From Mesorhizobium sp. B1-1-8 (GTDB taxonomy: Bacteria; Pseudomonadota; Alphaproteobacteria; Rhizobiales; Rhizobiaceae), in the NCBI RefSeq assembly GCF_006442795.2, contig NZ_CP083956.1, positions 1,961,501-2,025,500 on the forward strand: a DNA stretch of 64,000 bases. The letters run 5' to 3'. The notes below the pieces were generated by a model, which ran no database searches, had not been told where the DNA came from, and saw nothing but the letters and a program-made list of their open reading frames with translations. This document shows positions 1 through 64,000 of this stretch, piece after piece (the stretch's first letter is position 1; each line of letters begins with the position of its first letter). The translations under genes and the position numbers were made by a program.

Positions 1-515
1 AACGTCGTCCAGCCGTTGCGGCGAGTTGCGGATTGCAGCGGCGGTTCGGCTTCCTCGACCAGGGGGCGATGCAGGCCGGCCGCGGCGCTCTCCACCCCGC
101 CCTCCATCATCCGCTGACGCTCGACGATCCGTTCGGCGACGTAGCGTGTCACGGCATCGGCAACGGGCTTCATCTCGGTCGATTCGGCCAGCACCACCCG
201 GCCGATGCGCGTATCCCTGAGGAAACGATAGGTGCGGCGGTCGCGCCCCATGGCGACATGGCTCACGGCATCGATCCACAGCCGCGGCTGCAGCCCGGAG
301 GAAACGGCAAAGTCGAAATTGTCCATGTCCGCCGGCACGTCGGCGAAAACGGGCGCGAGCTCCGCGGCAAGCAGGTCAAGGCGCATGCGGTGCGCTTCGC
401 GCATGTCGACGACCACGTCATCGCGGTCGGCGAACGCATTCTTGACGTCGCGGATGGTATCCGCCAGCTTCCGCGACGGTTCGATCGGGGTGATTTTGTC
501 GCCTGCGTCCTTCAT
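1..515 (-). CDS. conserved hypothetical protein, C-terminus cut by window edge
   Basis: The frame is open from an ATG at 515 to the first base of the window, giving 171 codons without a stop. The start is preceded by a purine-rich GCGAGGCAG stretch. The protein begins MKDAGDKITPIEPSRKLADT and is soluble, with mixed acidic and basic helices and no signal peptide or membrane segment. It carries an ordered central part (residues about 60 to 125) with the segment LWIDAVSHVAMGRDRRTYRF. From memory this resembles a protein common in rhizobia with no known function; I cannot name a domain. Function is not assigned. Confidence 0.8.
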   Translation of the reverse strand, partial: MKDAGDKITPIEPSRKLADTIRDVKNAFADRDDVVVDMREAHRMRLDLLAAELAPVFADVPADMDNFDFAVSSGLQPRLWIDAVSHVAMGRDRRTYRFLRDTRIGRVVLAESTEMKPVADAVTRYVAERIVERQRMMEGGVESAAAGLHRPLVEEAEPPLQSATRRNGWTT

Positions 516-525
516 TGGCGCTGCC

Positions 526-545
526 TCGCTGTTGGTTAACAGCGA
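526..545. repeat. 8-bp inverted repeat with GTTAAC boxes between two minus-strand genes
   Basis: TCGCTGTT and AACAGCGA form a perfect 8-bp inverted repeat with a 4-base loop. The right arm overlaps a GTTAAC box that recurs 11 bases further on (536-541 and 547-552), one helical turn apart. It lies just upstream of the minus-strand gene starting at 515 and downstream of the hydrolase stop. There is no T-run, so it fits an operator or mRNA structure better than an intrinsic terminator. Confidence 0.35.
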
Positions 546-591
546 GTTAACACAGTCGCCGGCAAAATGCACCGTGTGATGGCGTTGGCAG

Positions 592-1389
592 TCAGCCTGC
601 CGCCGCGCCAAGCGCCGGCAGCTGTCTCCTGCCACGGCGTCGCGTATTGCGGCGAACGATCTCGGCGATCAGGCCAGGGGCTTCCTCGACCAGCATATGT
701 CCGGCGTCCAGCACATGATGAAGATGGAAATGCGCCGGCAAGCCCTCGGTCTGGTCGACGGGCAGGACCGGGTCCTGCGCCCCCCAAACCACCATCACAG
801 GCATGGCGAGGGTATCGAGCTGTTCGCGCCGGATGACACCTTGCCGGTCATCACTGGTCATCGAAGCTGCCACGTCGACAAGGGTCTGCAATTGGCCCGG
901 TCGGCCGCGCATCTTAAAAAGCACATCCACCACGTGCTCGGGAGGCACGCTCCGCGGCCCCGACATGGCGGCAAGACAAGCGCGAATATCTGTCTTGTCG
1001 GCCGCGGCGGCATAGCGGCGCAGCAAGGGGCCGTCAATCTCCGGGCCGAAGCCGCCGGGCGCCAGCAGGGTCAGCGAGGCCACACTTGCGGGATCGGCGA
1101 GCGCCATCAATGCCGCCACCGCACCGCCCATGGAATGACCGACGATGTGGACCCTGTCCAGCCGGCGCGTAGCCAAATCCGCCAGTATGGCCATGGCAGC
1201 CGTCCTGGCGCCGCCCTGGTGTTCCAACGATCGTCCGTGACCCGGCAGATCGTAGGCCAGCGCCCTGACACCAGAAGCCAGCGCGGCGATCACGTCGCGC
1301 CAGATTTCATGGCAGCCGCCGAAACCGTGCAGGAAGACAATCGTCTTGGGGCCGGTGCCGCGTTCGGCGACGTAAGGATGTGGAAGCAT
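592..1389 (-). CDS. alpha/beta hydrolase
   Basis: A 265-residue alpha/beta-hydrolase-fold enzyme. The oxyanion region is VFLHGFGG, the nucleophile elbow is GHSMGG (serine about residue 100), an acid lies in GAQDPVLP, and the catalytic histidine is in DAGHML near the C-terminus. It therefore probably cleaves an ester or related bond, but the substrate cannot be told. The frame extends upstream to 1527, but homology-like sequence begins at MLPHPYVAERG, so I use the ATG at 1389. No clear Shine-Dalgarno precedes it. A perfect 10-bp inverted repeat lies just upstream (1417-1450). The C-terminal tail is arginine-rich. Confidence 0.85.
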   Translation of the reverse strand: MLPHPYVAERGTGPKTIVFLHGFGGCHEIWRDVIAALASGVRALAYDLPGHGRSLEHQGGARTAAMAILADLATRRLDRVHIVGHSMGGAVAALMALADPASVASLTLLAPGGFGPEIDGPLLRRYAAAADKTDIRACLAAMSGPRSVPPEHVVDVLFKMRGRPGQLQTLVDVAASMTSDDRQGVIRREQLDTLAMPVMVVWGAQDPVLPVDQTEGLPAHFHLHHVLDAGHMLVEEAPGLIAEIVRRNTRRRGRRQLPALGAAAG

Positions 1390-1416
1390 GGAAATGTGTG
1401 GCTGCAGGAGCAAGAC

Positions 1417-1450
1417 GGGAGCAATTGCAAATTGTGGCTGAATTGCTCCC
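1417..1450. promoter_or_regulatory. 10-bp inverted repeat upstream of the hydrolase, possible operator
   Basis: GGGAGCAATT at 1417-1426 and AATTGCTCCC at 1441-1450 are exact inverted copies separated by 14 bases. The structure sits 28 to 61 bases upstream of the hydrolase start. It has no following T-run on either strand, so it looks more like a protein-binding site or a 5-prime leader hairpin than a terminator. Confidence 0.4.
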
Positions 1451-1607
1451 GGACCAGCTCGATAGCCAGTAAAATTTTTGCGATTGGAAGGAGTTGTGAT
1501 CCCGTATGCACAAGCAGGTTCCGGCAATCATGCGTTGCGGACCGGGAGTCACAAAATCAAAGCGGATACCGATTTTTCCGGCAAATGCGCCAGCGACGGA
1601 CGATCGT

Positions 1608-3386
1608 TCAGCTGGGATTGCCGATCCCGGCGGCGCGCAAGGACTGCACCAGCCGGTCGGTGAGATCGGCGGGGTACTTCCTGTCGACGAATGTCGCGCG
1701 CGGGTTGGCGGCGAATTTCGGAAATTCGACGGTGAGCTCGTTGGCAAGCTGATTTGCGAGTTTGTCGCGGCCGGAAATCCTGGCGCCGATCAGGCGCGCG
1801 GCCAGGTAATGCGACTTGTTTGCCGTCGTGCGCAGCGATTCGCTGGCAATTGCAGCCTTGCTTGTGTCGCCTTGCATGAAGGCTCCGACGAACAGGCCGT
1901 AATCCCACCAGGTCGGATGGCCGCTGAAGGCTTCGACGGCGCGGCCGAGGATCGGCGTTCCCTCCTGATATTTGCCGGCAAAAATCAGCCCGTAGCCATA
2001 GGCGGCGGCCATGCCCAGATCGTAGGGATTGAGCTCGTAGGCCTTGCGCATCCAGCGGATCGCTTCCTCCGTATTGCCGAGCCGGCTGTTGAGATAGCCA
2101 TAGGCGCGATGCGCGTGCGGGCTCATCGGCCCCATCTGAATGGCGCGATGGGCAAGCGACATCGCCTGTTCAATCGACGCGCCGGGTGGATAGGCATAGT
2201 GGTCGGTGACGGCTTCCAGCTGCAAGGATGCCAGTTCCGAGTAGACCAGAGACGATTTGGTGCCCTGGCCGACCAACTGCTCCAGGCAGCGATAAGCAGC
2301 TTCGTGCGTCCTGGCGCTCTGGTCGAGATAGTAGCGATCGTTGAGGACCAGACATCCGATCTGGCTGGTCTGGACGCCGCTCTGGTCGATGTAGCTGTAG
2401 ATCGCGCCGGAAGCAGGGATGGTCGAGGTCAGCAGGCCCGCGATGCTGCTTTCGATCGCGGCAGGCGCGCTTTCGGCCGGGGTCAGGTTGCGCGACAGGA
2501 GAACGCGTCCGGTCGCGACGCTCTGCAGCTCGACCGTGACGTCGCCGGCGGCGGGGCCGGGAATGACGTCGAAAACGAAACTGATCGGATCGGCCGAAAC
2601 ATCGCGCGTTGCATCGGCGTCGCGCCCGATGAAGTCTATGGTGTCGAAGCCGGCAAGGCCGGCGCGCAGCGAGGCTGCGACACGGGCTGCCTCCTGTCCG
2701 TCCGATTTGATGGCAATGTAGATCAGCGGCAGGCCATCGAACGGCTGCGGGGCGGTGCTGCTGGTCGCGCCACTTGCCGTCTCGACGGGTGCTGCGGCAC
2801 CGTCACCGTCGAGAAAGGCAAGGCCGCCCTGGCGCATGATAAGCACACCCAGCATCGCGATGACTAGGATCATGGCGGCCCAGAAGAGCCGCAGCTGGCG
2901 CGTCAGCGACGGGGCGGATGCCGGCGTGGCCGGGGCCGTGATCAGTGCCGCGGCGTCCGCCGGCAAGGGATTCTCGAAATGTTCGGCTGCAGGCGAGGCG
3001 GCCTGGCCAGTGTTGGCAGGCCCGCCCCCGGCAGGCAGCCGAATGGCATTCGGCTCGTAGGAAGGGACGTAGCCGCCGCGCGGAATGGCGATGCGCAATG
3101 GCTCGGCAACGCCTTCATTGGCGAAATATTGCTGCAGAAGCTCCCGCAGACGCCCGGCCTGAACCCTGACCACGGCATCGGTCGACGGGTCGAAATCACC
3201 GTCCTTGCCGAAGACATCCATGGCAATGGAAAGGCCCTTGAGCCTGTCGGCCTCGCCGGCCTGCTCGCGTTCGACCAGATAGCGTAACAGCTCGCGCGCA
3301 CGCTCGGACCTTCCGAACGTTTCGCTGGCAAGCAGTCGCTCCAATGTCTCGCGCACTGCGGGGGCGGCAGGCGTGGCAGGCTGCAA
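1608..3386 (-). CDS. membrane-anchored TPR protein with N-terminal regulator-like domain
   Basis: A 592-residue protein. Residues about 10 to 110 form a conserved module containing AMDVFGKDGDFDPSTDAVV and RVQAGRLRELLQQYF, seen in rhizobial proteins often labelled adenylate-cyclase-like although no cyclase domain is present. A proline/alanine-rich linker follows, then one membrane helix (about 168-186), and a periplasmic C-terminal half with TPR-like repeats (for example in the segment ending AYELNPYDLG). The start is chosen as TTG at 3386 because GGAAGGA lies 8 bases upstream and the conserved module begins right after; an ATG at 3518 would add 44 unrelated residues. The likely role is signal transduction or scaffolding, which is inference. 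Confidence 0.75.
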   Translation of the reverse strand: MQPATPAAPAVRETLERLLASETFGRSERARELLRYLVEREQAGEADRLKGLSIAMDVFGKDGDFDPSTDAVVRVQAGRLRELLQQYFANEGVAEPLRIAIPRGGYVPSYEPNAIRLPAGGGPANTGQAASPAAEHFENPLPADAAALITAPATPASAPSLTRQLRLFWAAMILVIAMLGVLIMRQGGLAFLDGDGAAAPVETASGATSSTAPQPFDGLPLIYIAIKSDGQEAARVAASLRAGLAGFDTIDFIGRDADATRDVSADPISFVFDVIPGPAAGDVTVELQSVATGRVLLSRNLTPAESAPAAIESSIAGLLTSTIPASGAIYSYIDQSGVQTSQIGCLVLNDRYYLDQSARTHEAAYRCLEQLVGQGTKSSLVYSELASLQLEAVTDHYAYPPGASIEQAMSLAHRAIQMGPMSPHAHRAYGYLNSRLGNTEEAIRWMRKAYELNPYDLGMAAAYGYGLIFAGKYQEGTPILGRAVEAFSGHPTWWDYGLFVGAFMQGDTSKAAIASESLRTTANKSHYLAARLIGARISGRDKLANQLANELTVEFPKFAANPRATFVDRKYPADLTDRLVQSLRAAGIGNPS

Positions 3387-3520
3387 GTGTCGATCCTTCC
3401 GAATTCGGCACAGGTTAGGATGCGATAATATAGCGCCAGCGCCGGCGCACAAGAACGCTTCTGTTACGCTATCGCGTAAGCCACGGGAAATTTTCCCGCC
3501 GGTTAATGAATGGCGCAAGC

Positions 3521-3555
3521 CGACCGCGGCGCGTCGTCGCGACGCGCCGCGGTCG
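3521..3555 (-). terminator. strong hairpin downstream of leuA
   Basis: A perfect 15-bp GC-rich stem (3521-3535 with 3541-3555) with a 5-base loop begins 16 bases after the leuA stop. There is no proper T-run on the minus strand, so it may be a weak terminator or a 3-prime mRNA-stabilising structure. Confidence 0.55.
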
Positions 3556-3570
3556 AGAGAGCGCGGGCGG

Positions 3571-5310
3571 TCAGCCGGCCTTGCGGCCGAGGATGCGGTT
3601 GGCGGCCGAAACCACGGCCTCCAGCGAGGCAGCGACGATGTTGGTGTTTATCCCCGCGCCGAACAGCTTGCCGCCAGGATACTCCATCTCGACATAGGAA
3701 ATGGCCGAGGCATTGGAGCCGCGCTGCAAGGAATGTTCGGAATAGTCGAGCACCGACATCTCGACGCCGACATGGCGCGACAGCGCATCGACGAAGCCGT
3801 CGATCGGGCCGGTGCCGGAGCCGGCGATGGTCACTTCCTTGCCGTTGTCGAGGATTACCGCTTCCACCACGCGGCGGCCCTTGACCTCGGCGTCGGGGAA
3901 GGTCTGGTGATCGAGGAACTTCAGCCGCGCGCCGGGCTGATCGACATAGGTGTCGAGAAAGCGGTCATGGATGCGCCTGGCGGGCACTTCCTTGCCTTCG
4001 GCATCGGTGATCGCCTGGATTTCCTGGCTGAACTCGATCTGCAGATTGCGCGGCAGATTGAGGCCGTAATCGGCCTGCAGCACATAGGCGATGCCGCCCT
4101 TGCCGGACTGCGAGTTGATGCGGATGATCGCCTCGTAGCTGCGGCCGACGTCGGCCGGGTCGATCGGCAGATAGGGCACTTCCCACAGGCCGGTATTGGC
4201 CTTCTTCAGCGCCTTCATGCCCTTGTTGATGGCGTCCTGATGCGAGCCGGAAAAGGCGGTGTAAACCAGTTCGCCGACGTAAGGATGACGTTCGGGAATC
4301 CTGAGCTGGTTTGAATATTCGTAGACGTCCTTCATCCGGTTGATATCGGAGCAGTCGAGTTCGGGATCGACGCCTTGCGTGTACATGTTGAGCGCCAGCG
4401 TGACGATGTCGACATTGCCGGTGCGCTCGCCATTGCCGAACAACGTGCCTTCGACGCGGTCGGCGCCGGCCATCAGGCCGAGCTCGGTGGTGGCGATGCC
4501 GGTGCCGCGGTCATTATGCGGATGCAGCGAAATGATCAGCTTGTCGCGATTATCGAGATTGCGGCACATCCATTCGATACGGTCGGCGTAGACGTTTGGC
4601 GTCGACATCTCGACGGTCGAGGGCAGGTTGATGATGAGCTTGTTGTCGGCCGTCGGCTTGACGATCTCGGTGACGGCGTTGCAGATCTCCAGCGCCACTT
4701 CGAGCTCGGTGCCGGTGAAGCTTTCCGGCGAATATTCGAAACGGTAGCCGCCGCCGGCCTTGGCCGCCATATCGGTGATCATCCTGGCGGCGTCGGTGGC
4801 GATCCGCTTGATGCCGGCGACGTCCTTTTCGAAGACGACACGGCGCTGCAGCTCGCTGGTCGAATTGTAGAAATGCACGATCGGGTTGTGGGCGCCCTGC
4901 AGCGCCTCGAAGGTACGGGTGATCAGCTCGGGCCGGCACTGGACCAGCACCTGCAGCGAGACATCCGCAGGCACGTTGCCTTGCTCGATGCACCAGCGGG
5001 CAAAGTCGAAGTCGGTCTGCGAGGCGGACGGAAAGCCGATCTCGATCTCCTTGAAGCCCATGTCGAGGAGCAGCGCGAACATGCGCGCCTTGCGCTCGTG
5101 GCCCATCGGATCGATCAGCGCCTGGTTGCCGTCGCGCAGATCGACCGAGCACCAGATCGGCGCCTTTTCGATGACTTTCGACGGCCATGTGCGGTCGGTG
5201 AGGCCAACGGTGGGGTAGGGTTGATATTTGCGGGCGGCATCCTGCATATGCCCTGCCGCGCGCGTGGCGGTTTCGGCATCGCCGGCGCGGATTTCTTCTC
5301 GTGCGTTCAT
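3571..5310 (-). CDS. leuA: 2-isopropylmalate synthase
   Basis: LeuA condenses acetyl-CoA with 2-oxoisovalerate to form 2-isopropylmalate, the committed step of leucine synthesis in the cytoplasm. The 579-residue length and sequence fit the longer type II form. The catalytic barrel shows CSVDLRDGNQALIDPMG near the N-terminus and the metal-binding HPHNDRGTG region in the middle. The C-terminal LeuA dimer/leucine-feedback domain contains GSGTGPIDGFVDAL. The ATG at 5310 has GGGAG 9 bases upstream. The gene stands alone and is preceded by a leucine-rich leader ORF (5449-5568), suggesting attenuation by leucyl-tRNA supply. Confidence 0.97.
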   Translation of the reverse strand: MNAREEIRAGDAETATRAAGHMQDAARKYQPYPTVGLTDRTWPSKVIEKAPIWCSVDLRDGNQALIDPMGHERKARMFALLLDMGFKEIEIGFPSASQTDFDFARWCIEQGNVPADVSLQVLVQCRPELITRTFEALQGAHNPIVHFYNSTSELQRRVVFEKDVAGIKRIATDAARMITDMAAKAGGGYRFEYSPESFTGTELEVALEICNAVTEIVKPTADNKLIINLPSTVEMSTPNVYADRIEWMCRNLDNRDKLIISLHPHNDRGTGIATTELGLMAGADRVEGTLFGNGERTGNVDIVTLALNMYTQGVDPELDCSDINRMKDVYEYSNQLRIPERHPYVGELVYTAFSGSHQDAINKGMKALKKANTGLWEVPYLPIDPADVGRSYEAIIRINSQSGKGGIAYVLQADYGLNLPRNLQIEFSQEIQAITDAEGKEVPARRIHDRFLDTYVDQPGARLKFLDHQTFPDAEVKGRRVVEAVILDNGKEVTIAGSGTGPIDGFVDALSRHVGVEMSVLDYSEHSLQRGSNASAISYVEMEYPGGKLFGAGINTNIVAASLEAVVSAANRILGRKAG

Positions 5311-5403
5311 CGTCTTGTTCTCCCGGCGGCTCGGGTCCGCCTGCGGGCGGATTGGGCTGAGCTTCGCCTTTACCAGAGTTTCGTTCGCTTGATGTGAATT
5401 GCC

Positions 5404-5449
5404 AAGGAGCGTGCGCTTGCGCGGCGGACTCGACCGCCGGGCGCTCCTT
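5404..5449 (-). promoter_or_regulatory. hairpin after the leucine leader ORF, candidate attenuator
   Basis: AAGGAGCG (5404-5411) pairs with CGCTCCTT (5442-5449), and CGGCGG/CCGCCG pair inside it. The stem begins at the stop codon of the leucine-rich leader ORF. A canonical T-run is missing, so it may be an antiterminator, a pause structure or part of a longer fold. Assignment as an attenuator rests on position and on the leader peptide. Confidence 0.45.
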
Positions 5450-5568
5450 CAGCGAACCCGGCGATCGCCGATAAGGCCGAGAAGAAGCAGCGTCGAAGCA
5501 AGCGAGCGCGCGCTCTCGCCGGCAGAGCCGGTGCGAGGGGAAGCGACGGAAAAGGCACGCTCGATCAT
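5449..5568 (-). CDS. leuL: putative leucine leader peptide upstream of leuA
   Basis: A 39-residue ORF ends MIERAF...STLLLLGLIGDRRVR, with five leucine codons in the seven positions LLLLGLI close to its stop. It lies about 140 bases upstream of leuA, on the same strand, and is followed at once by a GC-rich hairpin. This is the layout of a ribosome-mediated attenuator sensing charged leucyl-tRNA. No good Shine-Dalgarno precedes the ATG at 5568, so the exact start is uncertain. The symbol is assigned from position and composition only. Confidence 0.6.
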   Translation of the reverse strand: MIERAFSVASPRTGSAGESARSLASTLLLLGLIGDRRVR

Positions 5569-5701
5569 GGCGGCTGTCTTACAGGAGCGGTCATGCGGAG
5601 GCAAGGGCCGGCCCGGCCGCACACCGCGCAAGCTCTTCCACACGCAGGACAAATGCGCCAAACTCGCCGCAAGAGGTCATGATCTCAGGGGAGGCGGTGC
5701 A

Positions 5702-6868
5702 TTGAATTTCGTGTTCTTCTCGCCGCATTTTCCAGCCAACGGCGCCGATTTCTGCGACCGGCTGAAAAAGGCCGGCGCGACCGTGCTCGGCATCGGCGAT
5801 GCGCCCTATGAAACGCTCAGCGCCAAGCTGAAGCCGGCGCTTGCAGAATATTACCGCGTCGCGGACATGGAAGACTATGATGTCGTGTTCCGCGCGATGG
5901 GCCACTTCATCCACAGATGGGGCCGCATCGACCGTTTCGAATCGCTCAACGAGCACTGGCTCGAGCTCGAAGCCAATATCCGCACCGACTTCAACATCTT
6001 CGGCACCAAGCTCGATTTCGTGAAGAATTTGAAGCGCAAGAGCCGCATGCGCGCCTTCTTTCGCAAGAGCGGCGTCGAGACCATTCCGCAGCGCAAATGC
6101 TCGGACCGCGCCGGCGCCATGACCTTTATCCGGCGCGTCGGCTATCCGGTGGTGGTCAAGCCGGATTCGGGCTCGGGCGCCTCGAACACCTTCAAGATCT
6201 CCAACCCAAAAGAACTCGACCAGTTCTTCAGGGACAAGCCCGAGGGCGTCACCTTCGTCATGGAGCAATTCATCGAGGGGCTGGTGGTGACCTATGACGG
6301 GCTGGTCAACCGCGACGGCGAGGTGGTGCTGGCGGCCAGCCACCGCTACGACCAGAGCGTCATGGAGGTGGTCAACCGCGACCGCCATATGAGCTACACC
6401 TGCTTTCCCGAGATCAGCCCGGCGGTGGAGGAGGCGGGCCGCAAGATCCTGAAGGCGTTCGACGTGCGCGAGCGCTTCTTCCACATCGAACTGTTCGAGA
6501 CAAAGGACGACCGCGTCATTGCGCTGGAGGTCAACATGCGGCCGCCCGGCGCCTGGATGACCGACGCCATCAACTACACCTTCGACATCGACGTCTATGC
6601 GGCATGGGCCGACATGGTGGTCAAGGACGCCGCCGGCGGTCCCTACAAGGGGAAATATTTCACCGCCTATGCCAGCCGCAAGCGGCACCTCGACTATTTG
6701 CACAGCCATGCCGACGTGCTAGCCGCCCACGGCGACAAGATCGTCCATCACCAGGCCATCGAAGAGGTTTTCAGCCGCGCCATGGGAAATTACGCCTACC
6801 AGATGCGTTCGAAGGATCCCACGGCGCTGCGCCAGGCGGTCAACTACATCCACGCGGAAAAGGCGTGA
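5702..6868 (+). CDS. ATP-grasp family ligase
   Basis: A 388-residue ATP-grasp protein. ATP-binding features include VVVKPDSGSGASNTFKI and VMEQFIEGLVVTYDG, and the metal-binding acidic segment is ALEVNMRPPGAWMTD. Such enzymes activate a carboxylate as acyl phosphate and join it to an amine or thiol; the substrates here are unknown. The start is TTG at 5702, because AGGGGAGG ends 7 bases before it and the alpha/beta N-terminal domain starts with NFVFFSPHFPANG; the longer ATG-initiated frame from 5399 would overlap the divergent leuA leader. The esterase gene begins 4 bases after the stop, so the two products probably act on one pathway or one metabolite. Confidence 0.85.
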   Translation: MNFVFFSPHFPANGADFCDRLKKAGATVLGIGDAPYETLSAKLKPALAEYYRVADMEDYDVVFRAMGHFIHRWGRIDRFESLNEHWLELEANIRTDFNIFGTKLDFVKNLKRKSRMRAFFRKSGVETIPQRKCSDRAGAMTFIRRVGYPVVVKPDSGSGASNTFKISNPKELDQFFRDKPEGVTFVMEQFIEGLVVTYDGLVNRDGEVVLAASHRYDQSVMEVVNRDRHMSYTCFPEISPAVEEAGRKILKAFDVRERFFHIELFETKDDRVIALEVNMRPPGAWMTDAINYTFDIDVYAAWADMVVKDAAGGPYKGKYFTAYASRKRHLDYLHSHADVLAAHGDKIVHHQAIEEVFSRAMGNYAYQMRSKDPTALRQAVNYIHAEKA

Positions 6869-6872
6869 GGCG

Positions 6873-7649
6873 ATGGACATTTCCTACCACAAGGCCCAGG
6901 CCCGCAATCTCGGCCGCGACATGGAGTACAAGCGCTACGGCCATGCCGGCCGGCCGGTGGTGGTGTTCCCGACCTCGCAAGGGCGGTTCTACCAGTTCGA
7001 GGATTCCGGCGGGGTCGGCGCGCTTGGCGAGTTCATCGACACGGGCCGCATCCAGCTGTTCACGCTCGACGGCATCGATTCGGAATCCTTCTTCAACAGG
7101 CAGGTCGACCCGGCCCACCGCATCGCCCGCCACGAGGCTTATTTCCGCTATGTACGGGAAGAGGCGCTGCCGGAACTGCAGTCGGTCGCCGCGAAATCCA
7201 ATAGCGGACGCAATTTGAAGCCGCTGTTCTGCGGCTGCTCGATGGGCGGCTATCACTCGTCGAATTTCGTCTTCCGGTTTCCGGAACTGGCGAGCGGCGT
7301 TATTTCACTGTCGGGCGTCTATTCGACCCGCGACTTCTTCGGCAAGGCGCTGGACGGCAGCCTCTTCTTCAACTCGCCGCTCGACTACCTGCCGGGGATC
7401 GTCGACCAGAAGCTGCTCGGGCGGCTGCGGGCGCTGCGGCTGATTTTCTGCTGCGGGCAGGGCGCCTGGGAGGAGCGCATGCTGGTCGAGACGCGCGAGC
7501 TCGAACAGATCCTGCGCGACAAGTCGATCCCCGCCTGGGTCGACTATTGGGGCGGCGATGTTAGCCATGACTGGCCGTGGTGGCACAAGCAGCTGGTCTA
7601 TTTCTTCGGCCGCTGGCTGGATGACGACCTGATGCACAGGCTCGACTGA
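6873..7649 (+). CDS. esterase-like alpha/beta hydrolase partner of the ATP-grasp gene
   Basis: A 258-residue alpha/beta-hydrolase resembling the esterase D / antigen 85 group. The nucleophile elbow is CGCSMGGYHSSN (serine 123) and the histidine is in VSHDWPWW (about 232). No signal peptide is present, so it is cytoplasmic. It is separated from the ATP-grasp gene by 4 bases and overlaps the next gene by TGATG. Esterase/ATP-grasp pairs recur in proteobacteria as far as I recall. A ligase making an amide or ester and a hydrolase trimming or reversing it is a reasonable inference, not shown. Confidence 0.8.
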   Translation: MDISYHKAQARNLGRDMEYKRYGHAGRPVVVFPTSQGRFYQFEDSGGVGALGEFIDTGRIQLFTLDGIDSESFFNRQVDPAHRIARHEAYFRYVREEALPELQSVAAKSNSGRNLKPLFCGCSMGGYHSSNFVFRFPELASGVISLSGVYSTRDFFGKALDGSLFFNSPLDYLPGIVDQKLLGRLRALRLIFCCGQGAWEERMLVETRELEQILRDKSIPAWVDYWGGDVSHDWPWWHKQLVYFFGRWLDDDLMHRLD

Positions 7650-7963
7650 TGGTCACGCCCGACCCGATACGCCGTTTTGTCGAGGCAACCAATGCGGGCG
7701 ATACGAAAGCCTTTCTCGATGCCTTCACGGACGATGCTTTCCTGAGCGACTGGGGCCGCGATTTCCGTGGCCGCGACGGGGTCGCGCGCTGGAACCAGTC
7801 GGACAATATCGGCGTGCAATCCAATCTGCGCATCGTGCGCGTCGCGCAACGCGACGGCGTCTATCATGCCCGTGTCGAGGTGACGGGCAACGGCTTCAAC
7901 GGCGAGGGCGATATGACGTTCGCCCTCGACGGCGACCGGATAGCGAGCCTCGTCATCAGCTGA
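7649..7963 (+). CDS. NTF2-like (SnoaL-type) small protein
   Basis: A 104-residue protein with the pattern of the nuclear-transport-factor-2-like fold: an N-terminal helix pair (PIRRFVEATNAGDTKAFLDA), a short DWGRDFRGRDGVARWN strand-helix unit, and a curved sheet ending IASLVIS. Members act as small isomerases, hydrolases or ligand-binding subunits. Its start overlaps the esterase stop, so it is translationally coupled to that operon. The actual reaction is unknown. Confidence 0.75.
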   Translation: MVTPDPIRRFVEATNAGDTKAFLDAFTDDAFLSDWGRDFRGRDGVARWNQSDNIGVQSNLRIVRVAQRDGVYHARVEVTGNGFNGEGDMTFALDGDRIASLVIS

Positions 7964-7971
7964 CTGCCGGC

Positions 7972-8742
7972 TCAATAAGTCGCGCGTCCGCCGGAAAGGT
8001 CGAAGGTTGCGCCGGTGGTGAAGGAGTTCTCGTCCGACAGCATGAAGGCGATCATCGCCGCGGCTTCCTCCACCTCGACGAACCGGCCGCGCGGCACCTT
8101 GCCCAGCATATAGGTCACCTGGGCCTCGGTAAGCTGTTCGAGAATGCGGGTGCGCGCGGGCGAGGGCGTCAGCGCGTTGACGGCGATGTCATGGCCGGCG
8201 AGTTCCTTGCCGAGCGATTTGGTCAGCGCCAGCACGCCGGCCTTCGCCGCCGAATAGGCGGCTGCGTTGGGATTGCCTTCCTTGCCGGCGACCGAGGCGA
8301 CATTGACGATGCGGCCGTAATTGCGCGCGACCATGCCGGGCACCAGCCGCTTGCAGCAGTAGAAGACGCCGTTGAGGTCGATGTCGATGATCTGCCGCCA
8401 GGCTGCCGGATCATAATCCGCCACGGTCGCGGCAGGCCCGGCAATGCCGGCATTGTTGACGAGAAGATCGACCGGTCCGAGCGCCCGCTCGGTCTCGCCG
8501 GCCGCAAGGTCTACCGCCTCGATTTGCGATTGGTCGCAGAGGAAGGCCTCGACGCGCCCGATTGGAGCGAGCTGCGCAAGGGCGCCCTTCATCGCAGGCT
8601 CGTCGATATCCCAGATCGCGACACTGGCGCCGGACGACAGCAGGCGGCGGGCCACGGCGAGCCCGATGCCTTGGGCGCCGCCCGTGACCACTGCGACGCG
8701 GCCGGAAAGGTGGATGACATTCAAGCGGCGGTCCATGGGCAT
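7972..8742 (-). CDS. SDR family oxidoreductase
   Basis: A 256-residue classical short-chain dehydrogenase. The cofactor motif is TGGAQGIG, the NNAG motif follows at about residue 95, and the catalytic pair is YSAAK. The aspartate in IWDID after the second strand suggests preference for NAD over NADP. The start at 8742 has AAGGGAG about 10 bases upstream. It lies 34 bases downstream of the AbrB-type gene on the same strand, so the two may form an operon. The substrate (a sugar, polyol or 3-oxoacyl compound) cannot be told. It ends 8 bases from the convergent NTF2-like gene. Confidence 0.88.
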   Translation of the reverse strand: MPMDRRLNVIHLSGRVAVVTGGAQGIGLAVARRLLSSGASVAIWDIDEPAMKGALAQLAPIGRVEAFLCDQSQIEAVDLAAGETERALGPVDLLVNNAGIAGPAATVADYDPAAWRQIIDIDLNGVFYCCKRLVPGMVARNYGRIVNVASVAGKEGNPNAAAYSAAKAGVLALTKSLGKELAGHDIAVNALTPSPARTRILEQLTEAQVTYMLGKVPRGRFVEVEEAAAMIAFMLSDENSFTTGATFDLSGGRATY

Positions 8743-8776
8743 TTTCTTTGTTCTCCCTTGCCTTGGATATCGCGGA

Positions 8777-9880
8777 TCAGTCCCTGACGTTTCGCGCCAC
8801 CAGCTTGGCTACGCTTGGCCCAATCAAAAGCACGACGAGGAAACGCGCCGACTGCAACGCCATGACGAAGGAGATGTCGACATTCCGCGCTGCGGCGGAG
8901 ATGATGGCGACGCTGTCCATGCCGCCCGGGCTGGTTGCCAGATAGGCCGTCAGCGGGTCGACGCCGGCCAGACGGCTGAGAACGAAAGCGAGGCCGCCGC
9001 AAAAGACGATCAGCGCCACGATCGAGCCGATGATCTGCGGCAGCGCCCGCGTCGCGTGGCGCAGGATCGGCCGGGTGAAGTTCAGCCCGATCGACCAGCC
9101 GACCATGGCGTAGCTGACGGCCAGCAGCCAGGGCGGCAATTGCATCGGCACGCCGAGGCCGAGATGGATCACGGCGCCGAAAATGAAGGTGCCGAGAAAG
9201 AAGGGCGACGGCAGCCTGACAAGTTTTCCGGCCAGGCCGCCGAAGAGCGCGATGCTGACGGTTGCGGCGAAAGCCTGAGGGTCGATCGGCGGAAACCAGA
9301 TGATGGGCGGCACTTCGACGCCGGACGTGTCGACCCACATCTTGGCGACGAGTGCTGCCGTCATCGAGACGAAGATGACGCGCAGATATTGCATGAAGGC
9401 GACAAGACGCTGGTCGGCGCCGAAAGCGCCGGCCATCAGCACCATGGCGGTGGCGGCACCGGGCGAGGAGCCCCAGACGGCCGTGGTGCCGGGCAGGATG
9501 CGCCAGCGGCTGATCAGGCAGCCGAGCAGGCTCGAGGCCGCGACGGTCGCAATCACCACGGCGAGGAAGAGCGGCCAGTCGGCATAGAAGACGGGGAAGA
9601 TATCGGCCGAGATCGAGCTCGCGACCAGGCAGCCGACCACGGCCTGGGCGGAGCCGAACAGCAGGCGCGGCACCCGCACCGTCGCACCATTGGTGCCGGC
9701 GAGGATCGCCGCCAGCATCGGGCCGATCAGCAGCGCCGCCGGCAGGGCGGCGAGTTCCAGCGCGCCGGCGAAGAGCAGCGAGAACGCCAGCAGCACGAGC
9801 CACTGCTGTGGCTGACGCAGGCGCGCCATGCGCTCAACGGGCAGTTGGTCTGGCGACGGTTGTTCCGGCGAGGAGTCCAT
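8777..9880 (-). CDS. AbrB family membrane protein
   Basis: A 367-residue integral membrane protein with about ten hydrophobic helices and the repeated glycine-rich signature of the AbrB/ammonia-monooxygenase-like family (for example WGSSPGAATAMVLMAGAF and TSPGGMDSVAIISAA, two related half-repeats). Family members are presumed transporters; no substrate is established. The ATG at 9880 is preceded by TAGGAAAA and the sequence after it starts MDSSPEQPSP; the frame reaches 9955, but that extra piece looks like remains of another gene (see 9908-9961). Confidence 0.8.
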   Translation of the reverse strand: MDSSPEQPSPDQLPVERMARLRQPQQWLVLLAFSLLFAGALELAALPAALLIGPMLAAILAGTNGATVRVPRLLFGSAQAVVGCLVASSISADIFPVFYADWPLFLAVVIATVAASSLLGCLISRWRILPGTTAVWGSSPGAATAMVLMAGAFGADQRLVAFMQYLRVIFVSMTAALVAKMWVDTSGVEVPPIIWFPPIDPQAFAATVSIALFGGLAGKLVRLPSPFFLGTFIFGAVIHLGLGVPMQLPPWLLAVSYAMVGWSIGLNFTRPILRHATRALPQIIGSIVALIVFCGGLAFVLSRLAGVDPLTAYLATSPGGMDSVAIISAAARNVDISFVMALQSARFLVVLLIGPSVAKLVARNVRD

Positions 9881-9907
9881 TTTTCCTAGACCCGGGGTGA
9901 AAAATGC

Positions 9908-9961
9908 GAACCTAGCGCATCGGAAGAAATGGTTGAGCGCGTCAGTGTCGATCAACAGGTC
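9908..9961 (-). pseudogene. possible relic of a PIN-domain (VapC-like) toxin start
   Basis: Directly after the antitoxin stop, in the same frame, the minus strand reads LLIDTDALNHFFRCARF and then loses similarity. VapC-type PIN toxins commonly begin with an LLDT(N/H)xL motif at this exact position behind a Phd/VapB antitoxin. No start codon, second acidic residue or further PIN sequence remains, and the intact AbrB-type gene begins 28 bases later. The match is short, so chance is possible. Confidence 0.3.
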
Positions 9962-10207
9962 TCACATGTTGGTATCGAATAGTCGGCCGATCTCGTCATC
10001 GCCCATCCGGTCGAAATCGTCGGGGACAGAAAACTGTCCGGCCATAAAACCAATCCGCTGTATCTGCGTCGAGGCAGGCTGCTCGATCGATACGACCTTG
10101 ACCAACGGTTTGCCTGCCTTGGCTATGATAAACGGCTCACCCTTGGCGGCCTGGTCAACAAGGTGCGATAAATGAATCTTCGCGTCGTGAATATCTACGA
10201 TCCGCAC
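9962..10207 (-). CDS. orphan Phd/YefM-type antitoxin
   Basis: An 81-residue protein with the prevent-host-death fold: MRIVDIHDAKIHLSHLVDQA, then GEPFIIAKAGKPLVKVV, then a short acidic tail MGDDEIGRLF. Members bind DNA as dimers through the N-terminus and neutralise a toxin with the C-terminus. The GTG at 10207 is chosen because AGGAG lies 8 bases upstream. No toxin gene follows; only a short LLIDTDAL stretch is left. It may be a solitary DNA-binding protein or may counter toxins encoded elsewhere. Confidence 0.8.
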   Translation of the reverse strand: MRIVDIHDAKIHLSHLVDQAAKGEPFIIAKAGKPLVKVVSIEQPASTQIQRIGFMAGQFSVPDDFDRMGDDEIGRLFDTNM

Positions 10208-10261
10208 CAAAGTTACTCCTGCCCGACTGAACTCACAGTCCGGATAAACCGTCGATTAGAA

Positions 10262-10570
10262 TCAGCCGGCCTGCGTCTCAGGAAGGCCAAAGCCGCCGAC
10301 CGGATGGGTCTCGATCTGGAATTCGAAACCGGCGATGAAGGGGCGCGCCTTGGCGATCGCCGCCTGGACCTCGGGCAGTTGCAGCGACGCCTTATGGCTT
10401 GCCTGGTCGGTCCAGACTTCTGTGACCCAGATCGCGTCGGCATCGGCCGGGTCGGTGGCGATGATGTAGCTCAGGCAGCCGGGCAGGGCGCCGGTGGTCT
10501 CGCGCAGCACGTCCATGACCGCGTCGCGCTGGCCGCGCGCCGCCCGCATCTTGCCGATCAGTCCATACAT
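10262..10570 (-). CDS. antibiotic biosynthesis monooxygenase (ABM) domain protein
   Basis: A 102-residue single-domain protein with the dimeric ferredoxin-like ABM fold: YGLIGKMRAARGQRDAVMDV, GCLSYIIATDP, IWVTEVWTDQASHKAS. Related proteins are cofactor-free quinol monooxygenases or heme-degrading enzymes; the exact reaction is open. The ATG at 10570 has GGGAGG 8 bases upstream; the GTG three codons earlier would overlap this Shine-Dalgarno. It lies 38 bases behind the SDR gene at 10609-11382 and probably shares its transcript. Confidence 0.8.
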   Translation of the reverse strand: MYGLIGKMRAARGQRDAVMDVLRETTGALPGCLSYIIATDPADADAIWVTEVWTDQASHKASLQLPEVQAAIAKARPFIAGFEFQIETHPVGGFGLPETQAG

Positions 10571-10608
10571 TCGCTTCACCTCCCTTTAAGCGACAAGAGT
10601 ACGCCGTC

Positions 10609-11382
10609 TTACGGCATCAACTGGCCGCCATTGACCTCGATCACCTGGCCGGTGATGTAGCCGCTCAACAGGTCTGACGACAAAAAAAGATAGGCGCCGA
10701 CGCAATCTTCAGGCGTGCCGGCGCGGCCCTGCGGGATGGTGGCGACCATGGCCTTGATCTGCTCGGCGGTCGAATAGCGTTCGTGAAAGGGCGTCAGGAT
10801 GGTGCCGGGCGCCACGGCGTTGACGCGGATGCCGAAGCCGATCAACTCCTTGGCCATGCCGCGCGTCACGTTGGAGACGAACGCCTTGGCCGAGCCGTAA
10901 AGGCCGGCACCGCCGCCGGCGCCATTGCGGGCGGCGATCGAGGAGGTGTTGACGATGAAGCCGCCTTGTTTCTTCAGCCACGGTATCGCCTTGCGCGAGG
11001 CGGTCAGCACGGAGCGGGCGTTGAGGTCCATCACCGCGTCATAATGCGCCTCGGTCTGCTCGGCATAGGCAACACGGCCAAGCATGCCGCCGGCATTGTT
11101 GACCAGTCCGTCGAGCCGGCCGAAATGCTGGGCACTTTCCTCGACCACGCGCTCTACGTCGGCAGGAACGGAAAAGTCGCCCTGCGTCAGATAAACCTCG
11201 CCGCCATCGTCGCGGATAGTCTTGGCAAGCCTTTCGGCGGCGTCGCGGCTTGAATTGTAATGTAGCGCTACGCGGCATTTCTGTCCGGCATAAGCGAGGG
11301 CGAGCGCCGCGCCGATACCGGTCGACGCGCCGGTGACCAGCACCGCCTTGCCGGCAAGGTCGGGAATGACAAGTGTCGTCAT
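10609..11382 (-). CDS. SDR family oxidoreductase
   Basis: A 257-residue short-chain dehydrogenase with TGASTGIG, NNAGG, a serine in NTSSIAA and YGSAK as cofactor and catalytic motifs. The HYNSS stretch after the second strand, without an acidic residue, suggests NADP(H). It most resembles 3-oxoacyl-ACP reductase-like members with unknown substrates. The frame opens at 11424, but the domain starts at the ATG at 11382 (MTTLVIPDLAGK). A good GGAGG instead faces an out-of-frame ATG whose five-codon ORF ends on this start, so initiation may be coupled. The ABM gene follows. Confidence 0.85.
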   Translation of the reverse strand: MTTLVIPDLAGKAVLVTGASTGIGAALALAYAGQKCRVALHYNSSRDAAERLAKTIRDDGGEVYLTQGDFSVPADVERVVEESAQHFGRLDGLVNNAGGMLGRVAYAEQTEAHYDAVMDLNARSVLTASRKAIPWLKKQGGFIVNTSSIAARNGAGGGAGLYGSAKAFVSNVTRGMAKELIGFGIRVNAVAPGTILTPFHERYSTAEQIKAMVATIPQGRAGTPEDCVGAYLFLSSDLLSGYITGQVIEVNGGQLMP

Positions 11383-11465
11383 GTTGGCGTCGTCATGGCG
11401 GCTGGCCTCCGAAATCCTTGTCATTCGTAGGCCATTGCCGGCCCGGCGTTCAAGCCCGCATGAAT

Positions 11466-11900
11466 TCAGGGCCTCAGATAGACATAGCCCTGGCGCTGCA
11501 GTTCCGCGAGCTTGACGACGCCGCCCTTCTCGGCGACCTGAAAGCCGCCGAGCAGATCGGCAAGCGTGATCTCCATGCCATGCATGGTGTTGCCGCAGGC
11601 CTGCGGGGCGAGCCCCTGCTGGACAAGGCCGGCAAACCGGCTGGAAATAGCGCCGGACGCGCCCTTGGTCTTGAAGGCGGCAAGCGCCGGGCCATGCACG
11701 ACGAGCACGATGTCGACATTGCCGCCGGTGCCCTCATAGTGGTTCTTGATGTTGCCGAGGACGAAATTGACCTTGTCGGCATCGCTGAGGTGATAGGCGA
11801 CCTTCAGCCTTTCCCCGGCCGGTGCCGCGCTCGCGCGGCGCAAGCCGAAAAGGCCCACGGCTCCGGCCAGGCCGGCACGAAAAATGTCACGGCGCAGCAT
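11466..11900 (-). CDS. exported DsrE family protein
   Basis: A 144-residue protein with an N-terminal export signal carrying a twin arginine (MLRRDIFRAGLAGAVGLFGL) and cleavage expected near SAAPAG. The rest has the DsrE/DsrF fold (KVAYHLSDADKVNFVLGNI, VDIVLVVHGPAL) with one cysteine in PQACGNTM where sulfur-relay members carry the active residue. It may handle sulfur in the periplasm, but function is inferred. GGGAGG lies just upstream of the ATG. It is divergent from the secreted repeat protein at 11999. Confidence 0.8.
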   Translation of the reverse strand: MLRRDIFRAGLAGAVGLFGLRRASAAPAGERLKVAYHLSDADKVNFVLGNIKNHYEGTGGNVDIVLVVHGPALAAFKTKGASGAISSRFAGLVQQGLAPQACGNTMHGMEITLADLLGGFQVAEKGGVVKLAELQRQGYVYLRP

Positions 11901-11998
11901 CGCACCCTCCCTTCGTTCACCCGCTTGCGGAATTTTTTGCGTGGCCCGGGTTGCACTCCTAGACTAGCATATCGCAGTCCTGTCGGCGGGAGGATCAC

Positions 11999-13078
11999 AT
12001 GACATTGAGGACCTTGGCGGCGTTTGGCGCTGCTCTTTTTGCTTTTGCCGGCGTTGCGCGTGCCGAGCAGCCGCCCAATCTTCCCGAACTTAGCCCGACC
12101 GGCGCCGATGCCTGCTTCGGGCGCGTCTATGACGCGGCTCATCTCAAGGCGCATCCGCAACAGAAGGTTGCGCGCATCTTTTTCTTCTATGGCCGCGATC
12201 CGGTCAGCCGGCCGAACGAAGAGCCCGCCGCCAACCAGGATACCTCCTATAACGGCTTTCTCACCACTACGGTGCGCGGCGCCAAGAAACCGGAATGGGC
12301 GAGCGGCTGGTGCAACAAGGACGACCCCAGCGACGAGGCGAGCGGCATCCGCTGCGGCATGGAGTGCGACCGCACGCTCGCTTCGCTGAAGGTCGACGAC
12401 GAGGGGAAGCTGATCCTCTCCAACGTACAGCCGGACGTGTATCTCGATGCCGGCGCCGAGGAGGATCTCGGCAAAGCCAAGTACGACGAGCAGGCACTGG
12501 GCAGCGAAGACGACAATTTCCGTCTCGATCCGATGCCGGCCGATGCCTGCAAGGCAGAGTTCGCGCGCATCGATCCGATCGACCCGGCGCTTGGCGATCC
12601 GTTGCGCGTGCGGCTGAAGCCCGACCAGCCTTTCTGCTATGGCCGCGACTATGATGATGCGCATCTGAAATCGCACCCCGATCAGGTGACGCAGTCGATC
12701 CGCGTCTTCCGCGGCTCCATCGAGCTCGCCTCCTTCGCGCAAGGCGGCGACGCCGCGAACTGGCCCGACGGCGCCGATATCGCTGTTTCGGTGACGAGCA
12801 GGCAAAAAGGCGCCAAGCTCACGCAGACCTATTCGTGCCAAGGCGAGGCCGACCAGTGGCGTTGCTCGGCAAGCTCGAAGATGAGCAATTTTTCCTGCGA
12901 CATCTCGCAAAAGGAAATTTTCCTCAAGCGCGGCGCCAATGGCATGATGATGCTGGCTAACCCCAACAACGCGGTGGCGATCGTCGATCTCTGCTCGAAG
13001 GCGGCCGAAGGCAAGACGAAGTCGGACGACAAAGTCTATCGGCTGGAGCCGATGCCGCAGTCGGCCTGCGCGCCGTAA
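11999..13078 (+). CDS. secreted protein with two copies of an unknown cysteine-containing domain
   Basis: A 359-residue protein with a signal peptide (residues 1-22, cleavage after ARA). The mature part is an internal duplication: residues 39-184 begin CFGRVYDAAHLKAHP and end NFRLDPMPADAC, and residues 213-357 begin CYGRDYDDAHLKSHP and end VYRLEPMPQSAC. Each copy has three further cysteines at matching places (105, 119, 123 and 280, 289, 300), so disulfides are likely in the periplasm. I do not recognise the family. GGGAGG lies 6 bases before the ATG. The divergent neighbour is also exported. Confidence 0.82.
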   Translation: MTLRTLAAFGAALFAFAGVARAEQPPNLPELSPTGADACFGRVYDAAHLKAHPQQKVARIFFFYGRDPVSRPNEEPAANQDTSYNGFLTTTVRGAKKPEWASGWCNKDDPSDEASGIRCGMECDRTLASLKVDDEGKLILSNVQPDVYLDAGAEEDLGKAKYDEQALGSEDDNFRLDPMPADACKAEFARIDPIDPALGDPLRVRLKPDQPFCYGRDYDDAHLKSHPDQVTQSIRVFRGSIELASFAQGGDAANWPDGADIAVSVTSRQKGAKLTQTYSCQGEADQWRCSASSKMSNFSCDISQKEIFLKRGANGMMMLANPNNAVAIVDLCSKAAEGKTKSDDKVYRLEPMPQSACAP

Positions 13079-13133
13079 CCAGTGAAGTTGAGAGGCGCCG
13101 GCTAATCTTCCAAATCGCGACGGGAAGTCGCCT

Positions 13134-14081
13134 TCAGGCGAACGGCACCGCGGTGGTGCCTTTCGGCAGCTTCGCCTCGTCGTCCGGCTCGACATGGATG
13201 GTGACGCGCACGGAAGGGATCTCGGCTTTCAGCGCGTCCTCGATGCGGTCGCAGATGACATGGCTGGCGCCGACCGACATATCGGCATCGACGACCAGGT
13301 GGAATTCGATGAATGTGGCGCGTCCGGCGATGCGCGTCTTCAGATCATGCACCTCGAGCGCGCCCTTCGAATTGGCCGAGATGATGTCGCGGATCTGCAT
13401 GTGCTCCTGGTTGTCGACGGCACGGTCCATCAGCCCGTTCATCGACGAGCCGATGACGTGCCAGCCTTGCCACAGGATGTTCAGCGCAACAATGACGGCA
13501 AGCGCCGGATCGAGGATCTGCCAGCCGGTGAGCACGGCGCCAACGAGGCCGCCGAATACGCCGACGGAGGTCACCACGTCGGTCATGATGTGCTGGCCGT
13601 CGGCGACGAGAGCGGGCGATCTCGCGTTCCGGCCAGCGCGGATCAGCGTCCAGGCCCAGATCGCGTTGATAATCGTCGCCACGCCGTTGACGGCAAGGCC
13701 CTCCCAAGGCTGCTCGAGCGGCGCCGGATGCTGCCAGGATCGCCAGACCTCGTTGAGGATCAGCAGCGCTGCAACGACAATCAGCACACCCTCGAGAACA
13801 GCCGAGAAATACTCGGCCTTATGGTGGCCGAAGGGATGGTCCTGATCGGCGGGCTTGTAGCTGACCTGGATCGCCCAGAAGGCGGCGACCGACGCGATGA
13901 CGTTGACGATCGACTCCGCCGCGTCCGAATAGAGCGCGACGGAGCCCGTGATGTACCAGGCGGCGACCTTGAGGGCGAGCACAACGCTGGCGACGACGAT
14001 CGACCAGAAAGCGAGCTTTGCGACCTTCTGCCTGGTCGCGGCTTTCGCCGCGGCCGTCGTCGTGTCCTGCGTCTCGGTCAT
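13134..14081 (-). CDS. cation diffusion facilitator transporter
   Basis: A 315-residue CDF protein. Six membrane helices are predicted from the hydrophobic profile; the metal-site residues are in YSDAAESIVNV and ADGQHIMTDVV, and HPFGHHKAEYFSA is the typical loop after helix two. The cytoplasmic C-terminal domain contains HDLKTRIAGRATFIEFHLVV. It probably exports a divalent metal (zinc, iron or manganese) in exchange for protons. It starts 5 bases after the trpE(G) stop, so it is likely cotranscribed with, and coupled to, that gene, an odd pairing. Confidence 0.9.
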   Translation of the reverse strand: MTETQDTTTAAAKAATRQKVAKLAFWSIVVASVVLALKVAAWYITGSVALYSDAAESIVNVIASVAAFWAIQVSYKPADQDHPFGHHKAEYFSAVLEGVLIVVAALLILNEVWRSWQHPAPLEQPWEGLAVNGVATIINAIWAWTLIRAGRNARSPALVADGQHIMTDVVTSVGVFGGLVGAVLTGWQILDPALAVIVALNILWQGWHVIGSSMNGLMDRAVDNQEHMQIRDIISANSKGALEVHDLKTRIAGRATFIEFHLVVDADMSVGASHVICDRIEDALKAEIPSVRVTIHVEPDDEAKLPKGTTAVPFA

Positions 14082-14086
14082 CGCCT

Positions 14087-16276
14087 CTAGGCAGCCTTTT
14101 CCTTGGCCTTGCGCGGCAGATGCGCGACGATGTTCTCGATGATGCGCATGCCGGCGTTGTGGCCGAGCGTCATGATCGATTCCGGATGGAACTGCACGGC
14201 GGCAACCGGCTCCTTGCGGTGCTCGAAGGCCATGATGATGCCGTCCTCGGTCTCGGCCGTGACCAGGAAATCGTCGGGCAGGCGCACCGGGTCGGCGAAG
14301 ATCGAATGATAGCGGCCGACCGTCACTTCCTTCGGCAATCCGGAGAAGATGATGCCGGGCTTGGAGACGCGGATGCGCGACGGCTTGCCGTGCATGGGAA
14401 TGTGCAATTGCCTGAGCTCGCCGCCATAGGCCTCGGCCAGCGCCTGCAGGCCGAGGCAGACGCCGAAGATCGGCAGGTCGCGGCTCCTCGCCTTCTTGAT
14501 GGTGGCGGCGCAGTCGAAATCCTTCGGCGTGCCCGGGCCGGGCGAGAGCACGACGAGATCCGGCTTCAGCCGGTCAAAAACCTCTTCCGGGACCGGCGAG
14601 CGCACGGTGGAGACATTGGCTCCGGTCTGACGGAAATAGTTGGCGAGCGTATGGACGAAAGAGTCCTCATGGTCGACCAACAGGATGTTGACGCCGTCGC
14701 CGACGCGCGCGGTGGCGCGCTCGGCGCCCGTGGCGTTGCCGGTCCTGGCGTCGCGAATGGCGGAGAGCATGGCGGATGCCTTCAGTTCGGTTTCGGCTTC
14801 TTCTTCCTCGGGAATGCTGTCGAAAAGCAATGTGGCGCCGGCGCGCACCTCGGCGATACCGTCCTTGATGCGGATGGTGCGAAGCGTCAGGCCCGTATTC
14901 ATGTCGCCGTTGAAATTGACCATGCCGATCGCCCCGCCATACCAGGCGCGCGGGCTCTTCTCGTTCTGCTCGATGAAGCGCATAGCCCATAGTTTCGGCG
15001 CGCCGGTGACGGTGACCGCCCAGGCGTGCGACAGGAAGGCATCGAAAGCGTCCATGCCTTCGCGCAGCCGGCCTTCGATATGATCCACGGTGTGGATCAG
15101 CCGCGAATACATCTCGATCTGGCGGCGGCCGATGACGCGCACCGAGCCGGGTTCGCAGACGCGCGACTTGTCGTTGCGGTCGACATCCGAGCACATGGTG
15201 AGCTCGGATTCGTCCTTCTTCGAGTTGAGCAGCTTCAGGATCTGCTCGCTATCGGAAATGGCGTCGTCACCACGCTTGATCGTGCCGGAGATCGGGCATG
15301 TCTCGACCCTGCGGCCATTGACGCGCACGAACATTTCCGGCGAGGCGCCGATCAGATATTCGTTTTCGCCGAGATTGATGAAGAAGGAATAGGGCGAGGG
15401 GTTGATGGACTTCAGCTTGCGGGAAATGTCGGAGGGCTGGGTTTCGCAGCGCTCATAGAACATCTGGCCAGGCACCACTTCGAAGAGGTCGCCGCGCTTG
15501 AAGCTTTCCATGGCTTTGCGCACCAGGTTGGCATATTCGCCCGGCTCGTGGTCGCCGCGCGGCGGGATGCGGTCGGCGGTCCTGAACGGCTCGGCGTTGG
15601 CGTCGCGCGGCAGACCTTCGGTCGAAAAACCCTCGCCGGAATAGTCGTAGCGGTCGGTCCAGGCCTTGGTCGAGTAATGGTCGACGACCAGGATCTCGTC
15701 GGGCAGGAATAGCACGAGATCGCGCTGGGTCTGCCTGCGTTCCAGTTTGTAGTCGACCGGATCGAACTGGAAGGCGAGGTCGTAGCCGAAGGCGCCGTAG
15801 AGACCGAGATTGGCGTCCTCGTCGGTCCTGAACAACGCGGTGATGGCGCGCAGCACCGTGAAGACGGATGGAACGCGGCTGCGCTCCTCTTCGGTGAAGA
15901 CACGCCCGGGCTTGGCGACATCGAGGCGGATCAGCCTTTTCGAGGTCTCGGCGATCGTCACCTCGCTCAGGCCCCTGAGTGCCTTGCCGATCACCGGCAG
16001 CAGCACCTCGCCGCGGCTGTTCAGCGCCTCGACGCGCATGGACCGGCCTCGCGCGGAGATCACCAGCGGCGGATCGATTATGGCCGTATCCCAGCGCGTG
16101 TAGCGGCCGGGATATTCGTAATTCGAGGAAAACACCGCGCCGCGGCGGGAGTTCAGCCCGTCGACATAGGCGTCGATCGCGCCTGCGTAAGGCTGGTCAT
16201 GGCGCTCGCGGGTGATCGTCACACCGCCTGCGGTGACGAAGCGCTCCGCTCCATTGTCCAGAACTGTTGTCGTCAT
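14087..16276 (-). CDS. trpE(G): anthranilate synthase, fused TrpE-TrpG
   Basis: Forms anthranilate from chorismate and glutamine, the first step of tryptophan synthesis. At 729 residues it fuses component I and the glutamine amidotransferase, as in rhizobia. Component I holds the chorismate-binding signature (PFEVVPGQ-like [14 protein letters not shown], then [12 protein letters not shown] and [20 protein letters not shown]). The C-terminal part has the triad: cysteine in [10 protein letters not shown], histidine and glutamate in QFHPESIMT. The start ATG at 16276 has GGAG 6 bases upstream; the frame opens at a TTG at 16303. The upstream trpL attenuator controls it. Confidence 0.97.
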
Positions 16277-16320
16277 CGCCGTCTCCATCAGCGTTTTGGG
16301 CAACGGACCCGGGAATGGCG

Positions 16321-16361
16321 TTTAAAAAACAAATGGCCGCCCGGACATTCCGTTGCGGCCA
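16321..16361 (-). terminator. trp attenuator terminator hairpin
   Basis: On the minus strand TGGCCGC pairs with GCGGCCA (16334-16340 with 16355-16361) with a short inner CGG/CCG pairing, followed by TTTGTTTTTT. This is a proper intrinsic terminator between trpL and trpE(G). The GCGGCCGG sequence just after the trpL stop can pair with the left arm to form the competing antiterminator. Confidence 0.9.
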
Positions 16362-16399
16362 CCCTCTCTTTCACGCAAACGCGTTCGAACCGGCCGCTG

Positions 16400-16444
16400 T
16401 CAGCGAGCCCACCACCAAATGGTCTTGTTCGAACGCATGTTCAT
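16400..16444 (-). CDS. trpL: trp leader peptide
   Basis: A 14-residue ORF, MNMRSNKTIWWWAR, with three consecutive tryptophan codons two residues before its end. It precedes a terminator hairpin and trpE(G) by 124 bases. Ribosome stalling at the Trp codons when tryptophanyl-tRNA is scarce would favour the antiterminator. It closely matches the rhizobial trpL layout; in Sinorhizobium meliloti both the liberated leader RNA and the peptide are reported to act in trans. A GGGAG lies 6 bases upstream of the ATG. Confidence 0.93.
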   Translation of the reverse strand: MNMRSNKTIWWWAR

Positions 16445-16451
16445 GCCGACT

Positions 16452-16480
16452 CCCATAGCGGTGAATAGCCGGCCACGCAA
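16452..16480 (-). promoter_or_regulatory. candidate trpL promoter
   Basis: On the minus strand TTGCGT and TATGGG are separated by exactly 17 bases, and the trpL ATG follows 7 bases after the second hexamer. Each matches the sigma-70 consensus at only three positions. The spacing would place transcription start on the A of the trpL ATG, as I recall for S. meliloti. The hexamers are weak, so this is tentative. Confidence 0.4.
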
Positions 16481-16505
16481 CTGGATTTCGTCCGGATGGT
16501 GAAGC

Positions 16506-17561
16506 TCAGTCCTCCAGCGTGCCGGATCGCGCGTCGGCGCTCTTCCTGTCGCCGGCGAGCTTCAGAAGGTCTTCACCGGCACGGATGATGCGGCGTGAAC
16601 GCCTGGTCAGGATCAGGCCTGACTGCGGGGCGAGCACCTCGGTACGGCCGCCCATTTCGCCAGGCGCGTGGACGATGGTGGCGAGCCGCGCGCCCTTCTC
16701 GACGCGATCGCCGGGTTTGACGTCGTAAAGGATCGCGCCGGCCCTGGGCGAGGGCATCATGTCGATGTTTTCGAGCGGGATGACGGCGCCGCCAAAATTA
16801 CCCGGCCTGGCGACCGATGGGTCCTGAATGACGCCGCGCGCCACCAGCAGGCGGTAAAGGCCTTCGGCATCGGAAGCGGCAAGCGCGCCGTCGACATCGA
16901 GAATGCCGCGATATTCGACCGTGGTGACGACGCGCCGGTCGAAGCGCGCGATACTCGCCGGGACGTTCTGGTAGGGCATGATGGAGGCGCCCTCGAAGGT
17001 GCCGTCGGTGTCCTCGCTCCACAACACCACGGCATCGGCGCCCATGGCGGCCGCGCAATCGGCCATCGCCGGCCACAGGCTGGTGTGGATGTAGAGATAG
17101 GCGAGGCCCTCGTCGTCGCAATGCAAATCGAGCACGATGTCGTGGCCGAGCGAAAGCTGCACCAGCCGCGCCTTCAGCCGCTGATCCGCTCCGCCAAACG
17201 TAGTGTCCGGCAGGAGCTTGATATCCGGCGCCGCAAGCAGCGGAAAGCCGCGGTTGAAATTGGTGCGGGTGCCGAGGTGGAAGCGGCCCTGATGCTCACC
17301 GAAATGATATTGCGCGCGGCCGATCGGATTGGCCCAGGGCACAATGGTTATTGGGCCTTTGATGCGGCCTTCCGCTTCCGCCCTGGCAAGCATCGGCATC
17401 AGCGCGTCGATGGCGACGACGCCCGGCAATTCGCCGGCATGGAGGGCGGCCTGCAGATAGGCCGATGCTGCGGCCTTGTCCGTTCCGTCGAAGCGCAGGA
17501 CCGGGAATTCGTAAACTGTGCCCTCGCTGTCGCCAGCGATGCGTTCGATCGTCTTTTGCAT
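16506..17561 (-). CDS. succinylglutamate desuccinylase/aspartoacylase-type zinc hydrolase
   Basis: A 351-residue member of the M14-like deacylase family. Zinc-site residues are seen in ALHAGELPGV (H and E) and in DLHCDDEG (second His). Family members remove acyl groups from amino acids or amides. The C-terminal third (AGAILYDVKPGDRVEKGARL) has a barrel-sandwich, biotinyl-like pattern common in this family. ATG at 17561 has GGAGG 7 bases upstream; a longer frame from 17594 lacks one. It precedes trpL by only about 60 bases on the same strand, but the trp leader has its own likely promoter. Substrate unknown. Confidence 0.85.
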   Translation of the reverse strand: MQKTIERIAGDSEGTVYEFPVLRFDGTDKAAASAYLQAALHAGELPGVVAIDALMPMLARAEAEGRIKGPITIVPWANPIGRAQYHFGEHQGRFHLGTRTNFNRGFPLLAAPDIKLLPDTTFGGADQRLKARLVQLSLGHDIVLDLHCDDEGLAYLYIHTSLWPAMADCAAAMGADAVVLWSEDTDGTFEGASIMPYQNVPASIARFDRRVVTTVEYRGILDVDGALAASDAEGLYRLLVARGVIQDPSVARPGNFGGAVIPLENIDMMPSPRAGAILYDVKPGDRVEKGARLATIVHAPGEMGGRTEVLAPQSGLILTRRSRRIIRAGEDLLKLAGDRKSADARSGTLED

Positions 17562-17647
17562 AAGGTGCCTCCGATGGAGAGGCCAGACATGCATGTTTGT
17601 TGCGGGACTGTCGAGTGGTCCAGCCGGGCCGGGCGGCTGATCCGGTC

Positions 17648-19024
17648 TCAGGTCAGCGGCTTGAGCTCCTGGGCGATGGTCGGCAGCAGTTCCGAGACGT
17701 TGGGGTGGATGTGCATTGCCCGCGCGAGCGTCGAGATCGGCGCCTTGGCATACATCAGGTCGAGCACGCAGTGGATCGCCTCATCGCCGCCCGGCCCGAG
17801 CACCGAGCAGCCGAGGATCTCGCCGGTATCGGCATCGGCAAGGATCTTCATGAAGCCCTGAGTCTCGCCCTTTTCGACGGCACGGCTGACACGGGTCATA
17901 GGCCGCTGGCCGACCAGCGCCCGGCGGCCGGATTTTCTGACCGCCGTTTCCGTCATGCCGCAGCGGCCGAGCGGCGGATCGATGTAGAGCGCATAGGCCT
18001 CGATGCGGTCGCTGACCTTGCGCGGATCGTTGTCGAGCAGGTTGGCGGCGACGATCTCGTAGTCGTTGTAGGAGGTGTGGGTGAAGGCGCCCTTGCCGTT
18101 GCAGTCGCCCATCGCCCAGATGCCGGGGACGCTGGTGCGCAGCTGGTCGTCGACGGTGATGAAGCCGCGCTGGTCGACCTGAACGCCGGCCTTGTCGAGG
18201 CCGAGATCGTCGGTGTTGGGGGTGCGGCCCAGCGCCAGCAGCAGATGCGAGCCGACCGCCGGCGGCTTGCCGGCGGAGAAGGTCACGGCGACGTCGTTGC
18301 CTCGCCTTGCGAAAGCGATGTCGTCGGCGCCGAGATGGACCGCGATGCCCTCATTTTCGAAGATAGACAGGATGGCGGCCGAGACGTCTTCGTCCTCTCG
18401 GCCGATCAGCCGGGGGGCTTTCTCGATGACCGTGACCTCGGAGCCGAAGCGGCGGAACATCTGCGCGAATTCGAGCGAGATGTAGCTGCCGCCGACGACG
18501 ACCAGATGGCGCGGCAGCACGTCGAGGTCCATCATCGAGGAGTTGGTGAGATAGGGCACGTCGTTGATGCCGGGCAGGTCCGGCACCGAGGCCCGGCCGC
18601 CGGTGTTGAGGAAGATTTTTTCGGCAGTCAGCAGATCGTCGCCGACACGCACGATGTTGGCGGATTCGAAGCGCGCATGGCCGCGATAGAGCGTGCACTT
18701 GTCCATTCCGGCAATCCAGTCTTCCAGCCCGGTGCGGGAGGCGCCCGAGACCTTGTCCTTGCGCGCTTTGATCGCCTTATAGTCGACGCCGACGGGCCTG
18801 CCGAGCGTCACGCCATAGTCGGCGGCGCGCCGCGCCAGATGCGCGGCGTAGGCGCTTGCCACCATCGTCTTGGTCGGGGTGCAGCCGGTGTTGACGCAAG
18901 TGCCGCCGATGAGCTTGCGCTCGACCAGCGCCACGCTCATACCGGCCGCAGTCAGCCGCCCGGCGAGCGGAGTGCCGGCCTGGCCGGCGCCGATGATGAT
19001 GGCGTCGAAGGTCTTTGCCGTCAT
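17648..19024 (-). CDS. mercuric-reductase-like FAD/NAD(P) disulfide oxidoreductase
   Basis: A 458-residue class I flavoprotein. It shows the FAD motif IIIGAGQAGTPLA, the redox disulfide GGTCVNTGCTPTK, the NAD(P) motif VVGGSYISLEFAQ, the second FAD site GIWAMGDCNGKGAFTHT, and a dimerisation domain ending with the His-Glu-like pair MHIHPNVSELLPT. It lacks the N-terminal metal-binding domain and the C-terminal vicinal cysteines of true mercuric reductase, so mercury reduction is unlikely. It overlaps the upstream DUF4126 gene by ATGA. The physiological substrate is unknown. Confidence 0.88.
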   Translation of the reverse strand: MTAKTFDAIIIGAGQAGTPLAGRLTAAGMSVALVERKLIGGTCVNTGCTPTKTMVASAYAAHLARRAADYGVTLGRPVGVDYKAIKARKDKVSGASRTGLEDWIAGMDKCTLYRGHARFESANIVRVGDDLLTAEKIFLNTGGRASVPDLPGINDVPYLTNSSMMDLDVLPRHLVVVGGSYISLEFAQMFRRFGSEVTVIEKAPRLIGREDEDVSAAILSIFENEGIAVHLGADDIAFARRGNDVAVTFSAGKPPAVGSHLLLALGRTPNTDDLGLDKAGVQVDQRGFITVDDQLRTSVPGIWAMGDCNGKGAFTHTSYNDYEIVAANLLDNDPRKVSDRIEAYALYIDPPLGRCGMTETAVRKSGRRALVGQRPMTRVSRAVEKGETQGFMKILADADTGEILGCSVLGPGGDEAIHCVLDLMYAKAPISTLARAMHIHPNVSELLPTIAQELKPLT

Positions 19025-19482
19025 GCCACGGCCGCCACGATCAGCAGGCCGCCGACGATCGCCACCGCATCCTCGACAAGGGCTGCGGGCAGATCCTTGC
19101 CGAACGCGGCCGCCAGCCGGGCGCGCGCCTCGGCGCCGCCGAGCGTGCCGATCACCGCGCCGATGGCGCTGGCAATCAGGCCGCCGATGGTAGAACCGCC
19201 GGCCGCGCCCAGCACCGCGCCGGCGAAGGCGCCGGCAACGATGCGGCCGCCGAATTGCTGCGGCACTTTTCTGCTTGGGGTCGACGGCAATTGGTCGGCG
19301 ATAAGCTCGACGATCGCCAGGATGGTGAAGATGCCGACGGCGATCCAATGGCCCATGAAGCTCGCCCAGGTGCCGGCGAGCGGCAGCCAGCCGAGCCAGG
19401 CGCCCCAGGCGACAACGGCCGGCGCGGTCATGGCGCGCAGGCCGGCGACCATGCCGATCAGCAAAGCAAAAAGATAAAGCAT
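19021..19482 (-). CDS. DUF4126 membrane protein
   Basis: A 153-residue protein with about four hydrophobic segments, an N-terminal LLIGMVAGLRAMTAPAVVAW signature and a glycine/alanine-rich central helix pair (AGAFAGAVLGAAGGSTIGG). This matches DUF4126 as I know it. Function unknown. Its stop overlaps the start of the flavoprotein gene (ATGA), so the two are translationally coupled and may form a membrane-linked redox pair. Confidence 0.82.
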   Translation of the reverse strand: MLYLFALLIGMVAGLRAMTAPAVVAWGAWLGWLPLAGTWASFMGHWIAVGIFTILAIVELIADQLPSTPSRKVPQQFGGRIVAGAFAGAVLGAAGGSTIGGLIASAIGAVIGTLGGAEARARLAAAFGKDLPAALVEDAVAIVGGLLIVAAVA

Positions 19483-19615
19483 GATCGACCCCTCAATCGC
19501 GGACCGGGACAGCCCACACTAAGGCAGGCTAGCATAGGGCCGGCTTTTGACCAGCGGGCTTTTCCATGGAACGAGATTTTGCTTTGGCGCCGCAGGCAGG
19601 ACGGGAGACGCAGCC

Positions 19616-20173
19616 ATGACCACGAGCGAACGCATGAGGATGGCGGCGGGCGAGTGGTACACTTGTATCGATCCGGAGCTGGAAGCGTTGCGCGTTGTCG
19701 CGGGCGATGCTGTGTTCGAGCACAACAGCCTGCCGCCCCGGCAGCGCGGAGACATCGGACCGGCCTTGCGGGCGCTGCTCGGCGGCGTCGGCGAGCGCGC
19801 GCGCATCGAGGCGCCATTTCACTGCGCCTACGGCTTCAACCTGTTCCTCGGCGACCGCGTCTTCCTCAATGCCGGCTGCACCATCCTCGACACGGCGCCG
19901 GTGCGCGTCGGCAATCGAACGCTGCTTGGCCCCAATGTGCAGATCTATTGCGCCGAGCATCACCGCGAGGCCGCCGGCCGGCGCGCCGGACTGGAGATCG
20001 CCAAGCCGGTAACGATCGGCGACGATGCCTGGATCGGCGGCGGCGCGGTGATCCTTGGCGGCATCGGCATCGGCGAGGGCGCCATCGTCGGCGCAGGGTC
20101 CGTGGTGACGCGCGATGTGGCCGCGAACACGACGGTGGCCGGCAACCCGGCGCGGGTGATTACGCGCCGTTGA
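19616..20173 (+). CDS. sugar O-acetyltransferase, maltose/NodL type
   Basis: A 185-residue hexapeptide-repeat acetyltransferase. The N-terminal segment RMAAGEWYTCIDPELEALR is the typical Mac/Maa/NodL start. The left-handed beta-helix contains the catalytic histidine in CAEHHREA and ends with the VTRDVAANTTVAGNPARVI loop. It transfers acetyl from acetyl-CoA to a sugar hydroxyl; the natural acceptor is unknown. ATG 19616 has GGGAG 8 bases upstream. The 3-prime end overlaps the convergent regulator by 14 bases. Confidence 0.88.
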   Translation: MTTSERMRMAAGEWYTCIDPELEALRVVAGDAVFEHNSLPPRQRGDIGPALRALLGGVGERARIEAPFHCAYGFNLFLGDRVFLNAGCTILDTAPVRVGNRTLLGPNVQIYCAEHHREAAGRRAGLEIAKPVTIGDDAWIGGGAVILGGIGIGEGAIVGAGSVVTRDVAANTTVAGNPARVITRR

Positions 20174-21170
20174 GCGCGTCCGCAGCCGTGTAGGCCCGAC
20201 CGTTGCCCGGCCGGGCGCTTCTGGAAAACTCGCGCCTGTACTGCACCGGTGAGGTTTTCAGCCGCGCGGCGAAATGCTGGCGCAGCGAGGTGGCGCTGCC
20301 GAAGCCGGCCTCGAAGGCCACCATGTCCATCGATTTGTCGGTCGTCTCGAGCAGCCTTTGCGCCAGCGCGATGCGCTGGGCGGCCAGCCAGTCGCCGAAG
20401 CTGGTGCCGATCGTCTTCTGGAAGCGGCGCGTGAATGTTCGGCGGGTGAGACCGGCCGCATCGGCGACGCTGTCCAGGCTGTGCGCTTCGCCGAGCGATG
20501 CCCGCACCTGGTCGAGGGCGTGCGTGAACCGGTCGGCGTTCGGCGTCGGCTCAAGCGGACGCTCGATGAACTGCGCCTGCCCGCCTTGCCGGTGCGGCGA
20601 CAGAACGACGTGCCGGGCGAGCCGAAGTGCGGCCTCGGCGCCGTAGCGGGCGCGCACGATATGCAGGCAGCAGTCCAGTCCGGCGGCGACGCCGGCGGAG
20701 GTGATGATGTCGCCGTCGTCGACATAGAGCACGCCCGCATCGACGGCGATGTCGGGGTGGAGGTCCTGCAACTGGTCGGTATAGGCCCAGTGCGTCGTCG
20801 CCCTTCGCCCGGCAAGAAGCCCGGCAGCGGCGATGGCGAAGGTGCCGAGGCAAAGGCCGACAATCAGCGCGCCGCGCCGATGCGCCCGGCAGAGCGCGTC
20901 CTTGAATTGCGCCTCAACTGGAGCATCGAGGTCCTTCCAGCTTGGAATGATGACGATATCCGCATCGTCCAGCGCCGAGAGGTCGTGCGATACTAAAATG
21001 CTCAACCCGGCATCGGTCTGGATGGCCCCTTGTTCGGCAGCGCAGACACGGAAGTCGAAGCGGGGCAGGCCGAGCTTGGTGCGGTCCGCGCCGAACACCA
21101 GGCAAGGCACGGAAAGATGGAACGGGCTGATGCCATCGAACGCGACGGCGGCGATGATCGGAGCTTTCAT
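20160..21170 (-). CDS. GlxA-type AraC family transcriptional regulator
   Basis: A 336-residue regulator. Residues about 5-185 form a DJ-1/PfpI-like domain (elbow GLCLGTFAIAAAGLLAGRRA), used for ligand sensing. Residues about 220-320 are two AraC helix-turn-helix units (SVADAAGLTRRTFTRRFQKT and MVAFEAGFGSATSLRQHF). The start ATG at 21170 lies 9 bases after AAGG; the ATG at 21179 is too close. It is divergent from the isochorismatase-family gene at 21294, with a 123-base intergenic region, which is its most likely target. Confidence 0.9.
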   Translation of the reverse strand: MKAPIIAAVAFDGISPFHLSVPCLVFGADRTKLGLPRFDFRVCAAEQGAIQTDAGLSILVSHDLSALDDADIVIIPSWKDLDAPVEAQFKDALCRAHRRGALIVGLCLGTFAIAAAGLLAGRRATTHWAYTDQLQDLHPDIAVDAGVLYVDDGDIITSAGVAAGLDCCLHIVRARYGAEAALRLARHVVLSPHRQGGQAQFIERPLEPTPNADRFTHALDQVRASLGEAHSLDSVADAAGLTRRTFTRRFQKTIGTSFGDWLAAQRIALAQRLLETTDKSMDMVAFEAGFGSATSLRQHFAARLKTSPVQYRREFSRSARPGNGRAYTAADALNGA

Positions 21171-21293
21171 GGCAGGCATCCTTTGACTGAGTACAATGTC
21201 CCAATTCTTTCGAATGATGTCAATCGGGCCACTTTCTGTCAGTCGGAGAGCAGCTTAGCCTGTGTCCATCAACGCAGCCGAAAGGAACTCACT

Positions 21294-21935
21294 ATGTCAA
21301 AACCCGCCAATCAGCCGAGCCGCGCGCTGATCGTCGTCGATGTCCAGAACGACTATGACGGCGGCAACCTCGCCATCCAGCATCCGCCCTTCCGCGACAG
21401 CGTCGTCAACGTGGCGCGCGCCATGGATGCCGCCGCCGAGGCCGGCATCAAGATTGTCGTCGTCAAGCAGATGGCGCCTGAGACCTCACCGATCTTCGCC
21501 AAAGGCAGCCATGGCGGCGAGTTGCATCCCGAGATCGCCAGGCGTAGCCGCGATCACTACGTGGAGAAAATGCTGCCCTCCGCCTTCACCGGCACCGACT
21601 TAGAAGAGTGGCTGCGCGCCAATGCCATCGATACGATCGCGGTGGTCGGCTATATGACGCATAATTGCGATCTTTCGACCATCATCCATGCCGTGCATAT
21701 GGGCTTCGCGGTCGAGTTCCTGTCCGATGCGAGCGGCTCGGTGCCTTATGCCAACAGCGCCGGCTATGCCTCGGCCGAGGAGATCCACCGCGTGGTGAGC
21801 ATAGTCCTGCAATCGCGCTTCGCCGCGGTTCTGAAGACGGCCGACTGGATCGATTGCCTGAAGACCGGCGCCTTGCCGGAACGCGACACGATCTATGCCT
21901 CGAACCAACGGGCGCTGGCGCGAAGCGCCGCCTAG
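21294..21935 (+). CDS. isochorismatase-family cysteine hydrolase
   Basis: A 213-residue cysteine hydrolase. The catalytic triad is visible as the aspartate in VVDVQNDYDGG, the lysine in IVVVKQMAPE, and the cysteine in VGYMTHNCDLST, with the usual cis-peptide loop before it. Such enzymes cleave amide or vinyl-ether bonds (nicotinamide, ureido, isochorismate). The substrate is unknown. AAGGA lies 8 bases before the ATG. Divergence from a GlxA-type regulator suggests ligand-induced expression. Confidence 0.88.
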   Translation: MSKPANQPSRALIVVDVQNDYDGGNLAIQHPPFRDSVVNVARAMDAAAEAGIKIVVVKQMAPETSPIFAKGSHGGELHPEIARRSRDHYVEKMLPSAFTGTDLEEWLRANAIDTIAVVGYMTHNCDLSTIIHAVHMGFAVEFLSDASGSVPYANSAGYASAEEIHRVVSIVLQSRFAAVLKTADWIDCLKTGALPERDTIYASNQRALARSAA

Positions 21936-21955
21936 ACCGGAGCTATGTGAACGAC

Positions 21956-21985
21956 AAGAGGCGCCAAAGCGATGCGGCGCCTCTT
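21956..21985 (+). terminator. hairpin after the isochorismatase-family gene
   Basis: AAGAGGCGCC and GGCGCCTCTT form a perfect 10-bp stem with a 10-base loop, 20 bases after the stop codon. The tail GTTGTGGT is only weakly T-rich. The convergent fhs gene has its own hairpin at 22045-22070. Confidence 0.65.
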
Positions 21986-22044
21986 GTTGTGGTATGAGAC
22001 AAGTTCGGTTCCTCGGCGGCGGCTTGAGGAATCCGGGCAAGCAA

Positions 22045-22070
22045 AAGGCGCCGCAGCAGTGCGGCGCCTT
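22045..22070 (-). terminator. intrinsic terminator of fhs
   Basis: On the minus strand AAGGCGCCGC pairs perfectly with GCGGCGCCTT around a 6-base loop, followed by TTGCTTG. It begins 24 bases after the fhs stop. The stem arms share GGCGCC with the neighbouring hairpin. Confidence 0.75.
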
Positions 22071-22094
22071 GGTCATTCTCAGCTCGAAGAATGT

Positions 22095-23774
22095 TTAGAA
22101 CAACCCTTCGATCTGGCCGGCCTCGTTCAAGAAGATCTTTTCCGAAGACGGCGCCTTGGGCAGGCCCGGCATGGTCATGATCTCGCCGCAGATGATGACG
22201 ACGAAGCCGGCGCCTGCCGAAAGCCTGACTTCCCGCACCGGCACGGTGTGGCCGGTCGGCGCGCCGCGCAGGTTCGGGTCGGTCGAGAAGGAATACTGCG
22301 TCTTGGCCATGCACACCGGCAGGTTGCCATAGCCTGCCTCTTCCCAGGCATGCAACTGGTCGCGGACCGACTTGTCAGCGATCGCTTCGTCGCCGCGGTA
22401 GATGCGCTTGACGATGGTGTTGACCTTCTCGAACAGTGGCATGGCGTCGGGGTAGAGCGGCGCGAACTGCGAGGCGCCGGATTCGGCCAGCGCCACCACC
22501 TTGTTGGCGAGATCCTCGATGCCGGCCGAGCCCTTGGCCCAGTGTTTGCACAGGATCGCCTCTTCGCCCATCGAGGCGACATAGTCCTTCATCGCCTGGA
22601 TTTCGGCGTCGGTGTCGGAATAGAAGTGGTTGATGGCGACCACCGCCGGCACGCCGAACTGGCGGATGTTTTCGATGTGGCGGCCAAGGTTGGCGCAGCC
22701 CTTCTTGACCGCCTCGATGTTCTCCTTGCCGAGATCTTCCTTCTTGACGCCGCCATTCATCTTCATGGCGCGCACGGTGGCGACGATGACGGCCGCTGCC
22801 GGCTTCAGGCCGGCCTTGCGGCACTTGATGTCGAAGAATTTTTCAGCTCCAAGGTCGGCACCGAAGCCGGCTTCGGTGACGACGTAATCGGCGAGCTTCA
22901 GCGCCGTCGTGGTGGCAACAACCGAGTTGCAGCCATGCGCGATGTTGGCGAACGGGCCGCCATGCACGAAGGCCGGGTTGTTCTCCAGCGTCTGCACCAG
23001 ATTGGGCTGCATGGCGTCCTTGAGCAGCACCGCCATGGCGCCGTCGGCCTTGAGGTCGCGGGCATAGACCGGCGACTTGTCGCGGCGGTAGGCGACGATG
23101 ATGTCGCCGAGGCGCTTCTCGAGGTCCTTGAGGTCGGTGGCGAGGCACAGGATCGCCATCACTTCCGAGGCGACGGTGATATCGAAGCCGGCCTCGCGCG
23201 GAAAGCCGTTGGCGACACCACCGAGCGAGGCGATGATCTCGCGCAGCGCGCGGTCGTTCATGTCCATGACGCGCCGCCAGACGACACGGCGGGTGTCGAT
23301 GCCGAGCTCATTGCCCCAGTAAATGTGGTTATCGATCAGCGCCGAGAGCAGGTTATGGGCGGTGGTGATAGCGTGGAAGTCGCCCGTGAAATGGAGGTTC
23401 ATGTCGTCCATTGGCACGACCTGGGCCAACCCGCCGCCGGCCGCGCCGCCCTTCATGCCGAAATTCGGGCCGAGCGAGGCTTCGCGGATGCACACGATCG
23501 CCTTCTTGCCGATGCGGTTCAAACCGTCGCCGAGGCCGACCGTGGTGGTCGTCTTGCCTTCGCCGGCCGGCGTCGGGTTGATGGCGGTGACGAGGATCAG
23601 CTTGCCGTCCTTGTTGCCCTTCACAGATTTGATGAACTCGGCCGAGACCTTCGCCTTATCGTGGCCATAGGGCAGCAGGTGCTCGTACGGGATGCCGATC
23701 TTGGCGCCGATCTCCTGGATCGGTTTCTTCCTGGCTGCGCGCGCGATCTCGATGTCGGACTTCACTTCGGCCAT
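22095..23774 (-). CDS. fhs: formate--tetrahydrofolate ligase
   Basis: A 559-residue ATP-dependent enzyme joining formate and tetrahydrofolate to 10-formyl-tetrahydrofolate, feeding purine and one-carbon metabolism in the cytoplasm. The length fits the family. The nucleotide loop is [20 protein letters not shown], followed by [19 protein letters not shown], both characteristic. The C-terminal part includes [16 protein letters not shown]. The gene is monocistronic, with a strong hairpin behind it. Confidence 0.97.
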
Positions 23775-24087
23775 GACGGCTTTCCTCTGGATTGGGCGGT
23801 GGAGGGTTCGATTATTTGTGCATGTTCGAGGCGCCGCGCGGACGCAAGGTCACGTTCTAACCCTGTCGCTGCCGCGGCGTCAACTTTCATGCAACTATGT
23901 TTCCTGTTAAGAAAGAATATTGCTGCTTCCCGGTCGAGCCTTCCCGGGTCTTTTTCGCCCGGTTCGTTGCGCCGTATAGAAGCCAGAGCGGATGCCGTTC
24001 CGCCGTCTCAAAACAGCCGCTGAATACGCGAAAAACGACAGAAGCGACGGCGCAAATCCACCATTGCCCGACTGCCGGCAGCCGACG
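23775..24087. other. intergenic region upstream of fhs
   Basis: A 313-base gap between fhs and the DUF2333 gene, both on the minus strand. It must hold the fhs promoter and the end of the five-gene operon. Short open frames on both strands have no good ribosome binding sites and no recognisable product. I see no clear terminator, RNA gene or repeat. Confidence 0.6.
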
Positions 24088-25218
24088 CTACTGGCTCAGC
24101 ACGTTGCTGATCTCGACCATGTTGGAGCGCACGCGCAGCACGTAGAAGCCCATCGTCGTCAGATGCGTCGGCAGCAGCCAGCCGTCCTCGCGGCCATTGG
24201 CGATGATGAAGGGCTGGATGCGCAGCGCCGAGACGAATTGCGCATCCATCGTGTCCCACAGATTCTGCAGGTGCTTTTCCTTGATCACGCCCTCAAAGTC
24301 GGCCTGAGCGCCCTTCATGAGCCCGTAATAGGCATAGAGCTGGCCGTAGGCGAACCAGAAGCGGTCGTCGGCGCGGAAATCGAACCAGCCGTCATTGTGG
24401 TTCTCGGCGCGCTCCTTGAGGATGGCGGATGTCGAGCCGATGTCGCTGGCGATGCGGTCGATATACTGCTTCAGATTGTCGGCGCGGGCGTCGAATGTCG
24501 TCTGGCATGCGGCCAACCGGGCGTTGAAGGAACGCAGATTGCCGACCGCGCGACGATACATGCTTGGCGTCGTCGCGGTCATGCCGTTGCGGCTGATGTA
24601 CCAGATGGATTCGTCGTATTGCAGCTGACCACGGGCATCCTGGAGATTGCTATCGATCTGCGAGGTGGTGCGCACACGGCCGAGATTGTCGGCAAGCTCG
24701 GTCGCGGTGCGGCGCACCGCCTGGTTGATGCCGCGCTGGAAGGAGGCCTTGTTGTCCATCCACGGCGTGTTGTCCCAGTCGATACCGAACAGGCCGAGCT
24801 TGTAGAGGACCATCGAGGAGACCCAGGCATTCTGGTTGACGTTGAAGTCGGTCAGGTCCGCGGCCACCTGGGCGATGCCGGAATTGCCGCAGGTCCTCGC
24901 CGTATTGGTGCTGGCGCCCGCGGAGACCTGCTCGCCGGCAGAAACGTTGCGCTTCTCGAAAGTGTATTTGTCGGGGTAGTTCGGGTCGAAATTGTTCCAC
25001 CACTGCGTAGCGTAGAAGAAGTTGGCATAGAGGCCGATCAGCACCAGCAAGGCGAGGCCGACCGCCGCCTTGAGGATCCAGCCGCGCTGCCCATACCAGC
25101 GGCCGACCCACATGAACGGCCACAGGATGATGCCGACGACGAAGCCGATCCCGCGGCCGATCCATTGGAAAATCCAGGTGAAGAAATTCACGACAGGATC
25201 TAGCATGGCTCTCGTCAC
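24088..25218 (-). CDS. DUF2333 family membrane-anchored protein
   Basis: A 376-residue protein. The N-terminus has a hydrophobic, aromatic-rich stretch (8-38) and one firm membrane helix (about 48-68, AAVGLALLVLIGLYANFFYA). The rest is an all-alpha periplasmic or cytoplasmic domain with WDNTPWMDNKASFQRGIN and a FRADDRFWFAYGQLYAYYG block, as in DUF2333. Function unknown. It is the last gene of a five-gene operon, 3 bases after the preceding gene, and could anchor that system to the inner membrane. Confidence 0.82.
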   Translation of the reverse strand: MTRAMLDPVVNFFTWIFQWIGRGIGFVVGIILWPFMWVGRWYGQRGWILKAAVGLALLVLIGLYANFFYATQWWNNFDPNYPDKYTFEKRNVSAGEQVSAGASTNTARTCGNSGIAQVAADLTDFNVNQNAWVSSMVLYKLGLFGIDWDNTPWMDNKASFQRGINQAVRRTATELADNLGRVRTTSQIDSNLQDARGQLQYDESIWYISRNGMTATTPSMYRRAVGNLRSFNARLAACQTTFDARADNLKQYIDRIASDIGSTSAILKERAENHNDGWFDFRADDRFWFAYGQLYAYYGLMKGAQADFEGVIKEKHLQNLWDTMDAQFVSALRIQPFIIANGREDGWLLPTHLTTMGFYVLRVRSNMVEISNVLSQ

Positions 25219-25221
25219 CCC

Positions 25222-26520
25222 TCAGTCAGTCAAGCCGTAAAGGCGCGTGCGGAACGCCACCTTGTCCTTCAAATATGTGGTTTTCAGAACGTCCACAACA
25301 TGCGATCGCCAGGCGTCGCTGTAGCTGTCATAGTCCTTGTAGAAGCCCGGTTTGTTGAAGACGTAGCGCGACACGAAGTCCTGCGGCACGAAATCCGAGA
25401 TCAACTGGTTGGTCAGCCAGGCGTCGGGATGGTCGGGCTTGCCGCGCACGACCAGGAAGCGCTGGGGCGGCGCTACGTCCTCGATCTTGAGATGGCCATA
25501 TTGAGCGATTTCGCGCTTGGCGGCGTTGAGGAAGGGGAAATTGCCGTCCCTGGCGATCAGGTCGGCATGGCCAAGGATCCAGGTCTGCAGCCAGACCTTG
25601 TCGACGTCGGTCAGGTTGCGGTTCGGTTCGGCATCGCGGATCAGCGCGCGCACCACCATTTCGGCGCGATGTTCGAGATAGCCGGAGGCTTCGATCCAGG
25701 AGGCGCGAGGCAGTTCGATGCGGCCGGTAGCGGCGAGGAATTTGAACACCTTGTCGGCATCATTGATCGAGAGATAGCTCACCTGCCAGGGCCGAGAGCG
25801 GCGGAAGCCGGGGGCGGCCGGATCGCTGATCACCGTCGTCATGCCGGGATCCACGAACACGTAGAGCCCGCCGAAATGGCTGGTCCAGTAGGCATTGTGG
25901 CGAAAGATCACCTGGTCGGGCACCAGCGCGTTCTCACGGATGTCGCCGCAGACCTTGGCGAGATCGACCATGTGCTGCAGCATGGCGCTGTCGCGCCATG
26001 CGTCGGGCTCCTGTTTCAGCCGGTCGACCAGCTTGCCGAGCTCGGCCGCCTTGCCGAGCACGTCCTCGGCCGACAGCACCTTGAATTCGACCTGGCTGAT
26101 CGACAGCAAATCCTCGATGTCGTTGACCTTCGGAACCGAGTCCTCGATCTCGCCGTAGATAACGTCCTTGATGGTCAACGCGTCGATGGCGCGCTGGTTC
26201 TTGGACATGAACTCGAACATCAGCTGCGAGGTGTTGGAGAAGGCGGTGTGAACCACCGGCAGGTCGACCTGAGATGGCGTCAGGATGATGAAGCGGCGAT
26301 TGACTTCGTTCGGATCGAGATAGTCGTAGTCGCCGCACTCCTCGGCGATCTCGGGCGAAAAGCCGGTGCGGTCGATCTGGAAGCTTCTCAACTTGGTGGG
26401 ATTGAGACCGAAGGCTGCAAGCGCCTTGTTGTAGCGCTGGATGAGATGCGGCTCGTCCACAGTGAGTAGCCGGCCGTAGATCAGCTCGTTGTCGCGCAGA
26501 AGGTCGGGTTTTTTAATCAC
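25222..26520 (-). CDS. unknown operon protein (probably DUF6638 family)
   Basis: A 432-residue soluble protein with no signal peptide or membrane helix. It starts VIKKPDLLRDNELIYGRLL and contains the blocks RFIILTPSQVDLPVVHTAFS and HNAYWTSHFGGLYVFVDPG. I believe it is the family named DUF6638, but cannot check. The GTG at 26520 is taken as start because GGGGAG lies 8 bases upstream; that ribosome site is the outer arm of a palindromic repeat. A longer frame from 26682 only translates the repeat. Fourth gene of the operon. Confidence 0.8.
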   Translation of the reverse strand: MIKKPDLLRDNELIYGRLLTVDEPHLIQRYNKALAAFGLNPTKLRSFQIDRTGFSPEIAEECGDYDYLDPNEVNRRFIILTPSQVDLPVVHTAFSNTSQLMFEFMSKNQRAIDALTIKDVIYGEIEDSVPKVNDIEDLLSISQVEFKVLSAEDVLGKAAELGKLVDRLKQEPDAWRDSAMLQHMVDLAKVCGDIRENALVPDQVIFRHNAYWTSHFGGLYVFVDPGMTTVISDPAAPGFRRSRPWQVSYLSINDADKVFKFLAATGRIELPRASWIEASGYLEHRAEMVVRALIRDAEPNRNLTDVDKVWLQTWILGHADLIARDGNFPFLNAAKREIAQYGHLKIEDVAPPQRFLVVRGKPDHPDAWLTNQLISDFVPQDFVSRYVFNKPGFYKDYDSYSDAWRSHVVDVLKTTYLKDKVAFRTRLYGLTD

Positions 26521-26524
26521 TATT

Positions 26525-26550
26525 CCTTCTCCCCGTTCACGGGGAGAAGG
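26525..26550. repeat. 11-bp palindrome whose arm provides the downstream ribosome binding site
   Basis: CCTTCTCCCCG and CGGGGAGAAGG flank a 4-base loop. On the minus strand the second arm ends 4 bases before the GTG start at 26520 and contains the GGGGAG that acts as Shine-Dalgarno. If the hairpin forms in mRNA, that site would be hidden. Confidence 0.85.
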
Positions 26551-26580
26551 TGCCCGAAGTGCGGATGAGGGGCGGGGCAG

Positions 26581-26735
26581 CCTTCCCTTCTCCCCTTGTG
26601 GGAGAAGGTGGATCGGCGCGATAGCGCCGAGCCGGATGAGGGGTGTTCCAGCGGAGTGAAACGCTGGAGTTCCCTGGAGCACCCCTCATCCGTCGCCTTC
26701 GGCGACACCTTCTCCCGCAAGGGGAGAAGGGAAGG
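26581..26735. repeat. 155-bp near-palindromic intergenic element
   Basis: The outer 30 bases at 26581-26610 are inverted at 26706-26735 with one mismatch (arms start CCTTCCCTTCTCCCCTTG). An inner CGGATGAGGGGTG is inverted as CACCCCTCATCCG. The motifs resemble the palindromic intergenic mosaic repeats of rhizobia (RIME/ABC-type). Together with 26525-26550 it fills the gap between the third and fourth genes of the operon. Confidence 0.88.
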
Positions 26736-26745
26736 TCGGCGCAGC

Positions 26746-28656
26746 TCACGCATTCCACAGCCCCTTCTTCTTCAACTCCTCCATTTCGCGCGCCGCACGC
26801 TCGCGCAGGCGCGCATCCCGTAGCAGCTTCTCCACGGCTGCGTCATCGGACTTGTCGGAATACCGGAACTCGGAATCGGCGTATCGGTTGATCTCCTGCA
26901 TGACCATATCCATCGAGAACGGTCCGCGCAGTTCCTCGATCATCGCCTTCTTGTCATCGTAGCTCTTGTGCATGAAGGCGTCCGGCTTCTCGAACCAGTC
27001 GTCCGGCAGCTCGACGTCCATGGCGCGCATTTTTATCGCGTCGGTGACATTCTTGATGGCGCGGCCGGTGAAGCGGGGCTCGGCATCCTTGATCATGTGC
27101 AGATAGGTGCCAATGTCGGCCATGGTCTTGGGCTGGCCGTTCTCCTTCATGTAGCGCTCATAGACCCTCACCAGGCCGTCTTCCCGCGGCTTCTCGTGCT
27201 CTTCATAGGCTTCCGTCACTGCGCGCTGGATCTCCTGCGCGGCGTAAACTGCGTGGTCGCCGAGCGGTATCTTGTGGTTCTTGCCGGCAAGCAGGACGAA
27301 GATGTCGATGTAGTCGTCGCGGCTCTGCGGGCCGTCGACCAGCCAGCGGGCACCGGCGCGCTGGCGCAGCGCATCGTCGACGTTTTCGGGGTAATTGGAA
27401 AACATGCCGAACGAGCAGTTGCCGCGCACCACGGTGGAAGCGCCGGCGAAGGCGTCCATCAGCACGCCGGTGATCTCCTGCTGGCCGGCGGACGCACGAT
27501 CGTCCGAACGGCGCGCCGCCACCTGGTCGATGTCGTCGATGGTGCCGAAGCCGATGGCGCGCGGATTGAGCACGTTGTTGATGAACTGGCGGCAGTTCTG
27601 GCCGGACTTGCCCTGGTAGGACGAGATCTGGTCGACGCCGAAATTCTCATAGGCGAAGGGATAGCCGGCGACCTGGCAATAGCCGTTGAGGAGGCCGGCG
27701 ATCATCTGGATCAGCGTCGTCTTGCCGGTGCCTGGCGCGCCGTCGCCGATGAAGGTGAAGAGGAAGCCGCCGAGTTCGACGAATGGGTTCAGCTCGCGCT
27801 CGAAATCATAAGCCATCAGCATTTTCGCCAGCTTGATGGACTGGTATTTGGCGATGTGGTTGCCGACCACCTCTTCCGGCGTCTTGAAGGTCATCACCAG
27901 CGGCTTGGCGCGCTTGCCGGGCGCGACGTCGAAGCCGTCGAGGGTGAAGTCGTCGACATTGATGCGGATATGGGCGTTCTCGAACGGGCCGATGCCGTCG
28001 AAGCGGCCCTTGCGCGCCAACAGCCCGTCGATGGCGACGCGGGCAAAGGCGCGCGCCCTGGTCATCAGGTCGGCGTCGTCTTTCGAACCGGCGATCGCCT
28101 TGTCGAGGCCGGCGACGACCGACTTCACCGCATCCTGCGGTGTGTCGAACAGGAAATCGGGCTCGGGGATGTCGTTGGGTGCCTCACCGTCGCTGTCGAT
28201 CAACTGGAACAGATAGGAGGCGAAGCTGAAGGCGGAAACGTAAGCCGAGGCCGACAAAAGCTTCTTGAAGGTTGCTGCCTCATCGCCTTCGAGCGGAGCA
28301 CGGACATTCTTCGCCTGCAGGCTTTCGAGGTCCGAGCCCTCGGCAAAGACATCCGAGATCGCCAGCGCGATCGCCAAGCCGCGCCGGGCGCGGAACAAAA
28401 GCGTATGCTGCGGAATGCTCATCAGCTGGTCGTCGGGATGGATCGCCGCGACCGTCTTCGTCAGCTCGACCTCGCGGGTGCGGCGCACGGAGCCGACCGA
28501 AACGGTCGAGACGAAGCGACGGTTGGTGCCGGCCAGCGCGGTGCCGGATTCGCGTGCCGGATCTTCCACCACGATGATGCGGGTGATGAAGCTCTGCGCA
28601 ACGGCGCGGTGCTTTTCGATTGCTGCTTCCGAGATCGTGGTCAGGCCGGTATCCAT
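26746..28656 (-). CDS. AAA family ATPase of the five-gene operon
   Basis: A 636-residue protein with one AAA ATPase module in its second half: Walker A GDGAPGTGKT (about 304-313), Walker B IGFGTIDDID (about 368-377), then RSDDRASAGQQEITGVLMDA and an NYPENVDDALRQRAGARW arginine-finger-like region. The first 290 residues are a unique helical domain (VEDPARESGT, RARRGLAIALAISDVFAEG). The C-terminus is a charged helix (RLRERAAREMEELKKKGL). It probably remodels a partner protein; the operon neighbours are the obvious partners. Start ATG at 28656, 24 bases after the preceding stop. Confidence 0.88.
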   Translation of the reverse strand: MDTGLTTISEAAIEKHRAVAQSFITRIIVVEDPARESGTALAGTNRRFVSTVSVGSVRRTREVELTKTVAAIHPDDQLMSIPQHTLLFRARRGLAIALAISDVFAEGSDLESLQAKNVRAPLEGDEAATFKKLLSASAYVSAFSFASYLFQLIDSDGEAPNDIPEPDFLFDTPQDAVKSVVAGLDKAIAGSKDDADLMTRARAFARVAIDGLLARKGRFDGIGPFENAHIRINVDDFTLDGFDVAPGKRAKPLVMTFKTPEEVVGNHIAKYQSIKLAKMLMAYDFERELNPFVELGGFLFTFIGDGAPGTGKTTLIQMIAGLLNGYCQVAGYPFAYENFGVDQISSYQGKSGQNCRQFINNVLNPRAIGFGTIDDIDQVAARRSDDRASAGQQEITGVLMDAFAGASTVVRGNCSFGMFSNYPENVDDALRQRAGARWLVDGPQSRDDYIDIFVLLAGKNHKIPLGDHAVYAAQEIQRAVTEAYEEHEKPREDGLVRVYERYMKENGQPKTMADIGTYLHMIKDAEPRFTGRAIKNVTDAIKMRAMDVELPDDWFEKPDAFMHKSYDDKKAMIEELRGPFSMDMVMQEINRYADSEFRYSDKSDDAAVEKLLRDARLRERAAREMEELKKKGLWNA

Positions 28657-28680
28657 GAAGGATGCTCCGCGGTTTGACGG

Positions 28681-29829
28681 TCACACATCGCTGATGACCT
28701 GCCCCTTGGACAGGATGTGGACCTTGTAGCCGGAAAAGATCTTCTGCGCTTCGCCCTCGGCATAGAGCGCCTGGTAGGCCTCATGCGGGATCAGCGCGTG
28801 GTTCTCGTAGCTCGACACACCCTGGCGCGCCGCTTCGAGATCGTCGGTGTTGATGAAGAATTCCTGCGTCGTCTTCTCGCTGGAGAACAGGCCCTTGCGG
28901 CCAGGCTTCTCGCTCTTGGAATAGACTTCCTGAATGGTCCAGGTGAGCAGCCAGGCATTCTCCGGCTTGCGCACCTTGGCCAGAACCTCGGTCACCGTCG
29001 AATTGTTTTCGGTGATGCCGGCTGAATAGAACGGGCCAAGCACGACGCGGCGAAGCTGTTTCGGGTGCAGCGGCTCGAAATCCTTGTCGAGGTTGACCGC
29101 GATGGTCACCGGCGACAGCGTGTAGGCGGAATTCTTCTCCGTGAAATCGTCGAAACGATGCGCAAGCTCGGGATTGAGCAGGCCATCCACTGGGAGCGGG
29201 ATGTCGACTCGGTCGCTGAGCTTGCCGGTGTTGCCGTCGACGAGCTGGCGCACCATGCTCTCGGAGGAGTCCTCCACCGTCACCATGTAGACGAGCGGCA
29301 GGTTGGCGCTGCCGTCGAACGAGGCCCAGTGGACGAGGTAATAAGGTCGCATGGTCTTGGGATTGACCGAGACCTTCGCCGTCTGCGCCAGGATGAAGGG
29401 GCCGAAGGTCGCCTCGCTCCTGACGTCTTCCAGATAGAGCCGCTCGGCCATCGACTTCTGCAGCGCGTCGGGAAATTCCTTGTGGCGCAGTATGAAGTCG
29501 GCCATCTCCTCGCGCAGTTCATCCGCCTGCGGGATGTTGGCCAGCCGCGCCTCGGCCTGCCGGCGGTCGTTCTCCAGTTCAAGCAGGTTCTGGAACACCG
29601 GATAGCCGCTGTCGGCGCGCGATATGCGAAACGTGTCCATGAAGCCGAGACGGTTGCGCCAGCAGGCAAAGGACGTGTCCAGCCGGGCGATGTATTCGGC
29701 GACGATCCTGGCGACGATGCCGTGCCGGTAGAGTGGCGAGCGGTCGTCGCGCATGAACACTTCGAGCCCGCTCAGCGCCGCCGTGATGGCGGAAAAATAG
29801 CGCACCGCCGCATCGTTTTCGGGGGTCAT
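28681..29829 (-). CDS. unknown operon protein (probably DUF6384 family)
   Basis: A 382-residue protein without signal peptide or membrane helix. The first 150 residues are helical (IVARIVAEYIARLDTSFACW, NDRRQAEARLANIPQADELR); the rest is predicted beta-rich, with ILAQTAKVSVNPKTMRPYYL and a repeated Asp/Asn/Ser pattern. I believe this is DUF6384 but am not sure. It is the second gene, 24 bases after the coiled-coil gene and 24 before the ATPase. Confidence 0.78.
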   Translation of the reverse strand: MTPENDAAVRYFSAITAALSGLEVFMRDDRSPLYRHGIVARIVAEYIARLDTSFACWRNRLGFMDTFRISRADSGYPVFQNLLELENDRRQAEARLANIPQADELREEMADFILRHKEFPDALQKSMAERLYLEDVRSEATFGPFILAQTAKVSVNPKTMRPYYLVHWASFDGSANLPLVYMVTVEDSSESMVRQLVDGNTGKLSDRVDIPLPVDGLLNPELAHRFDDFTEKNSAYTLSPVTIAVNLDKDFEPLHPKQLRRVVLGPFYSAGITENNSTVTEVLAKVRKPENAWLLTWTIQEVYSKSEKPGRKGLFSSEKTTQEFFINTDDLEAARQGVSSYENHALIPHEAYQALYAEGEAQKIFSGYKVHILSKGQVISDV

Positions 29830-29853
29830 GCCTATGTGCCCGTGTGCAGCCGT

Positions 29854-30942
29854 TTACGACTGCACGTAGTTCGCCGAATTATGCTTCTTCATCACCTCGT
29901 CGAAGCGGCGCGCGAAGGCGTCGTCGGCAAGCTTCTTGCGGCGCTGGATGTCGGCGCTGGCGACCATGTTCTTCTCGTGCATTTCGAGCAGGTCGCCGAT
30001 GTGCTTCTGCGAGGCGGCGCCGATGCCGGCCATGGTTTCCTCGGCGGTGTTGTCGACCTGGCTGCCCAGCGTGTTGATCTTGTGGGCGACATCCTGCTGG
30101 GCGGCGGTCTTCAGCGAGTCTTCCAGCGCTTTGTAGAGAACGATGCGCTGCTCGGTGTCGATGGTCAGCTTGTTGATCAGCGTCGATTGCGCGGCGATCT
30201 GGTTGTTGAGCGAATCGACGAACGTCTGGAACATCGAGGTGTAGCGCTCCAGCGTCTGGCTTTCGGCCAGCAATTCCTGCTCCTTGGCCTGTTTCTCGTT
30301 GTATTCGGTCGCCATTTTCGAGCGCTGGCCTTCGAGCTCGGTGCGCTCCTTCTGGGTGGTCGAGGCGGCGATCCTGTTCTCGATGTCGAGCAGCTGCGGG
30401 TTGAGTTCCTCGATGCGCTTCTGCACGGCTTCGAGGTTGGACATGGTCGCTTTGCGCCGTTCGATGACCTGCGACAGGCTGGCCTCAGAGGTCTTGTAGC
30501 GCTGGTCGAGGATCTGCTTTTGCGCTTTGAGGATGCCGACGATGGTGTCGGATTTCGCCAGGAGCTCCTGCAGATTGCCGGCCAGCGACATGTTGCGCAC
30601 GCGATCGGTGCGCATGCGCTGCTTGCGTTGCGCCGAAAAGACGCCGACGAAGTTTTCCCAGCCGGTATAGTTCTTCATGCTCTCGAATTCGGCGCCGAAG
30701 ACGTTGGTGGCGTCCTCAAGCCCGATGATAAGGTCGGCGATGTTGCCTTCCATCACCTTCTGCTGCTTCAGCACGTCCTCGATGCGGGCGTTCTCGATGT
30801 CGAAATTGGCGTCGCCGATCTTCTTGTCGGCCTGGGCGAGCGTGTCGAGCACGGTACCGGACTGCTCGATCTTGGTGCGCATATCCTGCACAACCTGCCT
30901 GGTCTTGGCAATTTCGGCATCGAAATTCTGCAATGTCGCCAT
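29854..30942 (-). CDS. long coiled-coil protein, first gene of the five-gene operon
   Basis: A 362-residue, almost entirely helical protein rich in Glu, Lys, Gln and Ala with heptad-like spacing from residue 1 to about 310 (for example EAVQKRIEELNPQLLDIENR). No cysteine, signal peptide or membrane helix is seen. The pattern recalls PspA/IM30- or TelA-like filament or scaffold proteins, but I see no diagnostic motif. ATG at 30942 has GGGAGG 6 bases upstream; the longer frame from 30978 has none. It leads the operon. Confidence 0.82.
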   Translation of the reverse strand: MATLQNFDAEIAKTRQVVQDMRTKIEQSGTVLDTLAQADKKIGDANFDIENARIEDVLKQQKVMEGNIADLIIGLEDATNVFGAEFESMKNYTGWENFVGVFSAQRKQRMRTDRVRNMSLAGNLQELLAKSDTIVGILKAQKQILDQRYKTSEASLSQVIERRKATMSNLEAVQKRIEELNPQLLDIENRIAASTTQKERTELEGQRSKMATEYNEKQAKEQELLAESQTLERYTSMFQTFVDSLNNQIAAQSTLINKLTIDTEQRIVLYKALEDSLKTAAQQDVAHKINTLGSQVDNTAEETMAGIGAASQKHIGDLLEMHEKNMVASADIQRRKKLADDAFARRFDEVMKKHNSANYVQS

Positions 30943-31113
30943 AGGGGCCTCCCGCATCGGCATCCGGTTTCGTCGCACGTGGCGGGGAATATATGTGGGG
31001 CTTCAAGGGATTGAAAGACGGAAGACAAGAGCGGACGCCAAAACAAAAGAATTGGCTGGGCTCTTGAAAGTCGAGCGAACCATACTCACGGCGTGAATAA
31101 AGCGCATTGCATT

Positions 31114-31125
31114 TAAAGATCTTTA
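31114..31125. promoter_or_regulatory. AT-rich 12-bp palindrome upstream of the five-gene operon
   Basis: TAAAGATCTTTA is a perfect palindrome in an AT-rich patch, unusual for this GC-rich sequence, about 170 bases upstream of the coiled-coil gene and about 100 after the tdk stop. It could be an operator for the operon. No clear promoter hexamers with good spacing were found beside it. Confidence 0.3.
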
Positions 31126-31224
31126 GGCAACAACCCTTAAGCTCTTGTTTTTGCGCATCCTATCGCTCGGAGCGGCCGCAGATTAGAACAGGCGAAGCTT
31201 GCCAGGCGGGCGAGGGTTCCTGTC

Positions 31225-31836
31225 TCAGGCGCGGACAAAACCGATAAAGTCATCGGGCGCGGCCCTGCCCATTTCCTCCTCCCAGTGCTGGCGGCAGAGC
31301 GAGACATAGACGTCCTTGCCGATCGCCACCTGCTCGCCCTGCCGCGCGACCTTGCCGTCGGGACCGAGGCGCACCACCATCGTGGCCTTGCGGCCGCAGC
31401 GGCAGATGGTGCGCACCTCGCGCAGGTCGTCGGCAATGGCGAGCAGCGCGCGCGAGCCTGGAAACAGCTTGCCCTGGAAATCGGTGCGCAGGCCGTAGCA
31501 CATCACCGGTATGTTCAGCCGGTCGGCGATGCGGGCAAGCTGCCAGACCTGCTCTTCTTCTAGGAACTGCGCCTCGTCGACGAAAATGCAATGCACGGTC
31601 TGGTGCCGATGGTGCTCGGCGACGCGGGCGAAGAGGTCGTCGCCGTCGCGAAACATCTCGGCCTCGGAGCTCAGGCCGATGCGCGACGAGATCAGCCCCT
31701 TGTCGCCCCTGCGGTAGTGGCCGGCCACGAACAGCATCGTCGTCATGCCGCGTTCGCGATAATTGTAGGACGCCTGCAACAGCATCGTCGTCTTGCCGGC
31801 GTTCATTGTCGCGTAGTTGAAGTATAGCTTGGCCAT
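31225..31836 (-). CDS. tdk: thymidine kinase
   Basis: A 203-residue type II thymidine kinase that phosphorylates thymidine to dTMP in the salvage pathway. The P-loop is YATMNAGKTTMLLQ, the Walker B-like segment is FVDEAQFL, and the zinc lasso cysteines are in ICRCGRKA and SLCRQHW. Length is normal. The ATG is preceded by AAAGGG. The gene stands alone. Confidence 0.96.
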   Translation of the reverse strand: MAKLYFNYATMNAGKTTMLLQASYNYRERGMTTMLFVAGHYRRGDKGLISSRIGLSSEAEMFRDGDDLFARVAEHHRHQTVHCIFVDEAQFLEEEQVWQLARIADRLNIPVMCYGLRTDFQGKLFPGSRALLAIADDLREVRTICRCGRKATMVVRLGPDGKVARQGEQVAIGKDVYVSLCRQHWEEEMGRAAPDDFIGFVRA

Positions 31837-32066
31837 GGCCCTTTAAGCCGACTTGCAGAGGCGCGGGAAAGGGGGCGCAGGCTCCGTCCACTAGAAAAGC
31901 GGTCCAGCTTAAAAGCGGCGGCATGTCGCTGAATGGCCAGTGCGCGCCGTTGATCGTGATGGGGAACCGCTTGAAACCACATCAAAATGGTGTTTGGCTC
32001 ACGAAACAAGGCGGGCGCAAGAACCGTGACTTCGCTTTGCCGCAAAATTGAAATGGGAGAAAGTTC

Positions 32067-33002
32067 ATGTCGCGTATCAATACCTTCGTCGCCGGCCTCG
32101 GCCTGGCGGCGTTTCTGTCGACGAGCGCCGCCTATGCCGGCGATCCGGCGAGCTGCAAGGCGGTGCGCCTGTCGGACGTCGGCTGGACCGACATCCAGGC
32201 CACAACGGGCCTGGCTTCGGTGCTGCTCACCGCGCTCGGCTACCAGCCGCAGGTGATCCAGCTTTCGGTGCCGGTGACCTATGCGTCGCTGAAGAACAAG
32301 GATCTCGACGTGTTCCTCGGCAACTGGATGCCGTCGATGACCAACGACATCAAGGACTATACCGCCGACGGCTCGGTCGAGACGGTGAGCCAGAACCTCG
32401 CCGGCGCCGGCTACGGCATCGTCGTGCCGACCTATGTCGCCGATGCCGGCGTCAAGTCGCTGACCGATCTCGGCAAGTTCAAGGACAAATTCAATGGCAA
32501 GATCTACGGCATCGAGGCCGGCAATGACGGCAACCGCATCATCCTCGACATGATCAAGAACCCGGCCGACAACCTCTCGGGCTTCGAACTGGTCGAGTCC
32601 TCCGAGGCCGGCATGCTGACGCAGGCCGAGCAGTCGATGAAGAACAATGAATGGATCGCCTTCCTCGGCTGGACACCGCATCCGGTGATGGGCGCCATGA
32701 AGATCACCTATCTCGGCGGCATGGGCGACAGCGGCTTCGGCGCCGCCACCGTCTCGACAAACGTGCGCAAGGGCTACATGACCGAGTGCCCGAATGCCGG
32801 CAAGTTCGTCGCCAACCTCAAATTCAATCTCGACATGGAAGGCGAGATGATGGACGCCATCCTCAAGGGCGGCGATCCGCAAACAGTCGCCACCGACTGG
32901 CTGAAGAAGCATCCGGATGCAGTGAAGCCCTGGATCGCCGGGGTCACCACTTTCGATGGCGGCGATGCTGCTGCGGCCGTCAAGACCGCGCTCGGAAGCT
33001 GA
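32067..33002 (+). CDS. choX: choline ABC transporter periplasmic binding protein
   Basis: A 311-residue binding protein with a signal peptide (cleavage near AYAGD). The aromatic box known from S. meliloti ChoX is intact: tryptophans in VGWTD (40), GNWMP (87) and GWTPH (202), and tyrosine in GAGYG (116), each exactly three residues before the published positions. It therefore should bind choline through cation-pi contacts. GGGAG lies 7 bases before the ATG. A hairpin separates it from choWV. Confidence 0.95.
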   Translation: MSRINTFVAGLGLAAFLSTSAAYAGDPASCKAVRLSDVGWTDIQATTGLASVLLTALGYQPQVIQLSVPVTYASLKNKDLDVFLGNWMPSMTNDIKDYTADGSVETVSQNLAGAGYGIVVPTYVADAGVKSLTDLGKFKDKFNGKIYGIEAGNDGNRIILDMIKNPADNLSGFELVESSEAGMLTQAEQSMKNNEWIAFLGWTPHPVMGAMKITYLGGMGDSGFGAATVSTNVRKGYMTECPNAGKFVANLKFNLDMEGEMMDAILKGGDPQTVATDWLKKHPDAVKPWIAGVTTFDGGDAAAAVKTALGS

Positions 33003-33027
33003 CCCGGCTTGGATTACGCATGACCTC

Positions 33028-33065
33028 AAAAAGGGGCGGCCACTGGAAAAGGCTGCCCCTTTTTC
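33028..33065 (+). terminator. partial terminator between choX and choW
   Basis: AAAAAGGGGCGGCC pairs with GGCTGCCCCTTTTT with one mismatch, and the right arm ends in a T-run. It follows the choX stop by 25 bases. Such a site would let choX be made in excess over the membrane components. Confidence 0.8.
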
Positions 33066-33223
33066 TTAAAGTTCGCCGCGCTGAACGGGCTCAAGCGGCG
33101 CGCTTTAAGTCTCTGTTTTTACGCATTTCATTTTCCCAAAACCGCTGCACACTTTTGCGTGACATGCGTTAAGCTGCCAGAAGATGACCGTGCGGCAGCG
33201 CGGCGAGGCCGAGAGGGGGCAAG

Positions 33224-34078
33224 ATGGATCCGATTTCGAAATTCCTTGTTGACCACAAAATCCCCATCGGGCCATGGGGCAAGGCCTTCTTCGGCTTCCT
33301 CACCGACAATTTCGATACCATCTTCCGGGCCTTCTCCAACGGCCTGAACTTCATCCTCGACGGTCTGGTCGACCTGTTGCTGATGGTGCCGCCGGTATTG
33401 CTGGCGCTGGTTATCGCCGGCCTCGCCTGGCTGCTGCAGCGCTCGCGCGGGCTCGCCATCGGCGTCTTCCTCGGCCTGGTCTTCATCATTAACCAGAATT
33501 TGTGGAAGCAGACGGTGCAGACGCTTGTCCTGGTGGTTGCAGCCGCCGCCATGGCGATGGCGATCGGCGTGCCGCTCGGCATCTGGGCCGCGCACAAGCC
33601 GAAGGTCTATCGCGTCATGCTGCCGGTGCTCGACCTGATGCAGACGCTGCCGACCTTCGTCTACCTGATCCCGGTGCTGACGCTGTTCGGCCTCGGCAAC
33701 GCGCCCGGCCTGATCGTCACCATCATCTTCGTCATCCCGACCGCGGTCAGGCTCACCCATCTCGGCGTGGTCTCGGTGCCCAAGGCGATCATCGAGGCCG
33801 GCGAGGCCTTCGGCGCCACCAGGCAACAGCTGCTGTGGAAAGTGGAGCTGCCTTCGGCGCTGCCCACCATCATGGCGGGCCTGACGCAATCGATCATGCT
33901 GTCACTGTCGATGGTCGTGTTCGCGGCGCTGATCGGCGCCGGCGGGCTCGGCACGGAAATCAACCGCGCACTCGGCTCGCGCCGCATCGACCTCGGACTT
34001 GAGGCTGGCCTCGCCATCGTCGTGCTCGCCATCGTGCTCGACCGTATGACCCGCATCGGCGTTGGAGGCAAGAAATGA
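33224..34078 (+). CDS. choW: choline ABC transporter permease
   Basis: A 284-residue inner-membrane permease of the ProW/OpuB family with about six hydrophobic helices. The cytoplasmic EAA-type loop that contacts the ATPase is in EAGEAFGATRQQLLWKVELP. GAGGGGGCAAG precedes the ATG. Its end overlaps choV by ATGA, so subunits are coupled. Confidence 0.95.
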   Translation: MDPISKFLVDHKIPIGPWGKAFFGFLTDNFDTIFRAFSNGLNFILDGLVDLLLMVPPVLLALVIAGLAWLLQRSRGLAIGVFLGLVFIINQNLWKQTVQTLVLVVAAAAMAMAIGVPLGIWAAHKPKVYRVMLPVLDLMQTLPTFVYLIPVLTLFGLGNAPGLIVTIIFVIPTAVRLTHLGVVSVPKAIIEAGEAFGATRQQLLWKVELPSALPTIMAGLTQSIMLSLSMVVFAALIGAGGLGTEINRALGSRRIDLGLEAGLAIVVLAIVLDRMTRIGVGGKK

Positions 34079-35256
34079 CCGTCGCGGTTGATTTCAAGGA
34101 CGTAGACATCGTCTTCGGCGCCGATCAGGCCGGTTCGCTGGCACTGATCGACAAGGGCGCCACGCGCGCCGAAATCCTCGAAAAGACCGGCAATGTGCTG
34201 GGCTGCGCCGGGGCCAGCCTCACCGTGCATGAAGGCGAGATATCGGTGCTGATGGGCCTGTCGGGCTCCGGCAAGTCGACGCTGCTTCGGGCCGTCAACC
34301 GGCTCAATGTCGTGTCGCGCGGCCAGGTGCTGGTCAAGGACGGCGACCGCACCGTCGACGTCGTCACCTGTGACGAACCGACTTTGCGGCGGCTGCGGCA
34401 AAAGCAGGTCGCCATGGTGTTCCAGCAGTTCGGCCTGCTGCCGTGGCGCACGGTGGAAGAAAATGTCGGCTTCGGCCTCGAGCTTGCCGGCGTGCCGGAA
34501 GCCGAGCGCAAGGAGCGGGTGAAGAAGCAGCTCGAACTCGTCCATCTCGACCAATGGTCGAAGAAATACGCGCATGAGCTTTCGGGCGGCATGCAGCAGC
34601 GCGTCGGCCTGGCGCGGGCCTTCGCCACCGAGGCGCCGATCCTGTTGATGGACGAGCCGTTCTCGGCGCTCGATCCGCTGATCCGCACCAAGCTGCAGGA
34701 CGAGCTGCTGCAGCTGCAGGCGGAACTGAAGAAGACCATCATCTTCGTCAGCCACGACCTCGAGGAGGCGCTGAAGATCGGCAGCCATATCACCATCATG
34801 GAGGGCGGCCGCATCGTCCAGACCGGCGCGCCGGAAGATATCGTGCTCAGGCCCGCCAACGACTATGTCCGCGACTTCATCGCCAATGTGAACCCGCTGT
34901 CGGTGCTGACGGCATGGAACGTCATGCGCGACCGCCGCGACCTGGAGCAGGGCGACAACGGCTGGGTGTGGCTCGACCGTCGCAAGACGACGCGCTTCAA
35001 GATCGACGAGCACGGCCTGGTGGCGGCGGCCGAACGCGACGGCAAGCCGGCTGTGTGGGTCTCCTGCGCCGACGTCGAGGCCCAACCGGAGGAGACGGCG
35101 CAAGTGTTCTGGGCCAATCCGGGCACCTCGCTGAAGACCGTGATGCTGGCCATGCACCGTTCGCAGACAGCACCGGTGGCGCTGTTCGACGATCAGTCGC
35201 GCTTCGTCGGCGCCATCGGCATCCGCGACGTGCTGAGCGCGGTGCTGCGGCGGTAG
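34075..35256 (+). CDS. choV: choline ABC transporter ATP-binding protein
   Basis: A 393-residue ATPase of the ProV type. Walker A is GLSGSGKST, the signature is ELSGGMQQRVG, Walker B is ILLMDEPFSALD and the switch is SHDLEEA. The C-terminal 110 residues after NVNPLSVLTAW are shorter than a CBS pair and probably carry regulatory function. It completes the choXWV importer, which supplies choline for glycine betaine or phosphatidylcholine. Confidence 0.95.
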   Translation: MTVAVDFKDVDIVFGADQAGSLALIDKGATRAEILEKTGNVLGCAGASLTVHEGEISVLMGLSGSGKSTLLRAVNRLNVVSRGQVLVKDGDRTVDVVTCDEPTLRRLRQKQVAMVFQQFGLLPWRTVEENVGFGLELAGVPEAERKERVKKQLELVHLDQWSKKYAHELSGGMQQRVGLARAFATEAPILLMDEPFSALDPLIRTKLQDELLQLQAELKKTIIFVSHDLEEALKIGSHITIMEGGRIVQTGAPEDIVLRPANDYVRDFIANVNPLSVLTAWNVMRDRRDLEQGDNGWVWLDRRKTTRFKIDEHGLVAAAERDGKPAVWVSCADVEAQPEETAQVFWANPGTSLKTVMLAMHRSQTAPVALFDDQSRFVGAIGIRDVLSAVLRR

Positions 35257-35288
35257 GGGATCACGCGGGCGACGTCAGGCAGGTGACT

Positions 35289-35579
35289 GTGAGGCGGATG
35301 TGGAACTGGCTGTCCGAACCGCGAGCCGCGCAAATCGCTCTTGGCCTGCTGCTGGTCATCGCAGTGCGGTCGATCCTGGAATTCTTCAGGATCGGCGGTG
35401 CGGCCGGCGCGCCCCTCAGTAACGATGAAATCTTCTATATCGAAGGGGCGCTCGCGGCCGTTTGTGCCGGGCTCGCCGTCCTTGCGCTGCATGCCATTGG
35501 CCGGCACGGCTGGGCAACGCTTTTCACTGCGGCGGCGATAGTCGCCCTGCTTGCGTGGAAAATCGCTGTCATCGGCTGA
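35289..35579 (+). CDS. small membrane protein downstream of choV
   Basis: A 96-residue protein with three hydrophobic segments (ALGLLLVIAVRSILEFF, GALAAVCAGLAVLALHAI and TAAAIVALLAWKIAVI). Start taken as GTG at 35289 after AGGCAGGTGACT; an ATG four codons later is possible. It follows choV by 32 bases and may be the last gene of the choline operon. Family not recognised. Confidence 0.65.
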   Translation: MRRMWNWLSEPRAAQIALGLLLVIAVRSILEFFRIGGAAGAPLSNDEIFYIEGALAAVCAGLAVLALHAIGRHGWATLFTAAAIVALLAWKIAVIG

Positions 35580-35661
35580 CGATAGGCGCTTGGTCGCAGA
35601 GCGTCATAATCCTATACTGGCATCGCAGCCGCGCGAACATCGCGTTCGCGAAGGCCTGCGC

Positions 35662-36720
35662 ATGCAGCGGGGCATTGGCAAAATGATTTTCCGTCAGCTC
35701 TTCGATTCCGTTTCGGGCACTTATTCCTATCTGCTGGCCAGCCGCCGGGGCGGCGAGGCGCTGATCATCGATCCGGTGCTGGAGAAGGTCGAGCGCTATC
35801 TGCAGCTGGTCAATGAGCTCGATCTCAGGCTGGTCAAGGCGGTGGATACGCATCTCCATGCCGACCACATCACCGGTCTCGGCGCGCTGCGCGACAAAAC
35901 GCATTGCGTCACCGTGATGGGCGAGCAGACCAAGGCCGACGTCGTCTCGATGCGGCTTGCGGACGGCGACAAGCTCGCCATCGAAGGGCTGGCGCTCGAC
36001 GTCATCTACACGCCCGGCCACACCGACGATTCCTACAGCTTCATCCTGCCGGACCGCGTCTTCACCGGCGATACGCTGCTCATCCGCGGCACCGGGCGCA
36101 CCGATTTCCAGAACGGCGACCCGCGCATGCAGTACGAGTCGATCTTCGGCCGCTTGCTCAAGCTTCCCGACGAGACGCTTATCTTTCCGGCTCATGACTA
36201 TAAAGGCGAGACCGTGTCGACAATCGGCGAGGAAAAGGCCTTCAATCCGCGCCTGCAGGTGAAGTCGGTCGACGAGTATGTCGAGATCATGAACAATCTG
36301 AAGCTGTCCAATCCGAAGATGATGGACGTCGCCGTGCCGGCCAATATGAGGGTCGGCCTGCATCAGGACGAGATCGCCAGCCGGGGCTGGTCGGTGAGCG
36401 CCGAACAGGCGCTGGCGCTGGTCGGACGACCCGACGTGGCGTTGATCGACCTGCGCGAGCAATCCGAGCGGGAACGCCACGGCATCATACTCGGGGCGAT
36501 CCATCTGCCCTATGCGCGGCTTCAGGAAAACATCGCCGCCGGCGGCATGCTGCACGAGCTGGCGAAGTCGACCAGCAAGCAGCTCCTGTTCTACTGCGCC
36601 TTCGGCGAGCGCTCGGCGATGGCGGTGCAGGCGGCGCAGGACGTCGGCATTGCCAGCGCCCGCCACATCCAGGGCGGCATCGACGCGTGGCGGAAGGCGA
36701 GCGGACCGCTCGTGCATTAG
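35662..36720 (+). CDS. MBL-fold/rhodanese fusion, persulfide dioxygenase-like
   Basis: A 352-residue fusion. The N-terminal 240 residues are a metallo-beta-lactamase domain of the ETHE1 type: DTHLHADHITG (iron ligands), YTPGHTDDSYSF, FTGDTLLIRGTGRTDFQ and FPAHDYKGETVSTIGEE. The C-terminal 110 residues are a rhodanese domain with the active cysteine in LFYCAFGERS. It likely oxidises glutathione persulfide to sulfite, with the rhodanese part handling sulfane sulfur. The ATG at 35662 has AAGG 7 bases upstream; 35683 is an alternative. Confidence 0.88.
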   Translation: MQRGIGKMIFRQLFDSVSGTYSYLLASRRGGEALIIDPVLEKVERYLQLVNELDLRLVKAVDTHLHADHITGLGALRDKTHCVTVMGEQTKADVVSMRLADGDKLAIEGLALDVIYTPGHTDDSYSFILPDRVFTGDTLLIRGTGRTDFQNGDPRMQYESIFGRLLKLPDETLIFPAHDYKGETVSTIGEEKAFNPRLQVKSVDEYVEIMNNLKLSNPKMMDVAVPANMRVGLHQDEIASRGWSVSAEQALALVGRPDVALIDLREQSERERHGIILGAIHLPYARLQENIAAGGMLHELAKSTSKQLLFYCAFGERSAMAVQAAQDVGIASARHIQGGIDAWRKASGPLVH

Positions 36721-36769
36721 GGTCTGTTGATATTCAGGTGAGGCCGGCCTGGCTGAATCTGAAGCACCC
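36721..36769. repeat. internally deleted copy of the terminal-inverted-repeat element at 59889
   Basis: The first 30 bases (TTGATATTCAGGTGAGGCCG core) match the left end of the element at 59889-60092 almost exactly, and the last 19 resemble its right end inverted. The central 150 bases are missing. It lies between the persulfide dioxygenase stop and the SARP regulator stop. Confidence 0.75.
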
Positions 36770-36783
36770 CGACCCGAGTCTAT

Positions 36784-38856
36784 TCAGTTCAGGCCGATGC
36801 GCTTGGCGCCGTTGCGGAACAGGGCTTCCGCTTCCGGATCAAAACGGAAAGTCGCGATGAAATCATCGGCGCTGTAATCCGGCAGCGTCTTGCGGATCGC
36901 GGCGGCGAAATTTCGCGCCTCATCCTGGCGGCCGGCCAGCGCCAGGCAGTGCGCGGCGATCGCCAGGATGATGACATGGGCGTTGGGGCGGGCAGCGGCC
37001 TTGAGCGCCCATTCCGCGGCTGCGTCGAATTCTCCCAGCCGCGCATGCGCCATCGCACGCGCCCCCATCATGCCGAACAGCAGCGGATCGAAGGGGCTGA
37101 GATGGCGCGAATGGTCGGAGGAGCCGATCGCCGATTGGGGATCGCCCGACTGCGAGTGCACGAAGGACAGCGCATAATGGCCTAGCGCGAAGTTCGGGCT
37201 GAGGTCGACGGCCTTGGTCAGTTCGAGCAGCGAGCCGTCCTGCTCGCCACGTAGCCACAATGCCCGGCCCATCGCCCAGTGCGCGGCAGGATTGCGGTCG
37301 TCGACCAGCAGGCTGTGGCCGGCGCTTTCGAAGGCAAGCGCCGTCTCGCGGTCGCGATCGCCCCAGCGCTGGAAGGCGCTCTGCCAATGGGTGAAGGAGA
37401 GGCCGGCATAGGCGCGGGCGAAAGTGGGGTCGAGCTTCAAGGCCTCGCCGAAGAAGTGCTGCGCCAGTTCGTTCTCCTGGCGGGTGAAGCGGTACATATG
37501 CCAGAGCCCGCGATGATAGGCTTCCCAGGCGTTGAGCGAATTGGGCGCCTTGAGCAGCGCGCGGTTGCGCTCGACCGTCGCGATCTCGGCGGCGATGGAG
37601 GAAACGATGCTGTCGCCGATATCGTCAAGCACGATGAAGATGTCATCCGGCTTGCGTTCGAAGGTCTCGGCCCAGACGATTCGCGCCGTGCGCACCTCGA
37701 CGAGCTCGACCGAAACGACCACACGGCCGGCAAGGTTGCGGACCGAGCCGGTCGCGACATAGTCGACGTTCAGTCGGCGCCCGGCGTCCTCCGGCGCGAT
37801 GTCCTTCTCGGCCAGCGCAAAGACCGAACCGCGGGCGATGACGAAGAAATCGCGCAGCTTGGCGAGGCGCGTGATGATGTCGTGGGTCAAGCCGTCGGCC
37901 AACCCGCCGCGAAAATTGCCGCCGGCGTCCTCGGCAAACGGCGTCACCGCAAGCGAGGCCCGGCGCGTCGCTGCTGTATCATTGGACTCGGCCAGGGCGA
38001 TCGGCGCCTGCGGCAGGCCCGGCACCGGACGGGCGCATGGCGTGGCGCTGGATTGCCGCTGCCGGGATCTGATCTCGCGCCAGGCGTCGCGTATGGATGT
38101 GAAATCCAATTCCTCGGATTCGAAGAGCTGTGCCGCAGTGGCAAGATGCTCCTCGCCTGCGCCGATCTGTCCACGCCGCGCCAGATTCTCCAGCAGCGCC
38201 ACATGGGCACGCCCGTCGAAGGGCGCAAGCTCCAGCCATTCGTCGATATAGGCGGCCGCCTCATCGGCCTCGGGCGGGAGAAGGCCGATGAGGTGTTCCA
38301 GCACCGCGACATGACATGAGTTGAAACGGCGGCGTTGCGCGGTCAGCCAATTGCCGAAATGCGGGCTGCGATCCAGCTCCAGGCCATCGAGGAAGTCGCC
38401 GGCGAAAAGCTGCGAAAGCGCCCGCAACCGCTCGAGGCTCAGCGTCTCGATGCCTTCCGCCACCCCCGCGGCGGCTTCCACCGCATCGACGCGCATATCG
38501 GCAAGGCGAAGCGCCACCGCGTCGCCTTCGGTCTCGACCCTGCGCAGGTCCGGCTCGTCAAGCGCGCCGCGGAGCTTGCTGAGGCACCAGCGAAGCTCGC
38601 CGCGCGGATCGTTCGGCACGTCCCAGAGAAGCTCGCACAGGCGGCTGCGGCCGACAGGGTGCGGCGCGAGCGCCAGATAGGCCAGCAGCGCGCGCAGCTT
38701 GCGCGATGCGGGCAGGGGGACGGGAACGCCGTCGCGGGTGATCGCCAGCGGCCCGAGCAGGCGCATGGAAAGGCCGGCCGTCTTGCCGTTCAGGCCCGAT
38801 CGGACGGATTCCACGTGCTTTTCCACGCTGGCTCCCACGCTGAACAGTTGCTCCAT
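36784..38856 (-). CDS. SARP-like regulator with BTAD and TPR repeats
   Basis: A 690-residue regulator. Residues about 31-110 are a winged-helix OmpR/SARP-type DNA-binding domain (MRLLGPLAITRDGVPVPLPA, WCLSKLRGALDEP). Residues 120-240 match a bacterial transcriptional activation domain. A middle domain (LAVTPFAEDAGGNFRGGLAD) is of the TolB/adenylate-cyclase-associated kind, and the C-terminal 250 residues are TPR repeats. It is divergent from the cysteine-synthase homologue at 39010 with 153 bases between, and probably controls that operon. Confidence 0.88.
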   Translation of the reverse strand: MEQLFSVGASVEKHVESVRSGLNGKTAGLSMRLLGPLAITRDGVPVPLPASRKLRALLAYLALAPHPVGRSRLCELLWDVPNDPRGELRWCLSKLRGALDEPDLRRVETEGDAVALRLADMRVDAVEAAAGVAEGIETLSLERLRALSQLFAGDFLDGLELDRSPHFGNWLTAQRRRFNSCHVAVLEHLIGLLPPEADEAAAYIDEWLELAPFDGRAHVALLENLARRGQIGAGEEHLATAAQLFESEELDFTSIRDAWREIRSRQRQSSATPCARPVPGLPQAPIALAESNDTAATRRASLAVTPFAEDAGGNFRGGLADGLTHDIITRLAKLRDFFVIARGSVFALAEKDIAPEDAGRRLNVDYVATGSVRNLAGRVVVSVELVEVRTARIVWAETFERKPDDIFIVLDDIGDSIVSSIAAEIATVERNRALLKAPNSLNAWEAYHRGLWHMYRFTRQENELAQHFFGEALKLDPTFARAYAGLSFTHWQSAFQRWGDRDRETALAFESAGHSLLVDDRNPAAHWAMGRALWLRGEQDGSLLELTKAVDLSPNFALGHYALSFVHSQSGDPQSAIGSSDHSRHLSPFDPLLFGMMGARAMAHARLGEFDAAAEWALKAAARPNAHVIILAIAAHCLALAGRQDEARNFAAAIRKTLPDYSADDFIATFRFDPEAEALFRNGAKRIGLN

Positions 38857-39009
38857 ATCGTATCACCAAAGCCGACAGGGCGCATCCGGCCGCGCGTTTC
38901 CGTGCCGGCCGCGGCCGCGGCCGAAGCAATTAACGCGGCCAGGTGTCGGAACCGCGCCGCCCGAACCGCCGGCCTGTAACCGGCGTGTGAGCACATAAGG
39001 AGCAAAACG

Positions 39010-40095
39010 ATGCTGCATCAGTTGAAAATCAGAACCACGTCCGGTCGCGGCCGGCTGTTCGACAGCATTCTCGATACGGTCGGCGACACGCCGGTCATCC
39101 GCATCAACAAGCTCGGGCCGGCGCATGCGACGATCTACGCGAAGGCCGAGTTCTTCAACCCGGCCGCGTCGGTGAAGGACCGGCTGGCGCTCAACATCAT
39201 CGAGGAGGGCGAGCGCAGCGGCGCGCTGAAGCCGGGCCAGACCGTGATCGAGGCGACCAGCGGCAACACCGGCATCGGGCTTGCCATGGTCTGCGCGCAG
39301 AAGGGTTATCCGCTGGTGGTGACGATGGCGGACTCCTTCTCCGTCGAGCGCCGCAAGCTGATGCGCATGCTGGGCGCCAAGGTGGTGCTGACGCCGCGCG
39401 CCCAAAAGGGTTTCGGCATGTACAAGAAGGCGGTGGAACTCGCCGAGGCCAATGGCTGGTTCCTGGCCCGCCAGTTCGAGACCGAGGCCAATGCCGCCAT
39501 CCACGAGGCGACCACGGCGCGCGAGATCATCAATGACTTCGCAGGCTCCAGGCTCGACGTCCTGGTCACCGGCTACGGCACCGGCGGCACGGTTGCCGGC
39601 GTCGGCCGGGTGCTGCGCCGGGAGCGGCCGGAGGTCAGGATCGTGCTTGCCGAGCCAGCCAATGCGCAGCTGATTGGCAGCGGCAAGGCGCAGCAGCGCG
39701 GCGCCGGCGGCGCGCCGGCCGCCAGCCATCCGGCCTTCGAGCCGCATCCGATCCAGGGCTGGACGCCGGACTTCATTCCCAATGTGCTGCAGGAGGCGAT
39801 CGACCAGCGCTACTATGACGAGGTGGTGCCGATCCCGGGACCGGAAGGCATCAAATGGGCGAAGGCGCTGGCGCAGCAGGAAGGCATCTTCACCGGCATC
39901 TCCGGCGGCGCAACCTTTGCCGTGGCGCGCCAGATCGCCGGCACGGCTGCAGCCGGCTCGGTGATCCTGTGCATACTGCCCGACACCGGCGAACGCTACA
40001 TGTCGACGCCGCTGTTCGACGGCATCGAGGCCGAGATGGACGCCGAGGAGACCGCGCTGTCTCGCTCGACGCCGAGCTGTCAGTTCGATGCATAG
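39010..40095 (+). CDS. cysK: cysteine synthase-like PLP enzyme
   Basis: A 361-residue fold-type II PLP enzyme. The Schiff-base lysine is in NPAASVKDRLAL, the phosphate-binding loop is EATSGNTGIGL, and the GYGTGGTVAGVG loop is intact. It has longer ends than ordinary CysK (about 310 residues): a 17-residue N-terminal arm and an acidic C-terminal tail ETALSRSTPSCQFDA that does not end in the usual form. It may make cysteine from O-acetylserine or another beta-substituted alanine for the decarboxylase that follows. AAGGAG precedes the ATG. Confidence 0.85.
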   Translation: MLHQLKIRTTSGRGRLFDSILDTVGDTPVIRINKLGPAHATIYAKAEFFNPAASVKDRLALNIIEEGERSGALKPGQTVIEATSGNTGIGLAMVCAQKGYPLVVTMADSFSVERRKLMRMLGAKVVLTPRAQKGFGMYKKAVELAEANGWFLARQFETEANAAIHEATTAREIINDFAGSRLDVLVTGYGTGGTVAGVGRVLRRERPEVRIVLAEPANAQLIGSGKAQQRGAGGAPAASHPAFEPHPIQGWTPDFIPNVLQEAIDQRYYDEVVPIPGPEGIKWAKALAQQEGIFTGISGGATFAVARQIAGTAAAGSVILCILPDTGERYMSTPLFDGIEAEMDAEETALSRSTPSCQFDA

Positions 40096-40200
40096 GACAA
40101 ATGGTGGCGGCGCCCTTGCGGACGGCGGCGCCGCGCAGCAGCTCAGCGCGCATGTGACGCCGATCCGGGGACCGGGCACGTGCCTTGCGGGAGAAACCGG

Positions 40201-41682
40201 ATGGACACCTTGCAGGATGCGATGGCCACGCACGAAACACTGGACCCGCCGGACTGGGCTGACGTGCAGGCATTGTCGCATCGCGTCATAGACGACGCGG
40301 TCGGTTATCTGCGGGATGTCCGAGACCGTCCGGTGTGGCGCGAGATGCCGCCCGAGGTGCGGACGTTCTTCGACGCGCCCATGCCGCGCGCGCCGGCGTC
40401 GCTCCCCGATGTTTATGGCGAGGTCACCGACAATTTGATGGCCTATCCGATGGGCAACATCCATCCGCGCTTCTGGTCCTGGTATATGGGATCAAGCAAT
40501 TTCACCGGCGCGCTCGGCGATTTCCTGGCGGCGATCCAGGGCTCGAATCTCGGCGGCGGCAACCATGCCGCCGGGCTGATGGACAGCCAGGTGGTGAACT
40601 GGTGCAAGGAGATGGTCGGCTTTCCGGCCGCCGCCAGCGGCACGCTGGTCAGCGGCGGCTCGATGGCCAACATCATCGGGCTGACCGTCGCGCGCAACGC
40701 CAAGGCAGGCGTCGACGTTCGCGAGAGGGGCGTCGGCGCCATCCCGAGGCCGCTGCGTTTCTATGCCTCGGACCAGGTCCACTCGTGCCATCGCAAGGCG
40801 ATGGAGGCGCTCGGGCTCGGCAACCGGGCGCTGCGCCGCATTCCTACGGACACCGGGCTGCGCATCGACGTCGATGCGCTCAAGGCGGCAATCGCCGAGG
40901 ATCGCGATGCAAGCTTCAAGCCGGCCTGCGTCATCGGCACCGCCGGCACGGTCAACACCGGGGCGGTCGATGATCTCCAGGCGCTGGCTGCCCTGGCGGA
41001 GGCGGAGGATCTGTGGTTCCACGTCGACGGCTGCATCGGCGCGCTGATCGCCGTCGCGCCTCAAAACGCAGCGCTCGTCGCCGGCATCGAGCAGGCCCAT
41101 TCGATCGCGCTCGATCCGCACAAATGGCTGCACGCGCCGTTCGAGGCGGGCTGTGCGCTGGTCCGCGACGCGTCCGCCCATCGCAACAGCTTTGCCGTCA
41201 CGCCCGAATACCTGGAATCGACGCCGCGCGGCCTGGCTTCAGGGCAATGGCTGAACGACTACGGATTGCAGACGACGCGTGGTTTCCGCGCGTTGAAAAT
41301 CTGGATGGCGCTGAAGGAGCACGGCATCGAAAAGTTCGGCCGGCTGATCGACCAGAACATCGCCCAGGCCCGCCATCTCGCCAGGCTGATCGAGGACGAA
41401 CCGGTGCTCGAACTGACGGCGGCCACCACGGTCAACATCGTCTGCTTCCGCCATCGCCTCGACGGCGCGCCCGAAGACCGTCTCAAGGCGTTCAACACCG
41501 AGATCATGCTGAGGCTGCAGGAAGAGGGCATCGCTGTCCTGTCCGACACCACCGTGCGTGGCCGGCATTGCTTGAGGGTCGCGATCACCAACCACCGCAC
41601 CCGGCGCGAGGATCTCGACCTCTTGGTGCGCGAGACGCTTCGGTTGGGTCAGGAGATCAAGTCCGGTATGGAATATGCCTGA
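40201..41682 (+). CDS. group II PLP-dependent amino acid decarboxylase
   Basis: A 493-residue decarboxylase of the aromatic-L-amino-acid/glutamate (group II) family. The N-terminal PMGNIHPRFWSWYMGSSNFT block, the H in DQVHSCHRKA that stacks on PLP, the aspartate in HVDGCIGAL, and the lysine in LDPHKWLHAPFE are all present. ATG 40201 has GGGAG 7 bases upstream. It lies 105 bases after the cysteine-synthase homologue and probably shares its transcript. Substrate unknown. Confidence 0.9.
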   Translation: MDTLQDAMATHETLDPPDWADVQALSHRVIDDAVGYLRDVRDRPVWREMPPEVRTFFDAPMPRAPASLPDVYGEVTDNLMAYPMGNIHPRFWSWYMGSSNFTGALGDFLAAIQGSNLGGGNHAAGLMDSQVVNWCKEMVGFPAAASGTLVSGGSMANIIGLTVARNAKAGVDVRERGVGAIPRPLRFYASDQVHSCHRKAMEALGLGNRALRRIPTDTGLRIDVDALKAAIAEDRDASFKPACVIGTAGTVNTGAVDDLQALAALAEAEDLWFHVDGCIGALIAVAPQNAALVAGIEQAHSIALDPHKWLHAPFEAGCALVRDASAHRNSFAVTPEYLESTPRGLASGQWLNDYGLQTTRGFRALKIWMALKEHGIEKFGRLIDQNIAQARHLARLIEDEPVLELTAATTVNIVCFRHRLDGAPEDRLKAFNTEIMLRLQEEGIAVLSDTTVRGRHCLRVAITNHRTRREDLDLLVRETLRLGQEIKSGMEYA

Positions 41683-41696
41683 CGCTTAGCGATCAC

Positions 41697-42074
41697 TCAG
41701 CCGGCCGGAGCCAGCGGCGCGCCAGGAAGGTAACGCAGGATCGGCCGGATCTCGTAGACGGCGGTGGGATTGACGCGCTTGAGGTCGCGCGCCGTCGCGA
41801 TCGCTTCTTCCTGGCTGGCGCAATCGACGACATAGAGACCCAGCAATTGCTCCTTGGTTTCGGCAAAGGGACCGTCGAGCACCATGCCGTCCCCCGGACC
41901 GCGGAGAGTGACCGCTTCCGCGGTCGCGCCCAGCCTTGCCGCCGGTCCAAGCCTGCCCTCGCGCGTCAGCCTGGCGTTGACCTCAAGCAGGTCTTTCATC
42001 AGCGCCGCGTCCTCATCGGGCGTCCAGGACTGGACGGCGGCTTCGACGTGATAGGCCAGGATGGCGTAGAACAT
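41697..42074 (-). CDS. YciI family protein
   Basis: A 125-residue protein of the YCII/DGPF family. The typical motif DGPFAETKEQLLGLYVVD is present in the centre, with the N-terminal MFYAILAYHVE strand. Such proteins are small ferredoxin-like dimers, often linked to sigma-factor genes, of unknown function. GAGGAG precedes the ATG. It is convergent with the decarboxylase. Confidence 0.88.
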   Translation of the reverse strand: MFYAILAYHVEAAVQSWTPDEDAALMKDLLEVNARLTREGRLGPAARLGATAEAVTLRGPGDGMVLDGPFAETKEQLLGLYVVDCASQEEAIATARDLKRVNPTAVYEIRPILRYLPGAPLAPAG

Positions 42075-42166
42075 GGGAATGGCTCCTCGTGCCGGGGAGG
42101 ACGCACTATCACAAGGATGGTGTGGCCGATCCAGTCCCGCGGCCGTTCAAGCGGCCGCCTGCTGAC

Positions 42167-43576
42167 TCAAGCTGCCACCGGCAGGCGCAGTTCCGTCAGC
42201 AGGCCGCCTCCCGGATGATTGGACAGGCTGATCTCGCCGCCGACGCCGCGCGCGATGTTGCGGGCGATGGTCAGGCCAAGGCCGAGGCCACCGGTCTCGC
42301 GGTTGCGCGACTGTTCGAGGCGAACGAAGGAGCCGAAGACCGTGTCCAGCTTGGCCTGCGGAATGCCGGGGCCTTCGTCGCGGATGCTTAGCGTGATCAT
42401 GTCGCCAGAGCGCCGCACGGCGATATGCGCCTTCTTGCCGTAGGTCACCGCATTCTGGATAAGATTGGTGATGCAGCGGCGTAGCGCGACCGGCCGCGCG
42501 ATGCAGACCAGGCCGCGCGAGCGCGTGGCATCGTCCTCGAAGGAGACGTCGTCGAAACCGTCGGCGACCGACTCCACCAGGGACCAGAAATCGATCCGCT
42601 CGTCCTTTTCCTCGGTGACCTCGAATTTGGCGAAGTCGATCACCGAGCTGGCGATGCTTTCGATGTCGGCAAGGTCGCGCGCGAGGGCCTCGCGCGCCGA
42701 TGATTTGCGCAGCAGTTCGAGGCGCAGCCGCATCCTGGTCAGCGGCGTGCGCAAATCATGCGCCAGAGCCGCCGCGAGATGCTCGCGGTCCTCGACATAG
42801 TCGCGCAGCCGCATCTGCATGGCGTTCACGGCCTTTGCCGCGGCGCGGATCTCGCGGCTGCCGGTCTCGGCGATCGGCGGGCTTTTCAGGTCGTTGCCGA
42901 TGCGGTTCACCGCGGTTTCCATCATCCGGTAGGGCGCCGTCAGCCGGCGCAGCGACCAGATCGACATCACCACCACAAGACCTGCGATCAGTGCGTATAG
43001 CGGCAGGCTGTCAATGCTGAGGATCGGCCCTGGCGGTGTGATCGGCTCGGTGAAGTTCAGCCACTGGCCGTCGGAAAAGCGCAGCGATGCGGTGAGCTTG
43101 TCGCTCTGGGCGAAATCGGCGGCCAGCACCAAAAGGTCGCGCTCGACCTGGCCGACGTCCTTTCTCGTGACCTCGCCGTCCGGAGTGTCGGCTTCCTGTG
43201 TCGCCGGATCGCGCCGCACGCGTGCGTCGGTGATGCCGAATTTGGTCAAGCGCCCGACCAGAATGTCTTCCAGCTCGGCGAGCTGGTCGTCGCCGGCGAT
43301 CGAGGAGGTGACGGCGGGGGTGTCAGACACGGTCAGCGCGTAGGTGGCGTTGAACAGCCCGGACGCGGTCGCCTTGCGCTCCTCGGGCGTGGCGTTATGC
43401 ATCAGCTGCACCAGCGAATAGGCGCGGTCGTTCAATCGGTAGAGATCGACCACGCCATTGGTGGCGGCGCGGTCACGCGAAACGATGTAGAGCGTCGCGA
43501 CCTGGCTGATCATCAGGCCGGCAATGACGATGAGCAGCACCCAGACCGGCAGGGTTTGCGGCAGGAAGCGTCTCAT
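42167..43576 (-). CDS. sensor histidine kinase
   Basis: A 469-residue sensor kinase. Two membrane helices (about 8-30 and near residue 180-200) flank a periplasmic domain of 145 residues. A HAMP linker follows, then HisKA with the phosphorylated histidine in ALAHDLRTPLTRMR, then the ATPase domain with the N box LIQNAVTYG, G1 DEGPGIP and G2 GLGLGL. The start ATG at 43576 overlaps the stop of the response regulator gene (ATGA). The signal is unknown. Confidence 0.93.
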   Translation of the reverse strand: MRRFLPQTLPVWVLLIVIAGLMISQVATLYIVSRDRAATNGVVDLYRLNDRAYSLVQLMHNATPEERKATASGLFNATYALTVSDTPAVTSSIAGDDQLAELEDILVGRLTKFGITDARVRRDPATQEADTPDGEVTRKDVGQVERDLLVLAADFAQSDKLTASLRFSDGQWLNFTEPITPPGPILSIDSLPLYALIAGLVVVMSIWSLRRLTAPYRMMETAVNRIGNDLKSPPIAETGSREIRAAAKAVNAMQMRLRDYVEDREHLAAALAHDLRTPLTRMRLRLELLRKSSAREALARDLADIESIASSVIDFAKFEVTEEKDERIDFWSLVESVADGFDDVSFEDDATRSRGLVCIARPVALRRCITNLIQNAVTYGKKAHIAVRRSGDMITLSIRDEGPGIPQAKLDTVFGSFVRLEQSRNRETGGLGLGLTIARNIARGVGGEISLSNHPGGGLLTELRLPVAA

Positions 43577-44316
43577 TCGGATGTCGTTTCGGGCAAGAAC
43601 TGATAACCGCCGCTGCGCACGGTGAGGATCAGCTTCGGCGTCTTCGGGTCGTCCTCCATCTTGCGGCGCAGGCGGCTGACCAGAATATCGACGCTGCGGT
43701 CGAAACTGTAGCCGGTGTCGCCACCCGACAGCTCGATGAGCTGCTCGCGGGTGAGCACGCGCTGCGCGCTCTTGACGAAGGTCTGCAGCAGGTTGAATTC
43801 CGCCATCGTCAATTCCACCCGGACGTCGTCGGGCGCGGTCAGCCGGCGGCGCGAGCAATCCATCGTCCAGCCGGCGAAACGGTAGACCTGCCTGGCGGCG
43901 GGCCGGCGCGGCTCGCTCGAGCCGTTGCGCCGCAGCACCGCGCGGATGCGCGCCAGAAGCTCGCGCGGATCGAAAGGTTTCGGCACATAGTCATCGGCGC
44001 CCATTTCGAGACCGACGACGCGGTCCGTCGTTTCGGTGACCGCCGTCAGCATGATGATCGGGGTGGTGTAGTTGGCGCGGATCTCGCGGCAGAGTTCGAG
44101 GCCGCTCCTGCCGGGCAGCATTACGTCGAGGACAATGAGGTCGACCTGCGTGCGCCGCAGGATCGCCTCCATCTCGGTGCCGTCGGCGGCCACCGTCGTG
44201 TGCAGCCCCCGCTTCTGGAAGAACTCCTGAAGCAGGTCGCGGATGCCCTTGTCGTCGTCGACGATCAGTATGTGTGCGTCGGATTTCACGAGAACCCTGT
44301 CATTGCTGGTGGCCAA
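43573..44316 (-). CDS. OmpR family response regulator
   Basis: A 247-residue regulator. The receiver domain has the acidic pair in ILIVDDDKG, the phosphoacceptor aspartate in VLDVMLPGRSG, and the switch lysine in PKPFDP. The C-terminal winged helix ends with SVDILVSRLRRKMEDDP and a GGYQFLP wing. It is coupled to the kinase gene and together they form a classic two-component system. Its promoter must lie in the 210-base gap shared with the divergent gene at 44527. Confidence 0.94.
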   Translation of the reverse strand: MATSNDRVLVKSDAHILIVDDDKGIRDLLQEFFQKRGLHTTVAADGTEMEAILRRTQVDLIVLDVMLPGRSGLELCREIRANYTTPIIMLTAVTETTDRVVGLEMGADDYVPKPFDPRELLARIRAVLRRNGSSEPRRPAARQVYRFAGWTMDCSRRRLTAPDDVRVELTMAEFNLLQTFVKSAQRVLTREQLIELSGGDTGYSFDRSVDILVSRLRRKMEDDPKTPKLILTVRSGGYQFLPETTSE

Positions 44317-44526
44317 GCCGCCTTCTCAAATCACCCACACGATAGAATTCGGGCCACATCTTGGCCAGTGGCGGTAATAGGCGACCGGTCGGCTTGCGCA
44401 GAAACAATCCAGAAACAAAATTCTACAGTCGGGAAAAACTCGTGAAAAATTTCAAGGGCATAACCGGTGTCGTGGCGGTCAGGTCATCGGCTGCGACGCG
44501 AGTTTCCGGAGTAACGGGCAAGACCA

Positions 44527-44829
44527 ATGCAGAGGTTCTGGATCAGCGTGACGGGTGCTTTGCTCAGCATATCGCTCATCACGGCAGCGGCCGGCGCCTC
44601 CAGCCCAAAGGTCGCGCCGCTCACCCGGACCGAGCGCTGCACCAATCTTAGCCGTCAAGTTGACGAAGCCCTCGAAACCCATGCCGCGGCAACGCAGGTC
44701 ACCGCGGCGAAAGCACTGCAAAGAAAGGGAAACCGGTTCTGCGCCAACAAGAAACAGGCGCAGGGAATCCGGATGCTCGCAAACGCTTTGAAGCTGCTTG
44801 GAGTGACACCGATCGATCCGGCTCAGTGA
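44527..44829 (+). CDS. small secreted protein, unknown
   Basis: A 100-residue protein with a signal peptide (MQRFWISVTGALLSISLITA, cleavage near AGASS). The mature 75 residues are helical and basic with two cysteines (TERCTNLSRQ and GNRFCANKK). It lies divergent from the two-component system and may be one of its targets, which is inference. No strong Shine-Dalgarno is visible. Family not recognised. Confidence 0.65.
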   Translation: MQRFWISVTGALLSISLITAAAGASSPKVAPLTRTERCTNLSRQVDEALETHAAATQVTAAKALQRKGNRFCANKKQAQGIRMLANALKLLGVTPIDPAQ

Positions 44830-44867
44830 CACTCATCATCGACCCGCATGAAGAAGGAAATGAAGCC

Positions 44868-45140
44868 ATGAAGAAGTCCCTCCTCTCCGCCCTCGGCCTT
44901 GCTGTTGCTCTGGCTTTCTCGATGCCGGCCCTCGGCAACGCCGCTGCCACGACGACCACTGCTCCGGCTGCTTCGACGACCACCACGACGACCGCTCCGG
45001 CCGCCACCACGCCAATGAAGGCTGCGCCGAAGAAGGCTGCCGCCAAGAAGACCTGCAAGCCGACCAAGAAGCACAAATGCCCGGTGAAGAAGTCTGCGAA
45101 GATGGCCCCGGCGAAGGCTCCGGCGAAGAAGAAGCCCTGA
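44868..45140 (+). CDS. small secreted Lys/Ala/Thr-rich protein
   Basis: A 90-residue protein with a signal peptide (MKKSLLSALGLAVALAF, cleavage near GNAAA), followed by a low-complexity Thr/Ala/Pro stretch and a very basic KKAAAKKTCKPTKKHKC tail with two cysteines spaced by seven residues. ATG 44868 is preceded by AAGGA; the frame is open from 44826. It may bind anionic envelope polymers or DNA. A strong terminator follows. Confidence 0.7.
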   Translation: MKKSLLSALGLAVALAFSMPALGNAAATTTTAPAASTTTTTTAPAATTPMKAAPKKAAAKKTCKPTKKHKCPVKKSAKMAPAKAPAKKKP

Positions 45141-45170
45141 TCCAGGCTTTTGAACCCGACCTTTTCAAAG

Positions 45171-45203
45171 CCGCTCCAGCCGGTTTCGGCTGGAGCGGTT
45201 TTC
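45171..45203 (+). terminator. intrinsic terminator
   Basis: CCGCTCCAGCCG and CGGCTGGAGCGG form a perfect 12-bp stem with a GTTT loop, followed by TTTTC. It ends the transcript carrying the two small secreted proteins. Confidence 0.9.
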
Positions 45204-45291
45204 TGGCGGTTACAATCTGAGACCGGCAGTTTCCGCCGCGACAACCTCATCCTTAACCCGATCGCAATGCCGGTACCGTAGGACAATCCGC

Positions 45292-45654
45292 ATGAAGAGG
45301 CGGCTTTCGTCCCTGATGCGCTTGCTGACCCTCGGCAGCCTGATTGCCACCGCGGCGGCAAGAGCGTTGATCATCTTCACAGCCAGCCCGGTGCCGGACC
45401 CTGCCAGCGGCAGGACCGAGCCTGAGCTTTTCGCGCCGGTGATCTCATCGAGCTTCGACTACATCACGCCGGCACAGAGTTGGATCCTGATCGTGCTGAC
45501 CGGCACGACGCTGATCGGTTTTGCCGCCTGGATGTTCTTTGCGTTCATGGAGCGCGGGTCCGATTCCGGCGACGATGGCTCCGGCGCCGAAAGATCCGCC
45601 ACGGCGGCGCGGCAAATGCCTGGCCGCCGCACGATCGGGCGCCAAGGCCGTTGA
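45292..45654 (+). CDS. small membrane protein, unknown
   Basis: A 120-residue protein with a first hydrophobic segment (MRLLTLGSLIATAAARALII) and a second helix (SWILIVLTGTTLIGFAAWMFFAFM), and a polar, glycine/arginine-rich cytoplasmic tail. The ATG has AGGA about 9 bases upstream. The family is not recognised; coding is supported by its codon usage and membrane pattern only. Confidence 0.55.
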   Translation: MKRRLSSLMRLLTLGSLIATAAARALIIFTASPVPDPASGRTEPELFAPVISSSFDYITPAQSWILIVLTGTTLIGFAAWMFFAFMERGSDSGDDGSGAERSATAARQMPGRRTIGRQGR

Positions 45655-45788
45655 ACGGCAACCGACAGTCCCCCACATAACGTTTTGTCGCACGCGCGGC
45701 CCGCAACTCTCGACGCGGATAAATGGACGTGTGCTTCCCCGCATGACAAAATGGAAGCGAGAACCCAGTTCGCTGCTGGTGGATTCCA

Positions 45789-46094
45789 ATGCCTGAGACC
45801 GTCGTCAAACCCCGCGTCAAGACGCAGCCCAAAACCGAACGCCCCAAGCTCTACAAAGTCATCCTGATCAATGACGACTTCACGCCGCGCGAATTCGTGG
45901 TGACGGTGCTCAAGGCCGAGTTCAAGCTCAGCGAGGACCAGGCGCATCGCGTCATGATCACCGCGCACCGGCGCGGCGTCTGCGTGGTCGCCGTCTTCAC
46001 CCGCGATATCGCCGAAACCAAGGCCGCGCGGGCGACCGACGCCGGCAAGGCCAAGGGCTATCCGCTGCTGTTCACGACCGAGCCGGAAGAGTGA
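45789..46094 (+). CDS. clpS: ATP-dependent Clp protease adaptor
   Basis: A 101-residue ClpS. It delivers N-end-rule substrates to ClpAP. The N-degron pocket residues are in ILINDDFTPREFVV and the HRVMITAHRRG helix; the flexible N-terminal extension (about 20 residues) is present. No clpA follows, so it may be the second ClpS copy that rhizobia often have. The Shine-Dalgarno is weak. Confidence 0.94.
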   Translation: MPETVVKPRVKTQPKTERPKLYKVILINDDFTPREFVVTVLKAEFKLSEDQAHRVMITAHRRGVCVVAVFTRDIAETKAARATDAGKAKGYPLLFTTEPEE

Positions 46095-46114
46095 GAGCGG
46101 AGAAGGAAAAGGCT

Positions 46115-48202
46115 CTACCGCCCCTCGCGATACCACATCGAGCCTATCGCCAAAAGCAGCAGGCCGAGGCCGAGGAAGCCGCCGAACAGCGGCACCCGCG
46201 AAACGGCCTTGAGCGCGCTGTCGTCGGTGGTGCGCAGCCCGATCCAGTCACTGCCGGAGGCGGCGCCCGAGGAGCGGACCGGCACGATCGACGGCAAGGC
46301 CACGTTGCCGGCGAGGCTGCCGAGCGTGGACGACGGCGCCAGCCGGCGCACGCTGCCGCCGGTCGCCTCTGCCGGCGCCTTCAGCCTGTCTTGCGTGGAG
46401 ACGACGTCGGCGAATTCCGGTGCGTTGATGGGACCGACATGGGCAAGCGCGGTCAGGTTGCCATTGCCGACCTGATAAAGGCCGATCTCGCTGGTCTGCA
46501 GGCTGCCCGTGAAAATGCCGGGCTCGGACTTTTCGAGCTTGACCGCCACCGCCTTGCCGGAGGGCGTGATGATTTGAGCGGGGCCGGGATCGTCGCTCAT
46601 CGTCTGGCGGCGGATTTCCAGCACCATGCCGCGGCCGTCGGCGGTCAGTCGCTCCTCTTCAAGTTCGGGTTCCTTCATCAGCCAGTGGGCGATGCGGCGA
46701 TAGAGCTGGATATGCGGTCCGCCGCCTTCGAAGCCGCGCGCCCACAGCCAGCCCTGGTCGGAAAGCAGCATGCCGACACGGCCTTCGCCCTTGCGGTCGA
46801 GCACCAGCAGCGGCCGGTCGTCGGCCCCTTTCATCACCACTTCGCCCTCCGGATTCTTGACACCGATGGTGCGGAACCAGCGGCTCCAATGCGGTGGCTC
46901 GCTTGCCGAGCCGTCGAGCCCGCGCGTCACCGGATGACGCTGACCGAGATCGGTGAGGCGCGGATAGAAGGCCTTGTCGACGACCTCGCCGCTCGGCATC
47001 GCCGGCAGGGCCGACATCAGCGGCGTGCGGGCAATGGAGCTTTCGCCGGCATATTCGGGCCCGGCGGCGATCAGCAGCGCGCCGCCCTTTTCGACATATT
47101 CGGAAATGTAGTCGTAGTAGAGGATCGGCAGCACGTCGCGGTGCTGGTAGCGGTCGAAGATGATGAGGTCGAAATCCTTGATCTTCTCGACGAACAGTTC
47201 ACGCGTCGGGAAGGCGATCAGCGACAGTTCGTTGATCGGCGTGCCGTCCTGCTTTTCCGGCGGCCGCAAAATGGTGAAATGGACGAGGTCGACCGACGCG
47301 TCCGATTTCAACAGATTGCGCCAGGTGCGCTCGCCGGCATGCGGCTCGCCGGAAACCAGGAGCACCCGCAGGTTCTCGCGGATGCCGTCGACGAGCGCTA
47401 TGGCGCGGTTGTTGGCATCGGTCAGTTCGCCGGGCTCATGGTCGATGCCGAGCTGGACGATGTTGCGGCCGGCGTTGGGAATGGTGACCTGAAGCTTCAT
47501 CGGCTGGCCGACGGTCGCATGCTCGACCGAGACCTGCTCGCCATTGACCGAGACCCGTACGTCGACCGAACCGCCCTGGCCTTCGGTGGAAATGACCCGG
47601 TAGCTCATGTCGAGCGGCTTGCCGACGAGGCCGAAGCGCGGCGCGTTCTCGAACCTTATGCGGCGGTCCTTCTCATGCTCGTTGCCGGTGATCAGCGCAT
47701 GCAGCGGCGCACTGAACTCCGGCGTGCCGGCCGGCGCATCATGCACCTCGCCGTCGGTGATCATGATGGCGCCGCCGATGCGCGAAGGCGGCACGTCGCG
47801 GAAGGCGCTTTCGAGCGCGCCGAACAGCCTGGTCTCGGTGCGCTCGTCGGCGGCTTCCGACTTGCCGGCCTCGACCACGCGGACATCGAACTGCTTGAAG
47901 CGGCCGAGGCGCTGCTGAAGGCCGGCCAGCGCCTCGTCGGTCTGCTTGTTGCGTTCGCCGATGTCCTGGCTCTGGCTGCGGTCGACGATGACGGCAACGA
48001 CGCTCTTCAGCGCCTCGCGTTCCTCGTCAAGGAAGACCGGATTGAGAAGTGCCGCTCCAAGCGCCAGCAAGGCGATGAAACGCAGCGCCGAGCCGCGCTG
48101 GCGGAACCACAGGCCGGCCAGCGCCAGAAGCAGCAGCGGCACGAAGACCAGACCGAACAGCGGCCAGGAGACAAGCGGCTCGACGGAAATCGACCAGTTC
48201 AT
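46115..48202 (-). CDS. membrane protein with glutamine-amidotransferase-like domain
   Basis: A 695-residue inner-membrane protein. Two helices lie at the N-terminus and one at the C-terminus (VPLFGGFLGLGLLLLAIGSM). Between them are a von-Willebrand-like region (VAVIVDRSQSQD) and a DJ-1/amidotransferase-like domain (LRVLLVSGEPHAGERTWR, DLIIFDRYQH) without a clear catalytic cysteine. It is the last gene of the MoxR operon, 3 bases after the DUF4159 gene. Function unknown, probably envelope-related. Confidence 0.82.
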   Translation of the reverse strand: MNWSISVEPLVSWPLFGLVFVPLLLLALAGLWFRQRGSALRFIALLALGAALLNPVFLDEEREALKSVVAVIVDRSQSQDIGERNKQTDEALAGLQQRLGRFKQFDVRVVEAGKSEAADERTETRLFGALESAFRDVPPSRIGGAIMITDGEVHDAPAGTPEFSAPLHALITGNEHEKDRRIRFENAPRFGLVGKPLDMSYRVISTEGQGGSVDVRVSVNGEQVSVEHATVGQPMKLQVTIPNAGRNIVQLGIDHEPGELTDANNRAIALVDGIRENLRVLLVSGEPHAGERTWRNLLKSDASVDLVHFTILRPPEKQDGTPINELSLIAFPTRELFVEKIKDFDLIIFDRYQHRDVLPILYYDYISEYVEKGGALLIAAGPEYAGESSIARTPLMSALPAMPSGEVVDKAFYPRLTDLGQRHPVTRGLDGSASEPPHWSRWFRTIGVKNPEGEVVMKGADDRPLLVLDRKGEGRVGMLLSDQGWLWARGFEGGGPHIQLYRRIAHWLMKEPELEEERLTADGRGMVLEIRRQTMSDDPGPAQIITPSGKAVAVKLEKSEPGIFTGSLQTSEIGLYQVGNGNLTALAHVGPINAPEFADVVSTQDRLKAPAEATGGSVRRLAPSSTLGSLAGNVALPSIVPVRSSGAASGSDWIGLRTTDDSALKAVSRVPLFGGFLGLGLLLLAIGSMWYREGR

Positions 48203-48205
48203 GAC

Positions 48206-51034
48206 CTACTGCCCCAGCCGTTCGAGCAGGACCGGGACATGGACCTGGTCGGATTTGTAATTGCCGGTCAGCATGTACATCATGATGTTGACGCCGGCGC
48301 GCAACGCATAGACGCGCTGCATCGGGTCATTCGGCACGGTCGGCAGCAGCGGATCGCCATTTTGGTCGATGGCCCAGGCGCCGGCGAAGTCGTTGGCGGT
48401 GATCATGATCGGCGAGACGCCGTCTCCGACACGCACCGGACGGTTTTCGGCATTGCTGGCGTCGAGCGAGGCCTCGACCCAGAGCGGGCTGCCGTTGAAG
48501 CGGCCCGGGAACTCGGGAAGGATGAAGAAGGATTTGGTCAGCACATGGTCCGCCGGCACCGGCTCCAGCGGCGGCACGTTGAGGTTGGCGAGGATGTCGC
48601 GCAGCCGCTCGGTCGCCGGGCTGGTCGAATCGGCGCCGATGCCGGTGGCGAACTGGTCGCGCGTGTCGAACAGCACCGTGCCGCCCTGCTGCATATAGGC
48701 GTCGATGCGGGCGATCGCCGCTTCGCTGGGCATCGGGGCGGTGGCGTCGATCGGCCAGTAGATCAGCGGATAGAAGGACAGTTCGTCCTTGGAGATGTCG
48801 ACGCCTGCCGGCGGGCCGGGCTCCAGCGCCGTCTTCTCGATCAGATAGCGGGTCAGGCCCTCGATGCCGGCGCGGCTGATCGAATCGACGCCAGGCTCGC
48901 CGGTCAAAACGTAGGCGATGCGGGTTTTCGAAATGTCGCCGATCGCCTGAGCATCGCCAGGCTTTGAATCGTCGGCCCGCGCAAGATCGGCATGAGCGAA
49001 AAGCCCGCCGAGCACGATCAACACCGCTGCGCCGGCAGTGGCAGCTGTAGCTGCCGCGCGGCGCGGCCGGCGCGAGAACAGGCCGCCCATCCAGAACACG
49101 GCGAGCGTGTCGAGCACCATCAAAAGCAGCGCCATCGCAACCAGCGGACCCTTGAGGTTTTCCGACTCGTCGAAGGCGTAGGGAATCGCGGTCACCGGCA
49201 GGGAGACCTGCGGACGGACGATGGGGGCGAATGCGCTTGAAGCGTTGAGCAGATTGTGCGCGAACACGCCGGTCTCCGAGCCGTAGAGGCCGGGCGGATT
49301 TTCCATCGTCACCGGCAGCGGGCCGGCGCCCGGCACCAGCGGCCGCGCATCGGGCGTCGGCGGCACCAGCATGCCGTCGGCGCCGATCATGCGGTAAGGC
49401 GCAAGCGAGGTGGCCGCGGCTTCCGCATTGGCGACGGCAGCGCCCTGGTTGCGCGACAATTGCACGATGCGCCGCAACATCTCGACGAAGGTGCCGGAGA
49501 TCGGCAGGTTCGACCAGGTCGCTTCCGGCGTGACATGGAAGAGCACGAGCGTGCCCTTACCCTTCTTCATTCCGGTGACCAGAGGCGTGCCGTCGGCGAG
49601 CGTCGCCCAGGTGCGCTCGGCAATGTCGGGCGTCGGCTCGGCCAGCACCTGCCTGCTCACCGTCACTTCGGTCGGCGGCGCGAGATCGGCGAAGGGTCCG
49701 CTCTTGGGGAATTCCGTGACCGGCTGCGGTGTCGTCCACGACAGCGCGCCGCCCAGCGCGCGTTCGCCGCTGCGCAGCCGGACCGGCAGGAGATCATCGT
49801 CATTGGCGGCCGCAGCCAGCCTGGAACCGGCAAAGCGCACCAGCGTGCCGCCCTTGTCGACCCAGTCGACCAGCTTTTGCTTGACCTGCTCGGGAATGGT
49901 GCCGACATCGGCCATGACGATCATAGCGGGCTTCTGGTCCAGAAGCTGCGGGATGGCGTCGGCGAGGTCGACGCTCGACGGCTCGACCAGGTCGGCGAAG
50001 GGCTGCAAGGCGCGGCGAATGTAATAGAGCGGCGACAGCAGCGGCTGCGCCTGGTCGGCTTCGGCCTGCGAGATCAGCCCGACACGGCGGCGCTTGGAGC
50101 TTTCGTCCAGCACGCGCACGCCGCCGGCCTGATGCTCGCCATCGAGCGCGATCGAGGCGAAGTCGTTGCGCAATTCGAACGGCACCGCCATCGTCCCGGT
50201 GGCGGTGGCCTCGCCGGGCGCGAAGGTCAGCGTCGCATCGGCGATGCGGCGGCCCTTGTCGTCGAAGGCGCCCGCCGTGACCTGCGCCGGCGCCGGATCG
50301 CCCGGCGCGCGGATGGCGGTCAGCGCGAAGCCGTCGACCTGGTTGTCGGCGCCGGTCAGGCCGGTCAGCGACGGCCGGTCGGGATTGGCCCAGACGAGGC
50401 GGGAGGCGTTCTTTTCCAAAAGATTCTTGAAAGCGGCCTCGTCGCCATCGGCTGCAAGGCCGTCGGCAAGCACGGCGACGCTGGCGCCGGGCAAGCGCTC
50501 CAGGGCAGCGGCGACGCGGGCATAGACGGCGGGGCGGTCGGTTGGGATCGGCCGCGGTTTTGCCGCCCGCAGGCGGTCGAGCGCGGCCGCGGCATCGAAG
50601 GGACCGATCTCGGCATTGGGCTTCTCGGCGGTGAAGGCGATGACGACCGGAACGCCGTTCGAGCCGGCATCGGCGATCAGCCGCTCGGCCGTGGCGACGC
50701 GCTTGCCCCAGTCCGCCGCACTTGCCCAGCCGTTGTCGATGACCAGCGCCAGGGCCGCGCCTTCGGCCGGCAGTTTTTCGCGCGGATTGAACACCGGCTC
50801 GGCAAGCGCGATGACGACCAGCGCCGCCATCAGCAGCCGAAGCAGCGTCAGCCACCACGGGCTTTGCTGCGGCGTCTCCTCGCGCCTCAGGACGCGGGCG
50901 AGGATCCTCAGCGGCGGAAACACCTCCGTCTGCGGCTTTGGCGGGGTCAATCTCAGCAGCCACCAGATCACCGGCAGCGCCAGCAGGCCCCACAGCACCA
51001 TCGGTGCGCCGAAGGAAAGCGGCAACCAGCTCAT
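48206..51034 (-). CDS. DUF4159 membrane protein with BatA-type N-terminus
   Basis: A 942-residue protein. The N-terminal 90 residues carry two helices and the BatA-like signature (PLSFGAPMVLWGLLALPVIW). A vWA-like part follows (ALALVIDNGWASAADW), then another helix near residue 650, and the C-terminal DUF4159 domain (FYPLIYWPIDATAPMPS, VLFDTRDQFATG). It overlaps the DUF58 gene by ATGA. Part of the four-gene MoxR operon. Confidence 0.87.
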   Translation of the reverse strand: MSWLPLSFGAPMVLWGLLALPVIWWLLRLTPPKPQTEVFPPLRILARVLRREETPQQSPWWLTLLRLLMAALVVIALAEPVFNPREKLPAEGAALALVIDNGWASAADWGKRVATAERLIADAGSNGVPVVIAFTAEKPNAEIGPFDAAAALDRLRAAKPRPIPTDRPAVYARVAAALERLPGASVAVLADGLAADGDEAAFKNLLEKNASRLVWANPDRPSLTGLTGADNQVDGFALTAIRAPGDPAPAQVTAGAFDDKGRRIADATLTFAPGEATATGTMAVPFELRNDFASIALDGEHQAGGVRVLDESSKRRRVGLISQAEADQAQPLLSPLYYIRRALQPFADLVEPSSVDLADAIPQLLDQKPAMIVMADVGTIPEQVKQKLVDWVDKGGTLVRFAGSRLAAAANDDDLLPVRLRSGERALGGALSWTTPQPVTEFPKSGPFADLAPPTEVTVSRQVLAEPTPDIAERTWATLADGTPLVTGMKKGKGTLVLFHVTPEATWSNLPISGTFVEMLRRIVQLSRNQGAAVANAEAAATSLAPYRMIGADGMLVPPTPDARPLVPGAGPLPVTMENPPGLYGSETGVFAHNLLNASSAFAPIVRPQVSLPVTAIPYAFDESENLKGPLVAMALLLMVLDTLAVFWMGGLFSRRPRRAAATAATAGAAVLIVLGGLFAHADLARADDSKPGDAQAIGDISKTRIAYVLTGEPGVDSISRAGIEGLTRYLIEKTALEPGPPAGVDISKDELSFYPLIYWPIDATAPMPSEAAIARIDAYMQQGGTVLFDTRDQFATGIGADSTSPATERLRDILANLNVPPLEPVPADHVLTKSFFILPEFPGRFNGSPLWVEASLDASNAENRPVRVGDGVSPIMITANDFAGAWAIDQNGDPLLPTVPNDPMQRVYALRAGVNIMMYMLTGNYKSDQVHVPVLLERLGQ

Positions 51035-51978
51035 GCGACCGCCTTTCCGGCAATCAGCCCTGCATGACCTGCGGTCAGCCCTGCATGACCGCTATCGGCG
51101 GTCATCGCCAGGTGGACGCGCACCAGCGCTTCCGATGCCAGGCGGTCGGTATGGTTGACGGTAAAGCTCCAGCCGAGACGCTTGCACCAGCCGGCGAGTT
51201 CCTCGCGGCGGGCTCTGTAGAGAAGGCGATACTCCTCAGCCAGCATTTCGGCGCGGCCGGCGGTCAGCTTGTCGCCGGTCTCGGGATCGGTGAATTCGGT
51301 GCGGCCGGCATAGGGAAAGTTTTCCTCCGCCGGGTCGGCGACCTCGATCAGATGGGCGCGCACGCCGTGACGGGCGAGCACGTCGAGCCAGGCCACAGTC
51401 TCCTCGACCGGATCGAGGAAATCGCTAACGATGACGATGTCGCAGAAGCGGCGGATCGCGGAGAGATCGGGCTTGGCCGGCAGCGCGCCGGCATGGGCGA
51501 GCTGCGCTGCAATGCGCTCGGCGCCGTTGCGGGCGGTGAAGGGGTCGCTGAGGCCCGGCCAGGCGATGCGCTCGCCGCTGCGCGACAGAAGCTCGGCCAA
51601 AGCGAGCGCCAGCACCAGCGCGCGCGATTCTTTGGAAACACTGGCACCCGCCGATTTGTAGAGCATCGAGGGCGAGGGATCGGCCCAGAGCCAGACGGTG
51701 TGGGCTGCCTCCCACTCGCGGTCGCGCACATAGGTGTGGTCGTCGCGGGCCGAGCGGCGCCAGTCGATGCGCGAGGAATCGCCTTCGACATAGGGCCGGA
51801 ACTGCCAGAAATTCTCGCCGATGCCGCGCTTGCGGCGACCGTGCCAGCCGGCGATCACCGTGTTGACGATGCGGCGCGCCTCGACCAGCAGGTCCGGCAC
51901 TAAAGAGGCCCGCAACCGGCCACGGGCGAGCGCGTCGCGCGTCGCAACCGGTGCCTGGACCTCGCCAATTCGACCCAT
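51031..51978 (-). CDS. DUF58 domain protein
   Basis: A 315-residue protein. The DUF58 signature YVEGDSSRIDWRRSARDDH is at about 70-90, followed by a vWA-like domain. The C-terminus carries an in-frame 7-residue duplication (GHAGLTA / GHAGLIA) caused by a 16-base direct repeat with 21-base period (51054-51090). Partners of MoxR ATPases often look like this. Start overlaps the moxR-type stop by one base. Confidence 0.9.
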   Translation of the reverse strand: MGRIGEVQAPVATRDALARGRLRASLVPDLLVEARRIVNTVIAGWHGRRKRGIGENFWQFRPYVEGDSSRIDWRRSARDDHTYVRDREWEAAHTVWLWADPSPSMLYKSAGASVSKESRALVLALALAELLSRSGERIAWPGLSDPFTARNGAERIAAQLAHAGALPAKPDLSAIRRFCDIVIVSDFLDPVEETVAWLDVLARHGVRAHLIEVADPAEENFPYAGRTEFTDPETGDKLTAGRAEMLAEEYRLLYRARREELAGWCKRLGWSFTVNHTDRLASEALVRVHLAMTADSGHAGLTAGHAGLIAGKAVA

Positions 51979-52982
51979 CAGATGCCTTTTGCCAGTTTCG
52001 CCACCACGTCGCGCACGGATGTGCCTTCAGCGCGGGCGGCGAAAGTCAGCGCCATGCGATGCTGCAGCACCGGCTCGGCGAGCGCCCGGATATCGTCCAC
52101 CGACGGTGCCAGCCTTCCATCATATAGGGCGCGGGCGCGGGCGCACAGGGTCAGCGCCTGGCTGGCGCGCGGACCCGGGCCCCAGGCGACGTGCCTGTCG
52201 GTCTCGGCATTGCCCTGGCCTGGGCGTGCCGAGCGCACCAGCTTGAGGATCGCCTCGACGACGGTCTCCGGCACCGGCATGCGGCGGATCAGCGTCTGGA
52301 TCTCCTTGAGCCTGGCCGCCTGCAGCACGTTGTCGGCCCTGGCCTCCTCGACGCCGGTGGTCTCGAGCAGGATGCGGCGTTCGGCCTCGATCTCCGGATA
52401 GAGGATGTCGACCTGCATCAGGAAGCGATCGAGCTGCGCCTCGGGCAGCGGATAGGTGCCTTCCTGCTCCAGCGGGTTCTGCGTCGCCAGTACGTGGAAG
52501 GGCAGGGGCAGGTCGTGGCGGGCGCCGGCGATGGTGACGTGATATTCCTGCATCGCCTGCAGCAGCGCCGACTGGGTGCGCGGCGAAGCGCGGTTGATCT
52601 CGTCGGCCATCAAAAGCTGCGCGAAGATCGGCCCGGAGATAAAGCGGAAGGAGCGCTTGCCTGTCTCGTCCTGCTCCATCACTTCGGAGCCGAGGATATC
52701 GGATGGCATCAGGTCGGGCGTGAACTGGATGCGGCGCGAATCGAGGCCCAGCACGATGCCCAACGTTTCGACCAGCTTGGTCTTGGCGAGACCCGGCACG
52801 CCGACCAGCAGCGCATGGCCGCCGGCCAGCAGCGCCACCAGCGCCCGCTCGACGACGGCCTCCTGGCCGAAGATCACCCGGCCGACGGCGTCGCGGACCT
52901 TCGAGATGTCGGCCAACGCCTTCTCGGCCTCCTCGATCATGGCCGTTTCGCTCACCGGGCTTTCCTTGATCATCACGCTCAT
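51978..52982 (-). CDS. MoxR family AAA ATPase
   Basis: A 334-residue AAA ATPase. Walker A GVPGLAKTKLV carries Ala-Lys-Thr rather than Gly-Lys-Ser as usual for MoxR, Walker B is LLMADEINRASPR, sensor 1 lies in VLATQNPLEQEGTYPL. It probably acts as a chaperone for the DUF58/vWA proteins encoded next to it. It is the first gene of the operon, divergent from DUF1285. Confidence 0.94.
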   Translation of the reverse strand: MSVMIKESPVSETAMIEEAEKALADISKVRDAVGRVIFGQEAVVERALVALLAGGHALLVGVPGLAKTKLVETLGIVLGLDSRRIQFTPDLMPSDILGSEVMEQDETGKRSFRFISGPIFAQLLMADEINRASPRTQSALLQAMQEYHVTIAGARHDLPLPFHVLATQNPLEQEGTYPLPEAQLDRFLMQVDILYPEIEAERRILLETTGVEEARADNVLQAARLKEIQTLIRRMPVPETVVEAILKLVRSARPGQGNAETDRHVAWGPGPRASQALTLCARARALYDGRLAPSVDDIRALAEPVLQHRMALTFAARAEGTSVRDVVAKLAKGI

Positions 52983-53127
52983 GCCGTTCGATCCTTGTGG
53001 TTGGAAATACCGGCCTGCATTCTCAAAGTCGTTGAATGCCGCGATTCGGCCTCGCCGGGCGCCTGCATTCGAACTTAAATCACAGACTTAGGCTGACAAG
53101 CGGAACAACAGTGACTATTTCGTGACC

Positions 53128-53772
53128 ATGACGCAGCCCACGGAACATCGTGAACAGGGCCTGAGCAAACAGAGCCTGACCGGCGCCACCGAGGCGCGCG
53201 GGCTGGAAGCGCTGATCTCGCGAGCGGCGCGAGCGGGAAAGGGGCCGGCGCCGGTGGAGCGCTGGAATCCCGACTTCTGCGGCGATCTCGACATGGAGAT
53301 CAAGGCGGACGGCACCTGGTTCTATCTCGGCACGCCGATCGGGCGCATGCCGCTGGTGCAACTGTTTTCCAGCGTGCTGCGCAAGGACGCCGACGGAAAG
53401 ACCTATCTGGTGACGCCGGCCGAGCGGGTGGGGATCCGCGTTGCCGACGCGCCCTTTATCGCCGTCGAGATGAATGTTTGCGGGGCCGGGGATGACCAGG
53501 TCATCACCTTCCGCACCAATGTCGGCGACGTCGTCACCGCCGGTCCCGGCCATCCGCTGCGCTTCGTCGACGAGGACGCGACCGGCGGGCTGAAGCCCTA
53601 TGTGCTGGTGCGCGGGCGACTGGAGGCGCTGGTGGCGCGGCCGGTGATGTACGAACTGATCGAGCATGGCGAGGAGATCGAGATCGGCGGCAAGGCAATG
53701 TTTGCCGTCCGCTCCGGCGGCGAGGTCTATCCGATCATGCCGGCCGAGAAGCTGAAGCGGCTGAGCGCATGA
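53128..53772 (+). CDS. DUF1285 protein
   Basis: A 214-residue protein of the DUF1285 family: CGDLDMEIKADGTWFYLGTP, GRMPLVQLFSSVLRKDADGK, YLVTPAERVGIRVADAPFI. No export signal. Function unknown. ATG at 53128 is preceded by a GTG two codons earlier in frame. The stop overlaps the Nudix gene, so it heads the DUF1285-Nudix-cca operon. Confidence 0.88.
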   Translation: MTQPTEHREQGLSKQSLTGATEARGLEALISRAARAGKGPAPVERWNPDFCGDLDMEIKADGTWFYLGTPIGRMPLVQLFSSVLRKDADGKTYLVTPAERVGIRVADAPFIAVEMNVCGAGDDQVITFRTNVGDVVTAGPGHPLRFVDEDATGGLKPYVLVRGRLEALVARPVMYELIEHGEEIEIGGKAMFAVRSGGEVYPIMPAEKLKRLSA

Positions 53773-54404
53773 TGGACCAGGTGGCGCCGGCGCCGTTCTC
53801 GATCTCGGATTTTCGCGCCCGCGTCGCGGCGCAGGCCGAGATAAGACCCGGCGAAGACTTTGGCGACCATCGCTTCAATCCCGGCCATCTGAGGCTGAAG
53901 CACATAAAGCCGCTGCGCGACGCCGCCGTGCTGATCCCGGTGATCGACCACGCCGACAGCGCTACCGTGCTGCTCACCAAGCGGGCCGAAAGGCTGCGCA
54001 GCCATTCGGGCCAGGTGGCTTTCCCTGGCGGCACGATCGATCCGACAGATCCCGGCCCCGAGGCCACGGCGCTGCGCGAGACCTTCGAGGAGATCGGCCT
54101 TGATAGCGACCACATCGAGATCATCGGCAGGATGCCGGATTATGTCGCCGGCAGCGGCTACCGCATCGTTCCGGTGCTCGCCGTGGTGCGGCCAGGCTTC
54201 ACGCTGACGCTCAACGCCGACGAGGTCGATGCGGCCTTCGAAGTGCCGTTGCGCTTCCTTATGGACCCGGCCAACCACAAACGCGACAGCCGCATGTGGA
54301 ACGACCTCGAATGGTTCTTCTATGACATGCCTTACGGTGACCAGCGCATCTGGGGCGTCACCGCCGGCATCGTTCGCACGCTTTATGAAAGGCTTTATGC
54401 GTGA
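53769..54404 (+). CDS. Nudix hydrolase, CoA pyrophosphatase type
   Basis: A 211-residue Nudix enzyme. The family sequence RSHSGQVAFPGGTIDPTDPG precedes the Nudix box, whose RETFEEIGL part is complete. Related enzymes cleave coenzyme A to phosphopantetheine and ADP. Cytoplasmic. It overlaps both neighbours (ATGA and GTGA), showing tight coupling with cca. Confidence 0.9.
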   Translation: MMDQVAPAPFSISDFRARVAAQAEIRPGEDFGDHRFNPGHLRLKHIKPLRDAAVLIPVIDHADSATVLLTKRAERLRSHSGQVAFPGGTIDPTDPGPEATALRETFEEIGLDSDHIEIIGRMPDYVAGSGYRIVPVLAVVRPGFTLTLNADEVDAAFEVPLRFLMDPANHKRDSRMWNDLEWFFYDMPYGDQRIWGVTAGIVRTLYERLYA

Positions 54405-55669
54405 GTGCCGGGGTCTCCCTTGCGGGCAAAGCCGATTGGCTCGGCGAAAAGCATCTGCAGAAGCTGCTTGCCGCGCTGAAGGAGGGCGGCGAGGAGGCGC
54501 GCGTGGCCGGTGGCGCGGTGCGCAATGCGCTGATCGGCCAGCCGGTCGCCGACATCGACATCGCCGCCACGACCGTGCCGGAAGAAAGCATCCGGCGCGC
54601 CGAGAAAGCTGGCTTCAAGACGGTACCGACCGGCATCGAGCACGGCACGATCACGGCGATCGCCGGCGGCAAGGCCTATGAGGTGACGACGCTCAGGGCC
54701 GACATCGAGACCGACGGCCGGCGGGCGAAGGTCATCTTCGGGCGCGACTGGAAGCTTGACGCCCAGCGGCGCGACTTCACCATCAACGCGCTCTACTCGG
54801 AGGCCGACGGGACCGTCGTCGACCTCGTCGGCGGCATCGCCGATATCGAGGCGCGCCGGCTGCGCTTCATCGGCGATGCGGAAGCGCGCATCCGCGAGGA
54901 CTATCTGCGTATCCTGCGCTTCTTCCGCTTCTTTGCCTGGTATGGCGATGGCCGGCCCGACGCCGACGGCCTGAAGGCCTGCGCCAGGCTGAAGGATGGG
55001 CTCGCCCAGCTCTCGGCCGAGCGCGTTTGGTCCGAGCTGAAGAAGCTGCTTTCGGCTTCCGATCCGTCGCGCGCCTTGCTGTGGATGCGCCAGGCTGGCG
55101 TTCTCACCGCCGTTCTGCCGGAGAGCGAGAAATGGGGCATCGACGCCATTCACGGGCTGGTCAGGGCCGAGAAGGACCTCGGCTGGGCGGCAGATCCGCT
55201 GCTCAGGCTGGAGGCCGTCGTCCCGCCGGACGCTGCGCGGATGAAGGGGCTTGCCGACAGGCTGAGATTTTCGACTGGCGAAGGCGGGCGCCTCCGGCAC
55301 TGGGCGCTGACCGCCCCGCCAGATTCCAAGACCACCGAGACCGAGCTGGCGAAAAAGCTCTATTTCGGCGACCGGAACGGATTTCTGGACCGGCTGCGGC
55401 TCGCTCTCGCCGCCGCGCGGACACGTGCCGTCGAGGACAATCAGGCCATGGTGGAAGCCGGCGGCTTCTCGCGCCTGCTGAACGTTACCCGAAAATGGGA
55501 ACGACCTGTTTTTCCGGTCAAGGGCGCCGACCTGACCAAGCTCGGCGCGTCGCCCGGCCCGAAAGTCGGCGCTACGCTGAAAAACCTCGAGAAGGAATGG
55601 GTCGAGTCGGGTTTTGTCCTGGATCGCGGCGCGCTGCTCGAACGCGCCGCGAAGGCTCTCGAGGCTTAG
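54401..55669 (+). CDS. cca: CCA tRNA nucleotidyltransferase
   Basis: A 422-residue class II nucleotidyltransferase that adds or repairs the 3-prime CCA of tRNA. The head domain has GGAVRNALIGQ and the catalytic DIDIA; the RRDFTINAL motif and the template motif IREDYLRILRFFRFFA follow. There is a longer C-terminal region than in E. coli, common in alphaproteobacteria. GTG start at 54401 overlaps the Nudix stop by GTGA. Confidence 0.94.
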   Translation: MSAGVSLAGKADWLGEKHLQKLLAALKEGGEEARVAGGAVRNALIGQPVADIDIAATTVPEESIRRAEKAGFKTVPTGIEHGTITAIAGGKAYEVTTLRADIETDGRRAKVIFGRDWKLDAQRRDFTINALYSEADGTVVDLVGGIADIEARRLRFIGDAEARIREDYLRILRFFRFFAWYGDGRPDADGLKACARLKDGLAQLSAERVWSELKKLLSASDPSRALLWMRQAGVLTAVLPESEKWGIDAIHGLVRAEKDLGWAADPLLRLEAVVPPDAARMKGLADRLRFSTGEGGRLRHWALTAPPDSKTTETELAKKLYFGDRNGFLDRLRLALAAARTRAVEDNQAMVEAGGFSRLLNVTRKWERPVFPVKGADLTKLGASPGPKVGATLKNLEKEWVESGFVLDRGALLERAAKALEA

Positions 55670-55697
55670 AGCGGCACGCCGGACCGAGCGGTGCCGG

Positions 55698-56678
55698 TCA
55701 ATGTATCGCCACGGGGGCCAGGGCGCGCGAGAGGCTTGCCTCGCCCTTGCCGTAGATCGACGCGTCATAATTGACCAGCGTGTCGGTACGAGCCGTATTG
55801 AGCAGGTCATTGGTGATCTGAACCGGTGTCGCGCTGGTAAATTTGCTGCCGATAATCGCGGCGTATCCGGAGATGATGGGTGCGGCGAAGGACGTGCCGT
55901 AAAGGCCGGTCTTGTTCCCTTCGACGCCGACTACGAGGAAGTGGCTCTGCACCGCTGTATTGGAACCGGCATAGTTGGAATACCAGGCAAGCTCAGCCTT
56001 GCTGGACGTCGTGCCGTTCGTCGACAACGCGCCAACGAAGATCGCCGTCGGCTTGCCGATCAGCGCAAGGTCGAGATAGTCCTGCTCGCCGCCGGTGACC
56101 CCGCCTATGGCGACCGAGTCGTTGCCAGCCGCCTTCGAGACAATGGCCGATCCCTTGGTGGCATAGGAGATGATCGAGGACTCCTCCGGAGCCCACCCGA
56201 TCTGGTTCACGCTGTAGCCGGCGCTGGCATACATGCCGTAACTAAGGTTCAGCACGTTGCGGCCGCTCGCCAGCGAGACGGCCGAGCCCGTCGAGAAGTC
56301 CTTGGAGCGTATGGTCGCCGCGGGCGCGATCATGCTGGCCTCTTCGCGCGTCCATTCACCGTGCCGCTGGTATTGCGTGCCGATGCCGAAATTGCCTGAA
56401 AAGCGTGAGGAACTGCTGAAGTCGTCGACGATGGTGATGGTCACCCCCTTGCCCTTGTAACCCGCCGCCCATGCGGCGCCGACGTCGGGGCTCATCCAGC
56501 TCTGCACCGCTTGCGTGCTGCGCGCAGCCGGGATCTTCGCGCTGACGCATATGGATCCGCCGCCGTAGCACAGCGCGGCCATCTCGTCCGCGTCGAGGGC
56601 TTCCTGCGCCGCCGCCATGGATGCCGGCAGCAGGGCAAGGGCTGCGGCAAAACCGAACTTCCAAAGGCTAACTGACAT
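55698..56678 (-). CDS. secreted subtilisin-like serine protease
   Basis: A 326-residue S8 protease with a signal peptide (cleavage near MAAAQE). The catalytic set is D85 in TIVDDF, H106 in QRHGEWTREE, N186 in KAAGNDS and S263 in YGTSFAAP. The histidine motif lacks the usual HGTHVAG form, so it is a divergent member. One early cysteine pair (ALCYGGGSIC) may be a disulfide. ATG 56678 has GGAG 8 bases upstream. The envelope protein at 56756 lies 77 bases upstream on the same strand and may be its partner. Confidence 0.87.
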   Translation of the reverse strand: MSVSLWKFGFAAALALLPASMAAAQEALDADEMAALCYGGGSICVSAKIPAARSTQAVQSWMSPDVGAAWAAGYKGKGVTITIVDDFSSSSRFSGNFGIGTQYQRHGEWTREEASMIAPAATIRSKDFSTGSAVSLASGRNVLNLSYGMYASAGYSVNQIGWAPEESSIISYATKGSAIVSKAAGNDSVAIGGVTGGEQDYLDLALIGKPTAIFVGALSTNGTTSSKAELAWYSNYAGSNTAVQSHFLVVGVEGNKTGLYGTSFAAPIISGYAAIIGSKFTSATPVQITNDLLNTARTDTLVNYDASIYGKGEASLSRALAPVAIH

Positions 56679-56755
56679 GTGCTTACTCCGGGTCAAACTG
56701 GAACAGGACGGACGATCGTGAACTTCGGGAAATTCTCACACTTGGTCTGCGGCAA

Positions 56756-57331
56756 TCAGAAAGTAACACGGTAATTCAGCCACAGATGGAGCCTCTCCGG
56801 TGTAGCGTTAACCAGATCTTTCAGCGTCTCCTCCGGTGCCGTTTCGCCAGCGGCGAGCCGACAGTTGACACTGTAGGTGCCCAACTCCCCGTAATCGGCC
56901 ACGCACGGCTTTTCCGTGAGGTTGCCGCCTACGATCGAAGTGAGCGAAAAGGATAGGGTGGTGTTCGGGTTAGGATGTGTCTGGGTGAGGAAGCCGAGCT
57001 TGAGGCTGGGCGCGATGCGGTACTTCTCGCCCTGCTCTCCGGTCCCGAACCCCCACAGGATGCCGCTGTTTTCCGTAAGCTGGGTAAGCAGGTCGACATG
57101 CATGTCGACCCAGTTGGTGTGGTACCATTGACCGAACGATACCCGGCTCCCGTTCTGGAGTTCATAGCCTCCATTGCCAAGCGCTCGCGCCTGATCGCTC
57201 AGCGGCGAGCCTTGATGAATGTCCACCAGCGATGTCGTTATCTCCTGGGCTATCGCCGGCGACGTGCCGAGCCACGCGCATAACAGGAGCGCAATGGGGG
57301 AACTGCCTCGACTGTCAGACCATTCGCGCAT
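56756..57331 (-). CDS. small exported protein, possible outer-membrane barrel
   Basis: A 191-residue protein with a signal peptide (cleavage near PAIAQE). The mature part alternates polar and hydrophobic residues (RVSFGQWYHTNWVDMHVDLL, TTLSFSLTSIVGG) and ends LWLNYRVTF, a terminal phenylalanine as in outer-membrane beta-barrels. Two cysteines (KPCVADY and VNCRLA) may pair. ATG 57331 is preceded by GAGGTG. Family not recognised. Confidence 0.7.
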   Translation of the reverse strand: MREWSDSRGSSPIALLLCAWLGTSPAIAQEITTSLVDIHQGSPLSDQARALGNGGYELQNGSRVSFGQWYHTNWVDMHVDLLTQLTENSGILWGFGTGEQGEKYRIAPSLKLGFLTQTHPNPNTTLSFSLTSIVGGNLTEKPCVADYGELGTYSVNCRLAAGETAPEETLKDLVNATPERLHLWLNYRVTF

Positions 57332-57627
57332 GCGCGAAACACCTCGCCTCACCAATTCCGGCAAGCGCCCAGTGGCGAGGGGTTCTCGGACAGCCCTTGT
57401 TCCGGATTATGCGTCGTATGCTGGCATGACGATCGTTACCGGGGAGTTATCTAAGCTGTTAGGAATATAAGTTTCTGCTTGAATTCAATGTGACGTGGAA
57501 GCAACGCAACTTGCCGGCAGATTGGCAAACCGCCACAACCGGCGGGATGCGGTGAGATGTCGGCATTCCGCTTTCTGCCTGTCGACCGCATCTGCGCGCT
57601 TGGCAAATCCAGGTCCCGCTGAATAGC
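57332..57627. other. 296-bp gap upstream of the exported protein
   Basis: Between the exported barrel-like protein and the DUF1059 gene, both on the minus strand. It is less GC-rich around 57470-57500 (GGAATATAAGTTTCTGCTTG). It must contain the promoter for the 56756-57331/subtilase pair. I see no ORF with a good start, no RNA gene and no clear inverted repeat. Confidence 0.55.
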
Positions 57628-57813
57628 TCAGGCCGCGTCGCGGACCTTCTGGATGCGCGAGCGGATCGCTTCGATCATCGTCTCGCGGATGATCGTCTCG
57701 CCATGCGTTTCACGCATGTGCTCGACGGCGCGGCGCATGACCTCCGCCTCTTCTTCGGCGCGCGTATGCCACTCACAGCCCGGGACGAGCGACCCGCATT
57801 GGAATTCCTTCAT
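57628..57813 (-). CDS. DUF1059 small protein
   Basis: A 61-residue cytoplasmic protein, MKEFQCGSLVPGCEWHTRAE..., with cysteines in CGSLVPGC and a histidine-rich helix (HMRETHGE), which together resemble a small metal site, the pattern of DUF1059. ATG 57813 has AAGGAG about 8 bases upstream; the longer frame from 57843 is unlikely. Function unknown. Confidence 0.85.
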   Translation of the reverse strand: MKEFQCGSLVPGCEWHTRAEEEAEVMRRAVEHMRETHGETIIRETMIEAIRSRIQKVRDAA

Positions 57814-57985
57814 CGGGTTTCTCCTTTTCCTCATGGGAAGCACCGCGCCGGCTCGGACACGGAAGCTCCGCCGTCTTCATTGTTTCGCGATCTTTTTCGA
57901 AAACGTTGCGTTTCTCAGATCACATGCGGAAGGCAAGCATAACACGGTCAAACGGATTTGGTTGCCATGGATGCCAGTTCCGCGC

Positions 57986-58014
57986 CGAAAAAGGCGGAGC
58001 ATCGCTGCTCCGCC
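57986..58014 (-). terminator. intrinsic terminator of the DUF1344 gene
   Basis: On the minus strand GGCGGAGCA pairs perfectly with TGCTCCGCC around a 4-base loop, followed by TTTTTC. It begins about 60 bases after the DUF1344 stop. Confidence 0.88.
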
Positions 58015-58075
58015 CTGTTGGCATTACCTCGGAGCAAGACAGACATGATCTCGACTTGCTCTGGGGAGCAGGACG

Positions 58076-58336
58076 TCACTTCATGATCTTGACTGCCTCG
58101 GCAACTTTTTTCTTGCCGCTCATGTCCCAGGAAACGCGGACCTTCTCGCCGGCCTGGATGCCGGGATCCTTGAAGGCCTTGGACAGGGTGAAGGTCGATC
58201 CGTCGTCCAGAACAAGGCTCATGGCCGTTCCGTCAAAGCTCTTGACCGTGCCCGTGGTGTGCTTGACCGCGGCGAACGCGGCGCCACCGGAGGCGAGAAA
58301 AGCGACGGCTGCCGCCGTCACAATAAGCTTGCGCAT
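58076..58336 (-). CDS. DUF1344 exported protein
   Basis: An 86-residue protein with a signal peptide (MRKLIVTAAAVAFLASGGAA, cleavage near AFAAV). The mature part is a small beta-barrel-like unit: GTVKSFDGTAMSLVLDDG, EKVRVSWD. This is DUF1344, common in rhizobia and of unknown function. ATG 58336 has GGAG 8 bases upstream. Confidence 0.88.
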   Translation of the reverse strand: MRKLIVTAAAVAFLASGGAAFAAVKHTTGTVKSFDGTAMSLVLDDGSTFTLSKAFKDPGIQAGEKVRVSWDMSGKKKVAEAVKIMK

Positions 58337-58583
58337 GGCATGTTCTCCTGGAAATGCGGGCACCCGTTTGGCAAGGCACCCCTCTCGATCAGGGCCGTCC
58401 GGTCGCGTCGGGTCGCGGCCCGCGAGGAGAGACGGACCGCCGGCGCTTCCCGGCCCGGCGACGTTAAATAGCTCAATTCTTTCAAAAGGATATTAGACGA
58501 AAAAGAAATCGCCGCTGCCACATTGTCCGCCAAGATTCAGCGAATGGGACAGCAATGCGGCTCCTCTTTCGCTCACCGGATTT

Positions 58584-59498
58584 TTACGGCCATTTTACCT
58601 CGGGCGGCAGGCTGGAGAGGATCGAGGCGACGTTGCCGCCGGTTTTCAGGCCGAAGATGGTGCCGCGATCGTGAAGCAAATTGAATTCGACGTAGCGGCC
58701 GCGGCGGATGAGCTGTTCGTCGCGGTCGCCATCGGTCCAGTTGTCGTTGAAATTGCCGCGCACGAGATGCGCGTAGACGACGAGGAAAGAGCGCCCGACG
58801 TCCTGGACGAAATTGAAATCGGCGTTCCAGCCGCCCTTGTCGTCGCCCGAATGCAGCCAGTCGAAGAAGATGCCGCCGACACCGCGCGGCTCGTTGCGGT
58901 GCGGCAGGAAGAAGTACTCGTCGCACCAGGCCTTGAACTTTGCATAGTCGGCGACCGCGGCGTTCTTCTCGCAGGCGAACTGCATGGCGCGATGGAAGGC
59001 AATGGTATCGGGGTCGTCCTGGGTGCGGCGACGCTCGAGCACCGGCGTCAGGTCGGCGCCGCCGCCGAACCATTGGCGCGTGGTCACAACCATGCGCGTG
59101 TTCATGTGCACCGCCGGCACGTTGGGGTTCCAGGGGTGGGCGATCAGGGAGATGCCGCTTGCCCAGAAGCGCGGGTCCTCGTCGGCGCCGGGCATCTGCT
59201 GCCTGAATTCGGGCGAGAAATCGCCGTAGACGGTCGAGGTGTGGACGCCGACCTTCTCGAAGACGCGGCCGCGCATCATGGACATGGTGCCGCCGCCGCC
59301 TTTGCCCTGATCGCGCTCCCATGGCGTCCTCTCGAAACGGCCGGGCGACCATGACGATTGCGGTCCGGCCAGTTCCTGCTCGATCTGCTCGAAGGTGCCG
59401 CAGATGCGCTCTCGCAATGCCTCGAACCAGAGGCGGGCCCTCATCTTCTTCTGCTCGATATCGGCCGGCAGCCCCACCGGAATTTCAGGTCGTTCCAA
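58584..59498 (-). CDS. hemF: oxygen-dependent coproporphyrinogen III oxidase
   Basis: A 304-residue enzyme converting coproporphyrinogen III to protoporphyrinogen IX with oxygen, in heme synthesis. Conserved blocks are [44 protein letters not shown] and [13 protein letters not shown]. The start is TTG at 59498, with GGAG about 7 bases upstream; starting at 59612 would add an unrelated 38-residue arginine-rich arm. Divergent from the small protein at 59631. Confidence 0.95.
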
Positions 59499-59630
59499 AT
59501 TCCGTCTCCAGTCGCGGGCTTGCTTGCCCGATAATGACTCGTCTTTTGACTCGTCTTTTCCGGGCGCGATCCCTAATCTCTTAAGGGAATGGGTCAAGTC
59601 CCGTCTGACCAAGGTGCAAGGAGTTCCTTC

Positions 59631-59888
59631 GTGCGCACCCCGGCAAGACCGCCGCTGGATGGCTTGAAGAGAAGGCTGGAGCGCTCGCGAGCCGAGCGCG
59701 AGAAACAGCCGCGCGACGGCTTTCTGCGCGAGACGTTCGTGCTGCCGCGTCCTGACGCGCGCCTCAAGGCCAAGGAATGGTTCGAGCGCTTTCCCAAGCA
59801 GGCCTATTGGACCGAGATCGAAAGCTGGTTCGAACGCCCGGGCGACGTCATCGAATTCACGATGCGGCGGCTGCCGGCGGCGGATTAA
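59631..59888 (+). CDS. small basic protein, unknown
   Basis: An 85-residue protein, cytoplasmic, rich in arginine and aromatic residues: [43 protein letters not shown] 59631 has AAGGAG 7 bases upstream. Divergent from hemF. The family is not recognised, but the good start and rhizobial-type sequence support it as real. Confidence 0.75.
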
Positions 59889-60092
59889 GGTGCATTGATA
59901 TTCAGGTGAGGCCGGCCTGCAAATGGCGGCTTCCTGCGCTTCCGGTGCTCACGTACTTTAAGTACGCTCCGCTCCGGCCTACGCCGGCCGTAGCCTGCAT
60001 AGACGCAAGCATTTATGAGGGCTTCGGCCGGCGAAGGCCGGTTCTCGGAAACCACCATTTTCGGCTCGGCCTGACCTGAATCTCAACGCACC
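59889..60092. mobile_element. 204-bp element with 29-bp terminal inverted repeats (MITE-like)
   Basis: The first 29 bases (59889-59917, beginning GGTGCATTGATATTCAGG) and the last 29 (60064-60092) are imperfect inverted copies. Inside are a GTACTTTAAGTAC palindrome and GGCCGGCGAAGGCCGG. There is no ORF. The element begins directly after the stop codon of the small protein. A deleted copy lies at 36721-36769. I see no obvious target-site duplication. Confidence 0.7.
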
Positions 60093-60108
60093 TTTGGAGC
60101 GAAATCCG

Positions 60109-60552
60109 CTAGCTTACAACCAACCGCCTTGCGCCCGTACCTTCCTTGGCCAACCGATCCTCCCTGTTCCGGAGCGGGCATTTGTCGATCGACATGCAGC
60201 CGCAGCCGATGCAGTCGGTCAGGCCGTCGCGCAATTTCTTCAGCTGGCTAATCTTCTGGTCGAGCCCGTCGCGCCAAGCCGTTGAAAGCAGATTCCAATC
60301 CTCGCGCGTCGGCGTGCGGCCCTCGGGCAGGGATTGAAAGGCCGCTGCGATCTCGGCCAGCGAGATGCCGACCTCCTGGGCGACGCGGATGATCGCCACC
60401 CGACGCAGCACGTCGCGGCTGTAGCGCCGCTGGTTGCCAGATGTGCGGTGGCTGCGGATCAGTCCGCGCGCCTCGTAGAAATGCAGCGCCGACACCGCCA
60501 CGCCGCTGCGCATCGCCACCTGGCCGACCGTCAATTCCCTTACCGGAGCCAT
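60109..60552 (-). CDS. soxR: redox-sensitive transcriptional activator SoxR
   Basis: A 147-residue MerR-family regulator. The DNA-binding helix-turn-helix is in [20 protein letters not shown], followed by a long coiled coil and the [2Fe-2S] site [12 protein letters not shown] (C-x2-C-x-C-x5-C). It should be activated by redox-cycling compounds or superoxide. The start at 60552 is where the MerR domain begins. A SoxR-box-like palindrome lies upstream at 60567-60588. Confidence 0.94.
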
Positions 60553-60566
60553 CTCGCACTTTCCGC

Positions 60567-60588
60567 TTGACCTCAAGTTAAGTTGAGC
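60567..60588 (+). promoter_or_regulatory. SoxR-box-like operator
   Basis: CCTCAAGTTAAGTTGAGC (60571-60588) matches the E. coli soxS operator at 16 of 18 positions. On the + strand it is joined to TTGACC (60567-60572), a fit for a -35 box of a SoxR-activated promoter directed away from soxR. The box is 15 bases from the soxR start, so autoregulation is also possible. Confidence 0.75.
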
Positions 60589-60700
60589 TTGTAGCGAAGA
60601 ACCGTTGACAGAGCAAATGCAGGAGAAGGCGATGTGCGCCTGGGTGAGAATGACGCCGCAAGCGGCGGTCGTCGGCAACGGGAACGAGGGGCTGAGAGTC

Positions 60701-61159
60701 CTATCCGAGCTGGCGGAGCGCTTCGCCGGCGACCATGGCGACGGAAAGCGCGACATTAATGCTGCGCGCGCCGGCTCGCATCGGGATGGTCAGTCGCGCG
60801 TCCGCCGCCTCGTGGACATGATCAGGCACGCCCGCGGATTCGCGGCCGAACAGAAGGATGTCGCCAGCGGCGAAAGCAAACTCCGTGTAGGCGGTCGCGG
60901 CCCTGGTGGTGAGCAGCACAAGGCGGCGCGCATGCGCCAGACGCCATTCCTCGAAGGCGTGCCAGTCGGCATGCCGGGTCAGCGCCGCCATTTCAAGGTA
61001 ATCCATGCCAGCCCGTTTCAGCGCCCGGTCGGAGAGCGGGAAGCCGGCCGGCTCGACGATATCGACGCCAAGGCCAAGGCAAGCGGCGAGGCGCAGGATT
61101 GTCCCGGTGTTGCCGGCGATATCCGGCTGGTAGAGCGCGATGCGGAGACCGTCGTTCAT
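60701..61159 (-). CDS. trmL: tRNA (cytidine(34)-2'-O)-methyltransferase
   Basis: A 152-residue SPOUT methyltransferase that modifies the wobble base of tRNA-Leu. Motifs: [20 protein letters not shown] at the N-terminus, [19 protein letters not shown] and [19 protein letters not shown] forming the trefoil-knot SAM site. Length is normal. It lies 148 bases upstream of soxR on the same strand. Confidence 0.95.
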
Positions 61160-61299
61160 TTCCGCATCCTGCTAATAAGTGGCAGATCGGCCACAGGCAT
61201 CGCCAGCTTTTGGCGATTTCTGGGCTGGCGGGTGGTCATTTTCTGCGAAGTCGAGTATACCAACAACATCGTCAACCCGAACCGATGGAGGGGGAATTC

Positions 61300-61377
61300 A
61301 TGATGACCATGCACATCCAGCGCCCCTCTCGTGGGCTTACCAGCCTGACGGCGGTTTCGGTACGACGATTCTCCTGA
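61300..61377 (+). CDS. candidate 25-residue small protein
   Basis: ATG ATG ACC ATG... encodes a basic 25-residue peptide (MMTMHIQRPSRGLTSLTAVS...) ending at TGA. GGAGGGGG lies 5 bases before the first ATG, one of the strongest ribosome sites in the window. It sits between divergent trmL and the next + gene. No family is known to me, and so short an ORF could be a leader or chance. Confidence 0.4.
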   Translation: MMTMHIQRPSRGLTSLTAVSVRRFS

Positions 61378-61604
61378 CACTTTAAGACTTCATCGCACCG
61401 ATTCCCGCCGAACCCAGTTTTCGGCTTTCAAAGGAATCCTGCGATGTTTTCAAACTGCCAAAGGGCCCCAACGCCCCACCTGAACGTGTCAAGACCGACG
61501 CTTGTAGTCGTGTCTCGACCGACGCATTTCGTGTCTCCGGCCGGATGCCGGAGATCGAATTCGTATCACCGTTTTTAACGCATTTGCATATGGAGGATGG
61601 GCCG

Positions 61605-62003
61605 ATGTTCGATCCCTATAAAATACCGGGTTCACGAAACCTGCACGAACGCAAGATGGCGACCTGGGCGCTGCTGATCGGGGAGACCTACTCGTCGGCG
61701 GTGCACGCAGAGGCGCGGAAACGGCCGCATCGCGGCATGCTGCCGGACGTCGACTTCTCGCGCGCCGTGCCCGATCCCAGCCGGCCTTCGCTGGTGCGCC
61801 ATATCGCAAGGCTGTTCCGGCCGGGCGAGAAAGCGCGGGCTGGTTCCAGCATGCCGTCAGGATCGCCAAACGAGCCCGTCGGCGAAAAGTCCACGACACC
61901 CTATATTGCGCGAAGCAGGGCCGGCGGTGCGGATCAATCCGTATCGCCGGCCCGTCGCGCCGCGCGGCCGAAAGGCCTTGCCCATCAATCCCGCGCCGCG
62001 TGA
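61605..62003 (+). CDS. hypothetical protein upstream of the ABC exporter
   Basis: A 132-residue protein starting MFDPYKIPGSRNLHERKMAT, with GGAGG 8 bases upstream of ATG 61605. The first 75 residues look folded; the rest is Ser/Ala/Arg-rich and probably disordered. It ends 25 bases before the ABC exporter start. Not recognised. Confidence 0.6.
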   Translation: MFDPYKIPGSRNLHERKMATWALLIGETYSSAVHAEARKRPHRGMLPDVDFSRAVPDPSRPSLVRHIARLFRPGEKARAGSSMPSGSPNEPVGEKSTTPYIARSRAGGADQSVSPARRAARPKGLAHQSRAA

Positions 62004-62028
62004 GCGCATAGACAGTCGAGTGCCCGGA

Positions 62029-63915
62029 ATGTTCCGCTGGTTTGAAAAAAGGCTCGATCCGTTTCCCGCCGCGGAGCCGGTCGAGCCGCCGAAGACGCTG
62101 ATCGCCTTTTGCGTGCATTATACGCGCGGCGCCTGGCCCTACATCATCATCGACGCGATCCTGGTGACGGCGATTGCCTTTGCGGAAGTGTGGATGTTCG
62201 GCTTCCTCGGCCGCATCGTCGACTGGCTGTCGGGACAGAACCGCGAGACCTTCCTGCAGACCGAGAGCTGGAAGCTCGCCGGCATGGCTTTCATCGTGCT
62301 GTTCGCGCTGCCTGGCACGGTATGGCTGCATTCGCTGCTCAACCAGCAGACGCTGATGGGCAATTATCCGATGCGCATCCGCTGGCAGGTGCACCGCTAT
62401 CTGCTCAAGCAGTCGATGGCCTTCTACCAAGACGAGTTCGCCGGCCGCATCGCCACCAAGCTGATGCAGACGGCGCTCGCGGTTCGCGAATGCGTCATCA
62501 AGCTGATCGACATGCTCAACTACGTCGTCGTCTATTTCCTCGGCATGCTGTTCATCGTCGGCTCGGCGGACTTGAGGCTGGCGGCGCCGTTGGCCGTCTG
62601 GCTGGTCGGCTATGTCGGGCTGTTACGCTATTTCATCCCGCGGCTGGGCAAGGTCGGCGAGGAGCAGGCCAATGCGCGCTCGACCATGACCGGCCGCGTC
62701 GTCGACAGCTACACCAACATACAGACGGTCAAGCTGTTCAGCCACGCCCGCCGCGAGGCCAGCTTCGCGAGGGAAGGCATGGCCAGCTTTCTCGACACCG
62801 TCTATCGGTCGATGCGGCTGGTGACGGTGCTCTACGGCCTGCTCTACATCCTGAATTCGCTGCTTCTGTTCGCTGTCACCGCCATCTCCTTGTGGCTGTG
62901 GCTGGGTCAGGCGGTGACGATCGGCGCGGTTGCCGTGGTCATCGGCCTGGTGCTCCGGATGTGGGGCATGTCGCAATGGATCATGTGGGAAATGTCCGGC
63001 CTGTTCGAGAACATCGGCACGGTGCAGGATGGCATTGCCTCGATCTCGCTGCCGCGCCTCGTCGAGGACAGGCCGGGTGCGAAGGACATCGCCGTCTCGA
63101 AGGGCGAGATCCGCTTCGAGGACATCCGCTTCCATTACGGCAAGCAGAAGGGCGTCATCGAGAACCTGTCGCTGACCGTCAAGCCCGGCGAGAAGGTCGG
63201 CATTGTCGGCCGCTCCGGCGCCGGCAAGTCGACGCTGGTCAATTTGTTGCTGCGCTTTTATGACCTGGAGAGCGGCAGGATCCTGATCGACGGCCAGGAG
63301 ATCGCGGCGGTGACGCAGGATTCGCTGCGCGCCCAGATCGGCATGGTGACGCAGGACACCTCGCTGCTGCACCGTTCGGTGCGCGAGAACATCCTCTACG
63401 GACGGCCCGATGCCACCAACGAGATGCTGATCGAGGCGGCGGGGCGGGCCGAGGCGCTGGATTTCATCGGCGGGCTCATCGACGCCAACGGCCGCACGGG
63501 TTTCGACGCCCATGTCGGCGATCGCGGCGTCAAGCTGTCGGGCGGCCAGCGGCAACGCATCGCCATCGCTCGCGTCATGCTGAAGGACGCGCCGATCCTC
63601 ATTCTCGACGAGGCAACATCGGCGCTGGATTCGGAAGCAGAGGCGGCCATCCAGGAGAACCTTTACAAACTCATGGAAGGCAAGACCGTCATCGCCATCG
63701 CGCACCGGCTGTCGACGATTGCGGCGATGGACAGGCTGATCGTCATGGATATGGGCCGAGTCATCGAGGAAGGTTCGCACGAGGAACTGGTCACCAACGG
63801 TGGGCTTTACGCGCAGCTCTGGCAGCGCCAGTCGGGCGGGTTCCTGCTCGACGACGGTCCGGCTGACGCCGACGCCAGAGCATTGCTGACCAAATCCGAA
63901 CTGGCGGCCGAATAA
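62029..63915 (+). CDS. ABC exporter, fused permease and ATPase
   Basis: A 628-residue half-transporter. Six membrane helices in residues about 30-330 (type IV exporter fold) are followed by an ATPase: Walker A GRSGAGKST, Q-loop GMVTQDTS, signature LSGGQRQRIAIAR, Walker B ILILDEATSALDSEA, and switch IAHRLSTI. It should work as a homodimer, exporting a lipid, drug or peptide; the substrate is unknown. ATG 62029 is chosen; no strong ribosome site is visible, so upstream GTG is possible. Confidence 0.9.
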   Translation: MFRWFEKRLDPFPAAEPVEPPKTLIAFCVHYTRGAWPYIIIDAILVTAIAFAEVWMFGFLGRIVDWLSGQNRETFLQTESWKLAGMAFIVLFALPGTVWLHSLLNQQTLMGNYPMRIRWQVHRYLLKQSMAFYQDEFAGRIATKLMQTALAVRECVIKLIDMLNYVVVYFLGMLFIVGSADLRLAAPLAVWLVGYVGLLRYFIPRLGKVGEEQANARSTMTGRVVDSYTNIQTVKLFSHARREASFAREGMASFLDTVYRSMRLVTVLYGLLYILNSLLLFAVTAISLWLWLGQAVTIGAVAVVIGLVLRMWGMSQWIMWEMSGLFENIGTVQDGIASISLPRLVEDRPGAKDIAVSKGEIRFEDIRFHYGKQKGVIENLSLTVKPGEKVGIVGRSGAGKSTLVNLLLRFYDLESGRILIDGQEIAAVTQDSLRAQIGMVTQDTSLLHRSVRENILYGRPDATNEMLIEAAGRAEALDFIGGLIDANGRTGFDAHVGDRGVKLSGGQRQRIAIARVMLKDAPILILDEATSALDSEAEAAIQENLYKLMEGKTVIAIAHRLSTIAAMDRLIVMDMGRVIEEGSHEELVTNGGLYAQLWQRQSGGFLLDDGPADADARALLTKSELAAE

Positions 63916-64000
63916 CATCCTTGCGCCTCTCGCGCACGGTCCACAACAACGATGATTGCTGGCGCAACCGCCGCCCGCAATTGCACCACAGTCGAGCCAC

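Follow-up and report, generated by a model that had tools for sequence, protein, structure and literature searches.

Organization of the locus

In Mesorhizobium, the operon consists of five consecutive open reading frames on the minus strand, located between the genes for thymidine kinase (tdk) and formate-tetrahydrofolate ligase (fhs). In the window, the whole stretch of 64,000 nucleotides that was analysed, the features are the following, in the order of transcription:

31225..31836, minus strand: thymidine kinase (tdk), upstream flank, a frequent neighbour of the operon
29854..30942, minus strand: gene 1, coiled-coil protein of 362 aa; no Pfam family passes the cut-off; the most conserved component
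28681..29829, minus strand: gene 2, protein of 382 aa; no Pfam match; a helical N-terminal part and a beta-rich domain
26746..28656, minus strand: gene 3, AAA ATPase of 636 aa; PF00004, 2.8e-11; a family-specific N-terminal region
26581..26735, no strand: intergenic element of paired palindromes, dispersed in the genome, between genes 3 and 4
25222..26520, minus strand: gene 4, DUF6638 protein of 432 aa from a GTG; PF20343, 4.6e-69
24088..25218, minus strand: gene 5, DUF2333 membrane protein of 376 aa from a GTG; PF10095, 1.2e-21
22095..23774, minus strand: formate-tetrahydrofolate ligase (fhs), downstream flank, a frequent neighbour of the operon

The gaps, from gene 1 to gene 5, are 24, 24, 225 and 3 bases, and the coordinates of the reading frames agree with this five-gene arrangement as an earlier note on this DNA had described it. 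Most aligned DUF2333 relatives start at 'MLDP'; the ATG at 25206 is therefore the likelier start of gene 5, which would make the last gap 15 bases. The 225-base gap, called repeat-filled in the same note, does contain an inverted repeat of 30 nt with arms 95 nt apart. Half-sites of this palindrome, allowing up to two mismatches, number 60 genome-wide, against 0 for a control with the reversed pattern. A scan of positions 21900-32000 with Rfam gave no match; scans for promoters and terminators gave 0 sites (1.3 expected) and 9 sites (6.3 expected), respectively. The flanking genes are often retained: tdk lies on the same strand within 2 kb of the operon in 47 of the 75 loci that have room for it, and fhs on the same strand within 3 kb in 52 of 66. 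The inserted cargo of a relative in Sinorhizobium meliloti includes an annotated insertion sequence.

Co-inheritance and distribution

Among 369 relatives, the 80 closest make up the named loci; 72 of these have all five genes in colinear order, and the other eight run off the end of their sequence. Such colinearity is far beyond chance. The AAA gene is present in 89 of 151 genomes scanned in the family, and all 89 have strong matches to the coiled coil and to DUF2333 (one coiled coil is split across two contigs, and one DUF2333 is cut at a contig end). None of the AAA-less genomes among the 151 has a full-length coiled-coil match. In a scan of 199 genomes of the phylum, DUF6638 and the AAA gene are found in the same 18. 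At 23 DUF2333 loci that lack the AAA gene, matches to gene 2, the AAA gene and DUF6638 are nearby in none, and a diverged coiled coil is retained in six. Genes 1 to 4 are a co-inherited unit. The earlier note had asked whether the five families rarely occur together or already belong to a described system. Their co-occurrence is near-perfect in the window's family, and we found in the literature searched no description of this operon or of a system with all five. Nor did we find literature on DUF6638/DUF6384 (PF20343, PF19911), on PF10095/PF07509, or linking DUF2333 to anti-phage systems, AAA ATPases and coiled coils; the titles and abstracts on TelA/XpaC/AAA held nothing relevant.

On a quick tree of 58 DUF2333 rows, the AAA gene switches between present and absent at least 12 times, and two class scans outside the family find the system only sparsely (7 genomes of 289 in one, 2 of 276 in the other). 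The best reading is that the operon is dispensable and largely vertically inherited.

The membrane component is the variable part. Genes 1 to 4 are followed in 12 of 12 distant loci by a DUF1523-type protein that replaces DUF2333, and a small two-helix protein is present in 11 of the 12. (A search for DUF1523 gave no match in the window's genome, nor in control genomes, so it is uninformative on absence.) Distant Gammaproteobacteria still have a core that can be recognised. In Vibrio, no hydrophobic stretch is encoded by the two genes that precede the core, mfd is next after the core, and the closest membrane gene seen (DUF3592) sits past mfd on the opposite strand; the membrane tie is therefore not universal. 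By lineage, then, the membrane partner is DUF2333, a DUF1523-type protein with the small two-helix protein, or others, and in Vibrio no membrane gene sits right beside the core. What stays constant is a soluble core of four genes; the membrane protein varies by lineage. Relatives of the AAA protein, which alone was traced at this distance, reach Desulfobacteraceae, Candidatus Moduliflexus and Woesearchaeota. DUF2333 in turn occurs without the core in 25 of 114 family genomes and elsewhere adjoins sigma/anti-sigma genes, so it may do a separate job from the core.

The gene unit likely corresponds to a physical complex, because the genes are colinear in all complete close loci, remain recognisable in Gammaproteobacteria, and genes 2 to 4 are jointly missing from the 23 core-less loci.

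The AAA protein

The assignment of gene 3 to the AAA ATPases stands: PF00004 scores 44.4 bits against a curated cut-off of 21.2 (2.8e-11). Its N-terminal domain was earlier thought to be private to this protein, but relatives from elsewhere align over all or nearly all of the protein's length. Among solved structures, the closest match of its AAA domain by sequence is an i-AAA protease (1.2e-4), with which the ATPase core can be aligned; the proteasomal Rpt2 follows weakly (0.017 or above). Two motifs can be placed from the alignments:

27718..27747, minus strand: Walker A, GDGAPGTGKT, residues 304-313
27610..27618, minus strand: aromatic pore-loop-1 position, Y347-Q348-G349, aligned with the i-AAA protease region

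We take the region of Y347-Q348-G349 to be pore loop 1. The aromatic residue and the Gly at this position are invariant in all 15 aligned AAA proteins, the window's included. Across the same 15, Walker A, the pore-loop aromatic, Walker B, N421 and R431/R433/R437 are retained, the Asn presumably being sensor-1 and the Arg cluster the arginine-finger region. Judged by these alignments, gene 3 has the motif set of an AAA motor that threads its substrate. Walker B reads D-D-I-D in the window protein, and its catalytic position is Asp (D375) in 15 of 15 proteins, whereas the i-AAA protease has Glu there. A catalytic Glu in Walker B is the rule in AAA ATPases. With Asp at this position, hydrolysis by gene 3 could therefore be slow.

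The coiled coil and the remaining components

In 70 of 72 loci, gene 1 shows higher identity to its counterpart in the window than the other four components do, with a median identity of about 81% for the coiled coil against less than 76% for the AAA protein. Its predicted structure, of moderate confidence (mean pLDDT 73), has long helices at residues 120-193 and 197-295. The most conserved segment is as follows:

30064..30156, minus strand: gene 1 motif, residues 263-293, largely gone in remnants that lack genes 2 to 4

Mean identity over this motif is 0.77 in normal coiled coils. In the six remnant coiled coils it is 47% gapped and retains 18% of the invariant residues; divergence spans the whole length of these remnants, and the motif decays most. 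The model may contain a syntaxin-like helical bundle, with fold matches near the background for helical bundles, and no ESCRT-III fold is among the 50 structural matches listed for it. TelA (PF05816), which by inspection is also helical and of similar length, was considered as an identity for gene 1 and rejected: the hhalign probability is 0.5% against a same-genus TelA profile of only three similar sequences, and a genuine TelA gene is present elsewhere in the window's genome. TelA, Snf7 and PspA are all absent from the Pfam matches of gene 1, at E <= 1 for the window protein and E <= 10 for three relatives. Searches of solved structures by sequence gave no convincing relative for genes 1, 2, 4 or 5.

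The label DUF6384, once proposed for gene 2, finds no Pfam support. For the window protein, no family is matched at E <= 1; among three relatives searched at E <= 10 two have no match and one has a single weak match to a different family. The predicted structure (mean pLDDT 90.7) weakly resembles the T-fold; Foldseek returns nothing at E <= 0.001. The weak likeness concerns the C-terminal domain of gene 2; T-fold proteins include urate oxidase, dihydroneopterin aldolase, QueF and GTP cyclohydrolase I. A homology between gene 2 and DUF6638 was considered, and comparison revealed none.

Genes 4 and 5 keep the names previously given to them. DUF6638 (PF20343) scores 233.8 bits against a cut-off of 27 (4.6e-69), and DUF2333 (PF10095) 77.4 bits against 22 (1.2e-21). 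The single firm membrane helix attributed to gene 5 corresponds to a hydrophobic stretch at residues 47-65, with a second, marginal one at 20-38; the proteins of genes 1 to 4 have no hydrophobic stretch. Two cysteines of DUF2333 vary together: of 13 aligned proteins, 11 have both and two have neither.

A proposed remodelling complex and its alternatives

We favour, with a probability of roughly 0.45, the reading that the product of the operon is a cytoplasmic AAA remodelling complex, as yet uncharacterised, with the coiled coil as substrate or scaffold and a lineage-specific membrane partner. The AAA protein would assemble into a ring and thread its substrate, or pull it apart, through the aromatic pore loops at the expense of ATP; this remodelling activity we infer from its motifs. 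The coiled coil would be the most likely substrate or a regulated scaffold, engaged through the 263-293 motif and its C-terminal tail; its top conservation in 70 of 72 loci and the decay of that motif where genes 2 to 4 are lost favour this role. The gene 2 protein and DUF6638 would serve as adaptors or cap the ring. DUF2333, with its membrane span and probably periplasmic domain, may anchor the complex or sense at the inner membrane, a place that a DUF1523-type protein and the small two-helix protein would take in other lineages. The cellular role is also something that we infer: the purpose would more likely be maintenance or a stress response at the cell envelope than defence, and this is the least certain step. 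The earlier note spoke of a membrane-tethered remodelling machine. Its scaffold and motor fit the motor motifs and the high conservation of the coiled coil; the tether is well founded for only part of the distribution, since the membrane protein differs by lineage.

The constancy of the four soluble genes, and the Vibrio core with no directly adjacent membrane gene, would suit a cytoplasmic quality-control or chaperone machine, in which the gene 2 protein and DUF6638 hand clients to the AAA ring, with the coiled coil as a structural rod and the membrane genes as mere neighbours. The ranking of the i-AAA protease (1.2e-4) and, weakly, Rpt2 (>=0.017) among solved structures also points that way. 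We consider this machine somewhat unlikely: all 89 family genomes with the AAA gene also have DUF2333, the core of each of the 12 distant loci is followed by a DUF1523-type membrane protein, and the unit contains no protease gene in the loci examined. It is improbable that the operon runs an NSF/SNARE-like or Vps4/ESCRT-III-like membrane remodelling cycle, in which the AAA protein would dismantle a coiled coil assembled at the inner membrane. The syntaxin-like likeness of the coiled coil has to be read against the best Z of about 14 that mostly helical models typically reach even without a clear match, and neither Snf7 nor PspA is matched in Pfam by the coiled coil, nor MIT by the AAA protein.

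Lower still we place an anti-phage or conflict system, an AAA sensor or effector with accessory proteins that is patchily lost and kept. Its presence is indeed patchy, with at least 12 changes on the tree and few carriers in the class scans, and the intergenic spaces of relatives gain an endonuclease-domain gene (annotated, in S. meliloti) as well as genes that look by eye toxin-antitoxin-like and Fic-like. The matches of the AAA protein to PADLOC models are weak and cover part of the AAA domain (best 3.5e-4 for TRIP13 and 3.6e-4 for IetA); genes 2, 4 and 5 have no PADLOC match, and the coiled coil reaches E 0.13 or worse. Defence and housekeeping were earlier held to be as likely as each other. 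Defence seems less likely to us because of the high conservation of the coiled coil (about 81% median identity), the mostly shared neighbourhood (tdk 47/75, fhs 52/66), the weak PADLOC matches of the AAA domain and the absence of matches in phage records or viral contigs.

Significance and relation to known systems

The members of this unit are currently named as domains of unknown function, ATP-binding proteins or hypothetical proteins. The remodelling complex that we favour has a nameable motor, likely client and candidate contact motif, so its function is directly testable, for example in S. meliloti, a tractable symbiont. The genomes that lost the core alone are natural controls, and the operon would supply context for DUF2333, DUF1523 and DUF6638.

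A broader reading, which we regard as unlikely, is that the operon is one representative of a class of AAA machines, widespread and so far without a description, with a fixed soluble core and interchangeable membrane partners, a prokaryotic counterpart of NSF/SNARE or Vps4/ESCRT-III. Such a class would comprise an AAA protein with a D-D Walker B, a coiled-coil client and two adaptor families, one perhaps a motor-capping T-fold ring; its reach into Desulfobacteraceae, Candidatus Moduliflexus and Woesearchaeota is through the AAA protein alone.

Gene 3 shares Walker A, the aromatic-x-Gly, the sensor-1 Asn and the arginine-finger region with classical AAA ATPases such as the i-AAA protease and katanin, but its N-terminal region and its partner genes are unlike those of any matched member. 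The operon proteins lack the Snf7/PspA and MIT matches of Vps4/ESCRT-III; any likeness to SNAREs would lie in the syntaxin-like bundle of the coiled-coil model, near the helical-bundle background. In both NSF/SNARE and Vps4/ESCRT-III, an AAA motor dismantles a helical assembly, and by analogy the operon would share this logic.

Gene calls and the intergenic palindromes

The window belongs to a genome of 6.19 Mb whose nearest named relatives are Mesorhizobium. An open reading frame check recovered the five minus-strand genes reported at 24088..30942, together with the gaps between them, and Pfam matches confirmed gene 3 as an AAA ATPase (2.8e-11), gene 4 as DUF6638 (4.6e-69) and gene 5 as DUF2333 (1.2e-21). 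The coiled coil encoded by gene 1 had a chance-level match only. Gene 2 had no Pfam match, and three of its relatives had no convincing one; its tentative assignment to DUF6384 in the earlier note is therefore unsupported as far as Pfam shows. For the DUF2333 gene, ATG 25206 is the more probable initiation codon, given that 'MLDP' opens most of the aligned relatives.

The 225-base gap between the AAA and DUF6638 genes contains two palindromes about 120 bases apart:

26581-26735 of the window: paired palindromes, dispersed intergenic element

The palindrome half-site has 60 copies in the genome at no more than 2 mismatches, against 0 for the reversed pattern; the pair is therefore a dispersed intergenic element and no component of the five-gene system. 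Just past it, ahead of the GTG start of the DUF6638 gene, lies GGAGAAGG, which may be the ribosome-binding site of that gene.

Co-inheritance of the genes

The five-gene operon is a real, conserved gene system. DUF6638 and the AAA gene are each present in 18/199 genomes across the phylum, and the two sets of 18 are identical. A contig scan for the AAA protein returned at least 369 relatives; among the best 80 of these, all close relatives, the five genes stand in order on one strand in 72 loci, and in the other eight the absent genes would fall past the end of the available sequence. The flanking genes are mostly common to the loci: where there is room, tdk lies no more than 2 kb upstream in 47 of 75, and fhs no more than 3 kb downstream in 52 of 66.

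Colinearity was counted in these 80 named loci. In a sample of 151 genomes from the window's family (probably Rhizobiaceae), profiles matched the AAA protein in 89 genomes, the coiled coil in 94 and DUF2333 in 114. All 89 AAA-bearing genomes (the AAA match is partial in G492) have a strong coiled-coil match, split over two contigs in G533, and a DUF2333 match, cut at a contig end in G614. The five further coiled-coil matches comprise four partial ones (G043, G107, G525, G605) and one in G497 that lies in a 1623-codon frame and is probably spurious. DUF2333 can be 10-20 kb away (e.g., G511, G555) or on a different contig (e.g., G527, G531).

Four core genes and a variable membrane partner

All 12 distant loci examined, of which ten came from the phylum scan and two from a class scan, preserve the gene order coiled coil, gene 2, AAA, DUF6638, and the DUF2333 profile matches in none of the 12. 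Instead, a single protein cluster follows the core in 12/12, identified as DUF1523 by Pfam in the three members run (1.4e-64, 3.5e-67 and 2e-44), with a protein of about 89 residues in 11/12. Both proteins have two hydrophobic stretches each in the one locus checked. In Vibrio vulnificus mfd comes directly after the four core genes, and no clear membrane gene adjoins them; this locus (L140), mfd included, is on a very large plasmid (0.93 Mb), and three V. parahaemolyticus plasmids of similar scale (0.88-0.94 Mb) also carry the AAA gene.

The distant genome G878 has the core, with E-values of 4.8e-13 for the coiled coil, 4.5e-7 for gene 2, 2.1e-60 for AAA and 6.9e-51 for DUF6638; after it come two different proteins that have hydrophobic stretches. 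Its AAA protein is identical over 99% to one named Gammaproteobacteria bacterium, and relatives of that protein, the only one traced, are named from Desulfobacteraceae, Candidatus Moduliflexus and Woesearchaeota. Outside the window's family the system is sparse: class scans found it in 7/289 genomes of the window's class and 2/276 of G050's class, which is Gammaproteobacteria judging by its members. A second group of AAA proteins (P0323-P0360) is mostly of about 600 residues. Several reach 32-35% identity across 85-93% of the query, and others match about half of it; three aligned members have the motor signature in common.

DUF2333 without the AAA gene

DUF2333 occurs without the AAA gene in 25 family genomes. 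We read 23 such loci, 22 from these genomes (all but G585, G588 and G623) and one from a Rhizobium leguminosarum plasmid record; gene 2, AAA and DUF6638 had no match in any of the 23 within the 6.8-20 kb read. Between tdk and DUF2333, six of the loci still have a coiled coil, in diverged form; another five (L185, L186, L187, L190, L192) have tdk within 300 bases of DUF2333. The DUF2333 of L186 (G516) looks broken because it reads as two pieces.

A quick tree was built from 58 DUF2333 proteins: 36 from genomes that have the AAA gene, hand-picked for spread among those available, and 22 from genomes that lack it, with one broken DUF2333 omitted. On this tree, in which 12 of 55 inner branches are open, AAA presence changes at least 12 times, loss and gain being indistinguishable by the tree. 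We favour repeated loss, given that the position is shared and that coiled-coil remnants persist. Residues 263-293, the most conserved region of normal coiled-coil proteins (0.77), are 47% gapped in the six remnants and keep 18% of invariant residues, compared with 29-50% in other regions from residue 43 on. The remnants diverge along their whole length, and the motif thus stands out only by degree.

Inserted genes and the question of defence

The gaps between the genes gather inserted genes. The chief insertion gap is that between AAA and DUF6638, which exceeds 350 bases in 32/72 loci. Inserts in the gaps of S. meliloti include an insertion sequence and a gene with an endonuclease domain. Across loci L038-L116, recurrent inserts are endonuclease-domain genes and, by eye, PIN-domain, Fic, phospholipase-D-like and P-loop genes, also in the gene 2/AAA and coiled coil/gene 2 gaps. 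Against a defence role, PADLOC gave weak matches only, the best covering part of the AAA domain; neither of the queries tried had a relative in phage records or in viral contigs, the latter scanned with pre-selection by short patterns; and the matching plasmid records, 10 in all, are replicons between 0.88 and 4.6 Mb that are typed as non-mobilizable. We read the inserted genes as tolerated cargo, although they could also mean a conflict-prone neighbourhood.

Hints on function

We found no experimental study of the function of these proteins in the literature searched. Published sources place a duf2333 gene, of a family called uncharacterised, near an orphan T6SS hcp locus (PMC5256989), and list a DUF1523 protein in a protein table for ModA16-ON Haemophilus (PMC10783040). 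A fragment internal to SMc02733 was among 27 recovered in a ChvI gel-shift screen in Sinorhizobium meliloti (PMC3687685). Counting genes from shmR, given as SMc02726 in PMC8343143, would make SMc02733 the AAA gene; the ChvI link is a lead only, because the strain-to-strain mapping is inferred. In an S. meliloti record the operon is flanked by choXWV-tdk on one side and the fhs-extensin-haem receptor genes on the other. Sigma and anti-sigma genes lie close to other DUF2333 copies, in Skermanella and on a Rhodobacteraceae plasmid. Taken together, these hints lean toward envelope or stress biology. In the pair of loci L142 and L143, DUF2333 adjoins a YqhA-family gene in Skermanella, and in Rhizobium leguminosarum a TIGR00645-family gene lies about 3.5 kb away from it; we take the two families to correspond. 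A true TelA (PF05816) gene is elsewhere in the window's genome (G000:C1:3982714-3983703, L137), one of 3/21 genomes searched that have one.

A literature search returned no description of this gene system. Of the membrane-tethered remodelling machine proposed in the earlier note, we infer the membrane remodelling and the cellular role; the reading of a scaffold plus a motor is reasonable, and residues 263-293 of the coiled coil are its candidate contact motif.
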